Shown here: one piece after another, positions 1 to 64,000 of the stretch
Numbering within the stretch: position 1 is the stretch's first letter
Layout of the letters: each line of letters starts with the position of its first letter
Assembly: GCF_005577435.1 (NCBI RefSeq)
Contig: NZ_CP040396.1
Coordinates: 2,546,501 to 2,610,500 of the forward strand
Reading direction: 5' to 3'
DNA length: 64,000 nucleotides
From: Paenibacillus algicola
Lineage (GTDB): Bacteria; Bacillota; Bacilli; Paenibacillales; Paenibacillaceae
The notes under the pieces: generated by a model
What the model saw: only the letters and a program-made list of their open reading frames with translations
What the model was told of the DNA's origin: nothing
The model's database searches: none
Program-made: the position numbers and the translations under genes

Positions 1-113
1 TCACAAGATTACCCAAATCGTGATGTAATAATCATTCCACAGCAAAAGAACTCCCTTCCGGCTTGCAGCCGAAAAGAAGTCCCTATATTTTGCATCTGCA
101 GTTCAGTAAGCTC

Positions 114-944
114 TTACCATGATATTTCCAAAAAAGAAGCGTCATCCTCCAGCCCTTCTGTATGCCTCGCATCCATCAACACCTGAAGATCCTCATCAGG
201 CACCACTTCGGAAATACCATCGAGATCGCTGAGTCCGTCACTGTACAAGAGCAAGCGATAAGCCCCTGCAGCGTGAAGACGGCATTCATAGACATTCGGT
301 GTGCCCTTCGGTCCAGTCCGTGTAGACCAGCGATCACCGGTTCGAAAGGTTCCCGAGAAGGGTGAAGCCACCTCGGCCTGCTGCTGAAACAAACGCAGCC
401 GGGAATCGCCCTGCCATGCCAGCCACAGCCGGCCTTTGCGCCCCAATTTGCCAGGGAGCTCAATCCGGCCGCATAAGTACATCGCTTCACTGCCGTTCTG
501 TTTCTTCTCCTGAAGGATGTCTCTCAGCAAGAGCGGAGCATTCTGATCTACAGACAAAGCTTCCTCCTCCAGCCTGGCAGCTTGAGACAGCTGCACCAGC
601 CTTTTTTGCAGCAGATGGCGGCTTGGCTCTGCCTCCGTTCGCAGCCAGGATAGAAGACCCTCTCCCAGAAAACGAGCTGCGAAATCTCCGCGGTAGCTCA
701 TGCTCACACCGTCACACAGCACGAAGCTGCAGGTTCTTCCATCTACGGCAAAGGCCATATAATCCTGACCCTGCTCTTGCAGCTGAGCCGTCTCCGAGGC
801 TCGGCCATAGGCATAACGGCAATTGAACCTGCTTTTCAGGCTGGAGACCGGCTGCTCCTCATGCTGTCCACTCACATACGTGAAGCCATCAACAGGCCCT
901 GTTTTTTGTTTCCCGGCAAGCTTTCGGTTTGGTGATAATCGCAT
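114..944 (-). CDS. PP2C-family Ser/Thr protein phosphatase
   Basis: A cytoplasmic PP2C-type metal-dependent phosphatase of about 276 aa that probably reverses phosphorylation by the kinase encoded two genes upstream. Recognisable PP2C motifs are an N-terminal EQGQDYMAF (metal-binding Asp region), FVLCDGVSMSYRGD (equivalent of the DGxGG motif), a GDSR motif, LLYSDGLSD, and a C-terminal DDASF. The frame is open back to 1004, but that start would overlap the VWA gene. The ATG at 944 lies 4 nt after the VWA stop and suggests translational coupling; no strong ribosome site is visible. It is the last gene of the type VII secretion operon. Family assignment is confident; the substrate is inferred from context only. 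Confidence 0.8.
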   Translation of the reverse strand: MRLSPNRKLAGKQKTGPVDGFTYVSGQHEEQPVSSLKSRFNCRYAYGRASETAQLQEQGQDYMAFAVDGRTCSFVLCDGVSMSYRGDFAARFLGEGLLSWLRTEAEPSRHLLQKRLVQLSQAARLEEEALSVDQNAPLLLRDILQEKKQNGSEAMYLCGRIELPGKLGRKGRLWLAWQGDSRLRLFQQQAEVASPFSGTFRTGDRWSTRTGPKGTPNVYECRLHAAGAYRLLLYSDGLSDLDGISEVVPDEDLQVLMDARHTEGLEDDASFLEISW

Positions 945-948
945 AGCG

Positions 949-1710
949 TTAACGAACCGGGGTCGCCGCTGACATCTGGAATCCGATCGACACCAGCTCA
1001 GCACAGGTGCCAGGCAGCATCATAAGCGCACCAGACGCCAGCTGATAGTCTGCCTCCAGCAGCATTTCCCGGTAGCTGTCCGGCAGTACGGAGGACATAG
1101 CCCGGAGCTTCAGGGCATGCTCATCTTCAAGAGGAGTGTCGGAATGAATCCCTTTCCAGCGGCGCGGCTCTGTTACCGGCTGATTCAGCAAATGGTCCGA
1201 TATACATATATTCTCGACGAGAACATTGCCATCCGGGACACTCATACTCATGATCCGCTTCGCAATCGGCTCAGGATCCTCCCCCGTGGCTACACCATCA
1301 GTCATATGGCAAACGAGAGGGGCCGGGCAGTCCTGCATATTCGGAATTTCAGCCTTCAGGATTCTTTCGGCCTGCAGAAAGGCTTTGGCAGAATCCGAGA
1401 ACCGCTTCGGGGTCAGGTCTGGCAGCGAGCCAATCGCTGCAATTTCGTCAATACCCTTGATGCCGTTCAGCAAATCATAGACGTCATCACTGTATGCCAG
1501 AATAGCAATGCGATAGCGAGGCGTCAGTCGATTTCCCTTGGTAGAACGAAATACCATCTGCCGAATGGCCAGGGACAGCGCGTCATAGACGACATCAATG
1601 CGGCGCTTGCCCTCCATCAGCATATTCATAGAGGCACTGATATCAATTAAATAAATGATGAGTGCCGGTGTCCGCTGTGAAGCCTGAATACTATAATTCA
1701 CCTCATACAC
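949..1710 (-). CDS. VWA (von Willebrand factor A) domain protein, TerY-like
   Basis: A 253-aa protein that is essentially one vWA domain. The MIDAS metal site is intact: IYLIDISASMN supplies DxSxS near residues 22-28, and MTDGVATGED supplies the distal Asp. No signal peptide or membrane segment is seen, so it is probably cytosolic. It lies between a kinase gene (22 nt upstream) and a PP2C gene (4 nt downstream), the arrangement of TerY-P triads and of the T6SS PpkA/PppA switch, in which vWA domains mediate phospho-regulated protein contacts. The GTG at 1710 overlaps its own GGGG ribosome site, so the in-frame GTG at 1701 is an equally good start. Binding partner unknown. Confidence 0.8.
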   Translation of the reverse strand: MYEVNYSIQASQRTPALIIYLIDISASMNMLMEGKRRIDVVYDALSLAIRQMVFRSTKGNRLTPRYRIAILAYSDDVYDLLNGIKGIDEIAAIGSLPDLTPKRFSDSAKAFLQAERILKAEIPNMQDCPAPLVCHMTDGVATGEDPEPIAKRIMSMSVPDGNVLVENICISDHLLNQPVTEPRRWKGIHSDTPLEDEHALKLRAMSSVLPDSYREMLLEADYQLASGALMMLPGTCAELVSIGFQMSAATPVR

Positions 1711-1732
1711 CCCTGCGTCAATGTCATTGAAG

Positions 1733-3868
1733 TTAAAGGCTTGGCAGCCAGAACCCGCTGTTGTTCAAGAATAAATTAATATTGCTGCTGCGTGATTTCA
1801 TGGAGCCGACTGAATTGTAATAGGTCGCATCCTTCTGATACATCGTCTGAAAGCTCCGGGCGAAATTTCTTGCTCTCGGTAAGTTGTCGGTTACTTGAGC
1901 GTTATAAGCTTTGTTATAGTAAGCAATCAGAGTCACCACATTTTCCGCTCTCTGCTTCTTGAGCTGCTCGGCCTTGGCAGCAGCCTCTTGCTTACGAGCT
2001 TCCTCCTGCCGCTTGGCCGCCGCCTGGCGCTCTGCCTCTGCAGTCCGGGCTGCCTCTGCTGCTCGCGACTCTTCTGCGGCACGGGCAGCTGCTGCCTCTT
2101 TCTCCTCAGCCTCCCGCTGCTTCTTCTCCTCAAGCAAAGCCAGATACTGTTCATACTTCTCCTGCTTGTCGTACTTTTCCTGCAGAGCCTGCTTTTCTTT
2201 TTTGGCCTCCAGCTGAGCGAGATACGCTTCATATTTCGCCTGCTTGTCATACTTTTCCTGCAGTGCTGCTTTCTCGGCAGCGAGCTTGTCGGCTTCCTCC
2301 TGCTTCGCCTTCTCTTCTTCCTCTGCCTTCAGGCGAGCAGCGTCCTCGGCTTTTTTTTGCGCAGCCAGTCTGGCAGCCTCTTCTTCCTTTTCTGCGGCTT
2401 CTGCTGCTGCACGTTCCTTTTCTTCATCTTCTTGCTGCGTGGCTGCTGAGGCTTCCTGCTGCTGTCGGACCTCTGATTGGTCCGCCAGAATCTGGTTCAC
2501 TGTAAATACAGAGCCAGCCAGGACAGCAATGCCCGCAGCCGTAGATATCATAAATTTCCTGGAGCTTGCGATGGCTCTCCAGCCCTTCTTCTCTTCCTGT
2601 GGAGGATAGAGCTGTGACTCCAGATCATGAATAGCAGCCGCCAGCTCAACCTCTAATGGACTGTCTTTTTGAACAAAATGATACGCCGAACGGAAAATCT
2701 CCAGCGCTCCTGTCAGATTGCCTGCGGCCTCCAGATCCCGGGCTTGATGAAACAGCCGCGCGACAACATGATCATTCACCTCGCCGGTATCCGGCTGAAG
2801 TCCCAGATTGGCAGCAGCATCCTGGGCATGCTGAGCCGCTAGCGCTTCATCAATGACAGGCTTGCGAACGGCTCCCGCAACGGCCTCAGGCGCCTCGTGG
2901 GCAGAGTCTTGCTTCGTCACCGAAGCCGGCTCTTCAACAGAAACGGCGGATAACGCAACCAGCCATTCCCCAAAGGTAGGGCAGCTGCTCAGATCCTGAC
3001 TGTCCCACGCTCGGGTAAACAGATCACTAATGGCTGCCCCCCACCGCTGGCCAAGCGACTTCTTCAATAAGAAATACCTCTCGCAGCCGGTCTGCATCTC
3101 ATGCTGGTCGAAATAGCTTTCGCCCCAGGACTTGCTTACGACAGCGACATCGCTCCAGCCAAGCATCTCCGCAACGATGACAGCACCTGCAAAGCGATCT
3201 GCGTAAGAGCTCCAAAGACCGCTCTGAACCGCCCGATGCGCGGCATACCCTGGCGAGCCTGCCAGCAGAACGTCTGGCCGGTCCATCTTGGGACTATAGA
3301 TTTGCTCAACATCCACCAGCTCCACAGCGGCGGCTCCTTCAGGAAGCTCCACTTCCGAAAAAAACGGAAGCATGACATTAGGCGCGGAAAGGTCACAATG
3401 CGCAAGACCCTTTTGCTCCATACTGGAGCCGATCGCGGCCAGTGCCTTGGCCAGCGTCAGACTTTCGCTCCGGCTCAGGCTTCGCTGGTCGCTAATGACA
3501 TCAAACCAGGTCATCCCATGAATCCAGGGCATGATGACAGCATACAGCAGGTCAGGATACCGGGCTATCAGTTCTCCGTTTCTTTCGGGAGTGAGCACCT
3601 CTCGGCTGCAAACCTGCAGACCAGGTATTTCTTTATAGCCAGCCATATGATCCGATTGATAGACCATCGCCGGCATACGAAATTTAGGAAAAAACACCTT
3701 CAGCGCTTTAGCTTCATACGGTGAGCCATTTACAGGCAGCAGCTGGTAAACGATCCCCTGCCTTCCTGCCTGTGCATATGCAAGTCCCGGGGCCGCAGGA
3801 TGCTGCCCTACCCTGTACGCCGTATTATTAATTGTAATCTGATCTCCGGGTGCAGGCTGAAAACCCAT
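1733..3868 (-). CDS. membrane-anchored Ser/Thr protein kinase-like protein with coiled-coil tail (T7SS locus)
   Basis: 711 aa. Residues about 15-310 form a protein-kinase fold: a glycine-rich loop (GRQGIVY, about 35-41), the VAIK-type lysine in ALKVF (K57), a catalytic loop HCDLSAPNVML (D159, N164), a DFG-equivalent DVE (D186), and an activation segment AGSPGYA. The main catalytic residues are kept, so it may be active. EssB/YukC of type VII systems has the same kinase-fold-plus-TM layout but is a pseudokinase. A helical, TPR-like stretch covers about 365-420. One TM segment lies near 439-460. A long Ala/Glu/Lys coiled coil follows (about 465-650), with two tandem 26-residue repeats, and a short end domain (NVVTLIAYYNKAYN). 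It could replace EssB structurally, act as a regulator, or both. GC-rich low-complexity DNA gives long spurious ORFs on the other strand. Confidence 0.8.
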   Translation of the reverse strand: MGFQPAPGDQITINNTAYRVGQHPAAPGLAYAQAGRQGIVYQLLPVNGSPYEAKALKVFFPKFRMPAMVYQSDHMAGYKEIPGLQVCSREVLTPERNGELIARYPDLLYAVIMPWIHGMTWFDVISDQRSLSRSESLTLAKALAAIGSSMEQKGLAHCDLSAPNVMLPFFSEVELPEGAAAVELVDVEQIYSPKMDRPDVLLAGSPGYAAHRAVQSGLWSSYADRFAGAVIVAEMLGWSDVAVVSKSWGESYFDQHEMQTGCERYFLLKKSLGQRWGAAISDLFTRAWDSQDLSSCPTFGEWLVALSAVSVEEPASVTKQDSAHEAPEAVAGAVRKPVIDEALAAQHAQDAAANLGLQPDTGEVNDHVVARLFHQARDLEAAGNLTGALEIFRSAYHFVQKDSPLEVELAAAIHDLESQLYPPQEEKKGWRAIASSRKFMISTAAGIAVLAGSVFTVNQILADQSEVRQQQEASAATQQEDEEKERAAAEAAEKEEEAARLAAQKKAEDAARLKAEEEEKAKQEEADKLAAEKAALQEKYDKQAKYEAYLAQLEAKKEKQALQEKYDKQEKYEQYLALLEEKKQREAEEKEAAAARAAEESRAAEAARTAEAERQAAAKRQEEARKQEAAAKAEQLKKQRAENVVTLIAYYNKAYNAQVTDNLPRARNFARSFQTMYQKDATYYNSVGSMKSRSSNINLFLNNSGFWLPSL
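2111..2266 (-). repeat. tandem 78-bp coding repeat (2 copies)
   Basis: Two adjacent in-frame copies, 2189-2266 and 2111-2188, each encode a 26-residue unit beginning ALQEKYDKQ and containing KYExYLAxLE. The protein copies differ at only a few positions. They extend the coiled coil of the membrane kinase beyond its TM segment and look like a recent unit duplication. Copy number may vary between strains. Confidence 0.8.
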
Positions 3869-3922
3869 TGCAGCTCCCCCTTTCTATTGTCAAAATTAAG
3901 ATTCTGTTTCATAGATCAAATT

Positions 3923-3957
3923 AGAGAAAAACCGGGAGTCCATAACCACCCGGTTTC
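3923..3957 (-). terminator. intercistronic hairpin after the WXG100 gene
   Basis: On the minus strand AAACCGGG (3956-3949) pairs with CCCGGTTT (3936-3929) around a 12-nt loop, with a short T run after it. It lies between the WXG100 gene and the kinase gene inside the operon. It could partly terminate transcription, or protect the 3' end of the WXG100 message, and so set a higher WXG100 level. Confidence 0.6.
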
Positions 3958-3998
3958 TGCTTTCATATCCTGATATGCTATAGCTTGGTTCACTTCTA

Positions 3999-4274
3999 CT
4001 AGCGTGTCTGATCAGCCATACGGAACTTCTGCGCAATTGCCTTCAGCTCGCTGCTGATGCTTTCCAGTGTTTGAACGAATGAGTTCATAAGGCGGCTGGC
4101 CTCCTGGAACTCCTGGAAGAAACGCTGCTTCGTCATACCGTCCCATTGACCTTCCATGCTGTTGACGGACTGCGTCAGGCTGTTGACGATCTGTTGGCTC
4201 TGATCACCACTCTGCTTAAATTGATTGGCTACCTGCTCTACTTGCTCCGGGGTAATTAAAATACGACCTGCCAT
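3999..4274 (-). CDS. esxA: WXG100 family type VII secretion target (EsxA-like)
   Basis: A 91-aa helical-hairpin protein with the central WxG turn (QWDGM, around residue 43) and the usual WXG100 length. The C terminus contains FRMAD, a variant of the YxxxD/E secretion signal with Phe in place of Tyr. Such proteins are exported as dimers by the FtsK/SpoIIIE-type ATPase and often accompany other substrates. The frame is open to 4373, but ATG 4274 has a strong AAAGGAGG site 7-8 nt upstream and gives the family start MAGRILITPEQV. The gene is bracketed by a candidate promoter (4321-4349) and a hairpin (3923-3957), which fits an abundant secreted product. Confidence 0.9.
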   Translation of the reverse strand: MAGRILITPEQVEQVANQFKQSGDQSQQIVNSLTQSVNSMEGQWDGMTKQRFFQEFQEASRLMNSFVQTLESISSELKAIAQKFRMADQTR

Positions 4275-4320
4275 GTATGTTTCCTCCTTTAATATGAATG
4301 CATATTTAACTGCTGAAAAC

Positions 4321-4349
4321 ATCGTAGCCCAGATCACATTCAATATCAA
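4321..4349 (-). promoter_or_regulatory. candidate internal promoter for the WXG100 gene
   Basis: On the minus strand TTGATA (4349-4344) is followed after 17 nt by TACGAT (4326-4321), in the 139-nt gap upstream of the WXG100 start. The -10 box is weak. Support comes mainly from the unusually long gap in an otherwise tight operon. Confidence 0.35.
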
Positions 4350-4413
4350 AATGTCATCCGACCCATTTTCCAATTACCACCAATGACCCATATTTGAAAC
4401 TGTTCAGGATGAT

Positions 4414-4923
4414 TTAATTAGCAGGCGCTAAGCGTGACGGATCTGCGAAGGTCCAGCCCTGTCCCGAAAGAGCCGCCTGCTTGGCCGATTCCTTGCCTTC
4501 CGCTGTCGCCATGCCAACCGCCTGAACTACAGAGCTTGGATTGGAAATATCGGGCGAGCTTCCCGCTGGAGCCAGAATGGAACGGGACATTTCCTGCCGG
4601 GAGGCTGCAAAAAGAGAAACCGGCGAAACTCCTCCTACGAGGGCATGGTTCAGCACGGAATTGTATTGATGATCCGTCTCCTGAAACAAATCGGCCTTTC
4701 CCGCCAGCTCCTGGCCCAGCCTTTCCAGCAGAGAACCCACTTGCATGCCCAACCGCTGGGCGAGATGCCACTCGTCCATCACTGCTGCCTTAAGCGAGGT
4801 TTCCCAGACGAGGGAATTCATGGCCTCACCGAGCTGATTACTCATCCCTGCAAATTGACTACCGGAGTGCAGGAGCTGCCGGCTTAATGACCGGAGCCGT
4901 TCCGGTTCGACAGAAATACGCAT
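4414..4923 (-). CDS. WXG100-like protein with C-terminal extension, possible secreted partner
   Basis: 169 aa. The first 100 residues or so are two predicted helices separated near residue 40 by LVWETS, in the position of a WxG turn (WET, Gly replaced). The rest, about 105-169, is Ser/Ala/Pro/Gly-rich and probably flexible (SILAPAGSSPDISNP). This resembles long WXG100/LXG-type substrates or dimer partners. It lies 27 nt after the EspG-like gene and 139 nt before the canonical WXG100 gene. The start at ATG 4923 is preceded by AAAGGTGAGG. No toxin domain is visible. It may be the heterodimer partner of the 91-aa protein; that is inference. Confidence 0.6.
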   Translation of the reverse strand: MRISVEPERLRSLSRQLLHSGSQFAGMSNQLGEAMNSLVWETSLKAAVMDEWHLAQRLGMQVGSLLERLGQELAGKADLFQETDHQYNSVLNHALVGGVSPVSLFAASRQEMSRSILAPAGSSPDISNPSSVVQAVGMATAEGKESAKQAALSGQGWTFADPSRLAPAN

Positions 4924-4950
4924 AGGTCCTCACCTTTCATTCGGGCTGAC

Positions 4951-5757
4951 TCACTGTTTTAACCACATCATTAGCATCTGATAAAAATGTTCACGGGTTG
5001 CCGGCGCAGCCGTCAGCCAGTCCTGATCACCCTGGAGACTCATACGCAGCAACCAGCACATGGATTCATCAGATATAAAGGCCGCATTCTGGCTCTCCCA
5101 GCGATATTCATTCCAAACTGACAATTGAAGCTCTCCCGAGGAGACCTTGTTCTTCATGCACTTGGCGAGAGCCAATGAGCCTTCGGCATCATCTGTAAGC
5201 TTGGCCAGCCGGTCCGCAATCGCATCACCGGAAGCCGTCGCAGAGGATGTGAATATATCACTAAATTCTTTACGGCTCAGAAGCAGGGCCGGTATTTCAC
5301 CAAGAGGAGCCTCACTGAGAGCTAAATCGTTTACCAGTCTCTGGCAGGTGCTTTCCACGGTGCCCAGCTCAGTCAGGGCATATTGCTGGTCGTTTACGCC
5401 GCACTTACACACCTGGATCACCTGGTCTCCGACAACATGGAGATACCCTTCGAAGCTGGTTCCCAGATGTTCATATTTCAGCCAGCACGCTCTTTCAGCA
5501 AGACCGGCTACAGCTACCCTAGAAAACACCTCAGGAGGGATCGAAAGCTCTCCAGTGTCCTCTAATATTAAATAATTTTTCTCCAGCAAGGAGGTTTTTG
5601 CTGACTCCCATTCCAGCGCAATCTCTTCCGTTAAGTATCCACTGAAAGGATCTTTGACGCCGAGCAGGCGATCAGAGCCAAGAATACCTGCTAGGAAAAA
5701 GAACTCTTTATCATCAAGTGTAATCGTCTCCTGTTTAGAAGCAGGAATCGTCAACAT
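4951..5757 (-). CDS. uncharacterised T7SS-locus protein, possibly EspG-like chaperone
   Basis: 268 aa, soluble, no signal peptide or TM segment. The N-terminal pattern (EFFFLAGILGSDRLLGVKDP, about 18-37, then residues typical of a long helix) and mixed alpha/beta content recall the EspG chaperones of actinobacterial ESX systems. This is a by-eye impression and no defining motif is known to me. Three Cys residues occur (WLKY context and CKCG), but they do not form a clear metal site. The gene lies 16 nt after the ATPase gene and just before the two WXG-type genes, the usual place for a substrate-specific chaperone. Start ATG 5757 has AGGGAGGTGA upstream. Confidence 0.45.
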   Translation of the reverse strand: MLTIPASKQETITLDDKEFFFLAGILGSDRLLGVKDPFSGYLTEEIALEWESAKTSLLEKNYLILEDTGELSIPPEVFSRVAVAGLAERACWLKYEHLGTSFEGYLHVVGDQVIQVCKCGVNDQQYALTELGTVESTCQRLVNDLALSEAPLGEIPALLLSRKEFSDIFTSSATASGDAIADRLAKLTDDAEGSLALAKCMKNKVSSGELQLSVWNEYRWESQNAAFISDESMCWLLRMSLQGDQDWLTAAPATREHFYQMLMMWLKQ

Positions 5758-5773
5758 TATGAGTCACCTCCCT

Positions 5774-8700
5774 TCAAACTACAACATGCCATCGGTCACG
5801 AATTTCCTTGACCCATTTTTCTGGATTCCAGACCTCTGTAAAAGGAACTGCGCCTTTGATTCTGGAAAATTTACGTTTTATATAGTACCCTTGTCCCGGA
5901 GGAAGGAGCTTTAGTCCTCCAGCACTATGGTTGGATTCCGAAAAAGGAATTCTAAAGAAGGACAAATCGTTAGAGTCCAAAGTACCAAACAGAAATCCTG
6001 CTTGGGCTGCTTTAATATCCGAGAACCAGTCCACGCCGTATGTCGGGAAATCAGCAGGCACTCCGGAAATGATGACATGAACATTACGGTCTCTGCCCAG
6101 CCGTACAATGGAGGACAGCTGATCCTTCACTGTGAAATCATTAAGCTGCTTACTGAGCACATCCGCATCATCAATCATAAGCACAATGGGTCTATGCTCT
6201 TCTTCCTTCGTTCGCAGCTGAACGGCTTCGTAGATTTTGGAGATCAATGCCGTCAGCTCCTCTTCATCTGAAGCAGTCCCCTTGACATGAGGCAGCTGAC
6301 TTAAAGAAGCAAGGCCCTGGCTCCCATAGCGGGTATCTACCGTATATAGCTCCAGCTCCTCTGGAGAAGAATGAAGAGCCATAGACAGCATCCAGCTCAG
6401 CATAAAGGAGGTCTTTCCTCCCTCCATGGGACTGCCAATGATGAAATGCGGGCCCTCCTCCAGCGAAAGGTTAAAGGGATCCAAATCATCGGTGGTTAGA
6501 CCGAGCGTCACTTGACGCGACGCTTGATGTGCGGCTTGACTGTAAGGCTGATCCATGTCCAGCAGCTCATGCAGCTGGATCTTCTCCGGCAGTGACAAAA
6601 TAGCGGGTGCTTTCTCTCCACTCCAGGAGTGGCTTAGCTGTTGAATTTGCTTACGCAGCGCTGCCGAACGCTCCCCCTCATCCCGGCCCGGGGCCGGAAG
6701 AGCTGACTGGAATTCCAGCGGCGGCACCTGTCCCTTTACCAGCCCGCGGCCCGGCGGCAGCTGACTTGGTGCTTTGGTCGGACGTCCGACTGCGTAATAA
6801 TAATCCGATGGATCTGCCAGCTCGAAACTCAATGCATGCGAGATATTGCTGCGAACCTTTTCAAATATATCGGAGATCCGGTTCGCTGAGATGATAAAGG
6901 TGATGCCGAGACTTCCACCCTCCCGAAGCAAATACTCCAGCATATCATTTTCATCGGCATACGTATTTCTGAAATTAAGATAGCCATCAATCACAACGAT
7001 CAGCTGCGGCAAAGCACTTGACATTGAACGCCGGTAAGACGACGCGGTTTTGACGCCGGCCTCGGCCATCCATTCCTTGCGAGTGGCTGCGGTCCGGGCC
7101 AGGAAACGGAATAACCGCTTGATCCGGTCGTCATCCTCCGTCGTCATCACTGCACCGATATGCGGCAGTCCGGCAAAGTCTCGCATCGTCCGGCCCATAT
7201 CCACGATATATCCATGCCATTGGTCAGGTTGATATTGCGCGGCCAGGGACATCAGCATCGTTTGGATCAGCGTGGTCTTGCCGAGTCCCGGCATGCCATA
7301 GATGACCCAATGGCCCTGTTCCAGATTTAGCAAGAGCGGCCGCTGGCATTGCTGAGTCAGATCATCTACAAGCCCCGCAGAAGCTGTTAAAGGAAGACTA
7401 CCTGCCGAAGCAAGCTGATCCTCCTGAGCAGCCAGGGCTTCGACCTCCTCCAATTCCAGCGTTTCCGGCAGCGGCGGGAGCCATGGTCCCGGAAGCCGTG
7501 AGATTCCATGAGCACTTGCAGCCTCGGCTGCCTGGTTAATGAACACCTGCAGCTGCTTCATGGGCTCTTCTTGATGCACCTTCGATGCCTGCGAGGGCGC
7601 AAGCATCGGCTCATATTTCCCATTCAGGCGCAGCTCACGGATCTGAACAGCAGCATCCTGATCATCTTGATGTACTGTATATGGCGCACCGCTCCAGGCA
7701 AACTGCATCTCTTCGAACACTTCATCACTACCGACCTGAAAATAGCCGCGACCCGGCTTATTGATCCAGGCAGCGTTCGGGATTTTCAGCATGTCCCGGC
7801 TGTCGCCTTCACTTTGGACGCGCAGACAGATTCGAAAGCGAGAATTACTCCAGATCTTATCGTCGACAACCCCGGCCGGCTTCTGCGTAGCAAGAATCAA
7901 GTGCACGCCGAGTGTCCGTCCGATTGCCGCAATACTGATTAATTCATCCATAAATTCGGGCTGGTCCTTCTTGAGCTGTGCGAATTCGTCAATAATAATG
8001 ACTAGATGCGGCAGGGGTACGCCCTGCCCGCTGCGGAGCAGCTTGTAATATTCATCAATATGCTGGAGATTGCCAGCATCGTTCAACAGCTTCTGCCGGC
8101 GCACCAGCTCTGCTTTTAAGGACACTTTTGCACGCTCGATCAGGTTGTTATCCAGATTAGTGATGGTTCCAACGACATGAGGCAGGTGAAGGAAGGTGTT
8201 CGACATGCCTCCACCCTTGTAATCGATAAGCATAAAGGCCAGATCATGCGGATGAAACTCTGCCGCCAGAGAAGCAACTATGGACTGGATAACCTCACTT
8301 TTGCCGGAGCCTGTAGTTCCGGCAATCAGCCCGTGGGGGCCATGGCCGCCGCGTTCAATTTTGTCATGCAGATTCAGATTGATCCTCTTGCTGCCAGCCC
8401 GCACACCCATCGCTACCGGCAGTGAGTCCGGGTAACGGTTCTGCTGCCATCTGCGGTGGAGATCCAGCTCTTCAATGGTCTCAATCTCCATCATTTCAAA
8501 TAGCGTTAAGGTGGAAGGAATGTCTGAAGCGGACGAGCGCTTCAGTCGAATTGGAGCCATATATCGAGCCAAAGCCTCCATCTGGTCCCGAGATACATGA
8601 TCGATATCAAAGCCCTGCTGTCTCGCCTTTCCATCTTCCTTGACCGTAACCACGGCTCGGTCTTTGCCCGCCTCCAAAATCAGCTGACACTGCATCGGCA

Positions 8701-9772
8701 GGGATTCCTTTCGGTCAGACAGCACAATCGTTATAGCGTCCACCGCCTCCGCTTCCTCCATGAGGAGCGGCAGCAGCGGCTCTTCCTCAATCAGCTGGGC
8801 GGATGACAGCAGAATCATGTAGGCCGGAATATTCATCGAGCGAGCGGCATAATCGCTGCCGCTTCGGCGGCGGCGATTGAGCTGCATGAAGAGCTCGTCG
8901 GCCAGCTGATGAGCGGTGCTGCGCCGATCTGCCAGATATCGTGCAGAGCGGTCATCATCCCAGCAGTGCGGGAACCATCTCATCCAGTCCCATTCATCCG
9001 CTTCCTTTTCCTCGTAAAAAGCCGCGAGCTTCACCTCATCCGGCGAATGGCGCACGGTCATCTGAGCGACAAGCACGCGCAAGGCATTCAGAGCATGCTC
9101 CCGCTGACCAACCACCCCGATCACCTTGGACTGATTCAGCGGCAGCGTAATTGAAGCATCTTCAACGACCGCAAAATCAGCTGCCAGGACTTCCGCCGCT
9201 TCAATAAGCGGATCTTTCTCGTATCCATCTGATCTGGGCGGCTTGATGTGGACGAAGAAAGGGACCTGACCCTTTCCGGCCCGCAGCTCCAGAAAATCAC
9301 TATCCTCCACAGATCTTTCCCAGAGCCTGCTGCTGCGGCTTTTGACGATCTGGCTGCATACCTCGGGATCACCATGAATCTCAAACATGGTTTCTACCTG
9401 TTCCCGCTGACGCTCCTTCAGCTCTTCCCGGTGCAGCTCCAGCTGGGCGCGATACATCCGGTCTCTTTCTTCAAGCCGCTTCCGATAAACCTTCTTATTG
9501 CTGAGATACATAAAGAAGGGCAGGGTATAGGACATGAGCATCATCGGAATCATGATCATCTGAAACATCATAAATCCGCCGCTGCCCATACGTCCTGACA
9601 TATTCATATAGACATAAAATGCGATCATCAATGCAGTCATAATGACGGGAATGATGATCGAAATCATAGAAAATGATGGCTTGCTAGGTTCTGTGGGAGG
9701 CCTGAATATTTCCATATCCTCTTGCTGAAGAGCGGGTTTAATCCGCGGAGATCTCTGATACAAGACGTTCAT
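5774..9772 (-). CDS. eccC: type VII secretion ATPase, EccC/EssC family
   Basis: About 1332 aa. The N terminus (YQRSPRIKP) resembles EccC rather than EssC, and the two FHA domains found at the start of EssC are missing. Two TM helices lie near 34-57 and 66-90. Three FtsK/SpoIIIE ATPase domains follow, with Walker A motifs GTTGSGKS (about 485-492), GMPGLGKT (about 826) and GSPMEGGKTS (about 1112). The first domain has a clear Walker B (VIIIDEF, about 592). The enzyme is the membrane motor that recognises and exports WXG100 substrates. ATG 9772 is preferred over 9793 because GAGGAGG lies at the right distance. Only 16 nt separate it from the next gene. Confidence 0.92.
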   Translation of the reverse strand: MNVLYQRSPRIKPALQQEDMEIFRPPTEPSKPSFSMISIIIPVIMTALMIAFYVYMNMSGRMGSGGFMMFQMIMIPMMLMSYTLPFFMYLSNKKVYRKRLEERDRMYRAQLELHREELKERQREQVETMFEIHGDPEVCSQIVKSRSSRLWERSVEDSDFLELRAGKGQVPFFVHIKPPRSDGYEKDPLIEAAEVLAADFAVVEDASITLPLNQSKVIGVVGQREHALNALRVLVAQMTVRHSPDEVKLAAFYEEKEADEWDWMRWFPHCWDDDRSARYLADRRSTAHQLADELFMQLNRRRRSGSDYAARSMNIPAYMILLSSAQLIEEEPLLPLLMEEAEAVDAITIVLSDRKESLPMQCQLILEAGKDRAVVTVKEDGKARQQGFDIDHVSRDQMEALARYMAPIRLKRSSASDIPSTLTLFEMMEIETIEELDLHRRWQQNRYPDSLPVAMGVRAGSKRINLNLHDKIERGGHGPHGLIAGTTGSGKSEVIQSIVASLAAEFHPHDLAFMLIDYKGGGMSNTFLHLPHVVGTITNLDNNLIERAKVSLKAELVRRQKLLNDAGNLQHIDEYYKLLRSGQGVPLPHLVIIIDEFAQLKKDQPEFMDELISIAAIGRTLGVHLILATQKPAGVVDDKIWSNSRFRICLRVQSEGDSRDMLKIPNAAWINKPGRGYFQVGSDEVFEEMQFAWSGAPYTVHQDDQDAAVQIRELRLNGKYEPMLAPSQASKVHQEEPMKQLQVFINQAAEAASAHGISRLPGPWLPPLPETLELEEVEALAAQEDQLASAGSLPLTASAGLVDDLTQQCQRPLLLNLEQGHWVIYGMPGLGKTTLIQTMLMSLAAQYQPDQWHGYIVDMGRTMRDFAGLPHIGAVMTTEDDDRIKRLFRFLARTAATRKEWMAEAGVKTASSYRRSMSSALPQLIVVIDGYLNFRNTYADENDMLEYLLREGGSLGITFIISANRISDIFEKVRSNISHALSFELADPSDYYYAVGRPTKAPSQLPPGRGLVKGQVPPLEFQSALPAPGRDEGERSAALRKQIQQLSHSWSGEKAPAILSLPEKIQLHELLDMDQPYSQAAHQASRQVTLGLTTDDLDPFNLSLEEGPHFIIGSPMEGGKTSFMLSWMLSMALHSSPEELELYTVDTRYGSQGLASLSQLPHVKGTASDEEELTALISKIYEAVQLRTKEEEHRPIVLMIDDADVLSKQLNDFTVKDQLSSIVRLGRDRNVHVIISGVPADFPTYGVDWFSDIKAAQAGFLFGTLDSNDLSFFRIPFSESNHSAGGLKLLPPGQGYYIKRKFSRIKGAVPFTEVWNPEKWVKEIRDRWHVVV

Positions 9773-9819
9773 GGGGCGCCTCCTCAATATCACATTATGT
9801 AAGCTGCTTCATTACATCC

Positions 9820-10131
9820 TCACGGTTCCTGGAACAAGCTTCTTCGTCCGTATACCGGGGCGGTTTCCAGCGTTGTTGAAAATGCCCGCTGCAGGCGGAT
9901 GTATGAGCCCTCCCGAAGGCCTGCCTCGACGAGGCTACTTCCTTCCTGAACCTGAAACCATAGTCCCTCCGGAAATTTGGCTTCCAATATATATTGTACG
10001 CCCGGCTCGGGCAGCTCCTGGAACAGCCGGAGTCCGAGCAGCTCGTTTAGACGATGGACGGTACAGCTGTCAGGTACATCTATATCAAAGGTCTCATCAC
10101 TTCTGCGTCCGCTGACTACCGTCAAAATCAT
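9820..10131 (-). CDS. yukD: YukD/EsaB-like ubiquitin-fold type VII secretion protein
   Basis: 103 aa with the beta-grasp pattern of YukD: an initial strand ILTVVSG, an acidic turn, DIDVPDSCTVHRLNELLG (strand plus first helix), and a C-terminal IRLQRAF strand. There is no terminal Gly-Gly, as expected for YukD proteins, which are not conjugated. In characterised systems EsaB/YukD is a cytosolic component required for secretion. It is the first gene of the operon, with 47 nt to the ATPase gene. ATG 10131 is chosen because AGAAGGGG lies upstream; the frame is open to 10155. Confidence 0.75.
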   Translation of the reverse strand: MILTVVSGRRSDETFDIDVPDSCTVHRLNELLGLRLFQELPEPGVQYILEAKFPEGLWFQVQEGSSLVEAGLREGSYIRLQRAFSTTLETAPVYGRRSLFQEP

Positions 10132-10167
10132 GCAGGAATGCCACCCCTTCTGCATTATATTTAATTG

Positions 10168-10211
10168 GTTACATTGTTGTAACTATATCATCAGTGAGTC
10201 TACCCTGTCAA
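10168..10211 (-). promoter_or_regulatory. T7SS operon promoter with overlapping 16-bp palindrome (candidate operator)
   Basis: On the minus strand TTGACA (10211-10206), an 18-nt spacer and TATAGT (10187-10182) form a near-consensus sigma-A promoter. It is overlapped at its downstream edge by GTTACATTGTTGTAAC (10168-10183), a perfect 6+4+6 inverted repeat covering the end of the -10 box and the likely start site. The position is typical of a repressor operator. The regulator is unknown. Confidence 0.65.
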
Positions 10212-10442
10212 TTTGTGTCATATTCCTTTCTCCCTATATGACCTCGAACACCCTAGTCCAAAAGCACCAGCGCAGATATTGAAACAGGGAAATCCAGTCC
10301 ATATTCATCCATTCACCCTTATTTTACTATATAAATCAATATAGATAGCAAAAAAATGCAATATTATTGAAATTCAGCTCCTTCCTTGTCAGCTCATTCA
10401 CAAAAATGTCACGGACAGCCATAGGTTGGTGATTAAATATCT
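10212..10442. other. intergenic region, no gene seen
   Basis: AT-rich spacer between the divergent T7SS operon and the small plus-strand gene. No ORF with a ribosome site and no stable hairpin was recognised. Confidence 0.5.
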
Positions 10443-10478
10443 CATTTTAAGGTTATTTTAAGTTTGGACGTTTATAAT
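10443..10478 (+). promoter_or_regulatory. promoter region with direct repeat TTTTAAG
   Basis: Two copies of TTTTAAG, 11 bp apart centre to centre (10445-10451 and 10456-10462), precede a perfect TATAAT (10473-10478). No good -35 box is present. A direct repeat with one-helical-turn spacing in place of the -35 box is the usual layout for an OmpR/PhoB-type activator. Confidence 0.4.
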
Positions 10479-10516
10479 GCAACTATCATGAAACTATATT
10501 TTCGTGAGGTGATCAC

Positions 10517-10756
10517 ATGAAAATGCTAATTATGTTCCAAAACAAACCGGTTCCTGTATATTTCACCACGGATAATAAGCAGCCGGTACAAAAAGTTCTA
10601 AAGCTGTTGACCAGCGCCCTGGACGATAAAATCAATAACGGGAAAAAGGCACTGAAAAAATGCCTCAACTCCCTGATCAGCATCGAGATCGAGGGCTCTG
10701 AGGCCATTCTTCACAGCAAAAGCGAAAATGATTCTCTTGCGCTATCTCTTTTCTAA
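10517..10756 (+). CDS. small hypothetical protein (79 aa)
   Basis: I do not recognise a family. 79 aa, basic in the middle (KINNGKKALKKCLNSL) and without a TM segment or signal peptide. It starts MKMLIMFQNKPVPVYF and ends in LALSLF. It is convincing as a gene because it has a GAGGTGATC ribosome site, an upstream TATAAT box, and a perfect terminator hairpin that begins inside its last codons. It is monocistronic and divergent from the T7SS operon. Confidence 0.7.
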   Translation: MKMLIMFQNKPVPVYFTTDNKQPVQKVLKLLTSALDDKINNGKKALKKCLNSLISIEIEGSEAILHSKSENDSLALSLF

Positions 10757-10772
10757 GAGATAGCCTTTTTTT
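10741..10772 (+). terminator. Rho-independent terminator
   Basis: A perfect 10-bp stem, GCTATCTCTT (10741-10750) with AAGAGATAGC (10755-10764), a 4-nt loop, then a run of seven T. It overlaps the stop codon of the 79-aa gene. Confidence 0.9.
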
Positions 10773-10802
10773 GTGTAGAAGAACCTGGCGGTCACCGCCG
10801 TG

Positions 10803-10940
10803 CTAGGCATGGCGGATCCGCTGCTCCTCCTCGGCTTGAGCTTTAAGAACACGAATCTGAAACAGCTTTAGTAGGTTGAAGGTTGTGTTAGCTTCCTGAC
10901 AGGTGCCCAATTTTCTTAAGATAAAACGATCAATGGACAT
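10803..10940 (-). CDS. small hypothetical ORF (45 aa)
   Basis: A 45-codon ORF starting MSIDRFILRKLG, with an AGGAG ribosome site 8 nt upstream of ATG 10940 and ending in AEEEQRIRHA. No family recognised, no TM segment, charged C terminus. It is convergent with the 79-aa gene. The only supports are the ribosome site and the intact frame. Confidence 0.4.
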   Translation of the reverse strand: MSIDRFILRKLGTCQEANTTFNLLKLFQIRVLKAQAEEEQRIRHA

Positions 10941-11321
10941 GCCTCTCACTCCTGACTTTTTCATTCATCATTCAAAGCGACATTAGGATCATCAACCGGG
11001 GGAGGAAGGGAAAATATTTCCTGACTGCGGGTATTTTTTATTTAACCGTACTTCCCGGCTCTTAAACGCTTGGAAACAGGACAAACCGGGCCCGAATGAG
11101 CAACAATCCGCAGTGAAAAATGCTTTATAGTGCTAACTTTATCCATATCTAGTGATGCAATTTGATTCCAGCTAATCCCAGTTCAATATATAGAAAGACA
11201 AAAAAATTTAAACTGCTTGAAATTTTTATAGGGATGCCGTTGGATTTCGGTCTCTTTTTGCGGTAGGATAAATAATACTGTTTCCACACATAGCTAACCA
11301 CATAAGGAGGCGCAGCCATAT
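10941..11321. other. intergenic region upstream of ypdA
   Basis: 380 bp without a convincing ORF. It holds the ribosome site AAGGAGG of ypdA at its right end. I see no clear promoter pair, riboswitch or terminator. Confidence 0.4.
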
Positions 11322-12305
11322 ATGCTAGACGTTTTAATTATCGGGGCAGGGCCCTGCGGCCTGTCTACGGCGATCGAATGTCAGAAGCGCGGACTGTCCG
11401 CAGAGCTTATTGACAAACATAATCTTGTGCATTCCATCTATCTATATCCGACGCATATGCAGTTTTTCAGCACCGCTGAAATGCTTGAGATTGGCGATGT
11501 GCCGTTCGCACTATCGAATGACAAGCCTTACCGCGATGAGGCATTGGCATATTATCGCCGAGTGGCCGAGCATTATCAGCTAGCGATCACCCCGTATGAA
11601 GAAGCTCTTTCTATCCAAAAGCAAGGCGACAGCTTTATCGTCAGCACCCGCAAGCGTAATGGCACCGAGGGGACCCGCACGGCCCGAAATGTCGTCATCT
11701 CTACGGGATACTTTGACCACCCGAATTATATAGGAATCCCCGGGGAGGACCTCGACAAGGTATCTCACTATTTTAGAGAGGCACACCCTTATGCCGGCAT
11801 GAACACGGTCATTATCGGAGGCAGCAACTCCGCCGTCGATGCCGCTATGGAGCTCGTCCGGGTCGGTGCCAAGGTCAGTGTCGTCTACCGCGGCAGTGAA
11901 ATTTCGCCGAATATCAAGCCTTGGGTACGCCCGTTATTTGAAGGCATGGTGCATAAGGGGAAAATCGCGCTTCATCTGGAATCCAGCGTAACAGACATCC
12001 AGGAGGCTCAGGTGACTATCTCTTCCCTGTCAGGAAAAGAGCAGATCATTGAGAATGACTTCGTGCTGGCACTAACCGGCTTTCGGCCGGATCGGCAGCT
12101 GCTTGCCTCCTCCGGAGTGAAACTCGACGAGGAAATGGAGAAGCCCCGGTTCAATCCCGATACGATGGAAACGACGGTACCGGGCTTGTTCGTGGCAGGC
12201 GTCATTGCTTCAGGTCGCAACGCGAATGAAGTATTCATTGAGACCGGACGATATCATGGCCGCCTCATCGCCGAGCACCTTGCTGGCCATCCCGCGGAAT
12301 CATGA
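11322..12305 (+). CDS. ypdA: YpdA family bacillithiol disulfide reductase-like flavoprotein
   Basis: 327 aa, a two-dinucleotide-binding-domain flavoprotein. The FAD Rossmann motif is LIIGAGPCGLSTA near residues 5-17, and the NADPH Rossmann motif is VIIGGSNSAVDAA near 162-174. The C-terminal FAD segment is TTVPGLFVAGVIASG. The region HMQFFSTAEMLEIG is typical of YpdA. In bacilli YpdA (Bdr) reduces oxidised bacillithiol using NADPH, without the CxxC active site of thioredoxin reductase, and none is seen here. Start ATG 11322 follows AAGGAGGCGC. It probably forms a short operon with the DUF441 gene. Confidence 0.9.
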   Translation: MLDVLIIGAGPCGLSTAIECQKRGLSAELIDKHNLVHSIYLYPTHMQFFSTAEMLEIGDVPFALSNDKPYRDEALAYYRRVAEHYQLAITPYEEALSIQKQGDSFIVSTRKRNGTEGTRTARNVVISTGYFDHPNYIGIPGEDLDKVSHYFREAHPYAGMNTVIIGGSNSAVDAAMELVRVGAKVSVVYRGSEISPNIKPWVRPLFEGMVHKGKIALHLESSVTDIQEAQVTISSLSGKEQIIENDFVLALTGFRPDRQLLASSGVKLDEEMEKPRFNPDTMETTVPGLFVAGVIASGRNANEVFIETGRYHGRLIAEHLAGHPAES

Positions 12306-12336
12306 GGCCTTGGCCAGGAGAGGAGCTTGAAGGTTC

Positions 12337-12780
12337 ATGGACATGACCGCTTTAATTTTGCTGGGACTGGCGGCGCTCGGGATTATGAGCAGCAATACCT
12401 CCATCACGATCGCTATGATTGTGCTGCTGCTGCTTCGGGTAAGCGGCCTGCAGCAGGCCTTTCCCTGGCTGGAGAAGCATGGCTTGACACTCGGAATCAT
12501 CATTCTCACGATTGGCGTCATGACTCCGTTAGCCAGCGGGAAGATCAGCCTGGACACCATCCTCCAATCCTTTCTGAGCTGGAAATCACTGCTTGCCATC
12601 GGCATTGGTATGCTCGTTGCTTATTTGGGCGGGCGCGGAGCCCATCTGATGGGGACGCAGCCCACGATTGTTGCCGGTCTTCTGATCGGTACCGTTCTGG
12701 GAGTTGCGCTGTTCCGCGGAGTTCCGGTAGGTCCTCTCATTGCGGCCGGCCTGCTATCGCTGTTTCTCGGTAAATCCTGA
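12337..12780 (+). CDS. DUF441 / UPF0756 family membrane protein
   Basis: 147 aa, hydrophobic throughout, with about four TM segments (residues 5-30, 50-68, 85-105 and 112-143) and little else. The pattern [14 protein letters not shown] and the C-terminal [20 protein letters not shown] identify the UPF0756 (YtwI/YeaL) family of unknown function. It lies 31 nt after ypdA. An alternative ATG at 12343 has better spacing from GAAGG. A strong terminator follows. Confidence 0.8.
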
Positions 12781-12796
12781 ATCATACTGCATCACA

Positions 12797-12840
12797 AAAC
12801 AGCCTCCACCCTGCGATCATGTCTGCGGTGGAGGCTGTTT
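12797..12840. terminator. bidirectional terminator
   Basis: AAACAGCCTCCACC (12797-12810) pairs perfectly with GGTGGAGGCTGTTT (12827-12840). It separates the convergent DUF441 and ABC exporter genes and may serve both. Confidence 0.85.
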
Positions 12841-12858
12841 CGTATGAACAGGTTTACA

Positions 12859-14610
12859 TCAGCTTACAGTATCGAAATGCTGCACATTATATAATCGGGC
12901 ATAGCTGCCTTCGCGCTCCATGAGCTCGGAATGGGTACCCTGCTCTGTAATTTGACCGTTCTCCAGTACGACGATTTGATCGGCATGCGTAATGGTAGAC
13001 AGACGGTGAGCGACGATCAGCGTCGTTCTGTTACTGGACAGAGATTGCAGTGCCTGCTGGATCAGATGCTCGGATTCCAGGTCCAGCGCCGAGGTCGCTT
13101 CATCCAGCACCAGAATATCGGGATCCTTCAGAAACACCCGAGCGATCGCCAGCCGCTGCTTTTGTCCGCCGGACAGCTTGACGCCCCGCTCTCCCACCTC
13201 GGTGTCATACCCTAAAGGCAGGCTCATGATGAACTCATGGGCGTTTGCAGCCTGTGCAGCAGCCATGACAGACTCTTCATCGGCTTCCGGGTTCCCAAGC
13301 ATAATATTCTCCCGCACCGAGCCGCTGAACAGGAAATTATCCTGCAGCACCATCCCGATCGAGCTTCGAAGGCTTTCCAGGGATACCGTCCGAATATCCT
13401 GCCCGCTGACGAGCACCCTGCCTTCCTGTACATCATAAAATCTGGGAATGAGCCCGATGAGCGACGACTTCCCGCCTCCGCTCATTCCGACAAATGCAAC
13501 GGTTTGTCCCTGCTTAATGTGCAGGTTAATATCCTTCAGCACCCAGTCCGTGCCGGTGCTGTATTTAAAGCACACCCGGTCAAACTGGATATCTCCGGCT
13601 GTACGAAGCGTCTTCGCATGAGGCTGATCCACAATATCGTAAGGCTCGTCCATCAGCTCCTTGACCCGTTCCAGAGAAGCGGTAGCCTGTGTCAGCACGG
13701 TGGAGGAATTTATCAATCGGCGCAGCGGTGCATAGAGACGGTCCAAATAACCGAAGAACGCGACGAATGTACCGAGCGTCAGATCTCCCTGAATAACCCG
13801 GTATCCGCCATAGCCGATGACGAGGATCGGGGCGATGTCGGTTAACGTATTAATAATGGAGAAGGTAAGGGCGTTCATGCGCGTCTGCGCCATTGCTTTT
13901 TTCAGAAAATTGCCGTTGATGCCTTCGAACTTGCGCTGGTCATAACGCTCCAAAGTAAAGCTGCGAATGACCGAGATCCCCTGAATACGTTCATGCAGGT
14001 ACGCCTGGATGCCCGCGAGTGCCTGCGAGCGGTCTTTCGTCAGCTTTTTCAAGCGCTTGTAGAGCAGGTTTACTGCAATGGCATACAGTGGAAGCACGGC
14101 AATGGAGACGAGAGTCAGCACCGGGTTCATAAAGAACATCACGATTAACACGAACGTCAGTGTAAACATGTCCAGCCAGATGTTCATCATGCCGACCTCA
14201 ACCAGGTTCTTGGATTGCTCAACATCATTAATGAACCGGGAAATAGCCTCGCCGACCTTGGTATTCTGGTAATAACGCAGCGACAGCTTCTGCAAATGGG
14301 CATACAGTCGATTACGCATATCGAACAGGATGCGGCTTGTAATATACTGAGCAAAATACTGCCTTACATATTCAACGGGTCCCCGTACGACGATAAACAG
14401 CACGAGTGTACCTGCCAGGATGAGCATAAGCTGCTCTATCTTTTGCTGCGGCGTCATATCAGAATTGGTGAGCAGGTCATCCACCACATACTTCATGATG
14501 AGGGGAAGCAGAAGCGGAATCGTAAATTTGATCATGCCAATGAACAAAGTAAATACAATCCACTTGATATAAGGCTTTACAAAGGGATAATAAATTTTCC
14601 AGGCTTTCAA
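12859..14610 (-). CDS. ABC transporter, fused permease/ATP-binding (multidrug/lipid exporter type)
   Basis: About 583 aa half-transporter. Six TM helices (about 1-320) are followed by a nucleotide-binding domain with Walker A GMSGGGKSS (about 374), signature LSGGQ (about 477), Walker B ILVLDEATSALD with the catalytic Glu, and the switch His in VAHRLSTI. All ATPase residues are intact, so it probably works as a homodimer, like BmrA or Sav1866. The frame is open to 14790, but that overlaps a divergent gene. The TTG at 14610 gives the usual N terminus (KAWKIYYPF) and follows AAAGGGG. Substrate unknown. Confidence 0.88.
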   Translation of the reverse strand: MKAWKIYYPFVKPYIKWIVFTLFIGMIKFTIPLLLPLIMKYVVDDLLTNSDMTPQQKIEQLMLILAGTLVLFIVVRGPVEYVRQYFAQYITSRILFDMRNRLYAHLQKLSLRYYQNTKVGEAISRFINDVEQSKNLVEVGMMNIWLDMFTLTFVLIVMFFMNPVLTLVSIAVLPLYAIAVNLLYKRLKKLTKDRSQALAGIQAYLHERIQGISVIRSFTLERYDQRKFEGINGNFLKKAMAQTRMNALTFSIINTLTDIAPILVIGYGGYRVIQGDLTLGTFVAFFGYLDRLYAPLRRLINSSTVLTQATASLERVKELMDEPYDIVDQPHAKTLRTAGDIQFDRVCFKYSTGTDWVLKDINLHIKQGQTVAFVGMSGGGKSSLIGLIPRFYDVQEGRVLVSGQDIRTVSLESLRSSIGMVLQDNFLFSGSVRENIMLGNPEADEESVMAAAQAANAHEFIMSLPLGYDTEVGERGVKLSGGQKQRLAIARVFLKDPDILVLDEATSALDLESEHLIQQALQSLSSNRTTLIVAHRLSTITHADQIVVLENGQITEQGTHSELMEREGSYARLYNVQHFDTVS

Positions 14611-14749
14611 ATGCTGTCGGCAGCCCCTTTCTGGTTGTGAATTCCGGTTGTACAGGTTGACATTTGGCGTCGTCAATGCTTTGATATTTTGGAAACGTAT
14701 TTCATAAAAAGCATGTTGGAAACGGCTTGTGCTTCGCAGGAGGATGAGA

Positions 14750-15259
14750 ATGAGCACGATATTTGTGACGGAAGCGGTGATGCTGGCCATTTACGGTCAG
14801 CTGTTGACCCCGCCCAGACCGGTAGAATATATCATACCCTATACCACCATTTTGGAGTTGTACGAGCTCAGCAGCAGCGATGAGCCTTTGATGCATACGC
14901 CTGCTGATGACCAGCATGTGCGCACCAAGATCAATGAACTGATTCATTATTTTGAGGAGCCCCTGAACAAGAAGAAAATAGACAAAGCGCTGCAGACGCC
15001 TTGGGCTAAGAGTCCATCCATCCCTGTCGGCGAAAGAACGGTCGTGATCGTCATGAATGCGATTGATCATGCACCCTACGGCGAATTGTTTGACCCGGTG
15101 GAAACCGAGCTGCTAGCCGCCGCTGCCCGGCTTTCTGTGCCGCTGCTTACCGATCAGTACGAGCTGATACAGCGCATGATCAGTGCCGAGGTGCCTGTAC
15201 AGGTATTTGATATTGACGATTTTGACTTTGCCCTGGATGACGATGCTGCTCAGGTGTAA
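14750..15259 (+). CDS. conserved hypothetical protein (169 aa)
   Basis: 169 aa, soluble, acidic C terminus (DIDDFDFALDDDAAQV). Starts MSTIFVTEAVMLAIYGQLL. I know of similar Paenibacillus proteins only as hypotheticals and assign no function. ATG 14750 has a perfect AGGAGG 6 nt upstream, which argues against the in-frame GTG at 14729. It is divergent from the ABC exporter and is followed by a terminator. Confidence 0.7.
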   Translation: MSTIFVTEAVMLAIYGQLLTPPRPVEYIIPYTTILELYELSSSDEPLMHTPADDQHVRTKINELIHYFEEPLNKKKIDKALQTPWAKSPSIPVGERTVVIVMNAIDHAPYGELFDPVETELLAAAARLSVPLLTDQYELIQRMISAEVPVQVFDIDDFDFALDDDAAQV

Positions 15260-15272
15260 GCGTTCAAGCACA

Positions 15273-15302
15273 TAAAAAATTCCCCTTGCGGGGATTTTTT
15301 TA
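15273..15302 (+). terminator. Rho-independent terminator
   Basis: A short hairpin, AAAAATTCCCC with GGGGATTTTT around a TTGC loop, then a T run, 14 nt after the stop of the 169-aa gene. Symmetric enough to act in both directions. Confidence 0.75.
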
Positions 15303-15311
15303 TGCCTTCAT

Positions 15312-15770
15312 TCAGCTTTCGTCAGGCTGCCCTAACAGCTTGTGCAAAATACGGGTGGTCAAGCCGTCTGTGACGGGCAGCGCATCCCCCGCGAAATATT
15401 TCATCGAGGTGTCGCTTTCCTCCGGCAGATCGATGACACTCTTAAGCCCGTGAGCAGCATAAACCCCGATGACGTAATATTCCTCGTCACCATTGACATG
15501 CTTCTTCACATAATCCCGTCCGGATAGCAGATCCAGCAGCTCCAGTTCCCCGGCATGATGTCCGCTCTCTTCCCACAGCTCCCGGGCCGCCGCTTCTTCC
15601 ATCGACTCTCCCGGCTTAATCCCGCCGATCGGCAAGCCCCACACATCACGCCCCGGCCTCTTCAGCAGCAACACCTCGCCAGCCTCATTCCTTGCCATGA
15701 CAGCTGCCTTGATCTTAAACACCACACTGCGGCCGATATATTGACGAATATCTCGGTTATACACGCTCAT
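15312..15770 (-). CDS. Nudix hydrolase
   Basis: 152 aa with an intact Nudix box, GGIKPGESMEEAAARELWEE followed by SG (about 46-67), matching GX5EX7REUXEEXGU. The enzyme should hydrolyse a nucleoside diphosphate derivative; the substrate cannot be read from sequence. ATG 15770 follows GGGGAGG; the in-frame ATG at 15797 lies within that leader. It is probably transcribed with the HesB-like gene 51 nt upstream. Confidence 0.85.
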   Translation of the reverse strand: MSVYNRDIRQYIGRSVVFKIKAAVMARNEAGEVLLLKRPGRDVWGLPIGGIKPGESMEEAAARELWEESGHHAGELELLDLLSGRDYVKKHVNGDEEYYVIGVYAAHGLKSVIDLPEESDTSMKYFAGDALPVTDGLTTRILHKLLGQPDES

Positions 15771-15821
15771 TACCCGGAACCTCCCCTGCCCCTTCAATGC
15801 GCGAATTGTAAGAGCAGCTCT

Positions 15822-16127
15822 CTAATGCCCCGCGCCTTCTTCTGTATACGTATACGAAATGTCCTCCTGTGATTCCTCATATTTGACCTCAAGGTCAAAG
15901 CCGCGGAGGTACCAAAGGTCCCGCTCTTCCATATAAAACGTAACATCATTCACTTTGGCGTCGATGCCCGAATGCTGCGGCTCCTCTATAGCCAGTCCCA
16001 ATGTAAAGCCGGGATGCAGCCCTCCGCTTGCACTATAACGCGGAAAGAATCGGACCTTGGCTCCGGCCTGCAGCTCCAGCTCTCGAATAAACCAGGAAGC
16101 GGCTTCTTGACTGACTTGGATCCTCAT
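15822..16127 (-). CDS. HesB/IscA-like (YneR-type) protein
   Basis: 101 aa with the HesB fold pattern (MRIQVSQEAASWFIREL, then VRFFPRYSASGGLHPGFTLGLAI). The conserved cysteines that hold Fe-S clusters in IscA and SufA are absent, as in the Bacillus YneR subgroup, so a cluster-carrier role is unlikely. ATG 16127 follows AAGGAGAG. The C terminus is Glu/Tyr-rich. Function unknown. Confidence 0.75.
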   Translation of the reverse strand: MRIQVSQEAASWFIRELELQAGAKVRFFPRYSASGGLHPGFTLGLAIEEPQHSGIDAKVNDVTFYMEERDLWYLRGFDLEVKYEESQEDISYTYTEEGAGH

Positions 16128-16277
16128 ATCTTTCACTCTCCTTGACCATCTCACCTGACATATATAATGTTTATCATAACGCATTCTATGTAGAGGTTAC
16201 AAATGTTTTTGGCGCCTTCAGGACATGCTGTGAACCCGCGAGGAGGCCTGACCCTGTCATGCGGCTAAAAAATAAGT

Positions 16278-16307
16278 TTGACATTCTGAAAGACATGGTG
16301 ATAAAAT
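16278..16307 (+). promoter_or_regulatory. promoter of the bmrCD-like operon
   Basis: TTGACA (16278-16283), an 18-nt spacer and TAAAAT (16302-16307), 58 nt upstream of the leader ORF. Confidence 0.65.
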
Positions 16308-16365
16308 TCAGACGAACCAAATGAATTCAAATAATTGTCAAATCTTAAAGAAAGGGGCGATCCAA

Positions 16366-16476
16366 GTGTTCAACACAGTCATTGTTATGTATACACATCC
16401 TGGCCGTACAGTGAACCAATTGAATATTGACAACGCCCCGCTGCATGCTTCACTCATTCGGAAGTCGCCAGTTTAG
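16366..16476 (+). CDS. putative leader peptide of the multidrug ABC operon (BmrB-like position)
   Basis: A 36-codon ORF starting at GTG 16366 (MFNTVIVMYTHPG) and ending LIRKSPV. It is preceded by AAAGGGG about 7 nt upstream and lies in a transcribed leader between a promoter and a strong terminator, just before a BmrCD-type exporter operon. In Bacillus subtilis bmrCD is controlled by ribosome-mediated attenuation through the leader peptide BmrB. The layout here is the same, so a regulatory peptide is likely. Whether the amino-acid sequence is homologous to BmrB could not be tested. Confidence 0.6.
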   Translation: MFNTVIVMYTHPGRTVNQLNIDNAPLHASLIRKSPV

Positions 16477-16547
16477 CCCTGGTATCCTTCTACGATGACG
16501 CCGCGGTACGTTGATACACTTCCGTGGTCATGATAGGTTTACACCGA

Positions 16548-16583
16548 GCATATCATCCGGTTTTCGGAGGATATGCTTTTTTT
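16548..16583 (+). terminator. attenuator-type terminator in the exporter leader
   Basis: GCATATCATCCG (16548-16559) pairs with CGGAGGATATGC (16565-16576) at 11 of 12 positions around a 5-nt loop, followed by seven T. It lies 71 nt after the leader ORF and 60 nt before the exporter start, so full termination here would silence the operon. The upstream segment ATGATA (16530-16535) can pair with TATCAT in the left arm, giving a possible antiterminator. Confidence 0.75.
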
Positions 16584-16643
16584 GGCTGTAAATACCCGTC
16601 AGAAGCTTGTTGATTTGGATGATGAAAGGATGGAACCAATCAT

Positions 16644-18389
16644 ATGTTTGCCGTTTTAAAAAATTTAGGCTGGTTTTTTCAGCTGGAGAAGAAACGATAT
16701 CTCGTCGGATTGTTTTTCCTCATTGTGTGCGGAGGCCTGGAGCTCCTGCCGCCTCTACTGCTCGGTAATGCCATTGATGACATTGTAACAGGCTCCATTT
16801 CCTGGGGAGGGCTGACTCAATATCTGCTGCTTATTCTCGGTCTTGTTGCCGTCATTTATCTCTGTACATATGTGTGGATGCACCGCATCTTTGGCGGAGC
16901 GAATCTGGTGGAGCGCCTGCTGCGCACCCGCTATATGAATCATTTGCTGGGCATGATGCCCCCCTTTTTCGAGAAGAACCGGACCGGGGATCTTATGGCC
17001 AAGGCCACGAATGATTTGCGCTCTGTCGCTGCTACAGCGGGCTTTGGCATGCTCGTCATGACCGACTCCACCTTCTTCCTGGTCGTCATCCTGTTTGCGA
17101 TGGGCTTTCTGGTCAGCTGGAAGTTAACGTTAGCTGCCATTCTGCCGCTTCCTTTGATTGCCGTCGGTATGGTTATCTATGGCAGAGCTATACACAAGCG
17201 CTACACTGCCGCCCAGGATGCCTTCGGCGTGATGAATGATCAGGTGCTGGAGTCGGTTGCCGGCGTCCGCGTGATCCGGGCCTATGTGCAGGAGCGTGAG
17301 GATCAGCAGAAATTTCAGGACATTACGGATGATGTTTACCGTAAGAATCTGGCGGTAGCCAAGGTCGATGCCTTGTTCGAGCCAACGATTAACTTCTCCA
17401 TTGGACTCAGCTATGTGATCGGTCTATCCTACGGGGTTTATATGGTTTTCCAGAACGAGATCACGCTGGGCAGCCTGGTATCCTTCAACATGTATCTGGG
17501 CATGATGATCTGGCCCATGTTCGCCATCGGAGAGCTCATTAACATTATGCAGCGGGGGAACGCCTCCCTGGACCGTGTGAACAGCACATTGTCTGTTCCG
17601 CCAGACGTGCCCGAGCCGGAGCAGCCTGTGCATGTCCGCACACCGGATAGCGTCGTCTTTGACCACCTCAGCTTCCGCTATCCTTCTTCTGGCGAGGATA
17701 ACTTGAAGGACATCTCGCTGACCCTGAAACGTGGGCAGACCCTTGGCGTTGTCGGCCGGACCGGCAGTGGTAAATCCACCCTGCTCAAGCAGCTGCTGCA
17801 TGAGTATCCTGCTGGCACGGGAAGGCTGCTGTTTGCCGGCGTACCGGTAGAGAATCTGTCCAAGGAGCAGCTGCATGCCTGGATCGGCTATGTCCCGCAG
17901 GAGCAGATCTTGTTCTCCAAGACCGTGAGACAGAACATTCAATTTGGCAAAAAAGATGCCGATGACGAAACCATTATGGAAGCCATCCGAACGGCAGCAT
18001 TCGATCAGGATCTGCACACCTTATCCGACGGGCTGGATACGCTTGTCGGCGAGAAAGGAGTCGCGCTGTCCGGCGGTCAGAAGCAGCGCGTGTCTCTGGC
18101 CAGAGCTTTTATCGCAGACCCGGAGATCCTCATTCTGGACGATGCCTTATCCGCCGTTGATGCCCGCACGGAAGCCAAAATCATTGAACATATCCGGACC
18201 CAGCGTTCCGGCAAAACCACTCTCATCTCCACACATCGCCTCTCTGCGATCCAACATGCAGACTGGATTGTTGTACTGGAGGACGGAGCCATTACCGAAG
18301 AGGGTACGCATGAAATGCTGCTTGCAGCCAATGGCTGGTACCGGGAGCAATATGAACGGCAGCAGCTCGAAAATCATCTTTCATCCTAG
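16644..18389 (+). CDS. bmrC: heterodimeric multidrug ABC exporter subunit, BmrC/YheI-like
   Basis: 581 aa. Six TM helices, then an ATPase domain with Walker A GRTGSGKST (about 371), signature LSGGQ (about 474) and Walker B ILILDDALSAVD. The catalytic Glu after Walker B is Asp, which marks the degenerate-site subunit of a heterodimer. The switch His is kept (STHRLSAI). It pairs with the next gene, whose signature is altered in the complementary way. Start ATG 16644 follows AAAGGATGG. Likely exports several hydrophobic drugs, by analogy with BmrCD of Bacillus subtilis. Confidence 0.88.
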   Translation: MFAVLKNLGWFFQLEKKRYLVGLFFLIVCGGLELLPPLLLGNAIDDIVTGSISWGGLTQYLLLILGLVAVIYLCTYVWMHRIFGGANLVERLLRTRYMNHLLGMMPPFFEKNRTGDLMAKATNDLRSVAATAGFGMLVMTDSTFFLVVILFAMGFLVSWKLTLAAILPLPLIAVGMVIYGRAIHKRYTAAQDAFGVMNDQVLESVAGVRVIRAYVQEREDQQKFQDITDDVYRKNLAVAKVDALFEPTINFSIGLSYVIGLSYGVYMVFQNEITLGSLVSFNMYLGMMIWPMFAIGELINIMQRGNASLDRVNSTLSVPPDVPEPEQPVHVRTPDSVVFDHLSFRYPSSGEDNLKDISLTLKRGQTLGVVGRTGSGKSTLLKQLLHEYPAGTGRLLFAGVPVENLSKEQLHAWIGYVPQEQILFSKTVRQNIQFGKKDADDETIMEAIRTAAFDQDLHTLSDGLDTLVGEKGVALSGGQKQRVSLARAFIADPEILILDDALSAVDARTEAKIIEHIRTQRSGKTTLISTHRLSAIQHADWIVVLEDGAITEEGTHEMLLAANGWYREQYERQQLENHLSS

Positions 18390-18401
18390 GAGGTGTTCTG
18401 C

Positions 18402-20522
18402 TTGAGCGGAAACCAATCTCAATCCATACCCAATACGACCGGAATAGCCAGACGGCTCTTCCGTTACGCGTTGACAGCCAAGGCAACGTTTATCGCAGCG
18501 CTTCTCATGCTCGCAATCGGTGTCGCCGCCGAGCTGGCCGGACCGTTCATCGCCAAGACGATGATCGACGAGCACGTGCTCGGCATCGAACAGCCCTATT
18601 ACGAAACCGACTCCCCGGAAGGAGCCGCACTATATCAAGGCACTTACTATAAAAGAGCAGACCGATTAAGCGCCGAAGAAAACAGCGGTGCAGAGGTACG
18701 GCTGCTGCAGAGCGGAACGAGCTTTTATTTCATTAACGAGCCTGTAGAACGTGCCGAAGGCAGCCGCTCTTTTCAGGACGGAATCATGAGCATTACGTAC
18801 GGCGATTCCACACAAAGCTATCCTGCCGTCAAGCTGAGCACAAGCGAGCTGTTCAGCTTTTACAAGCCGGAGCTGCCCGGCGTTTACAAGCTGGTCGGAC
18901 TGTTTATGATTGCCATATTCATTTCCATGCTGGCCGTCTTTACTCGTACCTTCTGGATGCAGTCGGCAGCCAACCGTGTCATTCAGAAGCTGCGCACTGA
19001 CGTTTATGCCCATATTCAGCGCCTGCCTGTCCATTATTTCGACAATCTGCCGGCCGGCAAGGTCGTATCCCGCGTTACCAATGACACTGAAGCCGTGAAG
19101 GATCTGTTCGTTGCCGTGCTGTCTAACTTTGCATCCGGCATCGTCTACATTACCGGTGTGTACATTGCCTTGTTCCTGCTGGATGTGCGTCTTGGCTTGA
19201 TCAGCCTGTTTATTATTCCGATGCTTCTCATCTGGATTGTCCTTTACCGGAAATTTGCCACCCGTTACAATGTGGTAATTCGCTCGCGCTTAAGTGAAAT
19301 TAATGCCATCATTAATGAATCCATCCAAGGCATGCCGATCATTCGGGTCTTCCGCCGCCAGAAAGCGACCCGCGAGGAATTTGAGGAGCTCAACCGCGAT
19401 TATATGGCTCATCAGAATAAAATGCTGAATCTGAACTCCTTGACGACGCACAATCTGGTTAACGTCTTACGAAACATCGCGCTCGTCGTCATCTTGTGGT
19501 ATTTCGGGTCTGCGTCCTTGTCGTCAACGGGAATCATTTCGATTGGGGTGCTGTACGCCTTCGTCGATCTGATGGGCCGGATGTTCCAGCCGATTACCGG
19601 AATGGTCAACCAGCTTGCTGCACTGGACTCCTCCATCGTATCTGCCAAAAGAGCCTTCGAGCTCATGGATGAGCCCGGCGAAGCCGTGACGGATGGCTCC
19701 ATGCCAAGATATCAGGGAGATGTTGAATTCAAAGATGTCTCCTTTGCCTACAAAAAGGATTACGTGCTGAAGAATATTTCCTTCCAGGCAGCCAAGGGCC
19801 AAACCGTGGCGCTCGTCGGTCATACCGGCTCCGGCAAAAGCTCGATTATTAACCTGTTGTTCCGATTTTATGATCCGCAAAAGGGCAGCATTACGATTGA
19901 TGGAAAGCCGGTCACGGAAATTCCGAAGCAGTGGCTCCGCCAGCATATGGGCATTGTCCTGCAGGACCCTTATCTCTTTACAGGCACTATTGCCAGCAAT
20001 GTTAGTCTCGGTGATCCGCGGATTAGCCGGGAACAGGTGGATCAGGCGTTAAGGGCGGTCGGTGCCGACCGGCTGCTGAGCCATCTCCCGCTCGGATTTG
20101 ACGAACCCGTCATCGAAAAAGGGAGTACGCTCTCTGCCGGTCAACGCCAGCTCATTTCATTCGCCCGCGCTCTCGCCTTCGATCCGGCGATCCTGATTCT
20201 GGATGAAGCCACAGCCAACATTGATACCGAAACCGAGGCGATCATTCAGCAGGCGCTGGAGGTGCTGAAGCAGGGCCGAACTACCTTTATCATTGCCCAT
20301 CGCCTCTCGACCATTCGAAATGCAGACCAGATCCTCGTTCTGCATCGCGGTGAAATTGTGGAGCAGGGCTCCCATGATAAGCTGATGGCACAGGGCGGCA
20401 AATACTTTAACATGTATCAGCTGCAGCAAGGCTCAACGGAGGCTGCGGGCGGCAGCATTCAGCGTGAGCGTGAAGCTCTACCTGTACCGGCCATCATGAA
20501 AAAAGCAGCCGTGAAGCTATAA
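18402..20522 (+). CDS. bmrD: heterodimeric multidrug ABC exporter subunit, BmrD/YheH-like
   Basis: 706 aa. A first TM helix (about 20-50) is followed by an extracellular insertion of about 100 residues before TM2, a feature of BmrD, where it caps the drug pathway. The ATPase domain has Walker A GHTGSGKSS (about 473), an altered signature LSAGQ (about 577) and an intact Walker B with Glu (ILILDEATANID). Together with the upstream subunit this gives one working and one degenerate ATP site. TTG 18402, 8 nt after AGGAGG, is preferred to GTG 18393, which overlaps that site. The gap to the upstream stop is 12 nt. Confidence 0.88.
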   Translation: MSGNQSQSIPNTTGIARRLFRYALTAKATFIAALLMLAIGVAAELAGPFIAKTMIDEHVLGIEQPYYETDSPEGAALYQGTYYKRADRLSAEENSGAEVRLLQSGTSFYFINEPVERAEGSRSFQDGIMSITYGDSTQSYPAVKLSTSELFSFYKPELPGVYKLVGLFMIAIFISMLAVFTRTFWMQSAANRVIQKLRTDVYAHIQRLPVHYFDNLPAGKVVSRVTNDTEAVKDLFVAVLSNFASGIVYITGVYIALFLLDVRLGLISLFIIPMLLIWIVLYRKFATRYNVVIRSRLSEINAIINESIQGMPIIRVFRRQKATREEFEELNRDYMAHQNKMLNLNSLTTHNLVNVLRNIALVVILWYFGSASLSSTGIISIGVLYAFVDLMGRMFQPITGMVNQLAALDSSIVSAKRAFELMDEPGEAVTDGSMPRYQGDVEFKDVSFAYKKDYVLKNISFQAAKGQTVALVGHTGSGKSSIINLLFRFYDPQKGSITIDGKPVTEIPKQWLRQHMGIVLQDPYLFTGTIASNVSLGDPRISREQVDQALRAVGADRLLSHLPLGFDEPVIEKGSTLSAGQRQLISFARALAFDPAILILDEATANIDTETEAIIQQALEVLKQGRTTFIIAHRLSTIRNADQILVLHRGEIVEQGSHDKLMAQGGKYFNMYQLQQGSTEAAGGSIQREREALPVPAIMKKAAVKL

Positions 20523-20550
20523 TAGCTCTAAACAGCTAATTCGTTTGAAC

Positions 20551-20586
20551 GGAAAAGGGCTGTCCCTATTGGGACAGCCCTTTTCC
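20551..20586. terminator. bidirectional terminator
   Basis: GGAAAAGGGCTGTCCC (20551-20566) pairs perfectly with GGGACAGCCCTTTTCC (20571-20586) around a 4-nt loop, between the convergent exporter and SLH genes. Confidence 0.9.
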
Positions 20587-20603
20587 AATTTAGATGTGGT
20601 TAT

Positions 20604-21530
20604 CTACGGTGAAGACGGTGCTTCTTTCACGGTAACCTTATACGGTGCAGGAACGTAGGCTTCCGCCGTCGCTTCTGAAATCACCTGAAGATACATTTTG
20701 TCTGGATCCGGCGGAGTGACCGAGTAATACACCACCGCTTCCCAATCACTTACGAACTCTATAGAGGATACCATGAGGCCGTAGCCAGGATGCGGCATAT
20801 CGCTTTTCGTAATGACTACCTTGTTCACATTCTCGTCCACCCTGATTACATCGCTGGAGACCTGATCTCCTCCCTCAACAGGCGGAATTTCAACAGGCGG
20901 CTTCTCATTCGGAAAGCCGTTCAGAAAGTCCCTTGCAGCATGCACCATTTGGGCGGCTTCCATACGCGTTAAGGTTTCCTTCGGCTGAAACTCATCCTTG
21001 TCATTCAAATCGGCCATGTTCGTAATGAGCAGAAATTGCACCGCGCCCCGGAATTCCTCGGAGATCTTTTCCTCATCGGCAACCTCTATATGGATCGCGA
21101 TAATCGGATAATCACCGGTAGACTGTACAGCGGCATGCAGCAATCCGGCAAAGGTCTCCCGGTTGATTGGCTTATTCCACACCATCTCGTTCGTGACCGG
21201 CAGCCCGTGCATCGCTGCAATGTTCACTGCTTCACTGAACCAGGCACCGTCCGGCACTGAGCTGAACGATTGACCGCTGAAATTCGGAAATACCTGAAGC
21301 TCTGTCGCATTCACGATCATTTGCACCGCTTGTGCGGCCGTAAGAGACTGGTTCGGAGCAAATCGGTCCTCTGAAATCCCATTAATCACTCCGGCGCGCT
21401 GCAGATCCTTCACGATGGCGAGCTGGCTGCTATCCTCCACATCGGAAAAAGCAAACGCAGAAGCTGACATACTGCCCACCAGAGCGGATGACATAAGTAA
21501 CGCTGAGATCATCTTGGTTGATTTTTTCAT
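20604..21530 (-). CDS. S-layer homology (SLH) domain protein with PrcB-like C-terminal domain
   Basis: 308 aa, exported: signal peptide MKKSTKMISALLMSSALVG then SASAFA (cleavage near 28). Three SLH-type repeats follow (about 30-80, 85-140 and 145-195), with recognisable F.DV and TRMEAAQMV elements that bind pyruvylated wall polymer. A Pro-rich linker (EKPPVEIPPVEGG) leads to a final domain whose pattern HPGYGLMVSSIE ... VVYYSVTPPDPDK ... YKVTVK resembles the PrcB_C domain. ATG 21530 follows AGGAGGTGC. Sorting to the cell surface is confident; the role of the C-terminal domain is not known. Confidence 0.8.
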   Translation of the reverse strand: MKKSTKMISALLMSSALVGSMSASAFAFSDVEDSSQLAIVKDLQRAGVINGISEDRFAPNQSLTAAQAVQMIVNATELQVFPNFSGQSFSSVPDGAWFSEAVNIAAMHGLPVTNEMVWNKPINRETFAGLLHAAVQSTGDYPIIAIHIEVADEEKISEEFRGAVQFLLITNMADLNDKDEFQPKETLTRMEAAQMVHAARDFLNGFPNEKPPVEIPPVEGGDQVSSDVIRVDENVNKVVITKSDMPHPGYGLMVSSIEFVSDWEAVVYYSVTPPDPDKMYLQVISEATAEAYVPAPYKVTVKEAPSSP

Positions 21531-21611
21531 AATATGCACCTCCTATACCTTACAGACGCCATCGGGCAGCCAGATGTTTCAGTTTATCGCGTTTTTGTTT
21601 CCCGGCTGCAG

Positions 21612-22091
21612 CTAAGACGGACTTGACTCATCCTGCCGATCCCCGTCCAAACCGAGCTTGATATACATTTCTCCCGAATAGCCTTGAAGCTTCTGCTCCA
21701 GAGCCTGCGCCTGATCCTTGAAGGCATTCAGCTCTCGAATCATCCGGGAACGGCCCGCCGGACTAAACGTATCATGAATTCGTTCTTTAAAATAATCATG
21801 GACAATATAATTGCGCTGTTTCCATACTTCTTTCAGCTGAACCGTCTCTTCCTCGGAAAAAGGAAAATAGTGCTGTATTTCCTGAACGAGCTGACCTAGC
21901 GAGCTACTTAGCTTACGCTGATACAGCTGCGTAAAATCTTCTTCCGAAGGCACCTGACCCTTGGACAGCTTGATCAGCATGAGCAAATTCGCCAACTGCT
22001 GCTCCAGAGCCTGGGAATAATAGACCGCCAAACCGAAATAGGTTAACAGCTCTTTGGAGTGTTCGCTGTCCAGCAAACGTGTCTGATTCAT
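21612..22091 (-). CDS. hypothetical helical protein with HEPN-like motif
   Basis: 159 aa, all-helical, no signal or TM segment. Residues about 92-100 read RNYIVHDYF, an R-x4-H motif as found in HEPN domains, including RNase toxins and non-catalytic relatives. A long helix follows and then a disordered acidic tail (DGDRQDESSPS). Starts MNQTRLLDSEHS with TAGGAGG upstream. No partner nucleotidyltransferase or antitoxin is adjacent, so I do not call it a toxin. Confidence 0.6.
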   Translation of the reverse strand: MNQTRLLDSEHSKELLTYFGLAVYYSQALEQQLANLLMLIKLSKGQVPSEEDFTQLYQRKLSSSLGQLVQEIQHYFPFSEEETVQLKEVWKQRNYIVHDYFKERIHDTFSPAGRSRMIRELNAFKDQAQALEQKLQGYSGEMYIKLGLDGDRQDESSPS

Positions 22092-22175
22092 AGAGTCCTC
22101 CTATACATCGCTGCTATTTCGTGTTTATCGTGTTCACCTTCTATGGTATAGGAAGATTCCCCCTCCTTCAATCAC

Positions 22176-22220
22176 AAAAAAACCTAAACCCGTCCATTGG
22201 CCATGACAAGTTCAGGTTGT
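22176..22220 (-). terminator. Rho-independent terminator
   Basis: On the minus strand AACCTGAAC pairs with GTTTAGGTT with one mismatch, followed by a run of T. It lies downstream of the Cys-rich protein gene. Confidence 0.65.
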
Positions 22221-22251
22221 GAAGCTTTAGATGATGAAGTTAATTTGTAAA

Positions 22252-22590
22252 TTAGGCGACACAGCACATCTCGCGGCATACCTCCACGCAGCGACGGCAA
22301 GCGGCTGCACAGTCCTGGCAATGCTGATGCGGATGCTTCTCACACTCTGCAGCGCAGGCTTCACAAATCTGGATCGTCAGGCTGCAAATGTCCGAGGCAA
22401 ACGGGCTCATCCGGCTCATGGCATCCGCTGCAAACGAACAAATATCTGAACACTCCCGAGTCAGTTCAATACATTCACGCAGCATGGCAATATCATATTC
22501 CTTCAGGCAGGAAACATAGCAGACGTTGCTGGCATTCACGGCTTCAAAACAAGCCTCAATACAATCTTTATACTGTAATTCTTGACTCAT
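22252..22590 (-). CDS. four-helix bundle copper-binding (Csp/DUF326) protein
   Basis: 112 aa with 18 or so cysteines spaced along predicted helices (CIEACFEAVNASNVCYVSC, CIELTRECSDIC, CAAECEKH, CQDCAAACRRCVEVCREMCC) and His residues in HPHQHCQDC. This is the cytosolic copper-storage (Csp3/YhjQ) pattern, in which Cys line the core of a four-helix bundle and bind many Cu(I) ions. No signal peptide, so it is cytosolic. ATG 22590 follows GGGAGG. It stands alone between terminators. Confidence 0.85.
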   Translation of the reverse strand: MSQELQYKDCIEACFEAVNASNVCYVSCLKEYDIAMLRECIELTRECSDICSFAADAMSRMSPFASDICSLTIQICEACAAECEKHPHQHCQDCAAACRRCVEVCREMCCVA

Positions 22591-22654
22591 GTATGTTTAC
22601 CTCCCATGATAATGTCTGATGAAAATGTATTAAACGAAAATCTAAGCCGCTGAA

Positions 22655-23653
22655 TCAAGTTGGCTCTGACAGTTTTTGCAGCTGCTGCTTCAATGCTGTA
22701 CGATCAAACTGTTCCCCGATAAAGACCAGCACATCTCGCAGCTCCACCTCCTGTGGCAGCCGGGTGTAATCCGTCTCGCGGAAGGCATATTGGAACAGGT
22801 AACGGCTCGCCGTATCCTGAAACGTCAGGATGCCCTTGGCCCGGTATATATCACGCGGTAGCTCGCGAATCCATGCCTCGAATTTGCGGCTATCCAGCGG
22901 ACCTTGAAGATGATGGGTATAGGACATGACATGAGCATGGGTGTCATGAGAAGCTGCTCCGCCTTTGAAGCTGCGGCCTGGTGTATTCATTATTTCATCA
23001 TCCACCGCTCCCTCAGGTACAGCGGCACTTTGTTCTGAACGGCTAACCGCACTCAGCATCGGCTCCAGATCGACATGACATCGAACAGCCTCGAAGGCGG
23101 CTGCAGACCGGTTCCACTTCTCCACAATCTCTGTAACCTCTGACAATTCGTCCTGGCTTAGCCGGTCTGTCTTGTTCAGGATTAACACATTGGCGCAGCG
23201 AATTTGTTCCTGCATCAGCCGATAGGTTTTGGCCCGCTGCTCCCGGTGAAGGTGAAGAAGGTGCGGAGTATCTACAACCGTAATCATCTGCTGAAGCTCA
23301 ATATTTAAATAGAGGGAAGCCTCGGCGACACCGTCTAGGATCTCCATCGGATTCGCGGCTCCGGTCGCCTCCACCACGATGACATCCGGACGATCGCGCT
23401 GCAGCAGCATGCCGAGCTCCGCGGCAAAATCCGCCCGGATGGTACAGCACACACACCCGCTGAGCAGCTCAGAGGTAGGGACGTCTGCCCCCGCCGCCAG
23501 GCTGTCGATGTTCACCTCGCCAATCTCATTCATAACGACGGCAGGCTTTAGGCCCTCCTGCTTCCAATGCTGCAGCAGCCGAGTCAGCAGAGTCGTTTTA
23601 CCGCTCCCTAGAAAACCTGATAATATGTATACAGGAGTCATCTTGTTTCGCAT
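22655..23653 (-). CDS. CobW/ZNG-type G3E GTPase, putative metal chaperone
   Basis: 332 aa. The N-terminal GTPase domain has Walker A GFLGSGKTT (about 11-19), the metal-binding GCVCC (CxCC, about 64-68), and NKTD (about 157). The C-terminal CobW domain (about 240-330) includes KGILTF. A central His/Asp stretch (HDTHAHVMSYTHHLQG) may add metal ligands. Such proteins insert Zn or other metals into client enzymes. ATG 23653 follows GGAAAGG; an upstream ATG is less likely. It is divergent from moaB with 113 bp between them. The metal is undetermined, though the Cu-storage neighbour is suggestive. Confidence 0.82.
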   Translation of the reverse strand: MRNKMTPVYILSGFLGSGKTTLLTRLLQHWKQEGLKPAVVMNEIGEVNIDSLAAGADVPTSELLSGCVCCTIRADFAAELGMLLQRDRPDVIVVEATGAANPMEILDGVAEASLYLNIELQQMITVVDTPHLLHLHREQRAKTYRLMQEQIRCANVLILNKTDRLSQDELSEVTEIVEKWNRSAAAFEAVRCHVDLEPMLSAVSRSEQSAAVPEGAVDDEIMNTPGRSFKGGAASHDTHAHVMSYTHHLQGPLDSRKFEAWIRELPRDIYRAKGILTFQDTASRYLFQYAFRETDYTRLPQEVELRDVLVFIGEQFDRTALKQQLQKLSEPT

Positions 23654-23766
23654 ATTGTTCTCTTTCCTTTCCACACGTTCTGTTAGCGAGTGTACTATAA
23701 GTGAAAGACGAAGAGCAACCAAGGATTCATATTTTTAATGTTTGATTCAAGAAAGGAGTACATACC

Positions 23767-24282
23767 ATGAACTCAGTAGAAGAACATCGTAAAGAGGCAC
23801 CGGCCTCGGTCAGCTGTATGGTTATTACCGTCTCGGACACCCGTACATTAGAAACAGATCAGAGCGGTCGGTTGATATGTGAGCTCCTGGAGACTCAAGG
23901 TTATATCGTGGCTGGACGAACAATCGTAAAGGATGATTATGAACAAGTCCGCGAGCTTCTATATGACGCTTCCAGCCGTCCTGACATTGACGCCGTCTTG
24001 CTTACTGGCGGTACAGGTATCTCCGGAAGAGATACAACGTATGAAGCCGTGGCTTCCATGCTGAGTAAGGAGCTCGCCGGATTTGGGGAGGTTTTTCGTT
24101 TCCTCAGCTATCAGGAGATCGGTTCCGCAGCGATTTTAAGCCGCGCTGTGGGAGGGGCGATCGGGGACACGGCTATCTTCTCCATGCCGGGATCGGTCAA
24201 TGCCGTTAGACTCGCTATGGACAAGATTTTGCTGCCCGAGCTCAGACACGTTGTGCGAGAGCTGAAAAAGCCGGTATCATAA
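23767..24282 (+). CDS. moaB: MoaB/MogA-family molybdopterin biosynthesis protein
   Basis: 171 aa, the standard MoaB length. Motifs of the molybdopterin-binding fold are ITVSDTR (about 21-27), LTGGTGISGRDTT (about 79-91) and SMPGSVNAVRLA (about 140-151). It adenylylates molybdopterin during cofactor synthesis. ATG 23767 follows AAAGGAG. No other moa/moe genes are nearby. A strong terminator follows. Confidence 0.9.
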   Translation: MNSVEEHRKEAPASVSCMVITVSDTRTLETDQSGRLICELLETQGYIVAGRTIVKDDYEQVRELLYDASSRPDIDAVLLTGGTGISGRDTTYEAVASMLSKELAGFGEVFRFLSYQEIGSAAILSRAVGGAIGDTAIFSMPGSVNAVRLAMDKILLPELRHVVRELKKPVS

Positions 24283-24335
24283 GCTCATAAGCTGAATACC
24301 CAAGCATATCTGCATTCCTGTATTTCTCACTTAAC

Positions 24336-24371
24336 ACAACAACGCTCCGGTGCATACCGGAGCGTTGTTGT
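24336..24371. terminator. bidirectional terminator
   Basis: ACAACAACGCTCCGG pairs with CCGGAGCGTTGTTGT around a short loop, between convergent moaB and the lipoprotein gene. Confidence 0.9.
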
Positions 24372-24378
24372 GGTGTTA

Positions 24379-24927
24379 TTATTTGTTATCATCCGACTCA
24401 TTCATATGGTCCCCTGCGTGAAGCTCATTGGATTTCAACAGCTCGGACGCAATCCTTTTGATTTGTTCCTCATACTGGCCTTGATTCTCACCGGAAGACA
24501 AGTAGACGAAGGCTGAGGATTTCTCTTCGACAAGTACGGCGTCCAAGCCTTCACCGTCTTCTTCCACAGCTCCGCCATACAGCTCCTTCATCTGAGCCAT
24601 ACGTGTCTCTTCATCCGGATAAACGAACAGCTTGATCTGCTGATCCTCTGCATCCTTAATCAGATACTGATACTGGATGCTTCCATCCTGAGCTTCAGTA
24701 AACGATTCTTTCGTCAGCTCCATGCCTTCATCCTGAAAGCGCTCCTTCATGATCGTCAGGAACTTCCCATTCAATCCGCGTCCTTCTTGCGCTGCTTCCT
24801 GCGTTCCTTCCTCGAAGGCTTGTCCGTTATATTGCTCCACCTCGCGCTCAACAACGTCCTGGCTGCAGCCTGCAATTCCAAAGGCCAATAAACCTGCCGC
24901 TGCCGCTTTACCCCAAGATTTCATCAT
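24379..24927 (-). CDS. hypothetical lipoprotein
   Basis: 182 aa. Signal peptide MMKSWGKAAAAGLLAFGIA with lipobox LAFGIAGC, so the Cys near residue 20 should be lipidated and the protein held on the outer face of the membrane. The mature part is Glu/Gln-rich and ends in HMNESDDNK. No family recognised. ATG 24927 lies 9 nt after GGAGG; upstream in-frame codons overlap the preceding gene. It is 16 nt after the oxidoreductase gene and so probably co-transcribed. Confidence 0.75.
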   Translation of the reverse strand: MMKSWGKAAAAGLLAFGIAGCSQDVVEREVEQYNGQAFEEGTQEAAQEGRGLNGKFLTIMKERFQDEGMELTKESFTEAQDGSIQYQYLIKDAEDQQIKLFVYPDEETRMAQMKELYGGAVEEDGEGLDAVLVEEKSSAFVYLSSGENQGQYEEQIKRIASELLKSNELHAGDHMNESDDNK

Positions 24928-24943
24928 TTTAGGCATCCTCCTT

Positions 24944-25948
24944 CTATGACATCGAAACCACCGTTCTTCCGACGGCCTGACCCTGCAGAATCTGCCCCAG
25001 GGTGGCTGGCAGCTCTGCAAGACCTACTTCGCGAATTCCCTCAGCCAGCACACTTTCCGGCTTCCATGGTCCTGCCAGCAGAGACCAGACATCCTTTCTT
25101 ACAGACATCGGGCAATAGACCGAGTCAATGCCGAGCAGTCGGATATTTCGAAGGATGAACGGATATACCGTACCGGGGAAATCGGTTCCTCCCGTCAAGC
25201 CGGATAATGCTGCAGAGCCTCCATACTTCAGCTGCTTCAAAGTATCTGCCAGCCTCTCGCCGCCAACCGGATCAATAGCACCTGCCCATCGTTCAGCGGA
25301 AATCGGTCCTGGTTTCTCCGGGGGAAGCTCGTCTCTGGAGATGACCTCATGCGCTCCGAGAGCTTTCAGCCAGGCCTCCTCCTTCTCTTTTTTACCCGTG
25401 GATGCCACAATTTCATAACCAAGCCGCGATAGGATAGACACTGCGAAGCTGCCTACTCCCCCGGTTGCACCCGTCACTAGGACCGGACCATGCTCCGGCT
25501 TCAGTCCATTATGAATCAGAGCATGAACCGACAGTGCCGCAGTGAAGCCCGCCGTACCGATGCCCATAGCTTCCTTCGCTGACAAGCCGGCCGGCAGCTT
25601 CACCAGCCAATCGCCGTTCAGACGCGCATATTCGCTGAAGCCTCCTTCATGGCTGACTCCAAGGTCATAGCCTGTGCAAAGCACATGATCGCCTGCTTCA
25701 TATTCAGGATGACTGGACTGCACCACCGTCCCCGCCAAATCAATGCCTGGAATGAACGGATAGCGCCGCACAATTCTTCCATCTGGTATAGAAGCAAGGC
25801 CGTCTTTGTAATTGACGCTGCTGTAGGAGACCTGGATCGATACATCACCCTCCGGCAGCTGCTCCGGACCCAGCTGTGTCACGCCAGCCCGAAATCCTTG
25901 TTCATCCTTATTTACCACATACGCTTGAAAAGCTTCAGGTATCCCCAT
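24944..25948 (-). CDS. zinc-independent MDR oxidoreductase, YhdH/YhfP (acrylyl-CoA reductase) type
   Basis: 334 aa. Features of the quinone-oxidoreductase-like MDR family are SSVNYKDGLA near the N terminus, PFIPGIDLAGTV, the CTGYDLGVSHEGGFSEYAR stretch characteristic of YhdH, and the NADPH motif VTGATGGVGSFA (about 152-163). The zinc ligands of alcohol dehydrogenases are missing. It should reduce an activated alkene such as acrylyl-CoA or a quinone with NADPH. ATG 25948 is chosen for AGGAGG upstream; in-frame ATGs at 25993 and 25978 lie beyond it. Confidence 0.87.
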   Translation of the reverse strand: MGIPEAFQAYVVNKDEQGFRAGVTQLGPEQLPEGDVSIQVSYSSVNYKDGLASIPDGRIVRRYPFIPGIDLAGTVVQSSHPEYEAGDHVLCTGYDLGVSHEGGFSEYARLNGDWLVKLPAGLSAKEAMGIGTAGFTAALSVHALIHNGLKPEHGPVLVTGATGGVGSFAVSILSRLGYEIVASTGKKEKEEAWLKALGAHEVISRDELPPEKPGPISAERWAGAIDPVGGERLADTLKQLKYGGSAALSGLTGGTDFPGTVYPFILRNIRLLGIDSVYCPMSVRKDVWSLLAGPWKPESVLAEGIREVGLAELPATLGQILQGQAVGRTVVSMS

Positions 25949-26158
25949 GTCTAATTCCTCCTGACCATTTGCTTTCATTTTTAATATACCCATTGTAGTA
26001 CAGTTCTTCTCAAGATGGTAATGTGAGCTGTCGAATTGCCTGTAAAGCTCCCGAGAAATGACGTCTTCTGCGCTTTCCCGAGAAATAATGATCTACATGC
26101 TGCTGCTTTAAAAGCCTTTACTAGAGTAAAGGGCAGATAAATTCTGCCCCTCCTCATC

Positions 26159-26193
26159 AAACCGTACGTGAGGTTTTCCCTCATACGGCTTTC
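26159..26193 (-). ncRNA. group II intron catalytic domain V
   Basis: On the minus strand AAGCCGTATGAGG, the loop GAAA and CCTCACGTACGGTT fold into the conserved 34-nt domain V hairpin, with the AGC catalytic triad at its base and a bulge. Domain VI follows directly. Confidence 0.88.
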
Positions 26194-26221
26194 CGATGTT
26201 CGTCATTCATGTGCATGCAGA

Positions 26222-27514
26222 TCACAAGAGCGTTTTAAGTCCACATTGTGAGGACAGTGCTTTCACTTCGCGTAATGAGCTCATCCATCGCGTGCGTTGA
26301 CGTTTCTTGGCAACCCATTTGGCTAGTCGCTGGAGGATGTACCAGTCCAGTTTCGCCATCTTCTTTTGGCTGTAAGCTGTGTAGTAGTAGTTGCGCCACC
26401 CCTGTATTTTAGGGTTTAAGTATTCCAGGTGGTCCTGGAAAGTCTTGTGACGCATATTCGGCGGAGCAAGTCGCTCCTTCACGACCTCTCGGATTCGCTC
26501 TTCCGCCTTGCGACACAGCCACTGCTGGGTCGTATAGTATACTTTGCCTTTGGATGTCTCGGCTTTCGTCTTTCGATGGTGCATGCCTAGAAAATCAAAG
26601 CCTTCTTCTCCTGTCCATAGTCCAACGATGCGTGTCTTGGTTGGATGTAACGTTAGCTCTAGGCGGTCCATAATAACTCTAATGAGTTCGTACGCCCGAT
26701 CTGCATCCTTCTTTGTTTTGCAGATGACCACCAGATCGTCCGCGTAACGTGTGAGTTCCCCCATTTTACTGCCATGCCGTTCCCACAGGAGATCAAAGTA
26801 ATTCAGGTAGATATTCGCCAGCAGTGGTGAAATGACCCCACCTTGTGGTGTACCCAAATCTGAGCGTCTGACATTGCCTTCCTCCATGACACCCGCACTT
26901 AGCCACTTCCTCAACAGCTTCAGAATTCGTCTATCGCTGATTCGCATTTCTACCAGCTTGATGAGTTTCTCCTGATTAATGTTGTCGAAGTACCCTTGGA
27001 TGTCGACGTCGACCACCCAATTCCCTTTGCGGTTGCATGCTTTCCGAATGCGATCTAACGCTTGCTTTGCACTTCGTTTTGGCCTGAATCCGAATGACGT
27101 TTCCTGAAAATCCGCCTCGAAGATCGGTTCCATGACGAGTTTCGCTGCCATCTGGATGACGCGGTCTCTCACTGTGGGAATGCCGAGCGGTCGCTTTTTG
27201 CCATCCTTCTTCGGAATGTAGTAGCGCCTTACGGGTTGCGGATGATACTCGCCTTCTTTAAGAAGCCGTTGACATTCGTGTACAAAGCATGTTTCTCCTT
27301 GTTTCTCGATGTCTGCCAGTGTCTCTCCGTCTATTCCTGCCGAGCCCTTATTAGCTCGTACTCTTCGCCATGCTTCCCAAAGAATGTCCAGCCGGTAGAC
27401 CTTGTCGTACAACGCGTGAAACCTTCGCTTCTTGTTTTCCTTGGCCGCATGACCTAGTTTCTCTTGGAGTTGTTGAACGTTTTCCTTTGGTGTTGTTAGC
27501 CGTTTGGCATTCAC
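26222..27514 (-). CDS. ltrA: group II intron reverse transcriptase/maturase
   Basis: 430 aa. The RT domain includes IPKKDGKKRPLGIPT (RT1-2), FRPKRSAKQAL, the fingers-palm VVDVDIQGYFDNI, GTPQGGVISPLLANIYL, and the catalytic RYADDLVV (YADD intact). The maturase X/GIIM domain contains LNPKIQGWRNYY. The C terminus ends after a basic stretch with no Cys-pair HNH endonuclease, so it is an En-minus maturase. GTG 27514 follows AAGGAGG; the frame is open to 27586. No disruption is seen, so the element may be active. Confidence 0.92.
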   Translation of the reverse strand: MNAKRLTTPKENVQQLQEKLGHAAKENKKRRFHALYDKVYRLDILWEAWRRVRANKGSAGIDGETLADIEKQGETCFVHECQRLLKEGEYHPQPVRRYYIPKKDGKKRPLGIPTVRDRVIQMAAKLVMEPIFEADFQETSFGFRPKRSAKQALDRIRKACNRKGNWVVDVDIQGYFDNINQEKLIKLVEMRISDRRILKLLRKWLSAGVMEEGNVRRSDLGTPQGGVISPLLANIYLNYFDLLWERHGSKMGELTRYADDLVVICKTKKDADRAYELIRVIMDRLELTLHPTKTRIVGLWTGEEGFDFLGMHHRKTKAETSKGKVYYTTQQWLCRKAEERIREVVKERLAPPNMRHKTFQDHLEYLNPKIQGWRNYYYTAYSQKKMAKLDWYILQRLAKWVAKKRQRTRWMSSLREVKALSSQCGLKTLL

Positions 27515-28042
27515 TGACTCGTACCTCCTTAAGAAACTTGAACAAAGCAGGGCTCCTTCCCTCCTGCAGGTTGTGTTGTCCTGCATTCTTCGGTACTATG
27601 AGCCCCTCGGACTCCCTTCCTGCAGACGGTTCACTTCACCTTTTAGGCTTATAGAGCGTCTCTTTACGGTTTCAAAAAAAAAACGTGCAGGGGAGGGCCT
27701 CCCCAGTTCACTGCATCCTCTTTCATACCATGCCGATCCCCTTACGCCGGAGGATTCTTCACTGTCGTTCCAAGTTCTGAACAGCTTCCATGGCCTTCGT
27801 CCATATGCGCGAGACTCGGCTTCCTCTTCCCCTCTTGCGAGGCCTTTTTGACGACGCGGCAGGATTCACTTTATGTTACAGCCTGGTATGTTGCTCGCCC
27901 TGTCTCTGACAGGTACTTATGTCGATACGCTTCTACGCACAGATTTCGCCATACGCAGGTATCCTAGCTACACAGGGGCTTGGTCCCTCCTGTGACCGGA
28001 CTTTCACCGGCTAGAGAATGCGTGCTTAGCTGGGCACGCCGC

Positions 28043-28068
28043 AAAAAAAAGACCTGCCTCAGCAGGTC
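28043..28068 (-). terminator. pncB Rho-independent terminator
   Basis: On the minus strand GACCTGC (28068-28062) pairs with GCAGGTC (28057-28051), followed by eight T. The group II intron begins a few bases beyond it. Confidence 0.9.
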
Positions 28069-28083
28069 CCTCCTCATCTACCT

Positions 28084-29553
28084 TTAATCCTCATCCTGTT
28101 GATCCTGTCCCAGCTCCTCCATATACTCCGCGATCAAGCGCTGCTTCAGCTCCCATACCTGCTCGCTTAAATTAATACGATAGATTTCGGGGTTCAGCTT
28201 GCGGAGATATTCTGGCCAGAACTGCTGCAGCTGTCCATTATGATGCTCACGGATCTCCTCCAGTGTCGGCAGCTCATACACGAGCTGGCCTTGGTCAAAT
28301 ATAGGCGTCAGCATCGGCACCGCCTGAAAGTCCCGGACATTCTTGCGCATGTAAGGATGTAGCGGATTAAACAGCTTCAGCTTGCCTCCCTCCGGCGGCA
28401 TGCTCTCTTCAGGGAAGCAGATGTAATCTGCAATGGCTTTCCCGCTCCCTTTGGAGATAATTCGGTACACTTCCTTTTTGCCAGGGGTGGACACCTTCTC
28501 CGGATTGGCAGAAATTTTAATGGTGGCTTTCATGGCTCCATCTACTTCCCGCTCCACCAGTTTGTATACGCCGCCCAGAGCAGGCTGATCCGCTGCCGTT
28601 ATCAGCTGGGTGCCTACGCCCCAAATATCAATCTTGGCACCTTGTGCCTTCAAATCCAGAATTGTATTCTCATCCAGATCATTGGAGGCGACAATCTTGA
28701 CATAAGATAGGCCCGCATCATCCAGCATTTGACGCGCCTTGATGGATAGATACGCAAGATCTCCGCTGTCCAGGCGGATAGCGTTCATTCGTTTCCCTTG
28801 AGCCTCCAGCTTCTTCGCCGTCCGGATTGCGTTCGGCACACCGCTGGACAAGGTATCGTAGGTATCAACCAGCAGCGTCACCTGATCTGGCATCACCCGG
28901 GCAAAAATATCGAATGCCTCCTGCTCATTATGAAACGTCTGCACCCAGGAATGCGCGTGCGTGCCCTTCGTTGGAATGCCGAACTGCTCACCGGCCAGCA
29001 TATTGGAGGTAGCATGAAATCCCGAAATATATGCAGCCCTGGCTCCCCATACGGCAGCATCTGCTTCCTGCGCACGGCGGGTTCCGAACTCCAGCAGGGT
29101 ATCTCCGCTCGCAACCTGGCGGATCCGGGAAGCTTTAGTTGCAATCAGCGTCTGAAAATTCATGAAGTTCAAGATGGCTGTCTCCACCAGCTGCGTTTCC
29201 ATAATGCGTCCCTCTACCCGGATTAAAGGCTCGTTGGCGAAGACCAGTGAGCCTTCCTTCATGGCGTGTATCGTTCCTTGAAACCGGAAATGACGCAGCT
29301 CCTCCAGAAAGGCAGGCTCGTACTGCTCCTCCTGCTTGGCTAAGTAAGCGATATCCTCTTCACTGAATTGCAATTGATTAATATAGTTAACAATTCGCTC
29401 CAGGCCGGCAAACACAGCATACCCGTTGCCGAAGGGAAGCTTGCGGAAATAAGCCTCGAATACGGCCCGAGTCTCGTGAGAGCCGTTAACCCAATGTGCG
29501 TACATCATATTGATCTGATATTTATCCGTATGCAAAGCCAGTCCAGCCTTCAT
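28084..29553 (-). CDS. pncB: nicotinate phosphoribosyltransferase
   Basis: 489 aa, the length of the bacillar NAPRTase form. It converts nicotinate and PRPP to nicotinate mononucleotide in NAD salvage. Recognisable are the N-terminal DKYQINMMYAHW, the catalytic-region EFGTRRAQ, HSWVQTF, and the PRPP/product-site segment AIRLDSGDLAYLS. Starts MKAGLALHTD after AAGGAGGAGC. It is the third gene of an nrtR-pncA-pncB operon (57 nt after pncA) and has its own terminator. Confidence 0.93.
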   Translation of the reverse strand: MKAGLALHTDKYQINMMYAHWVNGSHETRAVFEAYFRKLPFGNGYAVFAGLERIVNYINQLQFSEEDIAYLAKQEEQYEPAFLEELRHFRFQGTIHAMKEGSLVFANEPLIRVEGRIMETQLVETAILNFMNFQTLIATKASRIRQVASGDTLLEFGTRRAQEADAAVWGARAAYISGFHATSNMLAGEQFGIPTKGTHAHSWVQTFHNEQEAFDIFARVMPDQVTLLVDTYDTLSSGVPNAIRTAKKLEAQGKRMNAIRLDSGDLAYLSIKARQMLDDAGLSYVKIVASNDLDENTILDLKAQGAKIDIWGVGTQLITAADQPALGGVYKLVEREVDGAMKATIKISANPEKVSTPGKKEVYRIISKGSGKAIADYICFPEESMPPEGGKLKLFNPLHPYMRKNVRDFQAVPMLTPIFDQGQLVYELPTLEEIREHHNGQLQQFWPEYLRKLNPEIYRINLSEQVWELKQRLIAEYMEELGQDQQDED

Positions 29554-29610
29554 GTGATGCTCCTCCTTCGTCCGCTGCCCGGTGCCTCGTTCAAGAGCCG
29601 GTCCCGGGTT

Positions 29611-30153
29611 TTAGTTGCTGTTTATTACCCTCGCGCCCAGAGTTCCTTCAAAATGTGTTAAGGCCCAATCATGTCCTGCAGCATTAAAGCTGGCTACTGC
29701 ATCCTTATATACCGTAATGTTATAGCCCAGATTGTACGCATCCACAGCCGTGTGCAGCACACAAATGTCTGTACAGACACCGATCAGGCTGATTTCCCGA
29801 ATGCCGCGTTCTCTCAGCTTGACATCCAGATCCGTTCCGCAAAAAGCACTGTACCGGCTCTTGTCCATCCAGTAGATCTGTTCCTTGTTCTCTTTATATG
29901 CCGATTCCAGTGCACCAAAGAGATTTCTGCCTTCGGTCCCGCGAAGGTTATGCGGCGGAAACAGCTTGGCTTCAGGGTGGTAGGCTTCGTTCTCTTCATG
30001 CAAATCTACGGCCATGACGACAAAATCCTGCTGCTCCACATAGCGGCGGGTTAGCTCAGCCACGGTATGCTGGATCGCGACAGCTGCTTCTCCTACCGGG
30101 AGCTTGCCGTCTACGAAATCATGGGTAAAATCAATTACGATTAATGCCTTCAT
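29611..30153 (-). CDS. pncA: nicotinamidase / isochorismatase-family hydrolase
   Basis: 180 aa. The catalytic triad of the family is visible: Asp in IVIDFTHDF (D8), Lys in MDKSRYSAF (about 96), and Cys in VCTDICVLHTA (about 127). Metal ligands would include VDLHEE. It deamidates nicotinamide to nicotinate, the substrate of the pncB product just downstream, so the two genes form one salvage route. ATG 30153 follows AAGGAGTG; an upstream ATG at 30165 is possible. Confidence 0.88.
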   Translation of the reverse strand: MKALIVIDFTHDFVDGKLPVGEAAVAIQHTVAELTRRYVEQQDFVVMAVDLHEENEAYHPEAKLFPPHNLRGTEGRNLFGALESAYKENKEQIYWMDKSRYSAFCGTDLDVKLRERGIREISLIGVCTDICVLHTAVDAYNLGYNITVYKDAVASFNAAGHDWALTHFEGTLGARVINSN

Positions 30154-30256
30154 GTCTATACACACTCCTTATTCACCTTATTTCAAAAGCACTTTGCTTC
30201 TGCGCAGGCTCGCTACAAGATATAGCGATACCTCAGCACGTTTCAGTTTCCAAAGA

Positions 30257-31030
30257 TTAAGTGTACATGGATAGCAGTGGTGTATGGTCTGTGAATCGGT
30301 ACAGCTGTGCCGGACGCTGGGAATACTGATTGGAGCTCACCGGCTTTCCGTCCTCATTCCGCACCTCCTCCAGAATTCCCTGGCGGCTGCGTGTAGATGT
30401 GATCTTACGAATAAAGTTCGGCTCCTTAAATTCCGGCACGACCGTCTGAATGACCTGATACAGCTCGCTTAACGTAAACTCCTCCGGCAGGAACTGCTTG
30501 GCAATCGTCGTCTGCAGCATTTGCTGCTGAATTTGGCGGTAAGCATCCAGAATGATGCGTCGGTGGTCAAAAGCGAGCTCCAGCTCATCCAGAGCCTGGC
30601 TCACGGTGAAAAGTCCGACCTCTTCCGCATCATCCGCAGCCTGCCGGTGCTCCAGCATCCATTCCTCGACTAAGGCGTAAAAGGCATGGCTGATAATCCA
30701 TCCGCGTGGATCCCGCCCAGGGTCACTATATACGCCAAGGTACTCCAGATGGCCGCCATCGACTCCGGTTTCTTCCTTAAGCTCTCGTGTCGCAGCATCA
30801 TATATAGATTCGCTTTCCCGGCAAAATCCTCCAGGCAGCGCCCACATGCCGGCACAAGGCCAGGATTTACGGCGGATCAGCATCACCTTGAGCTCACGAA
30901 TCGGCAGGGTCTTGGTGACGGTCTTTCGCTCCCGCTTCGTCAGGGTAAACATTACAATATCGGCCGGTACGCCATCGGGAGTCCGGTAGCGCTTCGTAGT
31001 AGATTGAGATGGATCTGCATTTTGCGTCAT
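30257..31030 (-). CDS. nrtR: NrtR-type Nudix regulator of NAD metabolism
   Basis: 257 aa. An N-terminal Nudix domain (about 20-165) with an intact box, GGFCRESESIYDAATRELKE then ETGV, is followed by a C-terminal winged-helix-like domain (about 175-257) containing FTLSELYQVIQTVVPEF and FIRKITSTR. This is the NrtR architecture, in which ADP-ribose or a related ligand controls DNA binding. It is first in an operon with pncA and pncB, exactly the pathway NrtR controls. The unusual point is that the Nudix box is complete, so hydrolytic activity cannot be excluded. A plain ADP-ribose pyrophosphatase is the alternative. Confidence 0.82.
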   Translation of the reverse strand: MTQNADPSQSTTKRYRTPDGVPADIVMFTLTKRERKTVTKTLPIRELKVMLIRRKSWPCAGMWALPGGFCRESESIYDAATRELKEETGVDGGHLEYLGVYSDPGRDPRGWIISHAFYALVEEWMLEHRQAADDAEEVGLFTVSQALDELELAFDHRRIILDAYRQIQQQMLQTTIAKQFLPEEFTLSELYQVIQTVVPEFKEPNFIRKITSTRSRQGILEEVRNEDGKPVSSNQYSQRPAQLYRFTDHTPLLSMYT

Positions 31031-31052
31031 GTGATCACCATTACTTTTAATT

Positions 31053-31090
31053 TGATAATATCATTATGACATACTAATCTGGACTGTCAA
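31053..31090 (-). promoter_or_regulatory. promoter and candidate operator of the nrtR-pncA-pncB operon
   Basis: On the minus strand TTGACA (31090-31085), a 16-nt spacer and CATAAT (31068-31063) form the promoter. It is directly followed by the 11-bp palindrome TGATATTATCA (31063-31053), where a repressor would block initiation. Autoregulation by NrtR is inferred. Confidence 0.6.
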
Positions 31091-31162
31091 GCCCTTCCTG
31101 AGAATTCCTTGCTCCTTACGATACCCTTAGACATTACATTTCATGTTGTTAAGGAAAGACAG

Positions 31163-31197
31163 AGAAAAGGTGCGGACCCCAGGTCCGCACCTTTTCT
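31163..31197 (-). terminator. ricA terminator
   Basis: AGAAAAGGTGCGGAC pairs with GTCCGCACCTTTTCT; the stem overlaps the ricA stop codon. T-rich on the minus strand after the stem. Confidence 0.88.
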
Positions 31198-31648
31198 AGC
31201 CGCAGCTGCTCGGTGGCGCTTCTTTACCTGTCTCGACATTTACCTTCTGCGAGACGGTATCATGAATGACTGACATCACGAGCTGCAGCAAATAGTTAAT
31301 ATCGCTTTGGCTCTGTTGAAACTCGGACACAACAGGAATAGCGTCAATTTCATCCTGAAGCTCATCAATTTCACGTTCGATTTTGGTTACCATGTCCTGA
31401 TTCTGGAAGGTTTCAAACGCCACGATTTCCTTCTGCTTCTTCTTGATCGTTTGAATCAGCTTCTGCACATGCTCATGACTGCGGATTTTCTCCTCCGCCT
31501 GCTGAAACATTTTGACTTCCTCACTTGTCGAAATGAGCTCTGCCAGCTCTTTCGTTTTCTTCATAATATCTTCCCGGATTACCAGGTCGCGGCTGTCAAA
31601 GGAAGCCATTCCGTAATTATTTACACGCTGTTCCTGAGTCACGTTCAT
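31196..31648 (-). CDS. ricA: YlbF/YmcA family protein, RicA-like
   Basis: 150 aa, helical. The family pattern is visible in LAELISTSEEVKMFQQAEEKI and VVSEFQQSQSDINYLLQLV. A Cys sits in the C-terminal SSCG, as in RicA, which with RicF and RicT forms a Fe-S-containing complex affecting RNase Y and sporulation in bacilli. The position directly after miaB (40 nt) is the same as in Bacillus subtilis. The ATG at 31648 is only 2 nt from its GGAG; GTG 31642 has better spacing and could be the real start. RNase Y itself is encoded 8 kb away. Confidence 0.85.
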   Translation of the reverse strand: MNVTQEQRVNNYGMASFDSRDLVIREDIMKKTKELAELISTSEEVKMFQQAEEKIRSHEHVQKLIQTIKKKQKEIVAFETFQNQDMVTKIEREIDELQDEIDAIPVVSEFQQSQSDINYLLQLVMSVIHDTVSQKVNVETGKEAPPSSCG

Positions 31649-31688
31649 CGCTCCAATTCATAGTATTATCAATCCACACTTGCACAAC

Positions 31689-33248
31689 CTAAACCGCATC
31701 GCTTGCAGGAATGACAGGCTCCATCATCTCGCCCTTGATATACCAGGTCATTGGATCAGTGATACGAACATGCACCAAACTGCCAATCAGATCCTCGGTG
31801 CCTTCAAAATGGACCAGCTTATTGCTGCGCGTTCTCCCGGACAGCATATGATCCTTGTTCTTGCTGACCCCTTCTACCAGAACCTCCACAATGGCATCCT
31901 TCATCCGGTCATTGCTCTTGCGGCTGTATTCATGAATTGCATCGTTCAAAAGCTGCAGACGCTGCTTCTTGACAGCCATCGGAACATTATCCTCCATAAC
32001 CGCTGCAGGCGTTCCTTCCCGCGGAGAATAGATAAAGGTGTAGGCGAAATCAAAGCCTACTTCACGGACCAGGGAGAGCGTCTCTTCGAACTGCTCATCA
32101 CTTTCGCCCGGGAAGCCCACAATGATATCTGTAGTCAGAACAACGTCCGGAATGGCTCGCTTGATCTTTCCGACCAGCTCCAGATAAACCTCCCGCGAAT
32201 ACTTGCGGCTCATCTTCTTCAGGATCTCACTGCTGCCGGATTGAACCGGGAGATGAATATGCTCCACCAGATTGCCCCGCTTCGCCAGCACCTCAATCAG
32301 ATGATCGTCAAAGTCCCGCGGATGAGAGGTCGTAAAGCGCACTCGAGGTATATCAATTTTGCGGATTTCATCCATCAGGTCTCCGAAACCGTACTGAATA
32401 TCCGTAAAATCCTTCCCGTAGGCGTTCACATTCTGGCCCAGCAGCGTAATTTCCTTAAAGCCCTGTCTGGCCAGCTCACGCACCTCGGCAATCACATCAT
32501 CCGGCCGGCGGCTCCGTTCTTTACCACGGGTGTAAGGCACGATGCAATAGGTACAGAATTTGTCGCAGCCGTACATGATGTTAACCCAGCCGCGCAGACC
32601 TTCTCTTTTCTTGGGCAGATTCTCGACGATGTCGCCTTCCTTGGACCATACCTCCACAACGAGCTCTTTGCTGAGCAGAGCCTCCTGAATGAGGTGTGGC
32701 AGGCGATGAATGTTATGTGTGCCGAAGACCAGATCCACAAAGCCATGCTTTTGCAAAATCCGCTTGACTACGCCTTCCTCCTGCGCCATACAGCCGCAGA
32801 CACCCAGCAGCAGATCCGGCTTCTCCACCTTCAGATGCTTCATATGCCCCAGCTCACCAAACACCTTATCCTCCGCATTCTCGCGGATCGCACAGGTGTT
32901 GAGCAGAATAATATCTGCCTGCTTGCGGTCCTCTGTCGGCATATAGCCCATTTGCTCCAGAAGCCCCTTGATCGTCTCTGAATCGTGTTCGTTCATCTGA
33001 CAGCCATACGTATATACCAAATAGTACTTGTCTTTGCCGATATGTTTAAACTCTTCAGGCACCTCTGTATTGTACAGTACCTGTACATCTTGTTTCCCGC
33101 GCTGCTTCTCTTGTCTATGATCAGGCTCCGATAGTATGTTAATCTCCCGGCCGCGAATGCGGATTCTTTTGCCGCGCTCATCCTCGGAGAGCACTTTCGC
33201 ATCGGAAAAATCAAAATACTTGGAGTAATCCTTCTTCTCCTTGGACAT
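31689..33248 (-). CDS. miaB: tRNA-2-methylthio-N6-dimethylallyladenosine synthase
   Basis: 519 aa radical-SAM methylthiotransferase acting on i6A37 of tRNA. The N-terminal UPF0004 domain has its three cluster cysteines ([29 protein letters not shown]). The SAM-cluster motif is [10 protein letters not shown]-terminal TRAM domain (about 450-512) binds RNA. The first 70 residues are a basic extension typical of the Bacillus form. Starts MSKEKK after AAGGAG. The operon continues into ricA. Confidence 0.95.
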
Positions 33249-33432
33249 TCAGCTGGTCACTCCTTAAATCCGTAAAAGTCCCTTAAACGACATTACCGCC
33301 AATAAAGGCATTGTCTCTGATTATATCATGATCTTCCCCATCCGGCTACTGCCGGGGTCCTTATTCTTGAGCCCCTGACAAACATGCTGCGCCACAGCAT
33401 CAGCTGCTTATTTACTCCACACGTTAACATGA

Positions 33433-33487
33433 AAAAGCCGCCCCGGCCTCAGCAAGCCCGAAGGCTTGCTCTAGGTCAAGGCGGCTG
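33433..33487 (-). terminator. pduL terminator
   Basis: On the minus strand AGCCGCC and GGCGGCT close a long hairpin with an inner stem AGCAAGCC/GGCTTGCT, followed by TTTTTC. It lies downstream of pduL. Confidence 0.75.
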
Positions 33488-33502
33488 CACCGCAGGGAAC
33501 CG

Positions 33503-34075
33503 CTAGTCGATGATTTCTGCTGTATCTCCAGTGGACGCACCGGCAGCATTGGCTTCATCGGTATCAATATGCATATCAAGTGCAAAGTCCGGGGATACGC
33601 GGGCTACTACATGTTCAAGAACGAGGCCCCGCTCTCCACCCAAGCGAACTTTAAGCAGATCTTTATCCTGTATCCCCCATTTTTCTGCATCTGAGGTGTG
33701 AAAATGAATATGGCGCGCGGCCACGATGACTCCCTGCTCCAGGGTTACCTCACCGGCCGGACCTTTGATTGTAATCCCCGGCGTACCATCAATATAGCCA
33801 GATTCGCGAACAGGTGCCTTAACACCGATTGCGAAGGAATCGGTACGGGATATTTCGAGCTGGGATGCCTTGCGGGCAGGACCCAAAATACGAACCTTGT
33901 CAAATTGACCCTTGGTGCCGATCACAGCTACAGTTTCATTGGCAGCAAATTGACCCGGCTGCGAGAGCGGCTTGAATTCTGTCAGCTGATAGCCGGCTCC
34001 AAATAATGCTTCGATGTGCTCCTGACTCAAATGAATGTGGCGGGCGGAAACCCCCACCGGAACAGTTTTACTCAT
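33503..34075 (-). CDS. pduL: phosphate propanoyltransferase (PduL family)
   Basis: 190 aa. Conserved PduL elements are VGVSARHIHLS near the N terminus and VIVAARHIHFH (about 118), which supply the zinc-binding His residues, and DTDEANAAG near the end. It interconverts acyl-CoA and acyl phosphate. No microcompartment shell genes are nearby and the N-terminal encapsulation peptide is absent, so it is a housekeeping Pta-like form. ATG 34075 follows AAGGAGTG. It is next to korAB, which makes acyl-CoA, so a shared route is plausible. Confidence 0.9.
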   Translation of the reverse strand: MSKTVPVGVSARHIHLSQEHIEALFGAGYQLTEFKPLSQPGQFAANETVAVIGTKGQFDKVRILGPARKASQLEISRTDSFAIGVKAPVRESGYIDGTPGITIKGPAGEVTLEQGVIVAARHIHFHTSDAEKWGIQDKDLLKVRLGGERGLVLEHVVARVSPDFALDMHIDTDEANAAGASTGDTAEIID

Positions 34076-34144
34076 CTGTCTCACTCCTTGTTTTTCTCTA
34101 TATGCTGTCATGCCAACGTCCATTATACTCTCTATTACCCAAAA

Positions 34145-34176
34145 ATAAAAAGGCAGCACGGAAGCCGCACTGCCTG
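34145..34176 (-). terminator. korB terminator
   Basis: On the minus strand AGGCAGTGCGG pairs with CCGTGCTGCCT (two G-U pairs), then TTTTT. Ends the korAB operon. Confidence 0.8.
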
Positions 34177-34185
34177 TTCAAACAA

Positions 34186-35052
34186 TTATCTGAATTCTGC
34201 CATCAAATGGTCAAATTGCTCCTCGGTTAACGCCAGGTCCTGTTGGGCCAGAGGCGTCTCTTTGAAGCCTTGAATCTGATTCTCATAGCTTTTGCGTGAT
34301 TGGTCTTGATAGATCAGACCGGTCAGCAATCCACCCGTTTCCATCAGCTTCGTCATTGCCTGGATCCGGTTGCTCGGATCATAATCCGGGAAAGAGTCCA
34401 GATTGACAATATTCTCTTTAAACCATTCGTAGGTATTCACCTTGTTGAAGGTCACACATGGACTGAATACATTAATAATTGAGAAGCCTTCATGCTTGAT
34501 GCCCTCTTCAATTAATGCCGTTAACTGCTTAATGTCACTGGAAAAGGATTGAGCCACAAACGTAGCGCCAGCCGACAAGGCCAGCTCCAATGGCGACAAG
34601 GTCGTCTCGATCGAGCCGCTAGGCGTGCTCTTGGTCACGAAGCCCTCTGCACTGCGGGGAGAGGTTTGTCCCTTGGTCAGGCCATAAATCTGATTGTCCA
34701 TTACGATATACGTGATGTTCATATTTCTGCGAATAGCATGAATGGTGTGACCCATCCCGATCGCAAAGCCGTCTCCGTCACCGCCGGAAGCGATAACCGT
34801 CAAGTCTCGGTTCGCGAGCTTGACTCCCTGCGCAATCGGGAGTGCACGGCCGTGAATACCATGCAGGCCATAGGCATGAATGTAGCCCGAGATCCGTCCG
34901 GAGCAGCCAATGCCCGAAATTACCGCCAGCTCCTCCGGTGTTAATCCTGTGTTCGCTGCGGCCCGCTGGATCGCAGCCTGAATGGAGAAATCTCCGCAGC
35001 CAGGGCACCAGTTCGGCTTCACATTGTTACGAAATTCCTTAAAGGTTGCCAT
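34186..35052 (-). CDS. korB: 2-oxoacid:ferredoxin oxidoreductase, beta subunit
   Basis: 288 aa. It carries the thiamine diphosphate domain: GDGDGFAIGMGHTIHAIRRN ending with YIVMDN gives the GDG-N motif. NWCPGCGDF and GIGCSGR supply Cys residues that bind the 4Fe-4S cluster. With KorA it oxidatively decarboxylates 2-oxoglutarate, pyruvate or a related acid, passing electrons to ferredoxin. ATG 35052 overlaps the korA stop (TAATG) and has AAGGAG upstream. The true substrate cannot be told from sequence. Confidence 0.92.
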   Translation of the reverse strand: MATFKEFRNNVKPNWCPGCGDFSIQAAIQRAAANTGLTPEELAVISGIGCSGRISGYIHAYGLHGIHGRALPIAQGVKLANRDLTVIASGGDGDGFAIGMGHTIHAIRRNMNITYIVMDNQIYGLTKGQTSPRSAEGFVTKSTPSGSIETTLSPLELALSAGATFVAQSFSSDIKQLTALIEEGIKHEGFSIINVFSPCVTFNKVNTYEWFKENIVNLDSFPDYDPSNRIQAMTKLMETGGLLTGLIYQDQSRKSYENQIQGFKETPLAQQDLALTEEQFDHLMAEFR

Positions 35053-36806
35053 TATACCAGCTCCTTGCTTGCTGTGCAGATCTGCTTGCACTCATGATAA
35101 ATAATGGATGGCAGGAACGGATTCCCGTCATATTTCAGTACGCTCTTGATCTTGTCTCCATGTCCGCAATGCAGCTTCACCAGGCCGGCAAGCTGTGCAG
35201 TGGCGTTGTTCTCCACCACGATAACCTGTCGGGCTTGTTCCACATAGGGCAGCACTTCCTCCACCGGGAACGGATGCAGCAGGCGTACCGTCAAATGATT
35301 GGTGCTGATGCCGTCCTTCTCCAGCAGCTCTCTGCCCTGGTCAATGGTACCTCCCGTCGAACCCATTCCAATAATGAGCAGGTCCGGTGTCTCATAAGGC
35401 GCATCTACCAGAACCGGATCTCTGACTTCAAGACCCGACAGCTTGCCAAGACGCTTATCCATCATGTTCTTTCGGTTGATCGCTGATTCGGACGGACGTC
35501 CGGTTTCGTCATGCTCGACTCCGGTCACGTGGTGAATGCCGTTCTTCTGTCCTGGCAGTACCCGTGGCGAAATTCCATTCTCAGTCAGCGCATAGCGCGG
35601 GAACAGCTCTTTCTCTTCCAGCTCCGGCGCCTGGGCTACTAGGCTTCCTCTATCGATCACAATCCGGCTGTAATCCAGCGGCTCACAGGACTGCTTGCCC
35701 AGCGACAGCTGCAGATCGGTTACCAGAATGACCGGCACCTGGTATTTCTCCGACAAATTAAAGGCCTCGATCGTATCATAAAAACACTCTTCAATAGAGC
35801 TTGGCGCCAGCACGATCTTCGGAATTTCACCGTGTGTTCCGTGAATCATAGCATTGATATCACTTTGCTCCTGCTTCGTTGGAAGGCCTGTACTCGGTCC
35901 GCCGCGCTGGGTATCTACAATAACTACCGGTGTCTCTGTCATGCCTGCAAGACCAATACCTTCCATCATGAGCGAAAGGCCCGGGCCTGCGGACGCTGTC
36001 ATCGTCCGGACGCCAGCGTAATTGGCACCGATCGCCATGGTCACCGCAGCAATTTCATCCTCGGTTTGAACGACTGTGCCTCCAAATTTAGGAAGCTGCT
36101 TAATCAAATATTCCATGATTTCAGAAGCCGGGGTAATCGGGTATGCGCTCATGAGACGGCAGCCTGCTGCTACCGCGCCAAGTCCAATGGCATCGTTGCC
36201 GATCATAAACAGCTTCTGCTTACCATCTGCTGGGAGCAGCTTAAATTCATCCAGCGGGCCTCCGGCCAGCTCCAGGACATAGTCTGAGCCTCGCTTCACA
36301 GCCTCCAGGTTCTTCTCTACGACAGCCGGGCCCTTTCTGCCAAATTCCTCTTCCACCGCGCGGTTAAATACGTCTAACGGCAGTCCCAGAAGCGCCCACG
36401 ACGCTCCGGAAGCTACCATGTTCTTCATCAGTGACGTTCCAAGCTCTTCAGCAATGGCCGTAATGGGTACAGAGAACAAGCGGATCTGGGTACCGTCCGG
36501 CACGGTCGGATTGAACTTGGAATCTGCTACTACTACGCCGCCCGGACGCAGCTCATGCGCATTGAGGTCAATACTTTCCTGGTCAAAGGCCACGAGAATA
36601 TCCAGATCATCCGAGATTGAGCGAATGGGATCCGTGCTGATTCTTATTTTATTATTCGTATGACCGCCTTTAATTCTGGATGAGAAATGACGGTAGCCGT
36701 AAAGATAATAGCCCAGACGATTCAAAGCTGTTGAGAAAATCCGGTCTGTACTCTCGACACCTTCACCCTGCTGGCCGCCAATTTTCCACGATAACTGGTT
36801 AATCAA
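35052..36806 (-). CDS. korA: 2-oxoacid:ferredoxin oxidoreductase, fused gamma-alpha subunit
   Basis: 584 aa, a fusion of the gamma domain (about 1-185, starting with SWKIGGQQGEGVEST) and the alpha domain (about 200-584, with GNDAIGLGAVAAGCRLMSAY then PITPASEIMEYL). The fused form is usual in Bacillus and Paenibacillus. TTG 36806 gives the expected N terminus and lies after AAAAGGAG; the frame is open to 36863. It is first in the korAB operon, with a TATAAT-like box and a 15-bp palindrome upstream. Confidence 0.92.
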   Translation of the reverse strand: MINQLSWKIGGQQGEGVESTDRIFSTALNRLGYYLYGYRHFSSRIKGGHTNNKIRISTDPIRSISDDLDILVAFDQESIDLNAHELRPGGVVVADSKFNPTVPDGTQIRLFSVPITAIAEELGTSLMKNMVASGASWALLGLPLDVFNRAVEEEFGRKGPAVVEKNLEAVKRGSDYVLELAGGPLDEFKLLPADGKQKLFMIGNDAIGLGAVAAGCRLMSAYPITPASEIMEYLIKQLPKFGGTVVQTEDEIAAVTMAIGANYAGVRTMTASAGPGLSLMMEGIGLAGMTETPVVIVDTQRGGPSTGLPTKQEQSDINAMIHGTHGEIPKIVLAPSSIEECFYDTIEAFNLSEKYQVPVILVTDLQLSLGKQSCEPLDYSRIVIDRGSLVAQAPELEEKELFPRYALTENGISPRVLPGQKNGIHHVTGVEHDETGRPSESAINRKNMMDKRLGKLSGLEVRDPVLVDAPYETPDLLIIGMGSTGGTIDQGRELLEKDGISTNHLTVRLLHPFPVEEVLPYVEQARQVIVVENNATAQLAGLVKLHCGHGDKIKSVLKYDGNPFLPSIIYHECKQICTASKELV

Positions 36807-36915
36807 ACAATTCCACTCCTTTTCCAATCCATGCATCATCTCAGCGTCGCAGCTGTTCTGCACTTGTTCTATTATAAGTTCTGAAGCGTCATATCACCAT
36901 TGCTTTTTTTAATTA

Positions 36916-36930
36916 CGATAAAGTTTATCG
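36916..36930 (-). promoter_or_regulatory. 15-bp palindrome upstream of korA (candidate operator)
   Basis: CGATAAAGTTTATCG is a perfect inverted repeat with a 1-nt centre, about 110 bp upstream of the korA start and upstream of a TATAAT (36868-36873 region, minus strand). No T run follows on the minus strand, so it is not a terminator for this operon. Confidence 0.4.
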
Positions 36931-36974
36931 GTTTAATGTGAAAATGGCAAGAAATATTTTCTAGCTGTGTTCTG

Positions 36975-37922
36975 CTATCCATTTTGTGATGGAAGATGCT
37001 TCTCCAGGAAGGTCAGCGCGTTGCCAGAAATGAAGTCATTGACAAGCTCCTCCGGATAATGCCTCAGCAGCACGTTGATAAACTCCGGATAGCGAGACGC
37101 ATTCTCCAGCCCGTTTACCCACTCATCAATTCCGTCGAAATCCGACCCGAACATCAGGTGCTTTGCGCCTCCTAAGGAGCAGACATGCTCAATATGCGGA
37201 AGCAGATCCTCGGGAGTAACCACCTTGGCCTCATTTCGGATAAACCAGGGTACGAAGGTCAGTCCGATCAAGCCATCCATGGCGATTAACGCTTGAATTT
37301 GTTCATTACTCAGATTCCGCGGGTGGCTGCATACCGACATACAGTTGGAGTGAGAGGCAATCAGCGGACGCCGGCTCATCTCAGCCAGCTCCCAGAAGCC
37401 GGCAGGGGAAAGGTGAGACACATCCAGTAATATCCCTAGCTGCTGGCAGAGCTCAACGAACTCCTGGCCTTTGCGTGTCAGTCCACCGCCCCGCGGTTCC
37501 ATCACCCCGTCAGCAGCCCAGTTTGCATGGTTCCACGTCAAGCCCATAAACCGCACTCCGAGCTCATAGCACAGCTGCACATAAAACAAATTTCCCTCCA
37601 GCCCGTCCAGCCCTTCCAACGAAAGCATGCCAAAGCGCTGCCTGCCGCTTCTGATTTCTGCAATCTGTTCCTTCCACTTCAGCCACTCCAGAGGTCCTGC
37701 GGCCAGCTTATTCCGGAATATGTCCAGCTGAGCCAGAACGCGTTCAAAGCTGGGCCTGCCGAACCGCTCGGCTAAAAACACCGCAAACACCTGCAGAGCT
37801 ACATCGCCCTGCTCCATCGTTTTGAAGGATACATCCAGCTCTTTAGCATCTAAAAAAGCCAATCCAGGCTTCTCCCACAGCTTGCTCAGTGCATCACAGT
37901 GAAAATCCACAACCTTTGTCAT
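36975..37922 (-). CDS. membrane-dipeptidase family (M19) metallopeptidase
   Basis: 315 aa TIM-barrel peptidase. The binuclear-zinc ligands are recognisable: HCD in VVDFHCDALSK (H8, D10), Glu in LSLEGLDGLEG (about 120), His in SHLSPAG and SHSN, and the catalytic Asp in FGSDFDG. It cleaves dipeptides, possibly including D-amino-acid ones. No signal peptide, so it is cytoplasmic as in other bacilli. It lies alone between spoVS and korA. Confidence 0.9.
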   Translation of the reverse strand: MTKVVDFHCDALSKLWEKPGLAFLDAKELDVSFKTMEQGDVALQVFAVFLAERFGRPSFERVLAQLDIFRNKLAAGPLEWLKWKEQIAEIRSGRQRFGMLSLEGLDGLEGNLFYVQLCYELGVRFMGLTWNHANWAADGVMEPRGGGLTRKGQEFVELCQQLGILLDVSHLSPAGFWELAEMSRRPLIASHSNCMSVCSHPRNLSNEQIQALIAMDGLIGLTFVPWFIRNEAKVVTPEDLLPHIEHVCSLGGAKHLMFGSDFDGIDEWVNGLENASRYPEFINVLLRHYPEELVNDFISGNALTFLEKHLPSQNG

Positions 37923-37952
37923 ATGCGCCCCCCTTACAGCTTTTAGTCATAG

Positions 37953-37988
37953 CAAAAAGCCTGTTTACCAAGTTCATGTAAACAGGCT
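37953..37988 (-). terminator. spoVS terminator
   Basis: AGCCTGTTTAC pairs with GTAAACAGGCT, then TTTTT on the minus strand. Confidence 0.88.
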
Positions 37989-38010
37989 CATCCTCTCAAC
38001 ATTCCGTCCC

Positions 38011-38271
38011 TTATCTTGGTTCGACGATCAATTTAATCGCGGTCCGGTCTTCTCCATCAATAACAATATCCGTGAAAGCAGGGATACAGATTAGATCCAC
38101 CCCGCTCGGTGCTACAAATCCCCGGGCAATCGCTACGGCTTTAATGGCTTGATTCAGGGCTCCGGCTCCAATCGCCTGAAGCTCTGCACCTCCACGCTCA
38201 CGAAGCACACCTGCAAGCGCTCCTGCAACTGAATTTGGATTGGATTTTGCTGAAACTTTTAATACTTCCAT
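38011..38271 (-). CDS. spoVS: stage V sporulation protein S
   Basis: 86 aa, the exact length and sequence type of SpoVS (MEVLKVSAKSNPNSVAGALA, then GAGALNQAIKAVAIARG). It is an Alba-like nucleic-acid-binding protein needed for spore coat and cortex development. ATG 38271 follows GGGGAGG. It lies downstream of ymdB and rny, as in Bacillus subtilis. Confidence 0.96.
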   Translation of the reverse strand: MEVLKVSAKSNPNSVAGALAGVLRERGGAELQAIGAGALNQAIKAVAIARGFVAPSGVDLICIPAFTDIVIDGEDRTAIKLIVEPR

Positions 38272-38443
38272 GGTAAGTACCTCCCCTGGGAATGTTGAGT
38301 GATGGTTTGCTTTCATGGCTTTCATGGCTTCATGGCTTATATAAAATAAAGTTTATTTTATATCCATGTTATTCGCGGATGTCCAAAAAATTCCTTCTTT
38401 TTGCCAGTTGCCCTTATTTACTCTTTAACCGCTGGAGAATATT

Positions 38444-39262
38444 TTAATCCATCTGCCATTCATCTTCGTAACGGCGGATTTTTTCAATTTTTATGGCACG
38501 GCCGGTTGCATCGTCAAGCTTCACGAACACACCATGAAGATGCCATTTCCCTTCATCCACCACAAAGCGTGCCGGAAGCTGTGTCTTGAATTTATACAGC
38601 ACACTGTCCCGCTGCATTCCCAGCACACCTTCCTTGGAGCCAACCATGCCGGTGTCTGTAATATAAGCTGTTCCTTCCGGCAGGATTGTGTCGTCGTTGC
38701 TTTGCACATGCGTATGAGTTCCAACGACAATGGATGCCCGTCCATCCAGATGCCAGCCCATAGCAATTTTTTCCGAAGTCGCCTCGGCATGAAAATCCAC
38801 CAGGATATGCTTGTGCTTCTGCTTCAGTTCATCCACAATCTCATCGGTAGTCCGAAACGGACATTCGATCGCCGGCAGAAAGGTCCTTCCCTGCACGTTG
38901 ATGATCGCCAGCTCCTTGCCGTTAGCTTTAACGACCGTGTAGCCTCTACCTGGAGTGCCTGCCGGGAAGTTAGCAGGGCGAATCAAACGCGGCTCATCGT
39001 CAATAAATTCAAAAATGTCCCGATTATCCCACGTATGGTTGCCCATCGTAATGCCATGCACGCCCCAATTGAAGAACTCATTCGCAATGGCTGAGGTAAT
39101 CCCTCTGCCGGATGCTGCATTTTCACCGTTAACGATAATAATATGCGGATTGTACTTGGATTTCAGTGCCGGCAATGTCGCTCGAAGTGCTTTTCGTCCT
39201 GTGCTGCCTACAATGTCACCGATAAATAATACGTTGATGCCAATCACTCCTTGTGGGTTCAT
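38444..39262 (-). CDS. ymdB: YmdB family phosphodiesterase (TIGR00282)
   Basis: Up to 272 aa, binuclear metallophosphoesterase that hydrolyses 2',3'-cAMP-type nucleotides and affects motility and biofilm choice in Bacillus. Motifs: FIGDIVGSTGRKAL, NGENAASGRGIT, GNHTWDN, VDFHAEATSEK and GTHTHVQSND. The start is uncertain. The only ATG (39262) has no proper ribosome site, while AAGGAG sits inside the reading frame 8 nt before an ATC at 39238, exactly where homologues have ATG. The encoded N terminus would then be (M)NVLFIGD. Confidence 0.9.
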   Translation of the reverse strand: MNPQGVIGINVLFIGDIVGSTGRKALRATLPALKSKYNPHIIIVNGENAASGRGITSAIANEFFNWGVHGITMGNHTWDNRDIFEFIDDEPRLIRPANFPAGTPGRGYTVVKANGKELAIINVQGRTFLPAIECPFRTTDEIVDELKQKHKHILVDFHAEATSEKIAMGWHLDGRASIVVGTHTHVQSNDDTILPEGTAYITDTGMVGSKEGVLGMQRDSVLYKFKTQLPARFVVDEGKWHLHGVFVKLDDATGRAIKIEKIRRYEDEWQMD

Positions 39263-39289
39263 CTCTTACGTCTCAGCTCAGACATTTAA

Positions 39290-39317
39290 AAAAGTGGCCG
39301 AATTCCTCGGCCACTTC
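39290..39317 (-). terminator. rny terminator
   Basis: AAGTGGCCGA pairs with TCGGCCACTT around a short loop, then TTTTTT on the minus strand, just before ymdB. Confidence 0.85.
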
Positions 39318-39330
39318 AGGGGTCCATTGC

Positions 39331-40875
39331 TTATTTAGCGTAATCCACCGCGCGCGTCTCTCGAATGACCGTAACCTTGATATGACCTGGATAATCCAGT
39401 TCATTCTCGATCTTCTTCGTGATGTCACGTGCCAGGCGGAATGCTTCCGCATCATCAATCTTCTCTGGTTGAACCATGACGCGAACCTCACGGCCCGCTT
39501 GAATCGCGTAGGACTTCTCCACGCCATCAAAGGATTCTGTAATCCCTTCAAGCTTCTCCAGCCGCTTGATGTACGTCTCCAGCGTTTCTCGTCTTGCGCC
39601 CGGTCTCGCTGCAGATAAAGCATCTGCTGCTCCGACGAGCATTGCAATCACGGATGTGGCTTCGCAATCACCGTGGTGAGATGCGATACTGTTGATGACC
39701 ACCGGATGCTCCTTGTACTTCTTCGCGAGCTCGACACCGATTTCCACGTGTGATCCTTCCACCTCGTGATCCAGCGCCTTACCAATGTCATGCAGCAAGC
39801 CTGCCCGCTTCGCCAGAGTAATATCTTCTCCCAGCTCGCCAGCCATCAGGCCTGTGAGATACGCGACCTCCATGGAGTGCTTCAGCACGTTCTGGCCGTA
39901 GCTTGTACGGAATTTCAGGCGACCGAGAATTTTGATCAGATCTGGATGCAATCCGTGAACGCCAACCTCGAAGGTGGCCTGTTCCCCGTACTCCCGGATA
40001 CGTTCATCCACTTCCTTCCGGGATTTCTCCACCATCTCTTCGATGCGGGCCGGATGGATACGTCCGTCCGCGACCAGCTTCTCCAAGGCGGTGCGAGCAA
40101 TTTCGCGCCGGATCGGATCAAAGCCAGACAGAATCACGGCCTCTGGCGTATCATCAATAATAAGATCAATACCCGTCAGCGTTTCCAGTGCTCGAATATT
40201 CCGACCTTCACGACCGATAATTCGGCCCTTCATCTCTTCATTCGGCAGTGTGACTACAGAAACGGTTGTCTCTGCAACATGATCGGCAGCACAGCGCTGA
40301 ATAGCCAGCGTAATAATTTCACGCGATTTCTTATCCGCTTCCTGCTTCGCTTGCTGCTCAATCTCTTTAATCATCTGTGCCGTTTCATGGCGAACTTCCT
40401 GTTCTACATTGCTAAGAATAATGCTGCGAGCATCCTCCATCGTCAGATTGGAGATCCGCTCCAGCTCTGTGACTTGATTCTTATAAATCAAATCAATCTG
40501 CTGTTGGGTTTCATCGATTCGTTTCTCTTTGTTCGCCACTTGCTCTTCTTTACGTTCCAAAGATTCTAATTTTTTATCCAGCGACTCTTCCTTTTGCAAC
40601 AATCTCCGTTCCTGCCGCTGTATTTCATTGCGGCGCTCGCGGGTGTCTTTTTCAGCTTCGGCTCGAATCTTGTGCACTTCATCTTTCGCTTCGAGAACCG
40701 TTTCTTTCTTCAGCGCTTCCGCTTCCTTCTTCGCATCTTCGACGATCTGGACGGCGGCATGTTCCGCACTGGAAATTTTAGCTTCTGCAAGGGATTTGCG
40801 AATAAAATAACCGAACCCAAAGAATATAGCGGCTACCAAGAGAACGAGGATCCAGCCCCATACTGGCATCTGCAT
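39331..40875 (-). CDS. rny: ribonuclease Y
   Basis: 514 aa membrane-anchored endoribonuclease that starts mRNA decay. A TM helix (about 6-24) is followed by a long coiled coil (about 30-195), a KH domain with [15 protein letters not shown] (about 210), and an HD domain with HSMEVAYL and [12 protein letters not shown] (HD pair near 364). ATG 40875 lies 8 nt after AGGAGG and beats the GTG at 40884, which is part of that site. Its partner-type gene ricA is also in this window. Confidence 0.96.
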
Positions 40876-41195
40876 CTGTGTCACCTCCTCGTTGGTTCCT
40901 CCAAGGCATTCCTTGGGAATGTGCAGTTGTCAAAACACCTTAACTTCATTCATAAAATTGCGGCAGAAGCCTCTGCCGTCCACGCAGCACACGGACGTAC
41001 CACCGTGCATAGCCTGCCTTGCGGCAGCATTGCACTTCACTATGAATTGGTTGAATATGAATCTTTCATAAAAGTCGCTTTTTGGGAAGGAAAAAGGCTT
41101 TATGAATGATAACGATTCACTATTTATTTTAGTATTTAGGAAAAGATATTGTCAAGGGAAAGCACAGGGAAACCTCCAGCTGCCCGAACGGCTGC
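40876..41195. other. rny 5' region: promoter and stacked hairpins
   Basis: 320 bp without a gene. A promoter for rny, TTGACA (41155-41150) with an 18-nt spacer and TAAAAT (41131-41126), points to the left and gives a leader of about 240 nt. The leader holds at least two hairpins: CGGCAGA/TCTGCCG (40963-40980) and CACGG/CCGTG (about 40990-41008). No T run follows either stem. Confidence 0.55.
41126..41155 (-). promoter_or_regulatory. rny promoter
   Basis: TTGACA, an 18-nt spacer and TAAAAT on the minus strand. It starts a long structured leader of about 240 nt. Confidence 0.65.
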
Positions 41196-41921
41196 TCAAT
41201 GAAAGGACTCGTCCTCCAGTTCTTCATCCTGCCCTTCCTCCTGCACCAGCCGATTCACGGTCTTGCGCACCTGGTCGCCCGTGAAGCCCCGGCGCATCAG
41301 AAAGGCTCCAGTCTTCCGTTTGCGCTCAAAGATCTCCCCTTTACTCTGCTGCCACTTCTTTCGTCCGATGATATAGCAGCTCTCCAGCTCTGCTTCTTCA
41401 TCCACTTCATCCAGGGCCTCCGTAATGATCTCGCTGTCAATGCCCTTTTGTCTTAACTCCTGCTTTACCCACATTTTGCCCTTCTTGTGACCGGATATCC
41501 GCTGCTCGGCCCACTGCTTTGCATACCAGGCATCATTAATGAGACCTTCCTGGCTTAGCCGCTGCAGTGATTTCTGAATGGCATCCTCGGTCATTCCTTT
41601 CTGCATCAGCCGCTGCTGAATCTCCTTCGCCGTTCTCGGCTTTCGTTCCAGAAATTTTAATGATTCCACATAGGCACGCTGTTCTTCGTCAGCCATTACG
41701 ATGTCCAATAGCTCTGCTTTATGGAAGACAGCATCCTTCGTCATCACATACTTGATCATCACGTCCTCATGCACAGACATACTATACGGTCCAAACCATA
41801 TAAGATAGCGATGTCTTGGCTTGCGAAGAGCTTCTACAGCTGTAATGATTAGGTCCTCTCCCTCTGGAAAATCCGATAAATCCGTTCCTTCCAGCTGTTG
41901 TTCCTGTTGATAACGATGCAT
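41196..41921 (-). CDS. recX: RecX regulatory protein
   Basis: 241 aa, helical three-repeat modulator of RecA filaments. The typical RecX run FLERKPRTAKEIQQRLMQKG is followed by LINDAWYAKQWAEQRI and VKQELRQKGI. It is longer than enterobacterial RecX, as is usual in Firmicutes. ATG 41921 follows AAGGAGAG; the frame is open back into the recA terminator. It is just downstream of recA but separated by a strong terminator, so it depends on read-through or its own promoter. Confidence 0.92.
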   Translation of the reverse strand: MHRYQQEQQLEGTDLSDFPEGEDLIITAVEALRKPRHRYLIWFGPYSMSVHEDVMIKYVMTKDAVFHKAELLDIVMADEEQRAYVESLKFLERKPRTAKEIQQRLMQKGMTEDAIQKSLQRLSQEGLINDAWYAKQWAEQRISGHKKGKMWVKQELRQKGIDSEIITEALDEVDEEAELESCYIIGRKKWQQSKGEIFERKRKTGAFLMRRGFTGDQVRKTVNRLVQEEGQDEELEDESFH

Positions 41922-41969
41922 GAGTCCTCTCCTTCCAGCTTTGCTGTACCATGACTCCACGTTACAGAT

Positions 41970-42001
41970 GAAAAAAAACACCGTGTTCTTCAACACGGTG
42001 C
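41970..42001 (-). terminator. recA terminator
   Basis: CACCGTGTTG pairs with GAACACGGTG, then eight T on the minus strand. Confidence 0.9.
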
Positions 42002-42038
42002 GGGATTTTCACACGATCTACCATGAAAAGGAGATCAA

Positions 42039-43100
42039 TTATTCTGCCTTGAACAATTCCTGTTCTTCCATATCTTCCTGTGCTTTCTCGCTATCGCTCT
42101 GCACCGGAACATTCGTTGTCAGGTTACTGGCCTCACGAATCTTGTTCTCGATCACTTCAGCAATTTCCGGGTGCTCCTTCAAAAACTGCTTCGCATTCTC
42201 CCGGCCCTGTCCCAGACGATCACCGGAGAAGGAGTACCATGCACCGCTCTTGTCCACAATGTCCAGTTCCGTGCCGATATCAATGAGGCTGCCCTCTCTG
42301 GAAATACCTTCACCGTACATAATATCCAGCTCCGCTTGCTTGAACGGAGGCGCTACCTTGTTCTTGACTACCTTGACACGGGTACGGTTACCCACCACGT
42401 CGTTGCCCATCTTGATGCTCTCAATCCGGCGAACGTCCAGACGTACCGTAGAGTAAAACTTCAGAGCTCGTCCGCCCGGCGTCGTTTCCGGGTTACCGAA
42501 CATGACGCCAACTTTCTCGCGCAGCTGGTTGATAAAGATTGCAATGGTCTTGGATTTGCTGATAGCACCCGAAAGCTTACGCAGAGCCTGTGACATCAGA
42601 CGCGCCTGCAGACCCACGTGGGAATCACCCATATCGCCTTCGATTTCCGCTTTCGGCACCAGTGCTGCTACAGAGTCAATGACAATAATGTCAACCGCCC
42701 CACTGCGAACCAGTGCTTCGGCAATTTCCAAAGCCTGTTCTCCCGTATCCGGCTGGGAAAGCAGCAGTTCGTCAATGTTAACGCCCAGTTTGTTTGCATA
42801 AGATGGATCCAGCGCATGCTCCGCATCAATGAATGCAGCCTGTCCGCCCACCTTCTGAACCTCAGCGATGGCGTGCAGTGCCACTGTTGTCTTACCCGAG
42901 GATTCCGGTCCGTATACCTCAACAATACGGCCTCTTGGAAGTCCGCCTGTACCTAAAGCTATATCTAACGCCAAGGAGCCGCTTGGCACGATTTCAACTT
43001 GCATATGAGTAGACTCACCGAGTTTCATGATGGAGCCTTTACCGAACTGTTTCTCAATCTGGCGGAGCGCCATATCCAGCGCAGCACGACGATCTGACAA
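42039..43100 (-). CDS. recA: RecA recombinase
   Basis: 353 aa. Walker [10 protein letters not shown] (about 66-74), Walker [13 protein letters not shown], loop L2 with [20 protein letters not shown], and an acidic C-terminal tail. It catalyses strand exchange and LexA self-cleavage. TTG 43100 gives the N terminus [14 protein letters not shown] typical of Paenibacillus RecA; a GTG at 43109 would sit too close to its GAAGGG site. Upstream are a good promoter and a LexA box. Confidence 0.97.
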
Positions 43101-43133
43101 TTCATCCACAACCCTTCAAATGTTGATAACATA

Positions 43134-43185
43134 ATAATACCTTGTTTTGATACGTTTGCCAAGCTTTTTTTCGAACATACATTCG
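43134..43185 (-). promoter_or_regulatory. recA promoter with LexA/DinR box
   Basis: On the minus strand TTGGCA (43162-43157), 17 nt, TATTAT (43139-43134). Just upstream is CGAATGTATGTTCG (43185-43172), which matches the Gram-positive SOS box CGAAC-N4-GTTCG at all but one position. Confidence 0.8.
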
Positions 43186-43233
43186 TTTTTTTGTGTGCCG
43201 CTGTTTACCCCCTCAAGGAGCCCCGGCACGTGA

Positions 43234-43282
43234 CAAAAAAATAAGAACCGCGGCTTTCCTCTATAGAATGCCACGGTTCTTC
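43234..43282 (-). terminator. cinA terminator
   Basis: AAGAACCGTGG pairs with CCGCGGTTCTT (one G-U pair), then ATTTTTTT on the minus strand. Confidence 0.85.
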
Positions 43283-43336
43283 CGTATCTCCATTATACCT
43301 GTCTGAGGAGAATGCGGCAAGTAAAATGTTAAAATT

Positions 43337-44596
43337 TTACTGCTCGGTTGCTTTCAAGCGTCTCCACAAACGATACAGCAATGCTTTGGTCGCCCGAACC
43401 CGAATCGTCTCCCGATTTCCCTTGATGTGCAGCTCGTGAACCTCTGTCTTCTTACCGCGCTCGGCAATCCCGATATATACAAGCCCGATCGGCTTGCGCT
43501 CCGCATATCCCGGACCAGCCACCCCTGTGATCGACAAACCGAAATCACTATCTGTAATCATTCGGATTTGCTCACAGAGCACCTCGGCCGTTTCCGCTGA
43601 GACCGCTCCTGCCGCGTTCTCCCCTTCCAGCAAATGTAACGGTACGTTTACCAGCTTATGCTTCATTTCGTTCGTGTAGCAGACCACACCTCCGCGCAGC
43701 ATTGTGGCACTTCCCGGAATGGACGTCAGCGTTTCCATAACGAGCCCCCCGGTACAGCTTTCGGCAGCGCTCAGTGTCAGGCCCTGATCGGCCATCAGGT
43801 CTACGATCACCTGCTCGATCGGCACATCCTGGCTGGCATACATGTGATCCGGCACGATGGCTTCAATCTCAGCCTGCAGCTGATCCAGCTTCTCCATCGC
43901 CTTCAATTCACTGTCTGCTTTCGTGGAAATACGAACCGTAACCTCTCCATCTTTGGCGTATAACGCAATCGTAGGGTCACTCTGGCCCGTAATCAGGTCT
44001 GTAAGACGGTCATCCAATGCCGACTCTCCAATGCCGGCGAATTTCAGCATCTTGGAGTAAATAGGCAGCTCATCGGTCAAAACATGCTGCAGCAGCCACG
44101 GCTTGACCTCCTGTTGAAACATGGGGATCAGCTCTTTGGGTGGTCCCGGCAGCATTATATAATGTCTGCCATCTTTAGACACCGCATTGCCTACTGCAAG
44201 CCCGGTTTCATTGTCCAGCGGGGTACCGCCGTCAATGGCTAGCGCTTGGCGCTTGTTGTTCTCCGTCATCGGCTTGCTACGATCCTGAAAAAAGCGCTCC
44301 AGCTTATCCAGCGCAAGACGGTCATAGTGAAGCTTCGTGCCCAAGTATTCAGCCACCGCTTCCTTCGTCAAGTCATCCTGGGTCGGACCCAGTCCACCGG
44401 AGAGAATGACAATGTCGGCTCTCGCGCTGGATAGCTGCAGCGCTTCCTTCAGACGTGACAGGTTGTCGCCCACAACAGTCTGATAATACACATCGATCCC
44501 CATTCCAGCCAGCTCTCTGGATAAAAATTGTGCGTTCGTGTTCACGATCTGCCCCAGCAGCAGCTCTGTACCTACAGCAATAATTTCAGCCTTCAT
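43337..44596 (-). CDS. cinA: CinA family competence/damage-inducible protein
   Basis: 419 aa. The N-terminal MoCF-binding domain (IIAVGTELLLGQIVNTNAQF, then LSGGLGPTQDDLTKEAVAEY) is linked to nicotinamide-nucleotide and ADP-ribose hydrolysis. The C-terminal CinA/PncC domain (about 255-415, with SAAESCTGGLVMETLTSIPG) deamidates NMN. The cinA-recA order is conserved from Bacillus to Streptococcus. ATG 44596 follows GGGAG. Confidence 0.95.
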   Translation of the reverse strand: MKAEIIAVGTELLLGQIVNTNAQFLSRELAGMGIDVYYQTVVGDNLSRLKEALQLSSARADIVILSGGLGPTQDDLTKEAVAEYLGTKLHYDRLALDKLERFFQDRSKPMTENNKRQALAIDGGTPLDNETGLAVGNAVSKDGRHYIMLPGPPKELIPMFQQEVKPWLLQHVLTDELPIYSKMLKFAGIGESALDDRLTDLITGQSDPTIALYAKDGEVTVRISTKADSELKAMEKLDQLQAEIEAIVPDHMYASQDVPIEQVIVDLMADQGLTLSAAESCTGGLVMETLTSIPGSATMLRGGVVCYTNEMKHKLVNVPLHLLEGENAAGAVSAETAEVLCEQIRMITDSDFGLSITGVAGPGYAERKPIGLVYIGIAERGKKTEVHELHIKGNRETIRVRATKALLYRLWRRLKATEQ

Positions 44597-44663
44597 AGCT
44601 CCCAGCCTCTCTGTATGTCGTGATCTCAAATTTTAAAGCTATACGATGGGCACTTTATGGAAG

Positions 44664-44692
44664 AAAAAAGCAATAGGATTTCTCCTATTGCT
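44664..44692 (-). terminator. pgsA terminator
   Basis: GCAATAGGA pairs with TCCTATTGC around a 4-nt loop, then TTTTTT on the minus strand. It begins at the pgsA stop codon. Confidence 0.88.
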
Positions 44693-45281
44693 ATGACGCG
44701 CCAACACCGCGCAAAAGATGCTTGTTCTTTACAAAGTATTCGACTCCGGAGTAAATCGTTATGATCGCTGCAGCCCAGATGGCAATGCGATCAAACGGAA
44801 TTCCGACAAATACGAACGGAAAATTGTTGATCAACAGCGCCGAGATCGCCACAATCTGAACAATCGTCTTCAGCTTTCCAGAATTTCCTGCAGCTACTAC
44901 TGCGCCGTCCAGCAAAGCAATCTGCCTCAGGCCTGTAACCGCAAACTCCCGGCTGATGATGACGACCACGATCCATGATTCTACCTTGCCCATTTCGACC
45001 AGAGAAATCAGTACCGCCGCAACGAGCAGCTTGTCAGCCAGCGGATCAAGCAGCTTTCCCAGGTTGGTAATCATATTGTGCTTCCGGGCCAGGTACCCGT
45101 CTATCCAGTCCGTGCTTGCAGCCAGAATAAATATCAAGGCTGCGATCAGCTGATTAAAGGGCAGCGAGAAGCCCTCCCACACAATCGGCTCCGGATAAAA
45201 ATCAAAATCGACGAGCAGAAAAATCATCATAACGGGAATCAAGCAAATTCGCGCGATCGTTATGCGATTCGGTAAATTCAT
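44691..45281 (-). CDS. pgsA: CDP-diacylglycerol-glycerol-3-phosphate 3-phosphatidyltransferase
   Basis: 196 aa membrane enzyme making phosphatidylglycerol phosphate. The CDP-alcohol phosphotransferase signature is complete (DGYLARKHNMITNLGKLLDP then LADK, about 56-79). Several TM helices surround it. ATG 45281 follows AGGGAGG. It lies between cinA and the yajQ/rodZ group, the Bacillus order apart from yajQ. Confidence 0.94.
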   Translation of the reverse strand: MNLPNRITIARICLIPVMMIFLLVDFDFYPEPIVWEGFSLPFNQLIAALIFILAASTDWIDGYLARKHNMITNLGKLLDPLADKLLVAAVLISLVEMGKVESWIVVVIISREFAVTGLRQIALLDGAVVAAGNSGKLKTIVQIVAISALLINNFPFVFVGIPFDRIAIWAAAIITIYSGVEYFVKNKHLLRGVGAS

Positions 45282-45471
45282 GAAACAGCCTCCCTGCAAT
45301 GGGGTTCTTCTTCTAACGAGCCGTGCCGTCAGCTTCAAGCGAATCGGCTTCCAGCGCCGTAGTTGTATGTAAATGCATAACCTACTGAATGCCTCAATGC
45401 CGAGTTTCAGTATAATATTAAGCACTGCACCGTGTCAAAAAGAGAACGAGTTTCTTCCGTGTGAGCCTACA

Positions 45472-45966
45472 TTATGATTTCAGGTTCGTAAATTGAAGGT
45501 CCAGCGGCAGATCGGCCTTACGCAGTAGCTGCATAACGTCCTGCAGATCATCCCGGCTCTTGCCGGTTACACGAATCTGGTCCCCTTGAATCTGGCTCTT
45601 TACCTTCAGCTTAGAATCACGGATCAGAATGTTAATTTTCTTCGCATTCTCCTGATCAACTCCTTGCTTCAAGGACAGACGCTGACGCACCGTGCCCATG
45701 GAGGCCGGCTCAAGCTTGCCGTATTCGACATTTTTCAGCGACAAGCCGCGCTTGACCATCTTGGTCTGTAAAATATCAATGACCGCATTCAATTTATACT
45801 CATCATCCGAAACAATAACCAATGCGTCCTTCTCCAGCTTCAGGCTGCTCTTACTGCCCTTGAAGTCAAAGCGGTTCTCAATCTCCCGCTCCGTTTGAGT
45901 GACGGCATTGTTCAGCTCCTGCATGTCCATCTTGGATACAATATCAAACGAATTTTCTGAAGCCAT
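45472..45966 (-). CDS. yajQ: YajQ family nucleotide-binding protein
   Basis: 164 aa with the family N terminus ENSFDIVSKMDMQELNNAV and the internal RFDFKGSKSSLKLE. Members bind nucleotides (cyclic di-GMP in Xanthomonas) or tRNA; the role in bacilli is not settled. Starts MASENSFD after AAAGGAATGG. It is not found at this spot in Bacillus subtilis. Confidence 0.93.
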   Translation of the reverse strand: MASENSFDIVSKMDMQELNNAVTQTEREIENRFDFKGSKSSLKLEKDALVIVSDDEYKLNAVIDILQTKMVKRGLSLKNVEYGKLEPASMGTVRQRLSLKQGVDQENAKKINILIRDSKLKVKSQIQGDQIRVTGKSRDDLQDVMQLLRKADLPLDLQFTNLKS

Positions 45967-46074
45967 TAGCTGTGACCATTCCTTTCAACGACATAATATT
46001 TATCTATTATAAGAGATTCTTAGGCATGAAGTCTAATGCCCCTAAATATATACAGCAGAACGGACAGAGATAAA

Positions 46075-46112
46075 CAGCAGCCCCGTCTCCTTCAACGGAA
46101 ACAGGGCTGCTG
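46075..46112 (-). terminator. weak terminator-like hairpin
   Basis: CAGCAGCCC pairs with GGGCTGCTG around a 20-nt loop just after the small membrane protein stop; only a short T run follows on the minus strand. Confidence 0.5.
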
Positions 46113-46116
46113 CAGT

Positions 46117-46287
46117 TTAGGACTTTTCGCCGCTGCGGGCAGGCTGACGGAACATATCCAGAACACCAAGCGCAATATGCGCAAGACCGAAGCCCAGAAT
46201 GCCGTAGCCCCAATCCGAAGGGATCAGATAATAGCCTAACAGGCTGACAATGAAGCCCAGCCCCGTAACGATCCAGCTCACAGTCAT
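46117..46287 (-). CDS. small hydrophobic protein, two TM segments
   Basis: 56 aa, starting MTVSWIVTGLGFIVSLLGYYL and ending FRQPARSGEKS. Two hydrophobic segments (about 3-22 and 28-45) are joined by PSDWGYG, and the tail is basic. Family not recognised. ATG 46287 has AAGGA about 10 nt upstream; the frame is open to 46335. A second frame (to 46007) over the same DNA lacks these features and is rejected. Confidence 0.6.
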   Translation of the reverse strand: MTVSWIVTGLGFIVSLLGYYLIPSDWGYGILGFGLAHIALGVLDMFRQPARSGEKS

Positions 46288-46412
46288 AACAAGGCCATCC
46301 TTTTCCAAGAGAGTACAGGCAGGTCTGCATCGCAAACCTTATACCTATTACTCTTCCCGGTGTATGCCAGCCTTATTCAAGCCCGTTGCCAGCACCATCA
46401 TCACCGGAGAGA

Positions 46413-47384
46413 TCATTCACCGCTAGCTTCAGCATCCACAGGCTCAAAAAACAGTCTCGAGGTGGACTTGCCGTCAGTAACGACCTGTCCTCCTACTTTA
46501 ATAACTGTCGCTGGAGAGTAGGCTGACTTGATGTACAGCCCCTGAGCATCCATCTCATCGGTGAAAACATCGCCCGCATTCATGTTGCCATAATATAAAT
46601 TCTCACCCTGAGAATTATAGCCCCGGTAAATTTCAACCCAGCTCGTTCCGCTGGCTGTAATCTCAACCGGTACACCGGCACCCGCAGGGGATGCCACTTT
46701 AAAGATCGTATACTTTCCTTCCGAGCGGTCCTGCGTAACAGACACATTCACAGGTTCCTCCTCGGCGGGTTCTTCCTCCGAATTGCCGTCCTCTGCACCG
46801 TCTCCGTTGCCCTCAGCATCCTCTCCGGAGCCCTCAGCCGGTTCCTCATCAACAGGCGCATTATCTGTTCCCGCTTCCCCGTTATCCGATGGCTCGGCAG
46901 GCTGCTCCCCGCCGCCGCCCTCTCCGGACGCGCCTTCGCCGCTTGGCTGTTCTTGGGCAGGCGGCACAGCTGTATAGCCTTCATTCGGATCACTTTTGTT
47001 CGCGAGGAAAGCGTAGTATACGATGACTGCAACGATTAATACCGGAAAAGTCCACATCAATACCGTCGGAAGCCAGCTTGTGTTGCGATCCGAGGAAGCT
47101 CGGCTCGAGCGCTTCTGAATAACGGGCTCCATCGTGGCTTCCGGTGCAGCCTTCGGCATATCCTGCTTATGTCCCTCCATCAGCTCATCCGGATTCAGAC
47201 CCACCGCCTCCGCGTAGGTTTTGATGAAGGCCCGTACATAGAAGCTGCCGGGAAGCACCTTATAATCGCCAGCCTCGATGGCTTCCAGGTAGCGTTTGCG
47301 TATTTTCGTTATCTCCTGCACGTCATCCAGACTCATTCCTTTTTGAAGACGCGCTTCTCTCAATTGTTGTCCCAGTTCGGACAT
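46413..47384 (-). CDS. rodZ: RodZ family cytoskeletal/cell-shape protein
   Basis: 323 aa. N-terminal Xre-type HTH (about 1-70, QQLREARLQKGMSLDDVQ), one TM helix (about 105-128), a low-complexity Gly/Glu/Pro linker of about 85 residues (140-225), and a C-terminal DUF4115 beta domain (about 235-320, with SWVEIYRGYNSQGE). RodZ links MreB to the membrane. It is equivalent to Bacillus ymfM. The acidic Gly-rich linker is unusually long. Starts after GGGGAGG. Confidence 0.9.
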   Translation of the reverse strand: MSELGQQLREARLQKGMSLDDVQEITKIRKRYLEAIEAGDYKVLPGSFYVRAFIKTYAEAVGLNPDELMEGHKQDMPKAAPEATMEPVIQKRSSRASSDRNTSWLPTVLMWTFPVLIVAVIVYYAFLANKSDPNEGYTAVPPAQEQPSGEGASGEGGGGEQPAEPSDNGEAGTDNAPVDEEPAEGSGEDAEGNGDGAEDGNSEEEPAEEEPVNVSVTQDRSEGKYTIFKVASPAGAGVPVEITASGTSWVEIYRGYNSQGENLYYGNMNAGDVFTDEMDAQGLYIKSAYSPATVIKVGGQVVTDGKSTSRLFFEPVDAEASGE

Positions 47385-47425
47385 GCCATCACCTCCCCTT
47401 GGATTTTACGGTGCTAGATCACCCT

Positions 47426-48193
47426 CTATAGATCATCACTATATGTGCCGGTAAACGTATCATAGAGTATTTCCTCGCCCGGGTTGTTTCGAAGCTCAAT
47501 AATAATATCAATATCATCATAGCTGTATTCCGATTCCCGAATAAAAATATCCGGATGCTCAATCACCTTCGTGCTCGGGGCGCTCATAATATCCTGAAGC
47601 AGCTGATAGTGCCGCTCATTCGAGCGAATCGTGCTCACAATCCCATCAATAATAAAAACATTGGATGGATTCAGCTCTTCCTCCGACAGCTGACTGCGAA
47701 CCGTTTGACGCAGCAGCGTAGAGGATACAAAAGTCCAGCGCTTCATCGCGCAGACACTGCCGGCGATAATAGACTCTGTTTTGCCGACACGGGGCATACC
47801 CCGAAGTCCAATCACCTGATTGCCTTCTCTCTTAAACAGTTCTCCTAAAAAATCCACCAAAAGTCCTAATTCATCACGTGTAAAACGGAACGTTTTGCGA
47901 TCGTCCGAATCCCGGTCAATGTAGCGGCCGTGTCGAACCGCCAGAATGTCCACCAGCTTAGGCGGTCTCAGGGCAGTAATTGTAATGTTGCTTACTTTAT
48001 TCAGCATCTGGCCCATCAGAGAGATTTTCTCATCATCACTTGTCTCGAGCAGCATGCCCCGGGTCTGTCCCTCAACCCCGTTAATGGTCAGAATATTGAC
48101 CTCCAGCATCCCTAGCATGGATGCGATATCACCCAGCAGGCCCGGCCGGTTCTTATGTATCTTGTACTCCATATACCATTGTTTAGGTTCCAC
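47426..48193 (-). CDS. ymfK: DUF3388 protein, YmfK-like
   Basis: 255 aa. An N-terminal ACT-like region (about 5-80, NRPGLLGDIASMLGMLEVNI) is followed by a P-loop-like segment GLRGMPRVGKTES (about 128-140) and VFIIDGIVSTI as a possible Walker B. It may therefore be a nucleotide-binding protein, though its function is unknown. GTG 48193 follows GAGGTG. Gene order (between ymfJ and rodZ) is as in Bacillus subtilis. A terminator upstream separates it from ymfJ. Confidence 0.85.
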   Translation of the reverse strand: MEPKQWYMEYKIHKNRPGLLGDIASMLGMLEVNILTINGVEGQTRGMLLETSDDEKISLMGQMLNKVSNITITALRPPKLVDILAVRHGRYIDRDSDDRKTFRFTRDELGLLVDFLGELFKREGNQVIGLRGMPRVGKTESIIAGSVCAMKRWTFVSSTLLRQTVRSQLSEEELNPSNVFIIDGIVSTIRSNERHYQLLQDIMSAPSTKVIEHPDIFIRESEYSYDDIDIIIELRNNPGEEILYDTFTGTYSDDL

Positions 48194-48323
48194 AATTACA
48201 CCTCATCATTGCTTCTTTCCCATCACATTTCGACAAACTTCAAAGGTAAAAAGTCGAGAAACGGGTCACGTTAATGATATATAAAATGAAAATGAAAGGC
48301 AAGGACAACTCTGTAACCTGGGA

Positions 48324-48354
48324 TAAAAAAACCCCCTGAAGCAAGGGGGCTTTT
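48324..48354 (-). terminator. ymfJ terminator
   Basis: AAAAGCCCCCTTG/CAGGGGGTTTT hairpin followed by TTTTT on the minus strand. Confidence 0.88.
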
Positions 48355-48389
48355 CATGACTTTTGCAAAGCACCGGTCTTAGCGGTGAT

Positions 48390-48644
48390 TTAGGCGTTAT
48401 TTTTGGCCAGCTTGACCATCAGCTTCGCGATCGTGCGGCGCTCTTCCTCGTTGCCCACATCCCAAATTTCCTTCAGAGCGCGGTTGGAATGGTTGCCGGG
48501 ATCGACCTTTTCGTCTAGAAAATCACCGATTTCATAGGCCAGCTGAGAAATGGTGTTCTCGTCCATGCCTGCTTTTTCGGCCTGAACGACACGCTCGCCG
48601 AGAAACTTTTTCCAGGAATCGAAGTTCTTGAGTACGGATGACAT
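48390..48644 (-). CDS. ymfJ: DUF3243 protein, YmfJ-like
   Basis: 84 aa, helical, cytosolic: MSSVLKNFDSWKKFLGERV through GMDENTISQLAYEIGDFL. This is the DUF3243 family, of unknown function, found in spore-formers next to ymfK. ATG 48644 follows AAGGAGG. It has its own terminator. Confidence 0.88.
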   Translation of the reverse strand: MSSVLKNFDSWKKFLGERVVQAEKAGMDENTISQLAYEIGDFLDEKVDPGNHSNRALKEIWDVGNEEERRTIAKLMVKLAKNNA

Positions 48645-48775
48645 GATGTAAGCCTCCTTGTGATTTCGCATTGGGTGTTAGGGATGAACAATACTAATAT
48701 GTCCGCCCTCTTCCTCAGCTATGCGTGGGTAAATCCGCCACCCGCAGCATCCAAGTCATGCTTCACCTTGATGGA

Positions 48776-49540
48776 TCAGGTCATCCAGCCACCGTTCGGA
48801 CTAATGACTTGCCCTGTAATATAACCGGATTCCGGCAGGGCCAGAAAGTACACCAGCGAAGAGATTTCATCTGGCTGGGCCAGGCGCCCGACAGGAATTT
48901 CCTCCTCCAGCAGCTTCAAATCGTCTCCCTGAAGATGATCCAGCATTGAAGTATCCACTGCGCCCGGGGCCACCGCATTCACGGTAACACCTGAAGGAGC
49001 CAGCTCCTTGGCCAGCGCTTTCGTAAATGCATTCACTCCGCCTTTACTGGTGGAGTACAGCACCTCGCAGGCTGCCCCGGACTGTCCCCAGACCGAGGAC
49101 ACATTAATAATGCGTCCATAGCGCTGGGAAACCATGCGGCCCATAAAAGCCTGAGCGCACAGAAACAGCCCCTTCAGATTGACAGCCATCAGCTCATCCC
49201 ATTCCTCTTCGGAAACGTCTGACAGCAGGCCATAATGGGCAATGCCGGCATTATTCACTAGAATATCCGGCTCCATCCCGTGGTCCAGCAGCTTCTCCTT
49301 CATTCGCAGAATCTGCTCTTTATCCTTTAGGTCGGCAGAGACCGTCAGCACCTTCGCACCGCTCGCCATGCATTTGCGCGCGACCTCATTGGCCGCTTCA
49401 TGGGAGGCTGAATAATGGATGACGATATTCATGCCGACCGCAGCAAACCGCTCCGCAATTGCAGCCCCGATGCCCCGGCTGGCCCCCGTTACCAGCACCG
49501 TCATCTCCCCGATCGGCTTCACCTCTGCCCGTGAGATCAT
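48776..49540 (-). CDS. ymfI: SDR-family oxidoreductase, YmfI-like
   Basis: 254 aa if started at ATG 49540, which overlaps the peptidase stop (ATGA). Later starts at 49504 (ATG) or 49498 (GTG, 6 nt after GGGGAG) are also possible. Rossmann motif TGASRGIG, NNAG, catalytic Ser in NVSSVWG, and YSTSK (Y-x3-K) are all intact. It resembles 3-oxoacyl-ACP reductases; the substrate is unknown. Downstream of the two M16 peptidase genes, as in Bacillus. Confidence 0.87.
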   Translation of the reverse strand: MISRAEVKPIGEMTVLVTGASRGIGAAIAERFAAVGMNIVIHYSASHEAANEVARKCMASGAKVLTVSADLKDKEQILRMKEKLLDHGMEPDILVNNAGIAHYGLLSDVSEEEWDELMAVNLKGLFLCAQAFMGRMVSQRYGRIINVSSVWGQSGAACEVLYSTSKGGVNAFTKALAKELAPSGVTVNAVAPGAVDTSMLDHLQGDDLKLLEEEIPVGRLAQPDEISSLVYFLALPESGYITGQVISPNGGWMT

Positions 49541-50823
49541 TCCGGGCTGAGTACCAGAGATACGGCCAGCTGATCCCACTGCACATGCTCCTGAAGCCGC
49601 TGGTTAACGTCCTCAAGTGTAATGGATTCATAGATCGGCAAGACAGTAAACAGGTTTGCGCCCCGGAATTGGTAGCGGGTAAACTCATGCGCAATGTTCT
49701 CCGGCGAGTTAAGCATGCGCAGGTACCCGCCCATTTTTTTCTTTTTGGCCCGTTCAAAATCCTCAGCATGAAATCCCTTTGCCTTCAGAGACTCCAGCTC
49801 TTGACGAATCCGGCTCAGCAGAAGCTCCGGATCTCTCGTGTCCCCGCCGGCCGCAGAGAATGCATACTGTACCGAGCTGCTGAATTCGTGAGAGAAATTA
49901 TCCGAAATTAAATCCTCATCATACAGCTTCTGATACAGCTCCGTGCTGGGACTGAATAGTAGATCCAACATCAGCTTGCTGCTCAGATCTCTTCGCAGCT
50001 GCTCCTCGGCCCCAAGTCCCGTGACCTTCTCCTTGAAGCCAAACAAGCATTTAGGCAGCGAGACAGCCAATCTGCTTACCTTCCGCTCCTGGAACGGCGC
50101 CTGCGGCTCTTCGTCAAAAATACGCCGAATCTGACCCTGCGGCGGGTACGACTTCCGACTCTGGTTCTCTCTGACCATCGCAATGGTCTGCTCCGGGTCT
50201 ACCCCGCCCACGACGAATAAGAGCATATTGCTAGGGTGATAAAAGGCATTGTAGCAGGTATACAGATCTTCCTTCGTAATCGTTCCGATCGACTCAATCG
50301 TTCCTGCAATATCAATATGAACTGGATGCACCTTGTACATCGCTTCAATTAAACCGAAATATAAACGCCAGTCCGGATTATCCTGATACATATTGATTTC
50401 CTGGCCAATGATACCTTTCTCCTTCTCTACATTTTCATCCGTAAAGTACGGAGTCTGCACGAAGTCAATCAAGGTCTCCAGATTATCCAGGACATGCTCG
50501 GTAGCCGAGAACAGATAAACCGTTTGATCAAAGCTCGTAAACGCATTCGCCGATGCGCCCTTGGATGCGAACTTGGCGAAGACGTCACCGCCTTCCGGCT
50601 CTTCAAACATTTTGTGCTCCAGGAAATGTGCAATGCCATCCGGCACCGAGGTTTCTTCCTGGCCCTGCACCTGGAATCGGTTATCGACCGATCCGTATTT
50701 CGTGGCAAAGGTGGCATAGGTCTTCTGGAAGCCGGGCTTCGGCAGCACATAAACATGCAATCCGTTATCCAGCACTTCGTAATACAGTGTCTCCTGCAGG
50801 TTGTCGTATTGTATGCGTTCCAC
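49537..50823 (-). CDS. ymfH: M16 family zinc peptidase, YmfH-like
   Basis: 428 aa. The inverted zinc motif is intact: HFLEH (HxxEH, about 66-70), with a downstream Glu in EKGIIGQEINMY. C-terminal half is the non-catalytic M16 domain. It pairs with the upstream gene, which lacks the motif, suggesting an active/inactive heterodimer like YmfH/YmfF. Soluble, no signal peptide. Starts 3 nt after the stop of the upstream gene, and its own stop overlaps ymfI. Confidence 0.92.
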   Translation of the reverse strand: MERIQYDNLQETLYYEVLDNGLHVYVLPKPGFQKTYATFATKYGSVDNRFQVQGQEETSVPDGIAHFLEHKMFEEPEGGDVFAKFASKGASANAFTSFDQTVYLFSATEHVLDNLETLIDFVQTPYFTDENVEKEKGIIGQEINMYQDNPDWRLYFGLIEAMYKVHPVHIDIAGTIESIGTITKEDLYTCYNAFYHPSNMLLFVVGGVDPEQTIAMVRENQSRKSYPPQGQIRRIFDEEPQAPFQERKVSRLAVSLPKCLFGFKEKVTGLGAEEQLRRDLSSKLMLDLLFSPSTELYQKLYDEDLISDNFSHEFSSSVQYAFSAAGGDTRDPELLLSRIRQELESLKAKGFHAEDFERAKKKKMGGYLRMLNSPENIAHEFTRYQFRGANLFTVLPIYESITLEDVNQRLQEHVQWDQLAVSLVLSPE

Positions 50824-50826
50824 CGG

Positions 50827-52110
50827 CTACTCCTCCTTTTGACCCTTCAGGAAATATATCGTGTCCAGCTGAAAAGAGCTCGCGGCGCGCTGAACATCAT
50901 CTACAGAAATGGACTCAACCTGCTCCAGCAGCTCTTGGGCCGTGCGTTCTTTTCCGGAAATGACCCGGTTAAAATCATAAGCAATCATCTCAAATGCAGA
51001 ATCCTGCATTTCCTTCACGACATTGCGGATCATCGCCTTGGTCTGCGTCATTTCCATCTCTGTAATTTGCCCGGAGGCCAAATCCTGAAGCTGCTGTTTA
51101 ATAATCTCCACAGCCTTCTCATAATTCGGAATCTCTATGCCGGACTGAATCGTAGCAATCCCTTTGTGACCGTCGTAACGGGAGGATGCATAGTACGCCA
51201 GACTAGCCTTCTCACGGACGTTCACAAACAGCTTGGAGTGCGGATAACCGCCTAGTATTCCGTTATACATGAGTGCAGCAGCGTAATCCTCATCGCGGTA
51301 TGTGATTGTGCTTCGCAGCCCGAGATTCAGCTTGCCCTGGTTGACATCCAGCTTCTCTACCACGGTCTGCGGCTCCCGGGATCTTGTCGTCACGACCGAG
51401 GACTCATACTGGGAAGACTCAGTGCGATTTATCTGAAAATGCTCCGCAACGAGCTTCTCTACTTGCGATAGATCGGTATCGCCAACCACGTATAAATCAA
51501 AGACAGCATTCTTCAGCCATTGTGTGTATGCTGCGTACAAGCTCTCCGGTGTGATGCTGTCCAGATCGCTCCGCTGACCCAAAGGATGAAGGCGGTAAGG
51601 CTCATCACTGCACATCACTTCCACGCAGCGTTCAGCGGCATAACGGATCTTGTCGTTAATAATCGCTTCCAGCTTCTTCCGCACGGTGTCACGCTCTGTC
51701 TTCACATAGGAGCTGCGAAACACTCCCTGCTCCAGCACCGGAGAGGACAATGCTTCCCCTAGAAAGGCGAAGGAAGACTCCAGCAGGCCTTCCTCGCTCT
51801 GCACGAATGAATCATTAATCGTATCCATCCGAAAATGAACAATCTGATGGTCGCCCCGTTTATAGACGTCAAAGCCGAAGCCGGCTCCGTACAGCTGCTC
51901 CAGACGCTCACGGAAAGCCCGGGTTTCCGGATAGCTGACCGTCCCGCGGCGCAGCACGAATGGAGTCAAGGCAGTGGAAGTCACAGTTTCTTCCGATAGG
52001 GAAGTACCGGCATACAGCGAGATGGCAAAAGTCTTAAAGCGCCGGGTGGGCAGCACATGGATCCGTATTCCGCCGACCTGGCCGTGTTCAAATCCCGTTA
52101 TTGTCGTCAA
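50827..52110 (-). CDS. ymfF: M16 family peptidase-like protein without zinc motif, YmfF-like
   Basis: 427 aa with the overall M16 fold, but at the HxxEH position there is no zinc motif (SYPETRAFRERLEQLYG region), so it is inactive alone. The C-terminal domain has the R/Y pair region SKLFVNVREKASLAYYASS that contacts substrate in M16 enzymes. TTG 52110 lies 9 nt after AAGGGAG and is preferred to GTG 52131. It probably forms a heterodimer with the next gene. Confidence 0.88.
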   Translation of the reverse strand: MTTITGFEHGQVGGIRIHVLPTRRFKTFAISLYAGTSLSEETVTSTALTPFVLRRGTVSYPETRAFRERLEQLYGAGFGFDVYKRGDHQIVHFRMDTINDSFVQSEEGLLESSFAFLGEALSSPVLEQGVFRSSYVKTERDTVRKKLEAIINDKIRYAAERCVEVMCSDEPYRLHPLGQRSDLDSITPESLYAAYTQWLKNAVFDLYVVGDTDLSQVEKLVAEHFQINRTESSQYESSVVTTRSREPQTVVEKLDVNQGKLNLGLRSTITYRDEDYAAALMYNGILGGYPHSKLFVNVREKASLAYYASSRYDGHKGIATIQSGIEIPNYEKAVEIIKQQLQDLASGQITEMEMTQTKAMIRNVVKEMQDSAFEMIAYDFNRVISGKERTAQELLEQVESISVDDVQRAASSFQLDTIYFLKGQKEE

Positions 52111-52233
52111 CGTCCAAAACTCCCTTACCACGTAGATTTCTTATTTCATTGGCATATCGTTAACTTCCATTCTAACCCACTTCAAAGAGAAGAAGCAACC
52201 GAAGACAAGCCTCGGCTGCTCTCACTCAAACCA

Positions 52234-53058
52234 TTACATGCAGAAGATGTGCTGGCCTATGGTTTTTACTTGAGGCCGGGTCCAGATCCACGGTGATGTG
52301 GCCGTTTCCGGGTTGAAATAGTAGGTGCAGCCGCCCGTAGGATCCCAGCCGTTCAGCGCCTGGATCACCGCCTTCTTGGCCTGCTCGTTCGGCTCCAGCC
52401 AGATTTGTCCGTCTGCTACCGCAGTAAAGGCCCGGGGCTCGAAAATAACGCCGGATGGCGTATTCGGGAAGGTGGGCGATTTGACCCGATTCAGGATTAC
52501 TGCCGCGACAGCAACCTGTCCCTCAAAGGGCTCGCCGCGGGCTTCTCCATAAACAGCATTCGCCATAATCTTCAGCTCATTGTCTGAAAGGCCCATTGTA
52601 TTGCCAGAGGCCAAGCTGGCGGCTCCACCCTGCTCCTGCTCACCTGCACTCTTGCCGTCGTTCTCATGCAGCTTCGGCTCAGTCGGACGGAAGTCCTTCG
52701 TAGCATTGTACAGCTTCAGCTTGACCTTCGGGCCTACAATGCCATCAACCTTCATGCCGAACCTAGACTGAAACCATTTCACCGATTTCAGGGTGTCAGG
52801 CCCAAAGACACTGTCAATCTTGCCGTTATAGAAACCCAGATGCTTTAATCTGCCCTGCAGCTCATAGACATCCTCACCAGTGGAGCCGTATTTCACAGCC
52901 TCCTGGCTAAACACAGGCAGTAGCTCCTGCTCTTCCTGCATAGATGGGACCTGCGCTATAGGAGTAGGAGCAGGCTGGTCTGCCGGCTCGGTGCGGAATA
53001 CGGCGGCGGATACAATGACTGCAATGCCGATCAGCAGCCATACCTTGGTATTGTTCAT
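52234..53058 (-). CDS. sleB: spore cortex-lytic enzyme-like cell wall hydrolase
   Basis: 274 aa. N-terminal signal/anchor (about 6-22), a peptidoglycan-binding domain (about 58-115, GSTGEDVYELQGRLKHLGFY), an Asp/Glu linker, and a C-terminal Hydrolase_2 domain (about 155-274) with NAVYGEARGEPFEGQVAVAA, which holds the catalytic Glu. SleB is a lytic transglycosylase that opens the spore cortex at germination. The ypeB gene that often follows sleB is absent, so a vegetative relative remains possible. ATG 53058 follows AAAGGTAG. Confidence 0.85.
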   Translation of the reverse strand: MNNTKVWLLIGIAVIVSAAVFRTEPADQPAPTPIAQVPSMQEEQELLPVFSQEAVKYGSTGEDVYELQGRLKHLGFYNGKIDSVFGPDTLKSVKWFQSRFGMKVDGIVGPKVKLKLYNATKDFRPTEPKLHENDGKSAGEQEQGGAASLASGNTMGLSDNELKIMANAVYGEARGEPFEGQVAVAAVILNRVKSPTFPNTPSGVIFEPRAFTAVADGQIWLEPNEQAKKAVIQALNGWDPTGGCTYYFNPETATSPWIWTRPQVKTIGQHIFCM

Positions 53059-53175
53059 GCTGCACTCTACCTTTCTATGGTGGTTTGCAATGCTCGCTGA
53101 CCTTATTATGACAAGGGCGCTGCGTTCCTATGCACCATAAACGGCAATTTCAAGCAGCTCCGCCAAGGAAGCAGG

Positions 53176-53204
53176 AAGAAGCCGGGCAGCATAAGCCCGG
53201 CTTC
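53176..53204 (-). terminator. hexuronate operon terminator
   Basis: GAAGCCGGGCT pairs with GCCCGGCTTC around a short loop after uxaA; the T run is short. Confidence 0.75.
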
Positions 53205-53270
53205 GTGTTTCGTGTGCAATGATGAATGAATAGACACATCGTTGATCCATGGCGACCAAAACGGTCTGTA

Positions 53271-54779
53271 TTACAAGGTAACTCCGTCCTTGAAGATCGC
53301 GATTTCACGGAAGCCGTTATTTTCATTGGCAGCCGCCACTTTGCCAGAACAGAGTGCTGCAATATATTCCTGCAGATCCTGATGAAGCTCATCCATGCTC
53401 TGACCTTCCAGGAGCGTGCCTGCATTGAAATCAATCCAGTGCTTTTTGCGCTTGGCCAGCTCGGAATTGGTGGAAATCTTCACCGTCGGGACCGGGCCCC
53501 CAAAGGGGGTGCCTCTGCCGGTGGTGAACAGCACCAGGTGAGCCCCGGAAGCGGCCAATGCTGTAACGGATACCAGATCGTTGCCAGGACCCTGAATCAG
53601 ATTCAAGCCCGGCAGACTCGCACGTTCTCCGTATTTCAGTACCCCGGTAACGGGGGCTTGACCGCCTTTTTGCGTACATCCAAGCGATTTCTCTTCCAGT
53701 GTCGTTATCCCGCCGTCCTTATTGCCGGGTGAAGGATTTTCGTAGATCGGCTGGTTATGATCCACGAAATACTGCTTGAAATCATTTACCAGATGACATA
53801 CTTGCTGGAACAGCTCTTTATTTACTGCGCGGTTCATAAAGATGGTTTCGGCACCAAACATCTCCGGCACCTCCGTCATCAGAGCGGTTCCTCCCTGATT
53901 CGTAATCGTATCCGCGATGCGTCCCGCTAACGGATTGGCTGTAATTCCTGATAATCCGTCCGATCCGCCGCATTTCAGGCCGATCTTCAGCTTGCTGAAC
54001 GGCAGCGGCTCCCGTTGATAGCGCGAGGCACGGGACACCAGCTGATCAATCAGCTCAAGTCCGGTTTCAATCTCATCCTCTACCGCCTGCGATTTCAGAA
54101 AGCGCACCCGATCGGGATCCAGATCTCCCAGCAGCTCCTTGAAGGACTCGATCTGGTTGTTCTCACACCCGAGACCGACCACGAGCACCCCTCCAGCGTT
54201 ACCATGCTGAGCCAGAGAGGCCAGCAGAGTCTGCGTATAAGACAGGTCATCGCCCAGCTGGGAACAGCCGTAAGGATGAGCAAAGTGATACACCCCGTCT
54301 ACCCCTTGACCGCGGTAGCGTTCATGCGCCAGCTTGGCCAGCAATTCGCAGGATTTATTAATACAGCCGACCGTATTAATAATCCAGATCTCATTGCGGA
54401 TGCCGACCTCGCCATTTTCACGTGTGTACCCTTCAAAGTATAGAGGTGCTGCGGGTTCGGCTGAGCATTGTGCAGGTGCTGACGGCTCGTATTGGTATTC
54501 TAGAACGTCGCCCAGTCCCGTCTTTAAATTATGGGAATGAACCCATGTGCCTGCCGGAATATCGCACACAGCAACGCCAATAGAGTATCCATATTTCATT
54601 ACAGGCTCGCCCGCTTTGATAAGGCGTACAGCCAGCTTATGTCCCTTCGGAATATCATTCAGCACCTCCAGACCATGCTCCTTGCCGTCCAGACGGTAGT
54701 TTGCACCGCTGCCGGCAGTCAGCGGATGAAGTGCTACTGCAACATTATCGGTGTCCTGTAGTAGTATGACATGACTCAT
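53271..54779 (-). CDS. uxaA: altronate dehydratase
   Basis: 502 aa. An N-terminal SAF domain (about 10-95) is joined to the UxaA catalytic domain, with VGCINKSCELLAK, HPYGCSQLGDD, GLGCENNQIE and LKCGGSDGLSGI. It dehydrates D-altronate to 2-keto-3-deoxygluconate. ATG 54779 overlaps the uxaB stop (ATGA), so translation is coupled. Last gene of uxaC-uxaB-uxaA. Confidence 0.93.
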   Translation of the reverse strand: MSHVILLQDTDNVAVALHPLTAGSGANYRLDGKEHGLEVLNDIPKGHKLAVRLIKAGEPVMKYGYSIGVAVCDIPAGTWVHSHNLKTGLGDVLEYQYEPSAPAQCSAEPAAPLYFEGYTRENGEVGIRNEIWIINTVGCINKSCELLAKLAHERYRGQGVDGVYHFAHPYGCSQLGDDLSYTQTLLASLAQHGNAGGVLVVGLGCENNQIESFKELLGDLDPDRVRFLKSQAVEDEIETGLELIDQLVSRASRYQREPLPFSKLKIGLKCGGSDGLSGITANPLAGRIADTITNQGGTALMTEVPEMFGAETIFMNRAVNKELFQQVCHLVNDFKQYFVDHNQPIYENPSPGNKDGGITTLEEKSLGCTQKGGQAPVTGVLKYGERASLPGLNLIQGPGNDLVSVTALAASGAHLVLFTTGRGTPFGGPVPTVKISTNSELAKRKKHWIDFNAGTLLEGQSMDELHQDLQEYIAALCSGKVAAANENNGFREIAIFKDGVTL

Positions 54780-56278
54780 GACTGACTCAGCTCCAATTCC
54801 TCCAGTTCCGCCCAAACGGCCTCAGGCAGTCCTGAAATCTCATTTAGATCTTCACCCCATAGCTCTTCATTGCCGAGAATACGCTGGATGAGCCCGGAGC
54901 GGCTGACCGCACCGTTTCGGTATTCGTCCCAGCTGCTCTGCATAAAGCGGAGTGCGCCTTCATCATCCGAAAGCTTAACCCTTGCGCCATCCAGTGTCCG
55001 GCCTGACCATCCTCCGTCCTGCTCCTGTGCATCGTACAGAAAGATGAGGCATGCCAGTGCCTTCACAACCTTTTCAGGCAGCTTCTCAAATTGCTCGTGA
55101 TAGGCCTTTAGGGTCGGCAACAGCCGAACACGAAATTTGGACATGCTGTTCAAGCAAATATCGCCCAGCCGGTGCTCTACGAACGGATTCAGGAACCGCT
55201 CCCACACTTCGCTTGCATACACCTGCATCTCTTGCGCGGGCAGTGGCACAGCGGGAACCATTTCCTCCAGCATCGCCTTGCGGGCCTCTGCTCCCCATTC
55301 GGCATGCTCAGCGATTTCCCGGACACTCTGACAGCCATGCACCAATCCGATGGATGCCATCAAGGTATGGGTACCATTCAGGAGACGCACTTTGCGGAGC
55401 TGATAAGGTGCCAGATCCTCTACCCAATGTACATTCAGTCCTGCCCGCTGAAGCGGCAGGCGTTCATCCAGAGAAGCAGGGCCCTGAATCACCCACAGAT
55501 GATACGGCTCAGCCGTATTCAGCATCTGGTCCTGATAGCCGAGCTGAGCCTGCCAGCTTGCGGCATCCGAAGGAGCGCCCGGTACAATCCGGTCCACTAG
55601 TGAATTCAAGAACAGATTATGCTCCTGCACCCATGCGATAAAGCCTTCCTCCAGCTTCCAGTCGCGGGCGTGCATCAGCACAATCTCCTGCAGCCGCTCT
55701 CCATTGCGCTCGATCAGCTCGCAGGGAAGCAGCATCCATCCCTTATCCCCTGCCCCTTCGAAAAACTGATATCTGCAGTACATCAGCAGCGTCAGCTTCG
55801 CCGGAAATGACAGCATAGGCTCATTCAGGGAATAAGGAGTCGGTGTGTAAGTCAGTCCCGCTTCTGTCGTGTTGGAGATAATGATATCCAGCTCCGGATG
55901 CTCTGCCAGCGCCAGAAAATCATTCCACTCCTCATAAGGATCAATCATACGGCTGATGACCGATATAACCTCCTGCTGATCAACCTGCTCCCCATTCTGT
56001 ACCCCCCGGGTTAGCAGTGTATACAGCCCGTCCTGGCTTCGCAGCCGCTCAAGCTTCATACGTCCGGTAGGGCGGGGCTGAGTTACAGCCACCGTGCCCC
56101 GAAAATGTCCCTGCTTGAAGGAATGCTGCAGCATCCAGTCTGCAAAGCCCCGAAGGAAGTTTCCTTCACCGAATTGAAGCACCTTGACCGGCTGTTCTCT
56201 CAACGCTTCGGCCTGCTTTTTTTCTGAATCCTGGAGCTGCTCCAGAGATAAGAGGCTTGCCTGCTTCACATTATCCAT
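54776..56278 (-). CDS. uxaB: tagaturonate reductase
   Basis: 500 aa polyol-type dehydrogenase. N-terminal NAD site VLQFGEGNFLRGF (about 33-45), then IISNTTEAG, and the family stretch LLNGTHTLMASIG (about 326). It reduces D-tagaturonate to D-altronate with NADH. ATG 56278 lies within the uxaC 3' end, so the genes overlap by 8 nt. Ribosome site AAGGGAGG. Confidence 0.92.
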   Translation of the reverse strand: MDNVKQASLLSLEQLQDSEKKQAEALREQPVKVLQFGEGNFLRGFADWMLQHSFKQGHFRGTVAVTQPRPTGRMKLERLRSQDGLYTLLTRGVQNGEQVDQQEVISVISRMIDPYEEWNDFLALAEHPELDIIISNTTEAGLTYTPTPYSLNEPMLSFPAKLTLLMYCRYQFFEGAGDKGWMLLPCELIERNGERLQEIVLMHARDWKLEEGFIAWVQEHNLFLNSLVDRIVPGAPSDAASWQAQLGYQDQMLNTAEPYHLWVIQGPASLDERLPLQRAGLNVHWVEDLAPYQLRKVRLLNGTHTLMASIGLVHGCQSVREIAEHAEWGAEARKAMLEEMVPAVPLPAQEMQVYASEVWERFLNPFVEHRLGDICLNSMSKFRVRLLPTLKAYHEQFEKLPEKVVKALACLIFLYDAQEQDGGWSGRTLDGARVKLSDDEGALRFMQSSWDEYRNGAVSRSGLIQRILGNEELWGEDLNEISGLPEAVWAELEELELSQS

Positions 56279-57707
56279 GCGAAGTCCCTCCCTTGGCTCC
56301 CCCGAATTGGAAGTAGCGCTCTGCATTGCCGTAGCAAATATCTTGTACAATTCCTCCAAGCCACTGCATATCAGCCGGCGCTTCGCCCTGCTCTACCCAC
56401 TCGCCGAGCAGATTACATAGAATTCGGCGGAAGTATTCGTGCCGGGTGTAGGACAAGAAGCTCCGCGAATCCGTCAGCATTCCGACGAAACGGCTCAACA
56501 GTCCCATATTGCCCAGGCTGCTCAACTGCGCAATCATGCCATCCTTCGTATCATTAAACCACCAGGCCGAGCCAAATTGAATTTTGCCTGGAATACCACC
56601 GCCCTGGAAGCTTCCAATCAGCGCCGCAAGAATGTCATTATCATTCGGATTCAAGGAATACAAAATCGTCTTCGGCAAGGCCCCTGCCGTTTCCAGCTCA
56701 TCCAGCAGGGAAGCCAATGGAGCCGCAACCGGACTGTCACCGATGCTGTCATAGCCCGTATCCGGTCCCAGCTGCTGCATCATTAAAGCATTGTTGTTTC
56801 GGCTCGCATTCATATGGAACTGCATCGTCCAGCCCTTTTCGGCATACAGCTTGCCCAGGTACAGCAGTGTATAGGTCTTGTATTGCTGTTCTTCGGTATG
56901 GGACACCTTCTCCTGCTTGAGCGCTTTCATAAAGATTGCCGCTGCCTCTTCCCGGGTAGCTTTATGATATGGCACATAATCCAGTGCATGGTCAGACACT
57001 CGTCCGCCAGCCTGATGGAAAAATTCCACGCGCTTTTTCAATCCTGTAAGCAAATCCTCATAGCTGCGAATGTCACTTCCACAAACCTGCCCTAACTTAT
57101 CAAGCCAAGGAAGGAACGTATTTCGGTTAATTTCCAGCGCTTTATCCGGACGGAAGGAAGGGAGCATTTGGAACGGAACGCCCGGCTCCTTCGCCAAAGC
57201 AATGTGATCCTCTAAGGAATCCACCGGATCGTCTGTCGTGCACACAACCTCAACGTTGCTGGCTTGAATCAACCCGCGGGTTGTAAAGCTGTCTTCCTTC
57301 AGCTTCTCATTGGCCTCCTGCCAGATTTTCTCCGCATTTTGCTCATTGATCAGATGGTGAATCCCGAATATCCGGCGCAGCTCCAGATGGGACCAGTGAA
57401 AGAGCGGATTGCCAACCGTCATAGGCACCGTTCTTGCCCAAGCCAGGAAACGGTCATAATCGCTGACCCCTTCACCGCCCGTAATATAAGCTTCTTCCAC
57501 ACCGTTTGCACGCATCGCGCGCCATTTATAATGATCTCCGTTAATCCAGGCCTCAGTCAGGTTCTGAAACCGGTGATTGCTGCGAATCATTGCCGGGCTC
57601 AGGTGACAATGGTAGTCGATAATGGGCATTGGTTTGGCATAGTCATGATACAGCGTTTTAGCACTTTCACTATTGAGCAAGAAATGTTCATCCATAAAAG
57701 GTTTCAT
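56271..57707 (-). CDS. uxaC: glucuronate/galacturonate isomerase
   Basis: 478 aa, TIM-barrel isomerase of the uronate pathway. N-terminal IIDYHCHLSP supplies metal-site His residues, and the C-terminal SRFVGMLTDSRSFLSYTRHEYF is the family signature. It isomerises D-galacturonate to D-tagaturonate and D-glucuronate to D-fructuronate. First gene of the operon and divergent from the AraC-type regulator. Confidence 0.94.
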   Translation of the reverse strand: MKPFMDEHFLLNSESAKTLYHDYAKPMPIIDYHCHLSPAMIRSNHRFQNLTEAWINGDHYKWRAMRANGVEEAYITGGEGVSDYDRFLAWARTVPMTVGNPLFHWSHLELRRIFGIHHLINEQNAEKIWQEANEKLKEDSFTTRGLIQASNVEVVCTTDDPVDSLEDHIALAKEPGVPFQMLPSFRPDKALEINRNTFLPWLDKLGQVCGSDIRSYEDLLTGLKKRVEFFHQAGGRVSDHALDYVPYHKATREEAAAIFMKALKQEKVSHTEEQQYKTYTLLYLGKLYAEKGWTMQFHMNASRNNNALMMQQLGPDTGYDSIGDSPVAAPLASLLDELETAGALPKTILYSLNPNDNDILAALIGSFQGGGIPGKIQFGSAWWFNDTKDGMIAQLSSLGNMGLLSRFVGMLTDSRSFLSYTRHEYFRRILCNLLGEWVEQGEAPADMQWLGGIVQDICYGNAERYFQFGGAKGGTSHG

Positions 57708-57834
57708 AAAAGCTCACCGCCAGTTCTGTAGTTTGGTTCTATCATAAAGCATCATTGGTTTATTTTCTTCTCATTTATTGCTCATTTCCGTTATAATAGG
57801 ACATATCTTGCTTTTCGCAGAGGAGGAAGCATCC

Positions 57835-58695
57835 ATGGCTCACCCAGAGGATCTGCCGCTCGCCAGTTACGGGGATGAGGAATCCTCATTCTATTTCGAT
57901 CATATAAGGCGCCGGCTCCCGTTCGAGCGGAATAACCATTATCACAGCACGTATGAGATATATTATCTCATGTCCGGAGAACGGAATTACTTCATCAAGG
58001 AGAAGCTGTATCGGATTCAGCCAGGCTGCCTGGTTATGATTAACAGATACGATGTGCATAAAAGCTTTATGAGCGGCGGACCTGAGCATGAGCGGATAGT
58101 CATCAATTTTGATGAGTCGTTTGCTCTTTCCGGTGGGCAGACTGCCTTGCCACTGTTCTCGCAGGGCGATCCGGTCGTTCCACTGCAGCCCCAGGAGCAG
58201 GCACAGACCCTGCAGATTTTCAATAAAATGTCTCAGGAGGCTACCTTACAAAAGGACGGCTATCAGGATTATCTCCAGCTGCTGCTGACCGAGCTGCTGC
58301 TGCTCATCTCTCGCTTCAAGCAGCGCCCTTCAGCGCCTGCAGCCTATCCGATCAATCCGCTGCATGAGAAGATGATGGACATCGTGCAGTACATTCATCA
58401 GCATTTTCAGAACAAAATAACGCTGGAGCTGCTGTCCGATACCTTCTACATCAGTCCTTACTATTTAAGCCGGATGTTCAAGGAAGTGACCGGCTTCACC
58501 ATCATCTCGTATGTCAATCTCACCCGAATCCGGGAGGCGCAGAGAAGGCTCAGCGAGACTGACACGAAGATCGTTGATATCGCAGAGCAAACCGGCTTTG
58601 AGAGCCTGACCCATTTTGACCGCACCTTTAAGAAAACGATCAAGATGACCGCAAGCCAGTACCGCAAGCTGTATCGACTGCCGCAGGAGGAATAA
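57835..58695 (+). CDS. AraC-family transcriptional regulator, likely of the uxa operon
   Basis: 286 aa. N-terminal cupin-like sensor domain (about 20-140, HYHSTYEIYYLMSGERNY) and a C-terminal AraC DNA-binding domain with two HTH motifs (about 185-285; LELLSDTFYISPYYLSRMFKE and VDIAEQTGFESLTHFDRTFKK). The short divergent spacing to uxaC (127 bp) suggests that it controls the uronate genes; the inducer is inferred only. ATG 57835 follows AGAGGAGG. A -10 box TATAAT lies at 57792-57797. Confidence 0.88.
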   Translation: MAHPEDLPLASYGDEESSFYFDHIRRRLPFERNNHYHSTYEIYYLMSGERNYFIKEKLYRIQPGCLVMINRYDVHKSFMSGGPEHERIVINFDESFALSGGQTALPLFSQGDPVVPLQPQEQAQTLQIFNKMSQEATLQKDGYQDYLQLLLTELLLLISRFKQRPSAPAAYPINPLHEKMMDIVQYIHQHFQNKITLELLSDTFYISPYYLSRMFKEVTGFTIISYVNLTRIREAQRRLSETDTKIVDIAEQTGFESLTHFDRTFKKTIKMTASQYRKLYRLPQEE

Positions 58696-58861
58696 CGATG
58701 GATCGCGATCCCAGCACTGCCATGAAGCGCTCCTTTTTAGATGGCTGCTAGACACTTCCATTCTGCCAAAGGGCGGTCCATTGCTAGAATCATTCAAAGA
58801 AATTTGGGAGCAACAGCGAGGGGAGGAACGTTTCGTACGCCGAGCATCTCGCAACAACAAA

Positions 58862-58903
58862 CGAGGCCATCCCGCAAGATCCTAGATCTTGTGGGACAGC
58901 CTC
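58862..58903 (-). terminator. ftsK/spoIIIE terminator
   Basis: On the minus strand GAGGC...CCCACAAGATC and GATCTTGCGGG...GCCTC form an imperfect long hairpin just after the ftsK stop; only a weak T run follows. Confidence 0.7.
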
Positions 58904-58910
58904 TTCTGCA

Positions 58911-61550
58911 TTATGAACTGATCTTGCTTTGCTGATACTGCTCCAGAGACATGATGACCTCGCGGGGCTTGCTGCCCTCATATGGACCAATCACGCCTCT
59001 CGCCTCCATCGAGTCAATCAATCGTGCCGCACGCGTATATCCAACACGCATTCGCCGCTGCAGCAGAGAGACCGAAGCCTGCTTGGCTTCCAGAATAATC
59101 AATACAGCCTGGTCATACAGCTCGTCCAGGGTATCATCCTCTCCTAAGATCGTGTCCTCCACTTCCGGCACAAGCGAATCATCATATTCCGCCTGACCCT
59201 GATCCCGCACAAAATTGACGATGTTCTCTACTTCCTGATCACTCATAAAAGCTCCCTGAACACGGATGGGCTTCGACGCCCCCATCGGCATAAACAGCAT
59301 ATCTCCGCGTCCCAGCAGCTTCTCCGCGCCGGCCATATCGAGGATCGTCCTTGAATCCACCTGAGACGAAACACCAAACGCAATCCTGGATGGGATATTC
59401 GCTTTAATGACGCCGGTAATTACGTCTACAGATGGGCGCTGAGTCGCAATAATCAGATGGATGCCCGCCGCACGGGCCATTTGCGCAAGACGGGTAATCG
59501 CCTCTTCCACGTCGTTCGCGGCCACCATCATTAGATCAGCCAGCTCATCCACAATGACTACAATATAGGGCAGTACAGCGGAAGGATTATCCTTTACCAG
59601 AGTATTGTAGCCTTCAATATTCCGTGTCCCGGATTTCGAGAACAGCTCATATCGCTTTTCCATTTCCACTACAATTTTCTTCAGGGCCAATGAGGCTCGC
59701 TTAGGATCCGTGACTACCGGAGCCATGAGATGAGGAATGCCGTTGTATACGTTAAGCTCCACCATCTTGGGATCGACCATGAGAAACTTGACCTCATCGG
59801 GCTTCGCCTTATACAAAATGCTCGTAATAATGCCGTTAATACACACGGATTTACCGGAGCCGGTTGCACCGGCAACGAGGAGATGGGGCATCCGCGCCAA
59901 ATTTCCAACAATGGATTGACCTGAAATATCGCGGCCAAAGGCAATGGACAGCTTGGACTCCGCATCCTGGAACAGCGGCGTTTCCATCACCTCTCGCATC
60001 GTCACAATGGACACCTCGTGATTCGGCACCTCAATGCCGATTGCTGACTTTCCGGGAATGGGTGCCTCCATACGGATATCCTTCGCAGCAAGCGCTAACG
60101 CGATATCATCCGTAAGACCGACAATCCGGCTGACCTTTACTCCGATATCCGGCTGGATTTCGTAGCGGGTCACAGAAGGCCCTCTAACGACCTCCAGCAC
60201 CTTGGCGCGAACGCCAAAGCTCTCCATCGTAGCTTCCAGCTTCCGGGCGGTCTGCTTGTAATCATTCTGATCTCCAGGCTTTCCGCTTCCGGCAGGCTTC
60301 GAGAGCAGGCGGAACGGCGGCAGCCTGTAAGGCTTCGGCGGTGGCTTCGGCGGAGCCAGCGGCGCCTCGGGCTGACCCTCTACGTCTGCAGACAACGCAG
60401 GCTCGGCACCCTCCCCGTTACTGTCCTTATCCATAGAATCCGCCTTGGTATCCATCAGGCTTACGTCCTGGGACTGGCCTTCCGCATGCAGCGGAGTCAA
60501 TGCGTCTTGGATCGGCAATGGATCATGATCGTGAAGCTCATCCTCTTCCCGGGCATCCTCATACTTCACATGCTCAAAGAAATCCCGGATGATCGGTGCA
60601 CCGCCGGGCGCCTCTGCGGTCTCGTGTCTGGCTGCCCCATCCTGCAATGCTTCCTGCAATGCTTCCTGATCGTCAGTATTCAGCGAATCCCCTCCGTACA
60701 AAATATCCTGGGGCCCGAAGGCTTCCTCATCCTGCAGCTCTGTCTGTGATCCTTTTCCGGAATGCTGATCCTTGCCCTCCCGATTAAAAAGCTGGAAGAA
60801 CACGGGCCGCCCCGGACGGGAAGCGAGCTCTGGCTCCTCCAAATCGTCCAGATCATCGTCATCATCAGGAAGCCGAGGATTTCCTTTACGCACGCCGGAG
60901 GCTTTGGCAGACTTGTACGACTGCATTCTTTTCTGAAGCAAGCCGCTTGCTCTTACCGCTCTCGTGCGGAGCATTCTCATCAGCTCAACATATGACAAGT
61001 TGGTGATCAGCATAAAGCTGATGATAAGCATAACAATCATAATGAGGCGTGCTCCAACGGCTCCGAAGAACAGCAGCAGTGCTGAAAGCTGCAAAGCTCC
61101 CACATAGCCGCCTCCGATATCCTTGCCCAGAACAGGATGGTTTCCATCACTCTCTGCATAAAGCAGCTCACCCTGTAAATCATTATGTATTTGAGACAGC
61201 ACATTGCCGGAAGTAAACTGCCCAATCGGTGCCAGCTTGGCTTCCATAGCGCTGATGGTGCTCATAAGTGTAAGTGCCAGCAGCAGCAGCAGCACGCCGG
61301 TTCGGCGGCTGTTCCAGACCTTGGGCCATTTTCGGTGAATCATCACCATTAATCCGTAGTAAATGCCGATCAAGGGTATGACAAAATAATATTTACCAAG
61401 CACGTAGCCCGACATCTTGGATAGTGAACGTCCTACCGGTGCTTCTCCCGATAATGCGATAACCGATAAGGTCATCAATATAATTCCATAAATTTCATAT
61501 TTCAGCACCGAGGCAAATACAGCCCTCTTCTTCCGCTTACGCTTTGCCAA
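58911..61550 (-). CDS. spoIIIE: FtsK/SpoIIIE DNA translocase
   Basis: About 879 aa. Four N-terminal TM helices (about 20-185), an acidic linker (about 215-395), then alpha/beta motor domains with Walker [10 protein letters not shown] (about 570), Walker [11 protein letters not shown], and a C-terminal gamma winged-helix (about 815-879, [15 protein letters not shown]) that reads KOPS/SRS sites. It pumps chromosomal DNA through septa at division or sporulation. TTG 61550 after GGGGGTG is preferred, because the in-frame ATG at 61571 directly touches a TATAAT box on the minus strand. Confidence 0.93.
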
Positions 61551-61689
61551 TAATGTCACCCCCGAAGCCATATTATAGCATACATTACCATGGCGTACCT
61601 ATGTTCTGTTTCGCGGGCAAAAATAAATGCGGTGGCGCTAAAAAGCTGTGCACTCTGGCATTCGCCAGGTGTCAAAAAAACGGCCCCCC

Positions 61690-61926
61690 TTATGCATGGA
61701 GGACCGGAATAAAAGATATTTGGCTGCCAGGCATATACGCCGGATTTAAATAATCCGACAGCTGGCAATCCAGCAGCCTTACGATCCTGGCGCTTTGATG
61801 GTCGATGATCTCCGCCTCCAGCAGAACGCCGTTAAGCCGCATTTCGATCACAAGCGGTGAATCCTTTGCGGCAGGCTCTCCTCCAGAGAACACCATCTCC
61901 AGTGGCATTACTGTATATAAGGTCAT
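61690..61926 (-). CDS. ylzJ: YlzJ-like protein
   Basis: 78 aa: [17 protein letters not shown] through [16 protein letters not shown], the YlzJ family pattern, function unknown. ATG 61926 overlaps the tepA stop (ATGA), so translation is coupled. The tepA-ylzJ-spoIIIE order is as in Bacillus subtilis. Confidence 0.85.
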
Positions 61927-62696
61927 TGTGTAAGCCCTCCTGCCCCCAGGGTCTTACGCTCTCCAATCATGCCGTTTAGTCTCGCCAGTGCCTGGCCAAT
62001 ACCGCCAACCTCGTTCATCAAGCCGTATTTAACCGCATCGGCTCCCGACACCGAGGTCCCGATGTCCCGGTTCAGCTCTCCCGTCTTGAACATCAGATCC
62101 TTGAACTGGGCTTCTGTAATGCCGGAATGCTGAGTTACAAATCGGACGACCCGCTCCTGCATTTTCTCCATATATTCAAAGGTTTGCGGAACACCGATCA
62201 CCAATCCGCTCATGCGAATGGGATGTATGGTCATGGTCGCACTGCCGGCAATAAAAGAGTAATCCGCCGCAACGGCGATCGGAACACCAATACTGTGACC
62301 TCCGCCAATCACCACTGTCACCGTCGGCTTAGTCAATGAGGATATCATTTCTGCAATGGCCAGACCAGCTTCAACATCACCGCCAACCGTATTGAGAATA
62401 ATAAGAAGTCCTTCAATTTTAGCATTTTGCTCCGCCGCCACCAGCTGTGGAATCATATGCTCGTATTTGGTCGTCTTATTTTGCGGTGGTAAAACGGTAT
62501 GTCCTTCAATCTGGCCGATAATGGTCATACAGAAGATATTGGATTCTCCGGATGTCGCCACACCCGTCTGGCCAAGCTGTTGAACCGCTTCTAAAGATGC
62601 CTGCTTCTTGTGCTCTTCACTTGGCATATCAGCCTCCGGCATACTCTCACCCTTGCCGGCTGTTTTGCGTGCAATTTCGTTTTGCTTCATACTCAT
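61923..62696 (-). CDS. tepA: TepA, ClpP-family serine protease-like protein
   Basis: 257 aa. ClpP/crotonase fold core (about 55-245) with [16 protein letters not shown] and [15 protein letters not shown]; the Ser in HSIG matches the ClpP nucleophile and His lies in TIHPIRMSG. The N-terminal 50 residues are charged and disordered. In Bacillus TepA (YmfB) is linked to protein translocation and germination. No signal peptide. Starts MSMKQNE after AGGGG. Confidence 0.9.
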
Positions 62697-62788
62697 GCAT
62701 GTCCCCTGCCCTTCTGCTTGGTTACCTTCCTCCTAGCTATTATGTCAGAAAGCATGCTGAATCATCCTTGGCATCCTTAAACGCAGCA

Positions 62789-62836
62789 AAAAGCCCTTTT
62801 CCGCAAGAACCGTCCAACGTTCTCGCGGAAAAGGGC
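62789..62836 (-). terminator. rnj terminator
   Basis: On the minus strand GCCCTTTTCCGCGAGAAC pairs with GTTCTTGCGGAAAAGGGC around an 8-nt loop, then TTTTT. Confidence 0.92.
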
Positions 62837-62870
62837 GACTGTGTGCCTTATGAATGAAACGGTATCGCGG

Positions 62871-64000
62871 CTATACCTCCATGATGATCGGAAGGATCAT
62901 CGGTCTGCGGCGAGTCTGCTCGTACAGGAAGCGACCCAGCGCATCCTTCACGCTGGTCTTCAAGGAAGCCCATTCGTTTACGTTCTCACTCATGAGCTTC
63001 TGCAGCGTACTGGAAACGATGCGGTTGCTTTCTTCCAGCAGCCCTTCGGATTCACGAACATATACAAACCCTCGAGAGATAATGTCCGGTCCAGAAACAA
63101 TGGAGCCATTCTGCTTGCTCAGAGTCACGACAACGACCAGAATACCGTCTTGAGACAGCAGCTTACGGTCTCTCAGGACAATGTTACCGACGTCACCGAC
63201 GCCGAGTCCATCGATCAGTACATTGCCAGCTGTCACTTTACCAGCCTTCCGAGCCGAGCCGTTCTGAATCTCAACCACTTCTCCCAAATCCGTGATGAAG
63301 ATGTTGTCAGGCTCTACACCGACGGTCTCTGCCAGCAGTGCATGCTTGCGCTGCATCCGGTATTCACCATGGATAGGAATAAAGAACTGGGGCTTCATCA
63401 GATTCAGCATCAGCTTTAGTTCTTCCTGGCTGCCGTGGCCGGATACGTGTACGCCGGAATTGGAACCGCTGTAGATGACCTCTGCCCCGAGACGGAACAG
63501 CTCATCAATGGTCCGGCCGATGTACTTCTCATTTCCCGGCACCGGTGTGGCTGCAATAATTACAGTGTCGCCTGGCAGAATATCCACTTTACGGTGAGTC
63601 GAGCGGGCCATGCGTGTTAACGCAGACATTGGCTCACCCTGGCTGCCGGTACAGAGCACAACGACCCGGTCTGCTGCCATGCGGTTTACTTCCTCCGGCT
63701 CAATCAGCATGCCTTCAGGCACGTGAAGGTATCCAAGCTCCGAAGCGATAGACACAACATTTACCATACTGCGTCCAATTACAGCTACCTTGCGGCCCGT
63801 CTCCTCGGCTGCATTCACAACCTGTTGAATACGGTGAACGTTCGAAGCAAAGGTGGCTACTACCACGCGCTGCTCCGCCTTGCGGAAAATATCCTCCAGC
63901 ACCACGCCTACATTCTTCTCTGATGGCGTAAAGCCTGGCTTCTCTGCGTTGGTGCTGTCCGACAGCAGTGCGAGTACACCCTTACTGCCGATCTCCGCCA
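62871..64000 (-). CDS. rnj: ribonuclease J (partial, 5' end beyond window)
   Basis: The C-terminal 376 residues or so of RNase J, in an open frame to the window edge (...EIGSKGVLALLSDSTNAEKPG). Visible are the beta-CASP domain, the SGSNSGVHVSGHGSQEE motif, PIHGEYRMQRKHA, and the C-terminal domain ending RRRPMILPIIMEV. It is a 5'-3' exo/endonuclease for mRNA decay and rRNA maturation. Its place next to tepA matches Bacillus rnjB (ymfA), but the paralogue cannot be fixed from the part seen. Confidence 0.93.
   Translation of the reverse strand, partial: AEIGSKGVLALLSDSTNAEKPGFTPSEKNVGVVLEDIFRKAEQRVVVATFASNVHRIQQVVNAAEETGRKVAVIGRSMVNVVSIASELGYLHVPEGMLIEPEEVNRMAADRVVVLCTGSQGEPMSALTRMARSTHRKVDILPGDTVIIAATPVPGNEKYIGRTIDELFRLGAEVIYSGSNSGVHVSGHGSQEELKLMLNLMKPQFFIPIHGEYRMQRKHALLAETVGVEPDNIFITDLGEVVEIQNGSARKAGKVTAGNVLIDGLGVGDVGNIVLRDRKLLSQDGILVVVVTLSKQNGSIVSGPDIISRGFVYVRESEGLLEESNRIVSSTLQKLMSENVNEWASLKTSVKDALGRFLYEQTRRRPMILPIIMEV

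Follow-up and report, generated by a model that had tools for sequence, protein, structure and literature searches.

A complete T7SSc locus in Paenibacillus algicola, with a kinase, a vWA protein and a phosphatase that probably control its export engine

Paenibacillus algicola encodes, in a single run of eight genes, what we conclude is almost certainly a complete type VII secretion locus of subtype "c" (T7SSc), clade 1. The best explanation overall, with a probability of roughly 0.6, is that a kinase, a vWA protein and a phosphatase in this locus control the export engine. The analyzed stretch of 64,000 nucleotides (NZ_CP040396.1, positions 2,546,501 to 2,610,500) is called the window, and coordinates are counted from its first letter. 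In the window's list of open reading frames, the eight genes span 114-10155, all on the minus strand. An earlier note on this DNA had described eight same-strand genes that join T7SS parts to a kinase, a vWA protein and a PP2C phosphatase. These genes are indeed present: EssC and WXG100 score over their cut-offs, and the catalytic residues of the triad are nearly invariant.

The note's other claim, that no described T7SS has such a switch, does not hold. T7SSc was published in 2024, and it is reported from Paenibacillus as a system of seven components, TscA to TscG, with an EssC that lacks the FHA domain (Garrett, Higginson and Palmer 2024, PMC11217815). That paper also discusses phosphorylation as a regulator of some T7SS subtypes, its T7SSc naming rests on genome comparison, and it cites a 2008 study of the essC cluster of B. 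anthracis. The parts in the window correspond to TscA-TscG as listed there, and the FHA-less EssC is shared as well. We therefore rejected the idea of an undescribed T7SS: the arrangement was already known, and this locus is a further case. The 2008 study reportedly found secretion of a WXG protein. In the openly licensed PMC papers that we consulted, we found no experimentally tested role for the T7SSc kinase, vWA protein or phosphatase.

TscC (5774..9793, minus strand) is an EssC/EccC-type membrane ATPase. It matches TIGR03928 with 1216 bits (the cut-off is 778), and Pfam's FHA was not found in residues 1-198. The genome is complete, in one contig, and contains a single EssC over the cut-off. 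In an EssC tree that was built with a quick method (no bootstrap) and that contained neither T7SSa rows nor the published T7SSc reference sequences, the window lies within a T7SSc clade of 15 rows (SH-aLRT 100), and seven YukC-linked EssC rows form a separate group (SH-aLRT 100). Compared to T7SSb (EssA, EssB, EssC, EsaA, EsaB and EsxA), the window shares the EssC motor, a YukD-type protein, a WXG100 protein and a membrane protein with a kinase fold. It differs in its intact kinase site, in its FHA-less EssC from a separate clade, and in that the genome has no YukC/EssB (no match to PF10140 at E = 0.001, while the control from B. subtilis matched).

TscB (9820..10155, minus strand) is a ubiquitin-like protein of the YukD/EsaB type. 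It has no Pfam match of its own, and a sequence search against PDB gave nothing meaningful, so its identity was settled by comparing profiles: hhalign matched it to a YukD-type profile with a probability of 95.6 (E = 1.1e-8). (The TscB of locus L078 matches PF08817 with E = 3.6e-5, below the cut-off.) Judging by many relatives, translation probably starts at 10131 (MILTV). Upstream of this first gene, TTGACA-18-TATAGT (10182..10211, minus strand) resembles a promoter: TG precedes its second hexamer, and it has 11/12 matches to the consensus. Since 1..11400 contains 13 such sites, versus 10.0 ± 2.8 in shuffled sequences, this is weak evidence.

Similarly, the identity of TscG (4951..5757, minus strand), an EspG-fold chaperone, was settled by its fold: its sequence has no relative in PDB (the best hit had E = 0.17 and was unrelated). 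As with EspG of T7SSa, a WXG-like gene is adjacent, but in fold alignments TscG is only 9-16% identical to solved EspGs. The adjacent gene lies between tscG and tscA (4414..4923, minus strand; 169 amino acids), scores 15.5 bits for WXG100 (below the cut-off), and falls outside the seven components listed in PMC11217815. It is present in 72 of the 80 loci that we compared, with long forms (351-397 amino acids) in 16 of them and short forms in 56. The product is probably an EspG client, or it may fill a substrate or partner slot; TscG probably chaperones it, much as EspG does for PE/PPE pairs. TscA (3999..4274, minus strand), with 70 bits for PF06013 (cut-off 27.3) and 76 bits for TIGR03930, is the only protein to pass the WXG100 cut-offs, and one WXG100 protein, an ortholog of EsxA, is what T7SSc is expected to have. 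Its reading frame opens at 4373; we placed the start at MAGR following its relatives, which have 90-92 amino acids.

The remaining three genes are the triad. TscD (1733..3868, minus strand) comprises a Ser/Thr kinase domain (residues 1-314), a transmembrane helix at about 439-457, which was assigned by hydropathy only, and a C-terminal part with a coiled coil. The kinase domain scores 17.7 bits, under the Pfam cut-off, and the model of TscD has a kinase fold. (None of the best 50 matches listed for the model is EssB, but kinases fill those 50.) Across 77 rows, including the window, K57 is present in 74 (3 gaps), D159 in 74 (1 N, 2 gaps) and D186 in 76 (1 gap); L008 and L064 were too short to include, and L077 and L079 had no match. 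Judging by these residues, the active site of this membrane kinase is intact. In three loci (L078, L084 and L177), TscD terminates in a hydrophobic stretch.

TscE (949..1710, minus strand) is a TerY-family vWA protein. It scores 22.8 bits against PF13519, below the Pfam cut-off, and matches PADLOC's TerY (PDLC02224) with E = 4.2e-22. Its MIDAS is complete: in 81 rows, including the window, DxSxS is found in 80 (with 1 gap) and T137-D138-G139 in all 81. By hydropathy, it lacks transmembrane helices (the best 19-residue value is 1.44). Most rows, from both of the phyla that we examined, share a conserved C-terminus, SxxT[PQ], which may be structural.

TscF (114..1004, minus strand) scores 21 bits against PF13672, also below the Pfam cut-off. 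Its conserved aspartates mark it as a PPM/PP2C phosphatase with an intact metal site: Asp98, Asp200, Asp256, Asp287 and Asp288 are present in 77/77 rows, including the window. (Rows with false starts were re-extracted before counting, and L071, L078, L079 and L084 contributed no row.) The true start is probably downstream of 1004, because the matching 5' part contains stop codons in 25 relatives.

The earlier note had likened these three proteins to a TerY-P triad, which is also a set of a TerY-type vWA protein, a PP2C phosphatase and a Ser/Thr kinase. The likeness stands for the vWA protein but not for the kinase. TerY-P kinases are defined by a C-terminal fusion to a zinc ribbon or OB-fold (as described in PMC11090510). 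At E = 0.1, Pkinase is the only Pfam match in TscD, which instead has the transmembrane helix and long helices, so we rejected TerY-P membership for TscD by that definition. The neighboring genes, too, set the window apart, as they are T7SS genes. The note had also pointed to T6SS. There, PpkA, PppA and Fha form a threonine phosphorylation pathway. A membrane kinase and a PP2C beside a secretion engine are common to both, as discussed in PMC11217815, but TscC has no FHA reader and is another motor.

As the note had anticipated, the kinase/vWA/PP2C set belongs to the T7SS locus. All eight genes were found together (tblastn, E = 1e-4) in 71 of 80 loci, which were fetched with the vWA protein as the query and are hence biased towards loci that contain the triad; still, a grouping this frequent is not due to chance. 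Across 197 genomes from the family, 52 of 53 strong vWA matches were within 28 kb of essC and on the same strand. (Nine genomes with weak vWA matches, with best E values of about 1e-8 to 1e-11, were not scored as having TscE.) The locus occurs in many species of Paenibacillus. Relatives whose T7SS lacks the triad, which the note had named as grounds for doubt, do exist: 13 of 22 genomes sampled from the genus have EssC, and 10 of those 13 have no strong vWA match. But the eight of these ten that were placed in the tree all fall in other EssC clades, so they are not the same system minus the switch. In total, 25 EssC loci have no TscE at a distance of up to 40 kb, and we inspected 20 of them (all but G053, G152, G187, the C8 locus of G112, and G179).

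Within T7SSc, the triad is not fixed. One subclade (L110, L111 and L177) has no tscF nearby, unlike the published set, and L078 and L117 are similar in gene order. In G007 and G159, whose only loci are of the type without tscF, we found no match to the TscF family at E = 1e-8. Across Bacillota, a search for TscE at E = 1e-40 found it in 5 of 398 genomes, all from the family of P. algicola. It did not recover the T7SSc of Bacillus and Brevibacillus that are named in PMC11217815, so our T7SSc sample is in effect from Paenibacillaceae (with one record labelled Neobacillus, L068).

Parts of the triad are also found beside essC in Chloroflexota. TscE is present in 20 genomes, and we fetched the 14 loci with essC within about 10 kb on the same contig. 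These contain the vWA gene in 13, the kinase in 12, the phosphatase in 9, and all three in 9. (At L191, the contig ends within the vWA gene, which was seen in the genome search and missed by the ORF caller.) As for the other six genomes, TscE is 640 kb from essC in one and on another contig in three, and two have no EssC at E = 1e-60; the triad of one Anaerolineales genome lies 640 kb from essC. The vWA protein was found in 18 of 57 genomes with EssC but in just 2 of 244 others (P = 1.2e-12, Fisher's exact test, ignoring relatedness). Ten of the 12 kinases are only 308-335 amino acids long. As the outer part of the kinase is not conserved, either in these proteins or in L078, L084 and L177, sensing outside the cell is not a general feature.

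That export activity is under the control of the kinase seems to us somewhat better than an even bet. TscD would occupy the membrane position of the EssB pseudokinase of T7SSb, but would be catalytic. With TscE as a metal-dependent adaptor, it would phosphorylate a component of the export engine; this would cause the TscC hexamer to assemble or open, and TscF would reset the phosphorylated state. TscC has no FHA reader, so the phosphate would probably affect a protein contact directly. In clade 1, the best candidate for the acceptor is S93/T94 in the C-terminal tail of TscB. The tail, F92-S93-T94-T95 (9871..9882, minus strand), lies just past the YukD domain, as the domain match stops at residue 90. 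Across 72 T7SSc rows, S93 is present in all, T94 in 71 (S in the other), and the motif [FY]S[TS] in all. (These counts leave out L031, L050 and L074, which are cut by contig ends, and the partial rows L030, L047, L053 and L064.) Among the 69 TscB rows from clade 1, L012 has FSTA and L075 has FSTT. The motif is absent from TsxB at five loci of the kinase-vWA-fusion type and at L108, which lacks the triad. Nor is it found in the TscB of Chloroflexota, so we rejected this phosphosite as a general rule for triad-linked T7SS. Even within T7SSc, we consider it improbable that the tail is the kinase's target.

TscD could instead be mainly structural, as a replacement for EssB that scaffolds TscC: its kinase activity would serve its own assembly, the vWA protein and the phosphatase would be assembly factors, and there would be no switch. 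The kinase-TM-helical layout does resemble EssB (PMC11217815), and the genome lacks YukC. Yet each active-site residue is retained in 74 or more of the 77 rows, whereas EssB has lost all three catalytic motifs (according to PMC12599244), the kinase has just 308-335 amino acids at 10 of 12 loci in Chloroflexota, and the vWA and phosphatase genes are adjacent to the kinase here. We think a mainly structural role is unlikely.

Alternatively, the kinase pathway might act not on the engine but on how the locus is expressed or on the cell envelope, in the way that IreK affects the T7SSb of Enterococcus. The IreK gene sits outside the T7SS locus. This precedent (PMC11217815; PMC10765036) concerns a PASTA kinase, whereas TscD is encoded within the operon, and a kinase and a vWA protein are paired beside essC in two phyla; such indirect control seems a poor prospect. 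It is very improbable that the triad is an independent, TerY-P-like cassette for stress or defense signalling that neighbors a T7SS by accident. Such a cassette would fit with the similarity of TscE to PADLOC's TerY, and related sets without EssC nearby do occur (L079/L115 and L083); also, a kinase-vWA fusion adjoins Tad-pilus-like genes in a genome without an EssC match at E = 1e-40. But nearly all of the strong vWA matches in the family are near essC, this linkage recurs in Chloroflexota, and TscD, besides its Pkinase-only Pfam result, has no PADLOC match at E = 0.01.

With control of the export engine by the triad as our preferred reading, we also considered a broader proposal: a kinase and a TerY-type vWA protein, with PP2C being optional, may form a portable control unit for T7SS. 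Two phyla would share it, with at least three separate EssC lineages: the T7SSc of Bacillota, the T7SS of Chloroflexota, and an FHA-bearing T7SS in which the kinase and the vWA protein are fused. In Bacillota T7SSc, it would act by phosphorylating [FY]S[TS] in the tail of TscB and so switch a contact with the motor without an FHA reader. The association of kinase and vWA protein across EssC lineages is seen in our data, while we infer the half that concerns the tail; the proposal as a whole is speculative, and we doubt it.

For T7SSc, these data define a proposed control unit. A single operon encodes its three proteins (an intact kinase, a TerY-type adaptor and a phosphatase), and one motif is a candidate for the acceptor. 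Because the kinase and the vWA protein persist without the phosphatase or the outer kinase domain, and recur beside essC in Chloroflexota, these are the parts for which any model has to account. Should the phosphorylation of a ubiquitin-like subunit prove to switch on export, this would amount to a new mode of gating a secretion system, and it would bear on why EssB of T7SSb retains a dead kinase fold.

By ORF calling, eight genes occupy 114-10155 of the window, all on the minus strand, which confirms the earlier note's observation of a type VII secretion system (T7SS) encoded with a Ser/Thr kinase, a vWA protein, and a PP2C phosphatase (the triad). The first gene encodes a YukD-type protein (TscB; 9820-10155, with the start probably at 10131). 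Directly upstream of it, on the same strand, is a promoter-like site, TTGACA-18-TATAGT (10211-10182); such sites are only slightly in excess near the locus (13, versus 10.0 in shuffles). The EssC ATPase (TscC; 5774-9793) is followed by a 268-aa EspG-like protein (TscG; 4951-5757), a 169-aa WXG-like protein (4414-4923), the WXG100 protein (TscA; 3999-4274), a kinase of 711 aa predicted to have one TM helix (TscD; 1733-3868), the 253-aa vWA protein (TscE; 949-1710), and the phosphatase (TscF; 114-1004, whose true start is probably further in). Downstream, beyond the window, an SDR-type ORF and a glutamyl-tRNA-synthetase-like ORF were named by inspection of the fetched locus L004. The source genome is one contig of 4.475 Mb (completeness 99.97); it contains a single EssC over our cut-off, and a profile search of it found no match for YukC.

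This arrangement is a member of the already described T7SSc, which Garrett, Higginson and Palmer reported in 2024 from Paenibacillus and others (PMC11217815). As listed in that paper's account of the components, T7SSc comprises TscA (WXG100), TscB (ubiquitin-like), TscC (an FHA-less ATPase), TscD (a membrane kinase whose layout is likened to EssB), TscE (vWA), TscF (a PPM phosphatase), and TscG (EspG-like), and all of these are present in the window. In a phylogeny of 59 EssC sequences (built by a quick method, midpoint-rooted, and without published T7SSc reference sequences), the window protein lies within a 15-row T7SSc clade (SH-aLRT 100). This clade is itself divided in two, in agreement with the two-way split of T7SSc EssC stated in PMC11217815, which was the only paper on T7SSc found by full-text search of openly licensed PMC papers.

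Using the vWA protein of the window as the query against one genome per species, we obtained 80 loci, a sample that leans towards complete loci because of this query. All eight genes are present in 71/80; of the others, two run off contigs (L048, L056) and seven are distant (L076-L080, L083, L084). Across 197 genomes of the bacterial family, we found 53 strong vWA matches in 48 genomes; for 52 of these, an essC with the same orientation is present no more than 28 kb away. Conversely, for 25 of the 77 essC loci there is no vWA gene at a distance of 40 kb or less. We fetched 20 of these 25, most with ~5 kb on each side, and found no kinase, vWA, or phosphatase gene in any (18 by profile, 2 by blastp). 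Since the vWA-less loci group in EssC clades other than T7SSc, the triad is a marker of T7SSc and not of T7SS in general. The earlier note's interpretation holds in part: the triad does go with the secretion genes, but in a system that was already described. Relatives' T7SS loci without the triad, which the note took as counting against it, do exist in the genus (EssC occurs in 13/22 sampled genomes, and 10 of these 13 lack a strong vWA match). The note's objection thus applies in part, but these loci leave the link within T7SSc standing.

Parts of the system vary. On one side of the T7SSc tree is a subclade of L110, L111, L116, and L177, which L078 and L117 resemble in gene order. Kinase and vWA genes are kept in L078, L110, L111, L117, and L177, and no phosphatase gene was found in the stretches read of these five. 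At E 1e-8, the phosphatase profile matched nothing in G007 or G159, genomes with the L110/L111/L177 type only. It did match in G000, G049, G120, and G198, each with a locus of the window's clade type (and the last three with both types), as well as in G048 and G033, which have sister loci of the subclade with their own tscF (L112, L113). L116 lacks kinase and vWA genes; L117, which is on the same contig of G159 at a distance of ~27 kb, has both. These are two partial sets (motor, TscA, and TscG in L116; TscA, vWA, TscB, kinase, and TscG in L117), and they look as if parts are shared.

Related gene sets occur in other settings. EssC proteins with FHA domains (L076, L114, L118; E 6e-13 to 3e-16) are encoded with a kinase-vWA fusion and PP2C (such as L076 1394-15346). 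A TscD-like kinase lies downstream in L076 and L118, and across essC, on the far side, in L114. This type branches away from T7SSc in the EssC tree and falls outside the components given for T7SSd, e, and j in PMC11217815, whose component descriptions name a vWA protein for T7SSc only. In Cohnella lupini (L079 75-10759 / L115), a kinase-vWA fusion, PP2C, and a DUF6382-FHA protein adjoin genes that look Tad-pilus-like by sequence inspection; this genome has no EssC match at E 1e-40.

TscE-type vWA genes are also found in 20/301 genomes (E 1e-20) of Chloroflexota, the phylum of the Anaerolineales record L083. EssC is present in 18 of these 20, versus 57/301 overall (E 1e-100). Among 14 loci fetched (L179-L192; triad genes beside essC, for example L183 6700-14736), profiles found vWA in 13, kinase in 12, phosphatase in 9, and all three in 9. 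Because the Chloroflexota EssC proteins are on long branches outside the Bacillota T7SSc, the tree does not discriminate between common descent and separate recruitment. WXG100 proteins and T7SS-linked toxins of Chloroflexota are already published (PMC3935865, PMC10765036, PMC3482391), and our search of openly licensed PMC papers found none tying them to this kinase/vWA set. One Anaerolineales genome (G197) has, 640 kb distant from the L083 vWA triad, a T7SS locus (L107) that includes kinase-like, PP2C-like, FHA-like, EspG-like, and WXG100-like genes of its own.

PMC11217815, in its component list, gives a single WXG100 gene for T7SSc, whereas the window and 72/80 loci overall have an additional WXG-like gene between tscG and tscA. 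It is short (168-210 aa) in 56 loci, including the window, and long (351-397 aa) in 16. Four long-form loci that we inspected (L030, L041, L050, L055) have additional genes ahead of tscA; in L050 one of the products looks like a membrane protein and weakly matches DUF3784, and another is a DUF4176 protein. We infer that this position is a slot for a substrate or co-secreted partner beside the EspG-like chaperone. In L078 its place is taken by genes for a WXG100 protein, a Lap-like WXG protein, and a large protein with RHS repeats and a pre-toxin domain; this last is likely an exported antibacterial toxin; L110 and L117 encode related large proteins. In these T7SSc loci the WXG/Lap pair and a protein of ~1600 aa span L078 13605-18779, L110 1001-6129, and L117 1597-7067.

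The T7SSc TscB proteins have a tail directly after the YukD domain. In it S93 is invariant (72/72 rows) and T94 is present in 71/72 (the remaining row has S), even in L110-type proteins that end within a few residues. The counterparts (TsxB) from L076, L077, L080, L114, and L118 stop at the domain end, as does TsxB of the triad-less L108. (These five are of the kinase-vWA-fusion type, L080 presumably so.) Ten further triad-less TsxB proteins have at most ~8 more residues and lack [FY]ST, and the Chloroflexota tail differs, with most rows ending near GxGVRW. Given these absences, the tail motif is a T7SSc feature in the present sample and no more than a candidate phospho-acceptor. That S93/T94 is the actual acceptor is a long shot. 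As for other forms of the domain, the triad-less L161 encodes a 408-aa fusion (4944-6170) with an N-terminal YukD-like domain and a hydrophobic C-terminal stretch, adjoining genes for a 1329-aa EssC and an EspG-like protein; the triad was not seen in the stretch read. The Chloroflexota YukD-like proteins of L182, L185, L186, L188, and L189 have a long tail with GxGVRW conserved near its end.

The system shares its motor, ubiquitin-like subunit, chaperone, and substrates with known T7SS. TscD is laid out like EssB but with an intact kinase site; in EssB all three catalytic motifs are lost (PMC12599244). The outer coiled coil of the window kinase is outside the common core, since in L078, L084, and L177 TscD has no outer domain and finishes in a hydrophobic C-terminal stretch, and 10 of the 12 Chloroflexota kinases are just 308-335 aa (one, from L179, reaches 1239 aa and has a long additional region). 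PMC11217815, in its discussion of subtypes, raised phosphorylation control for some new T7SS subtypes. We somewhat favor the view that the kinase controls export activity (probability about 0.55). Because TscC has no FHA domain, the phosphate would act directly or via a reader not seen in the locus. What makes these loci interesting is what they add to the described T7SSc, together with the direct way in which the control model can now be put to the test.
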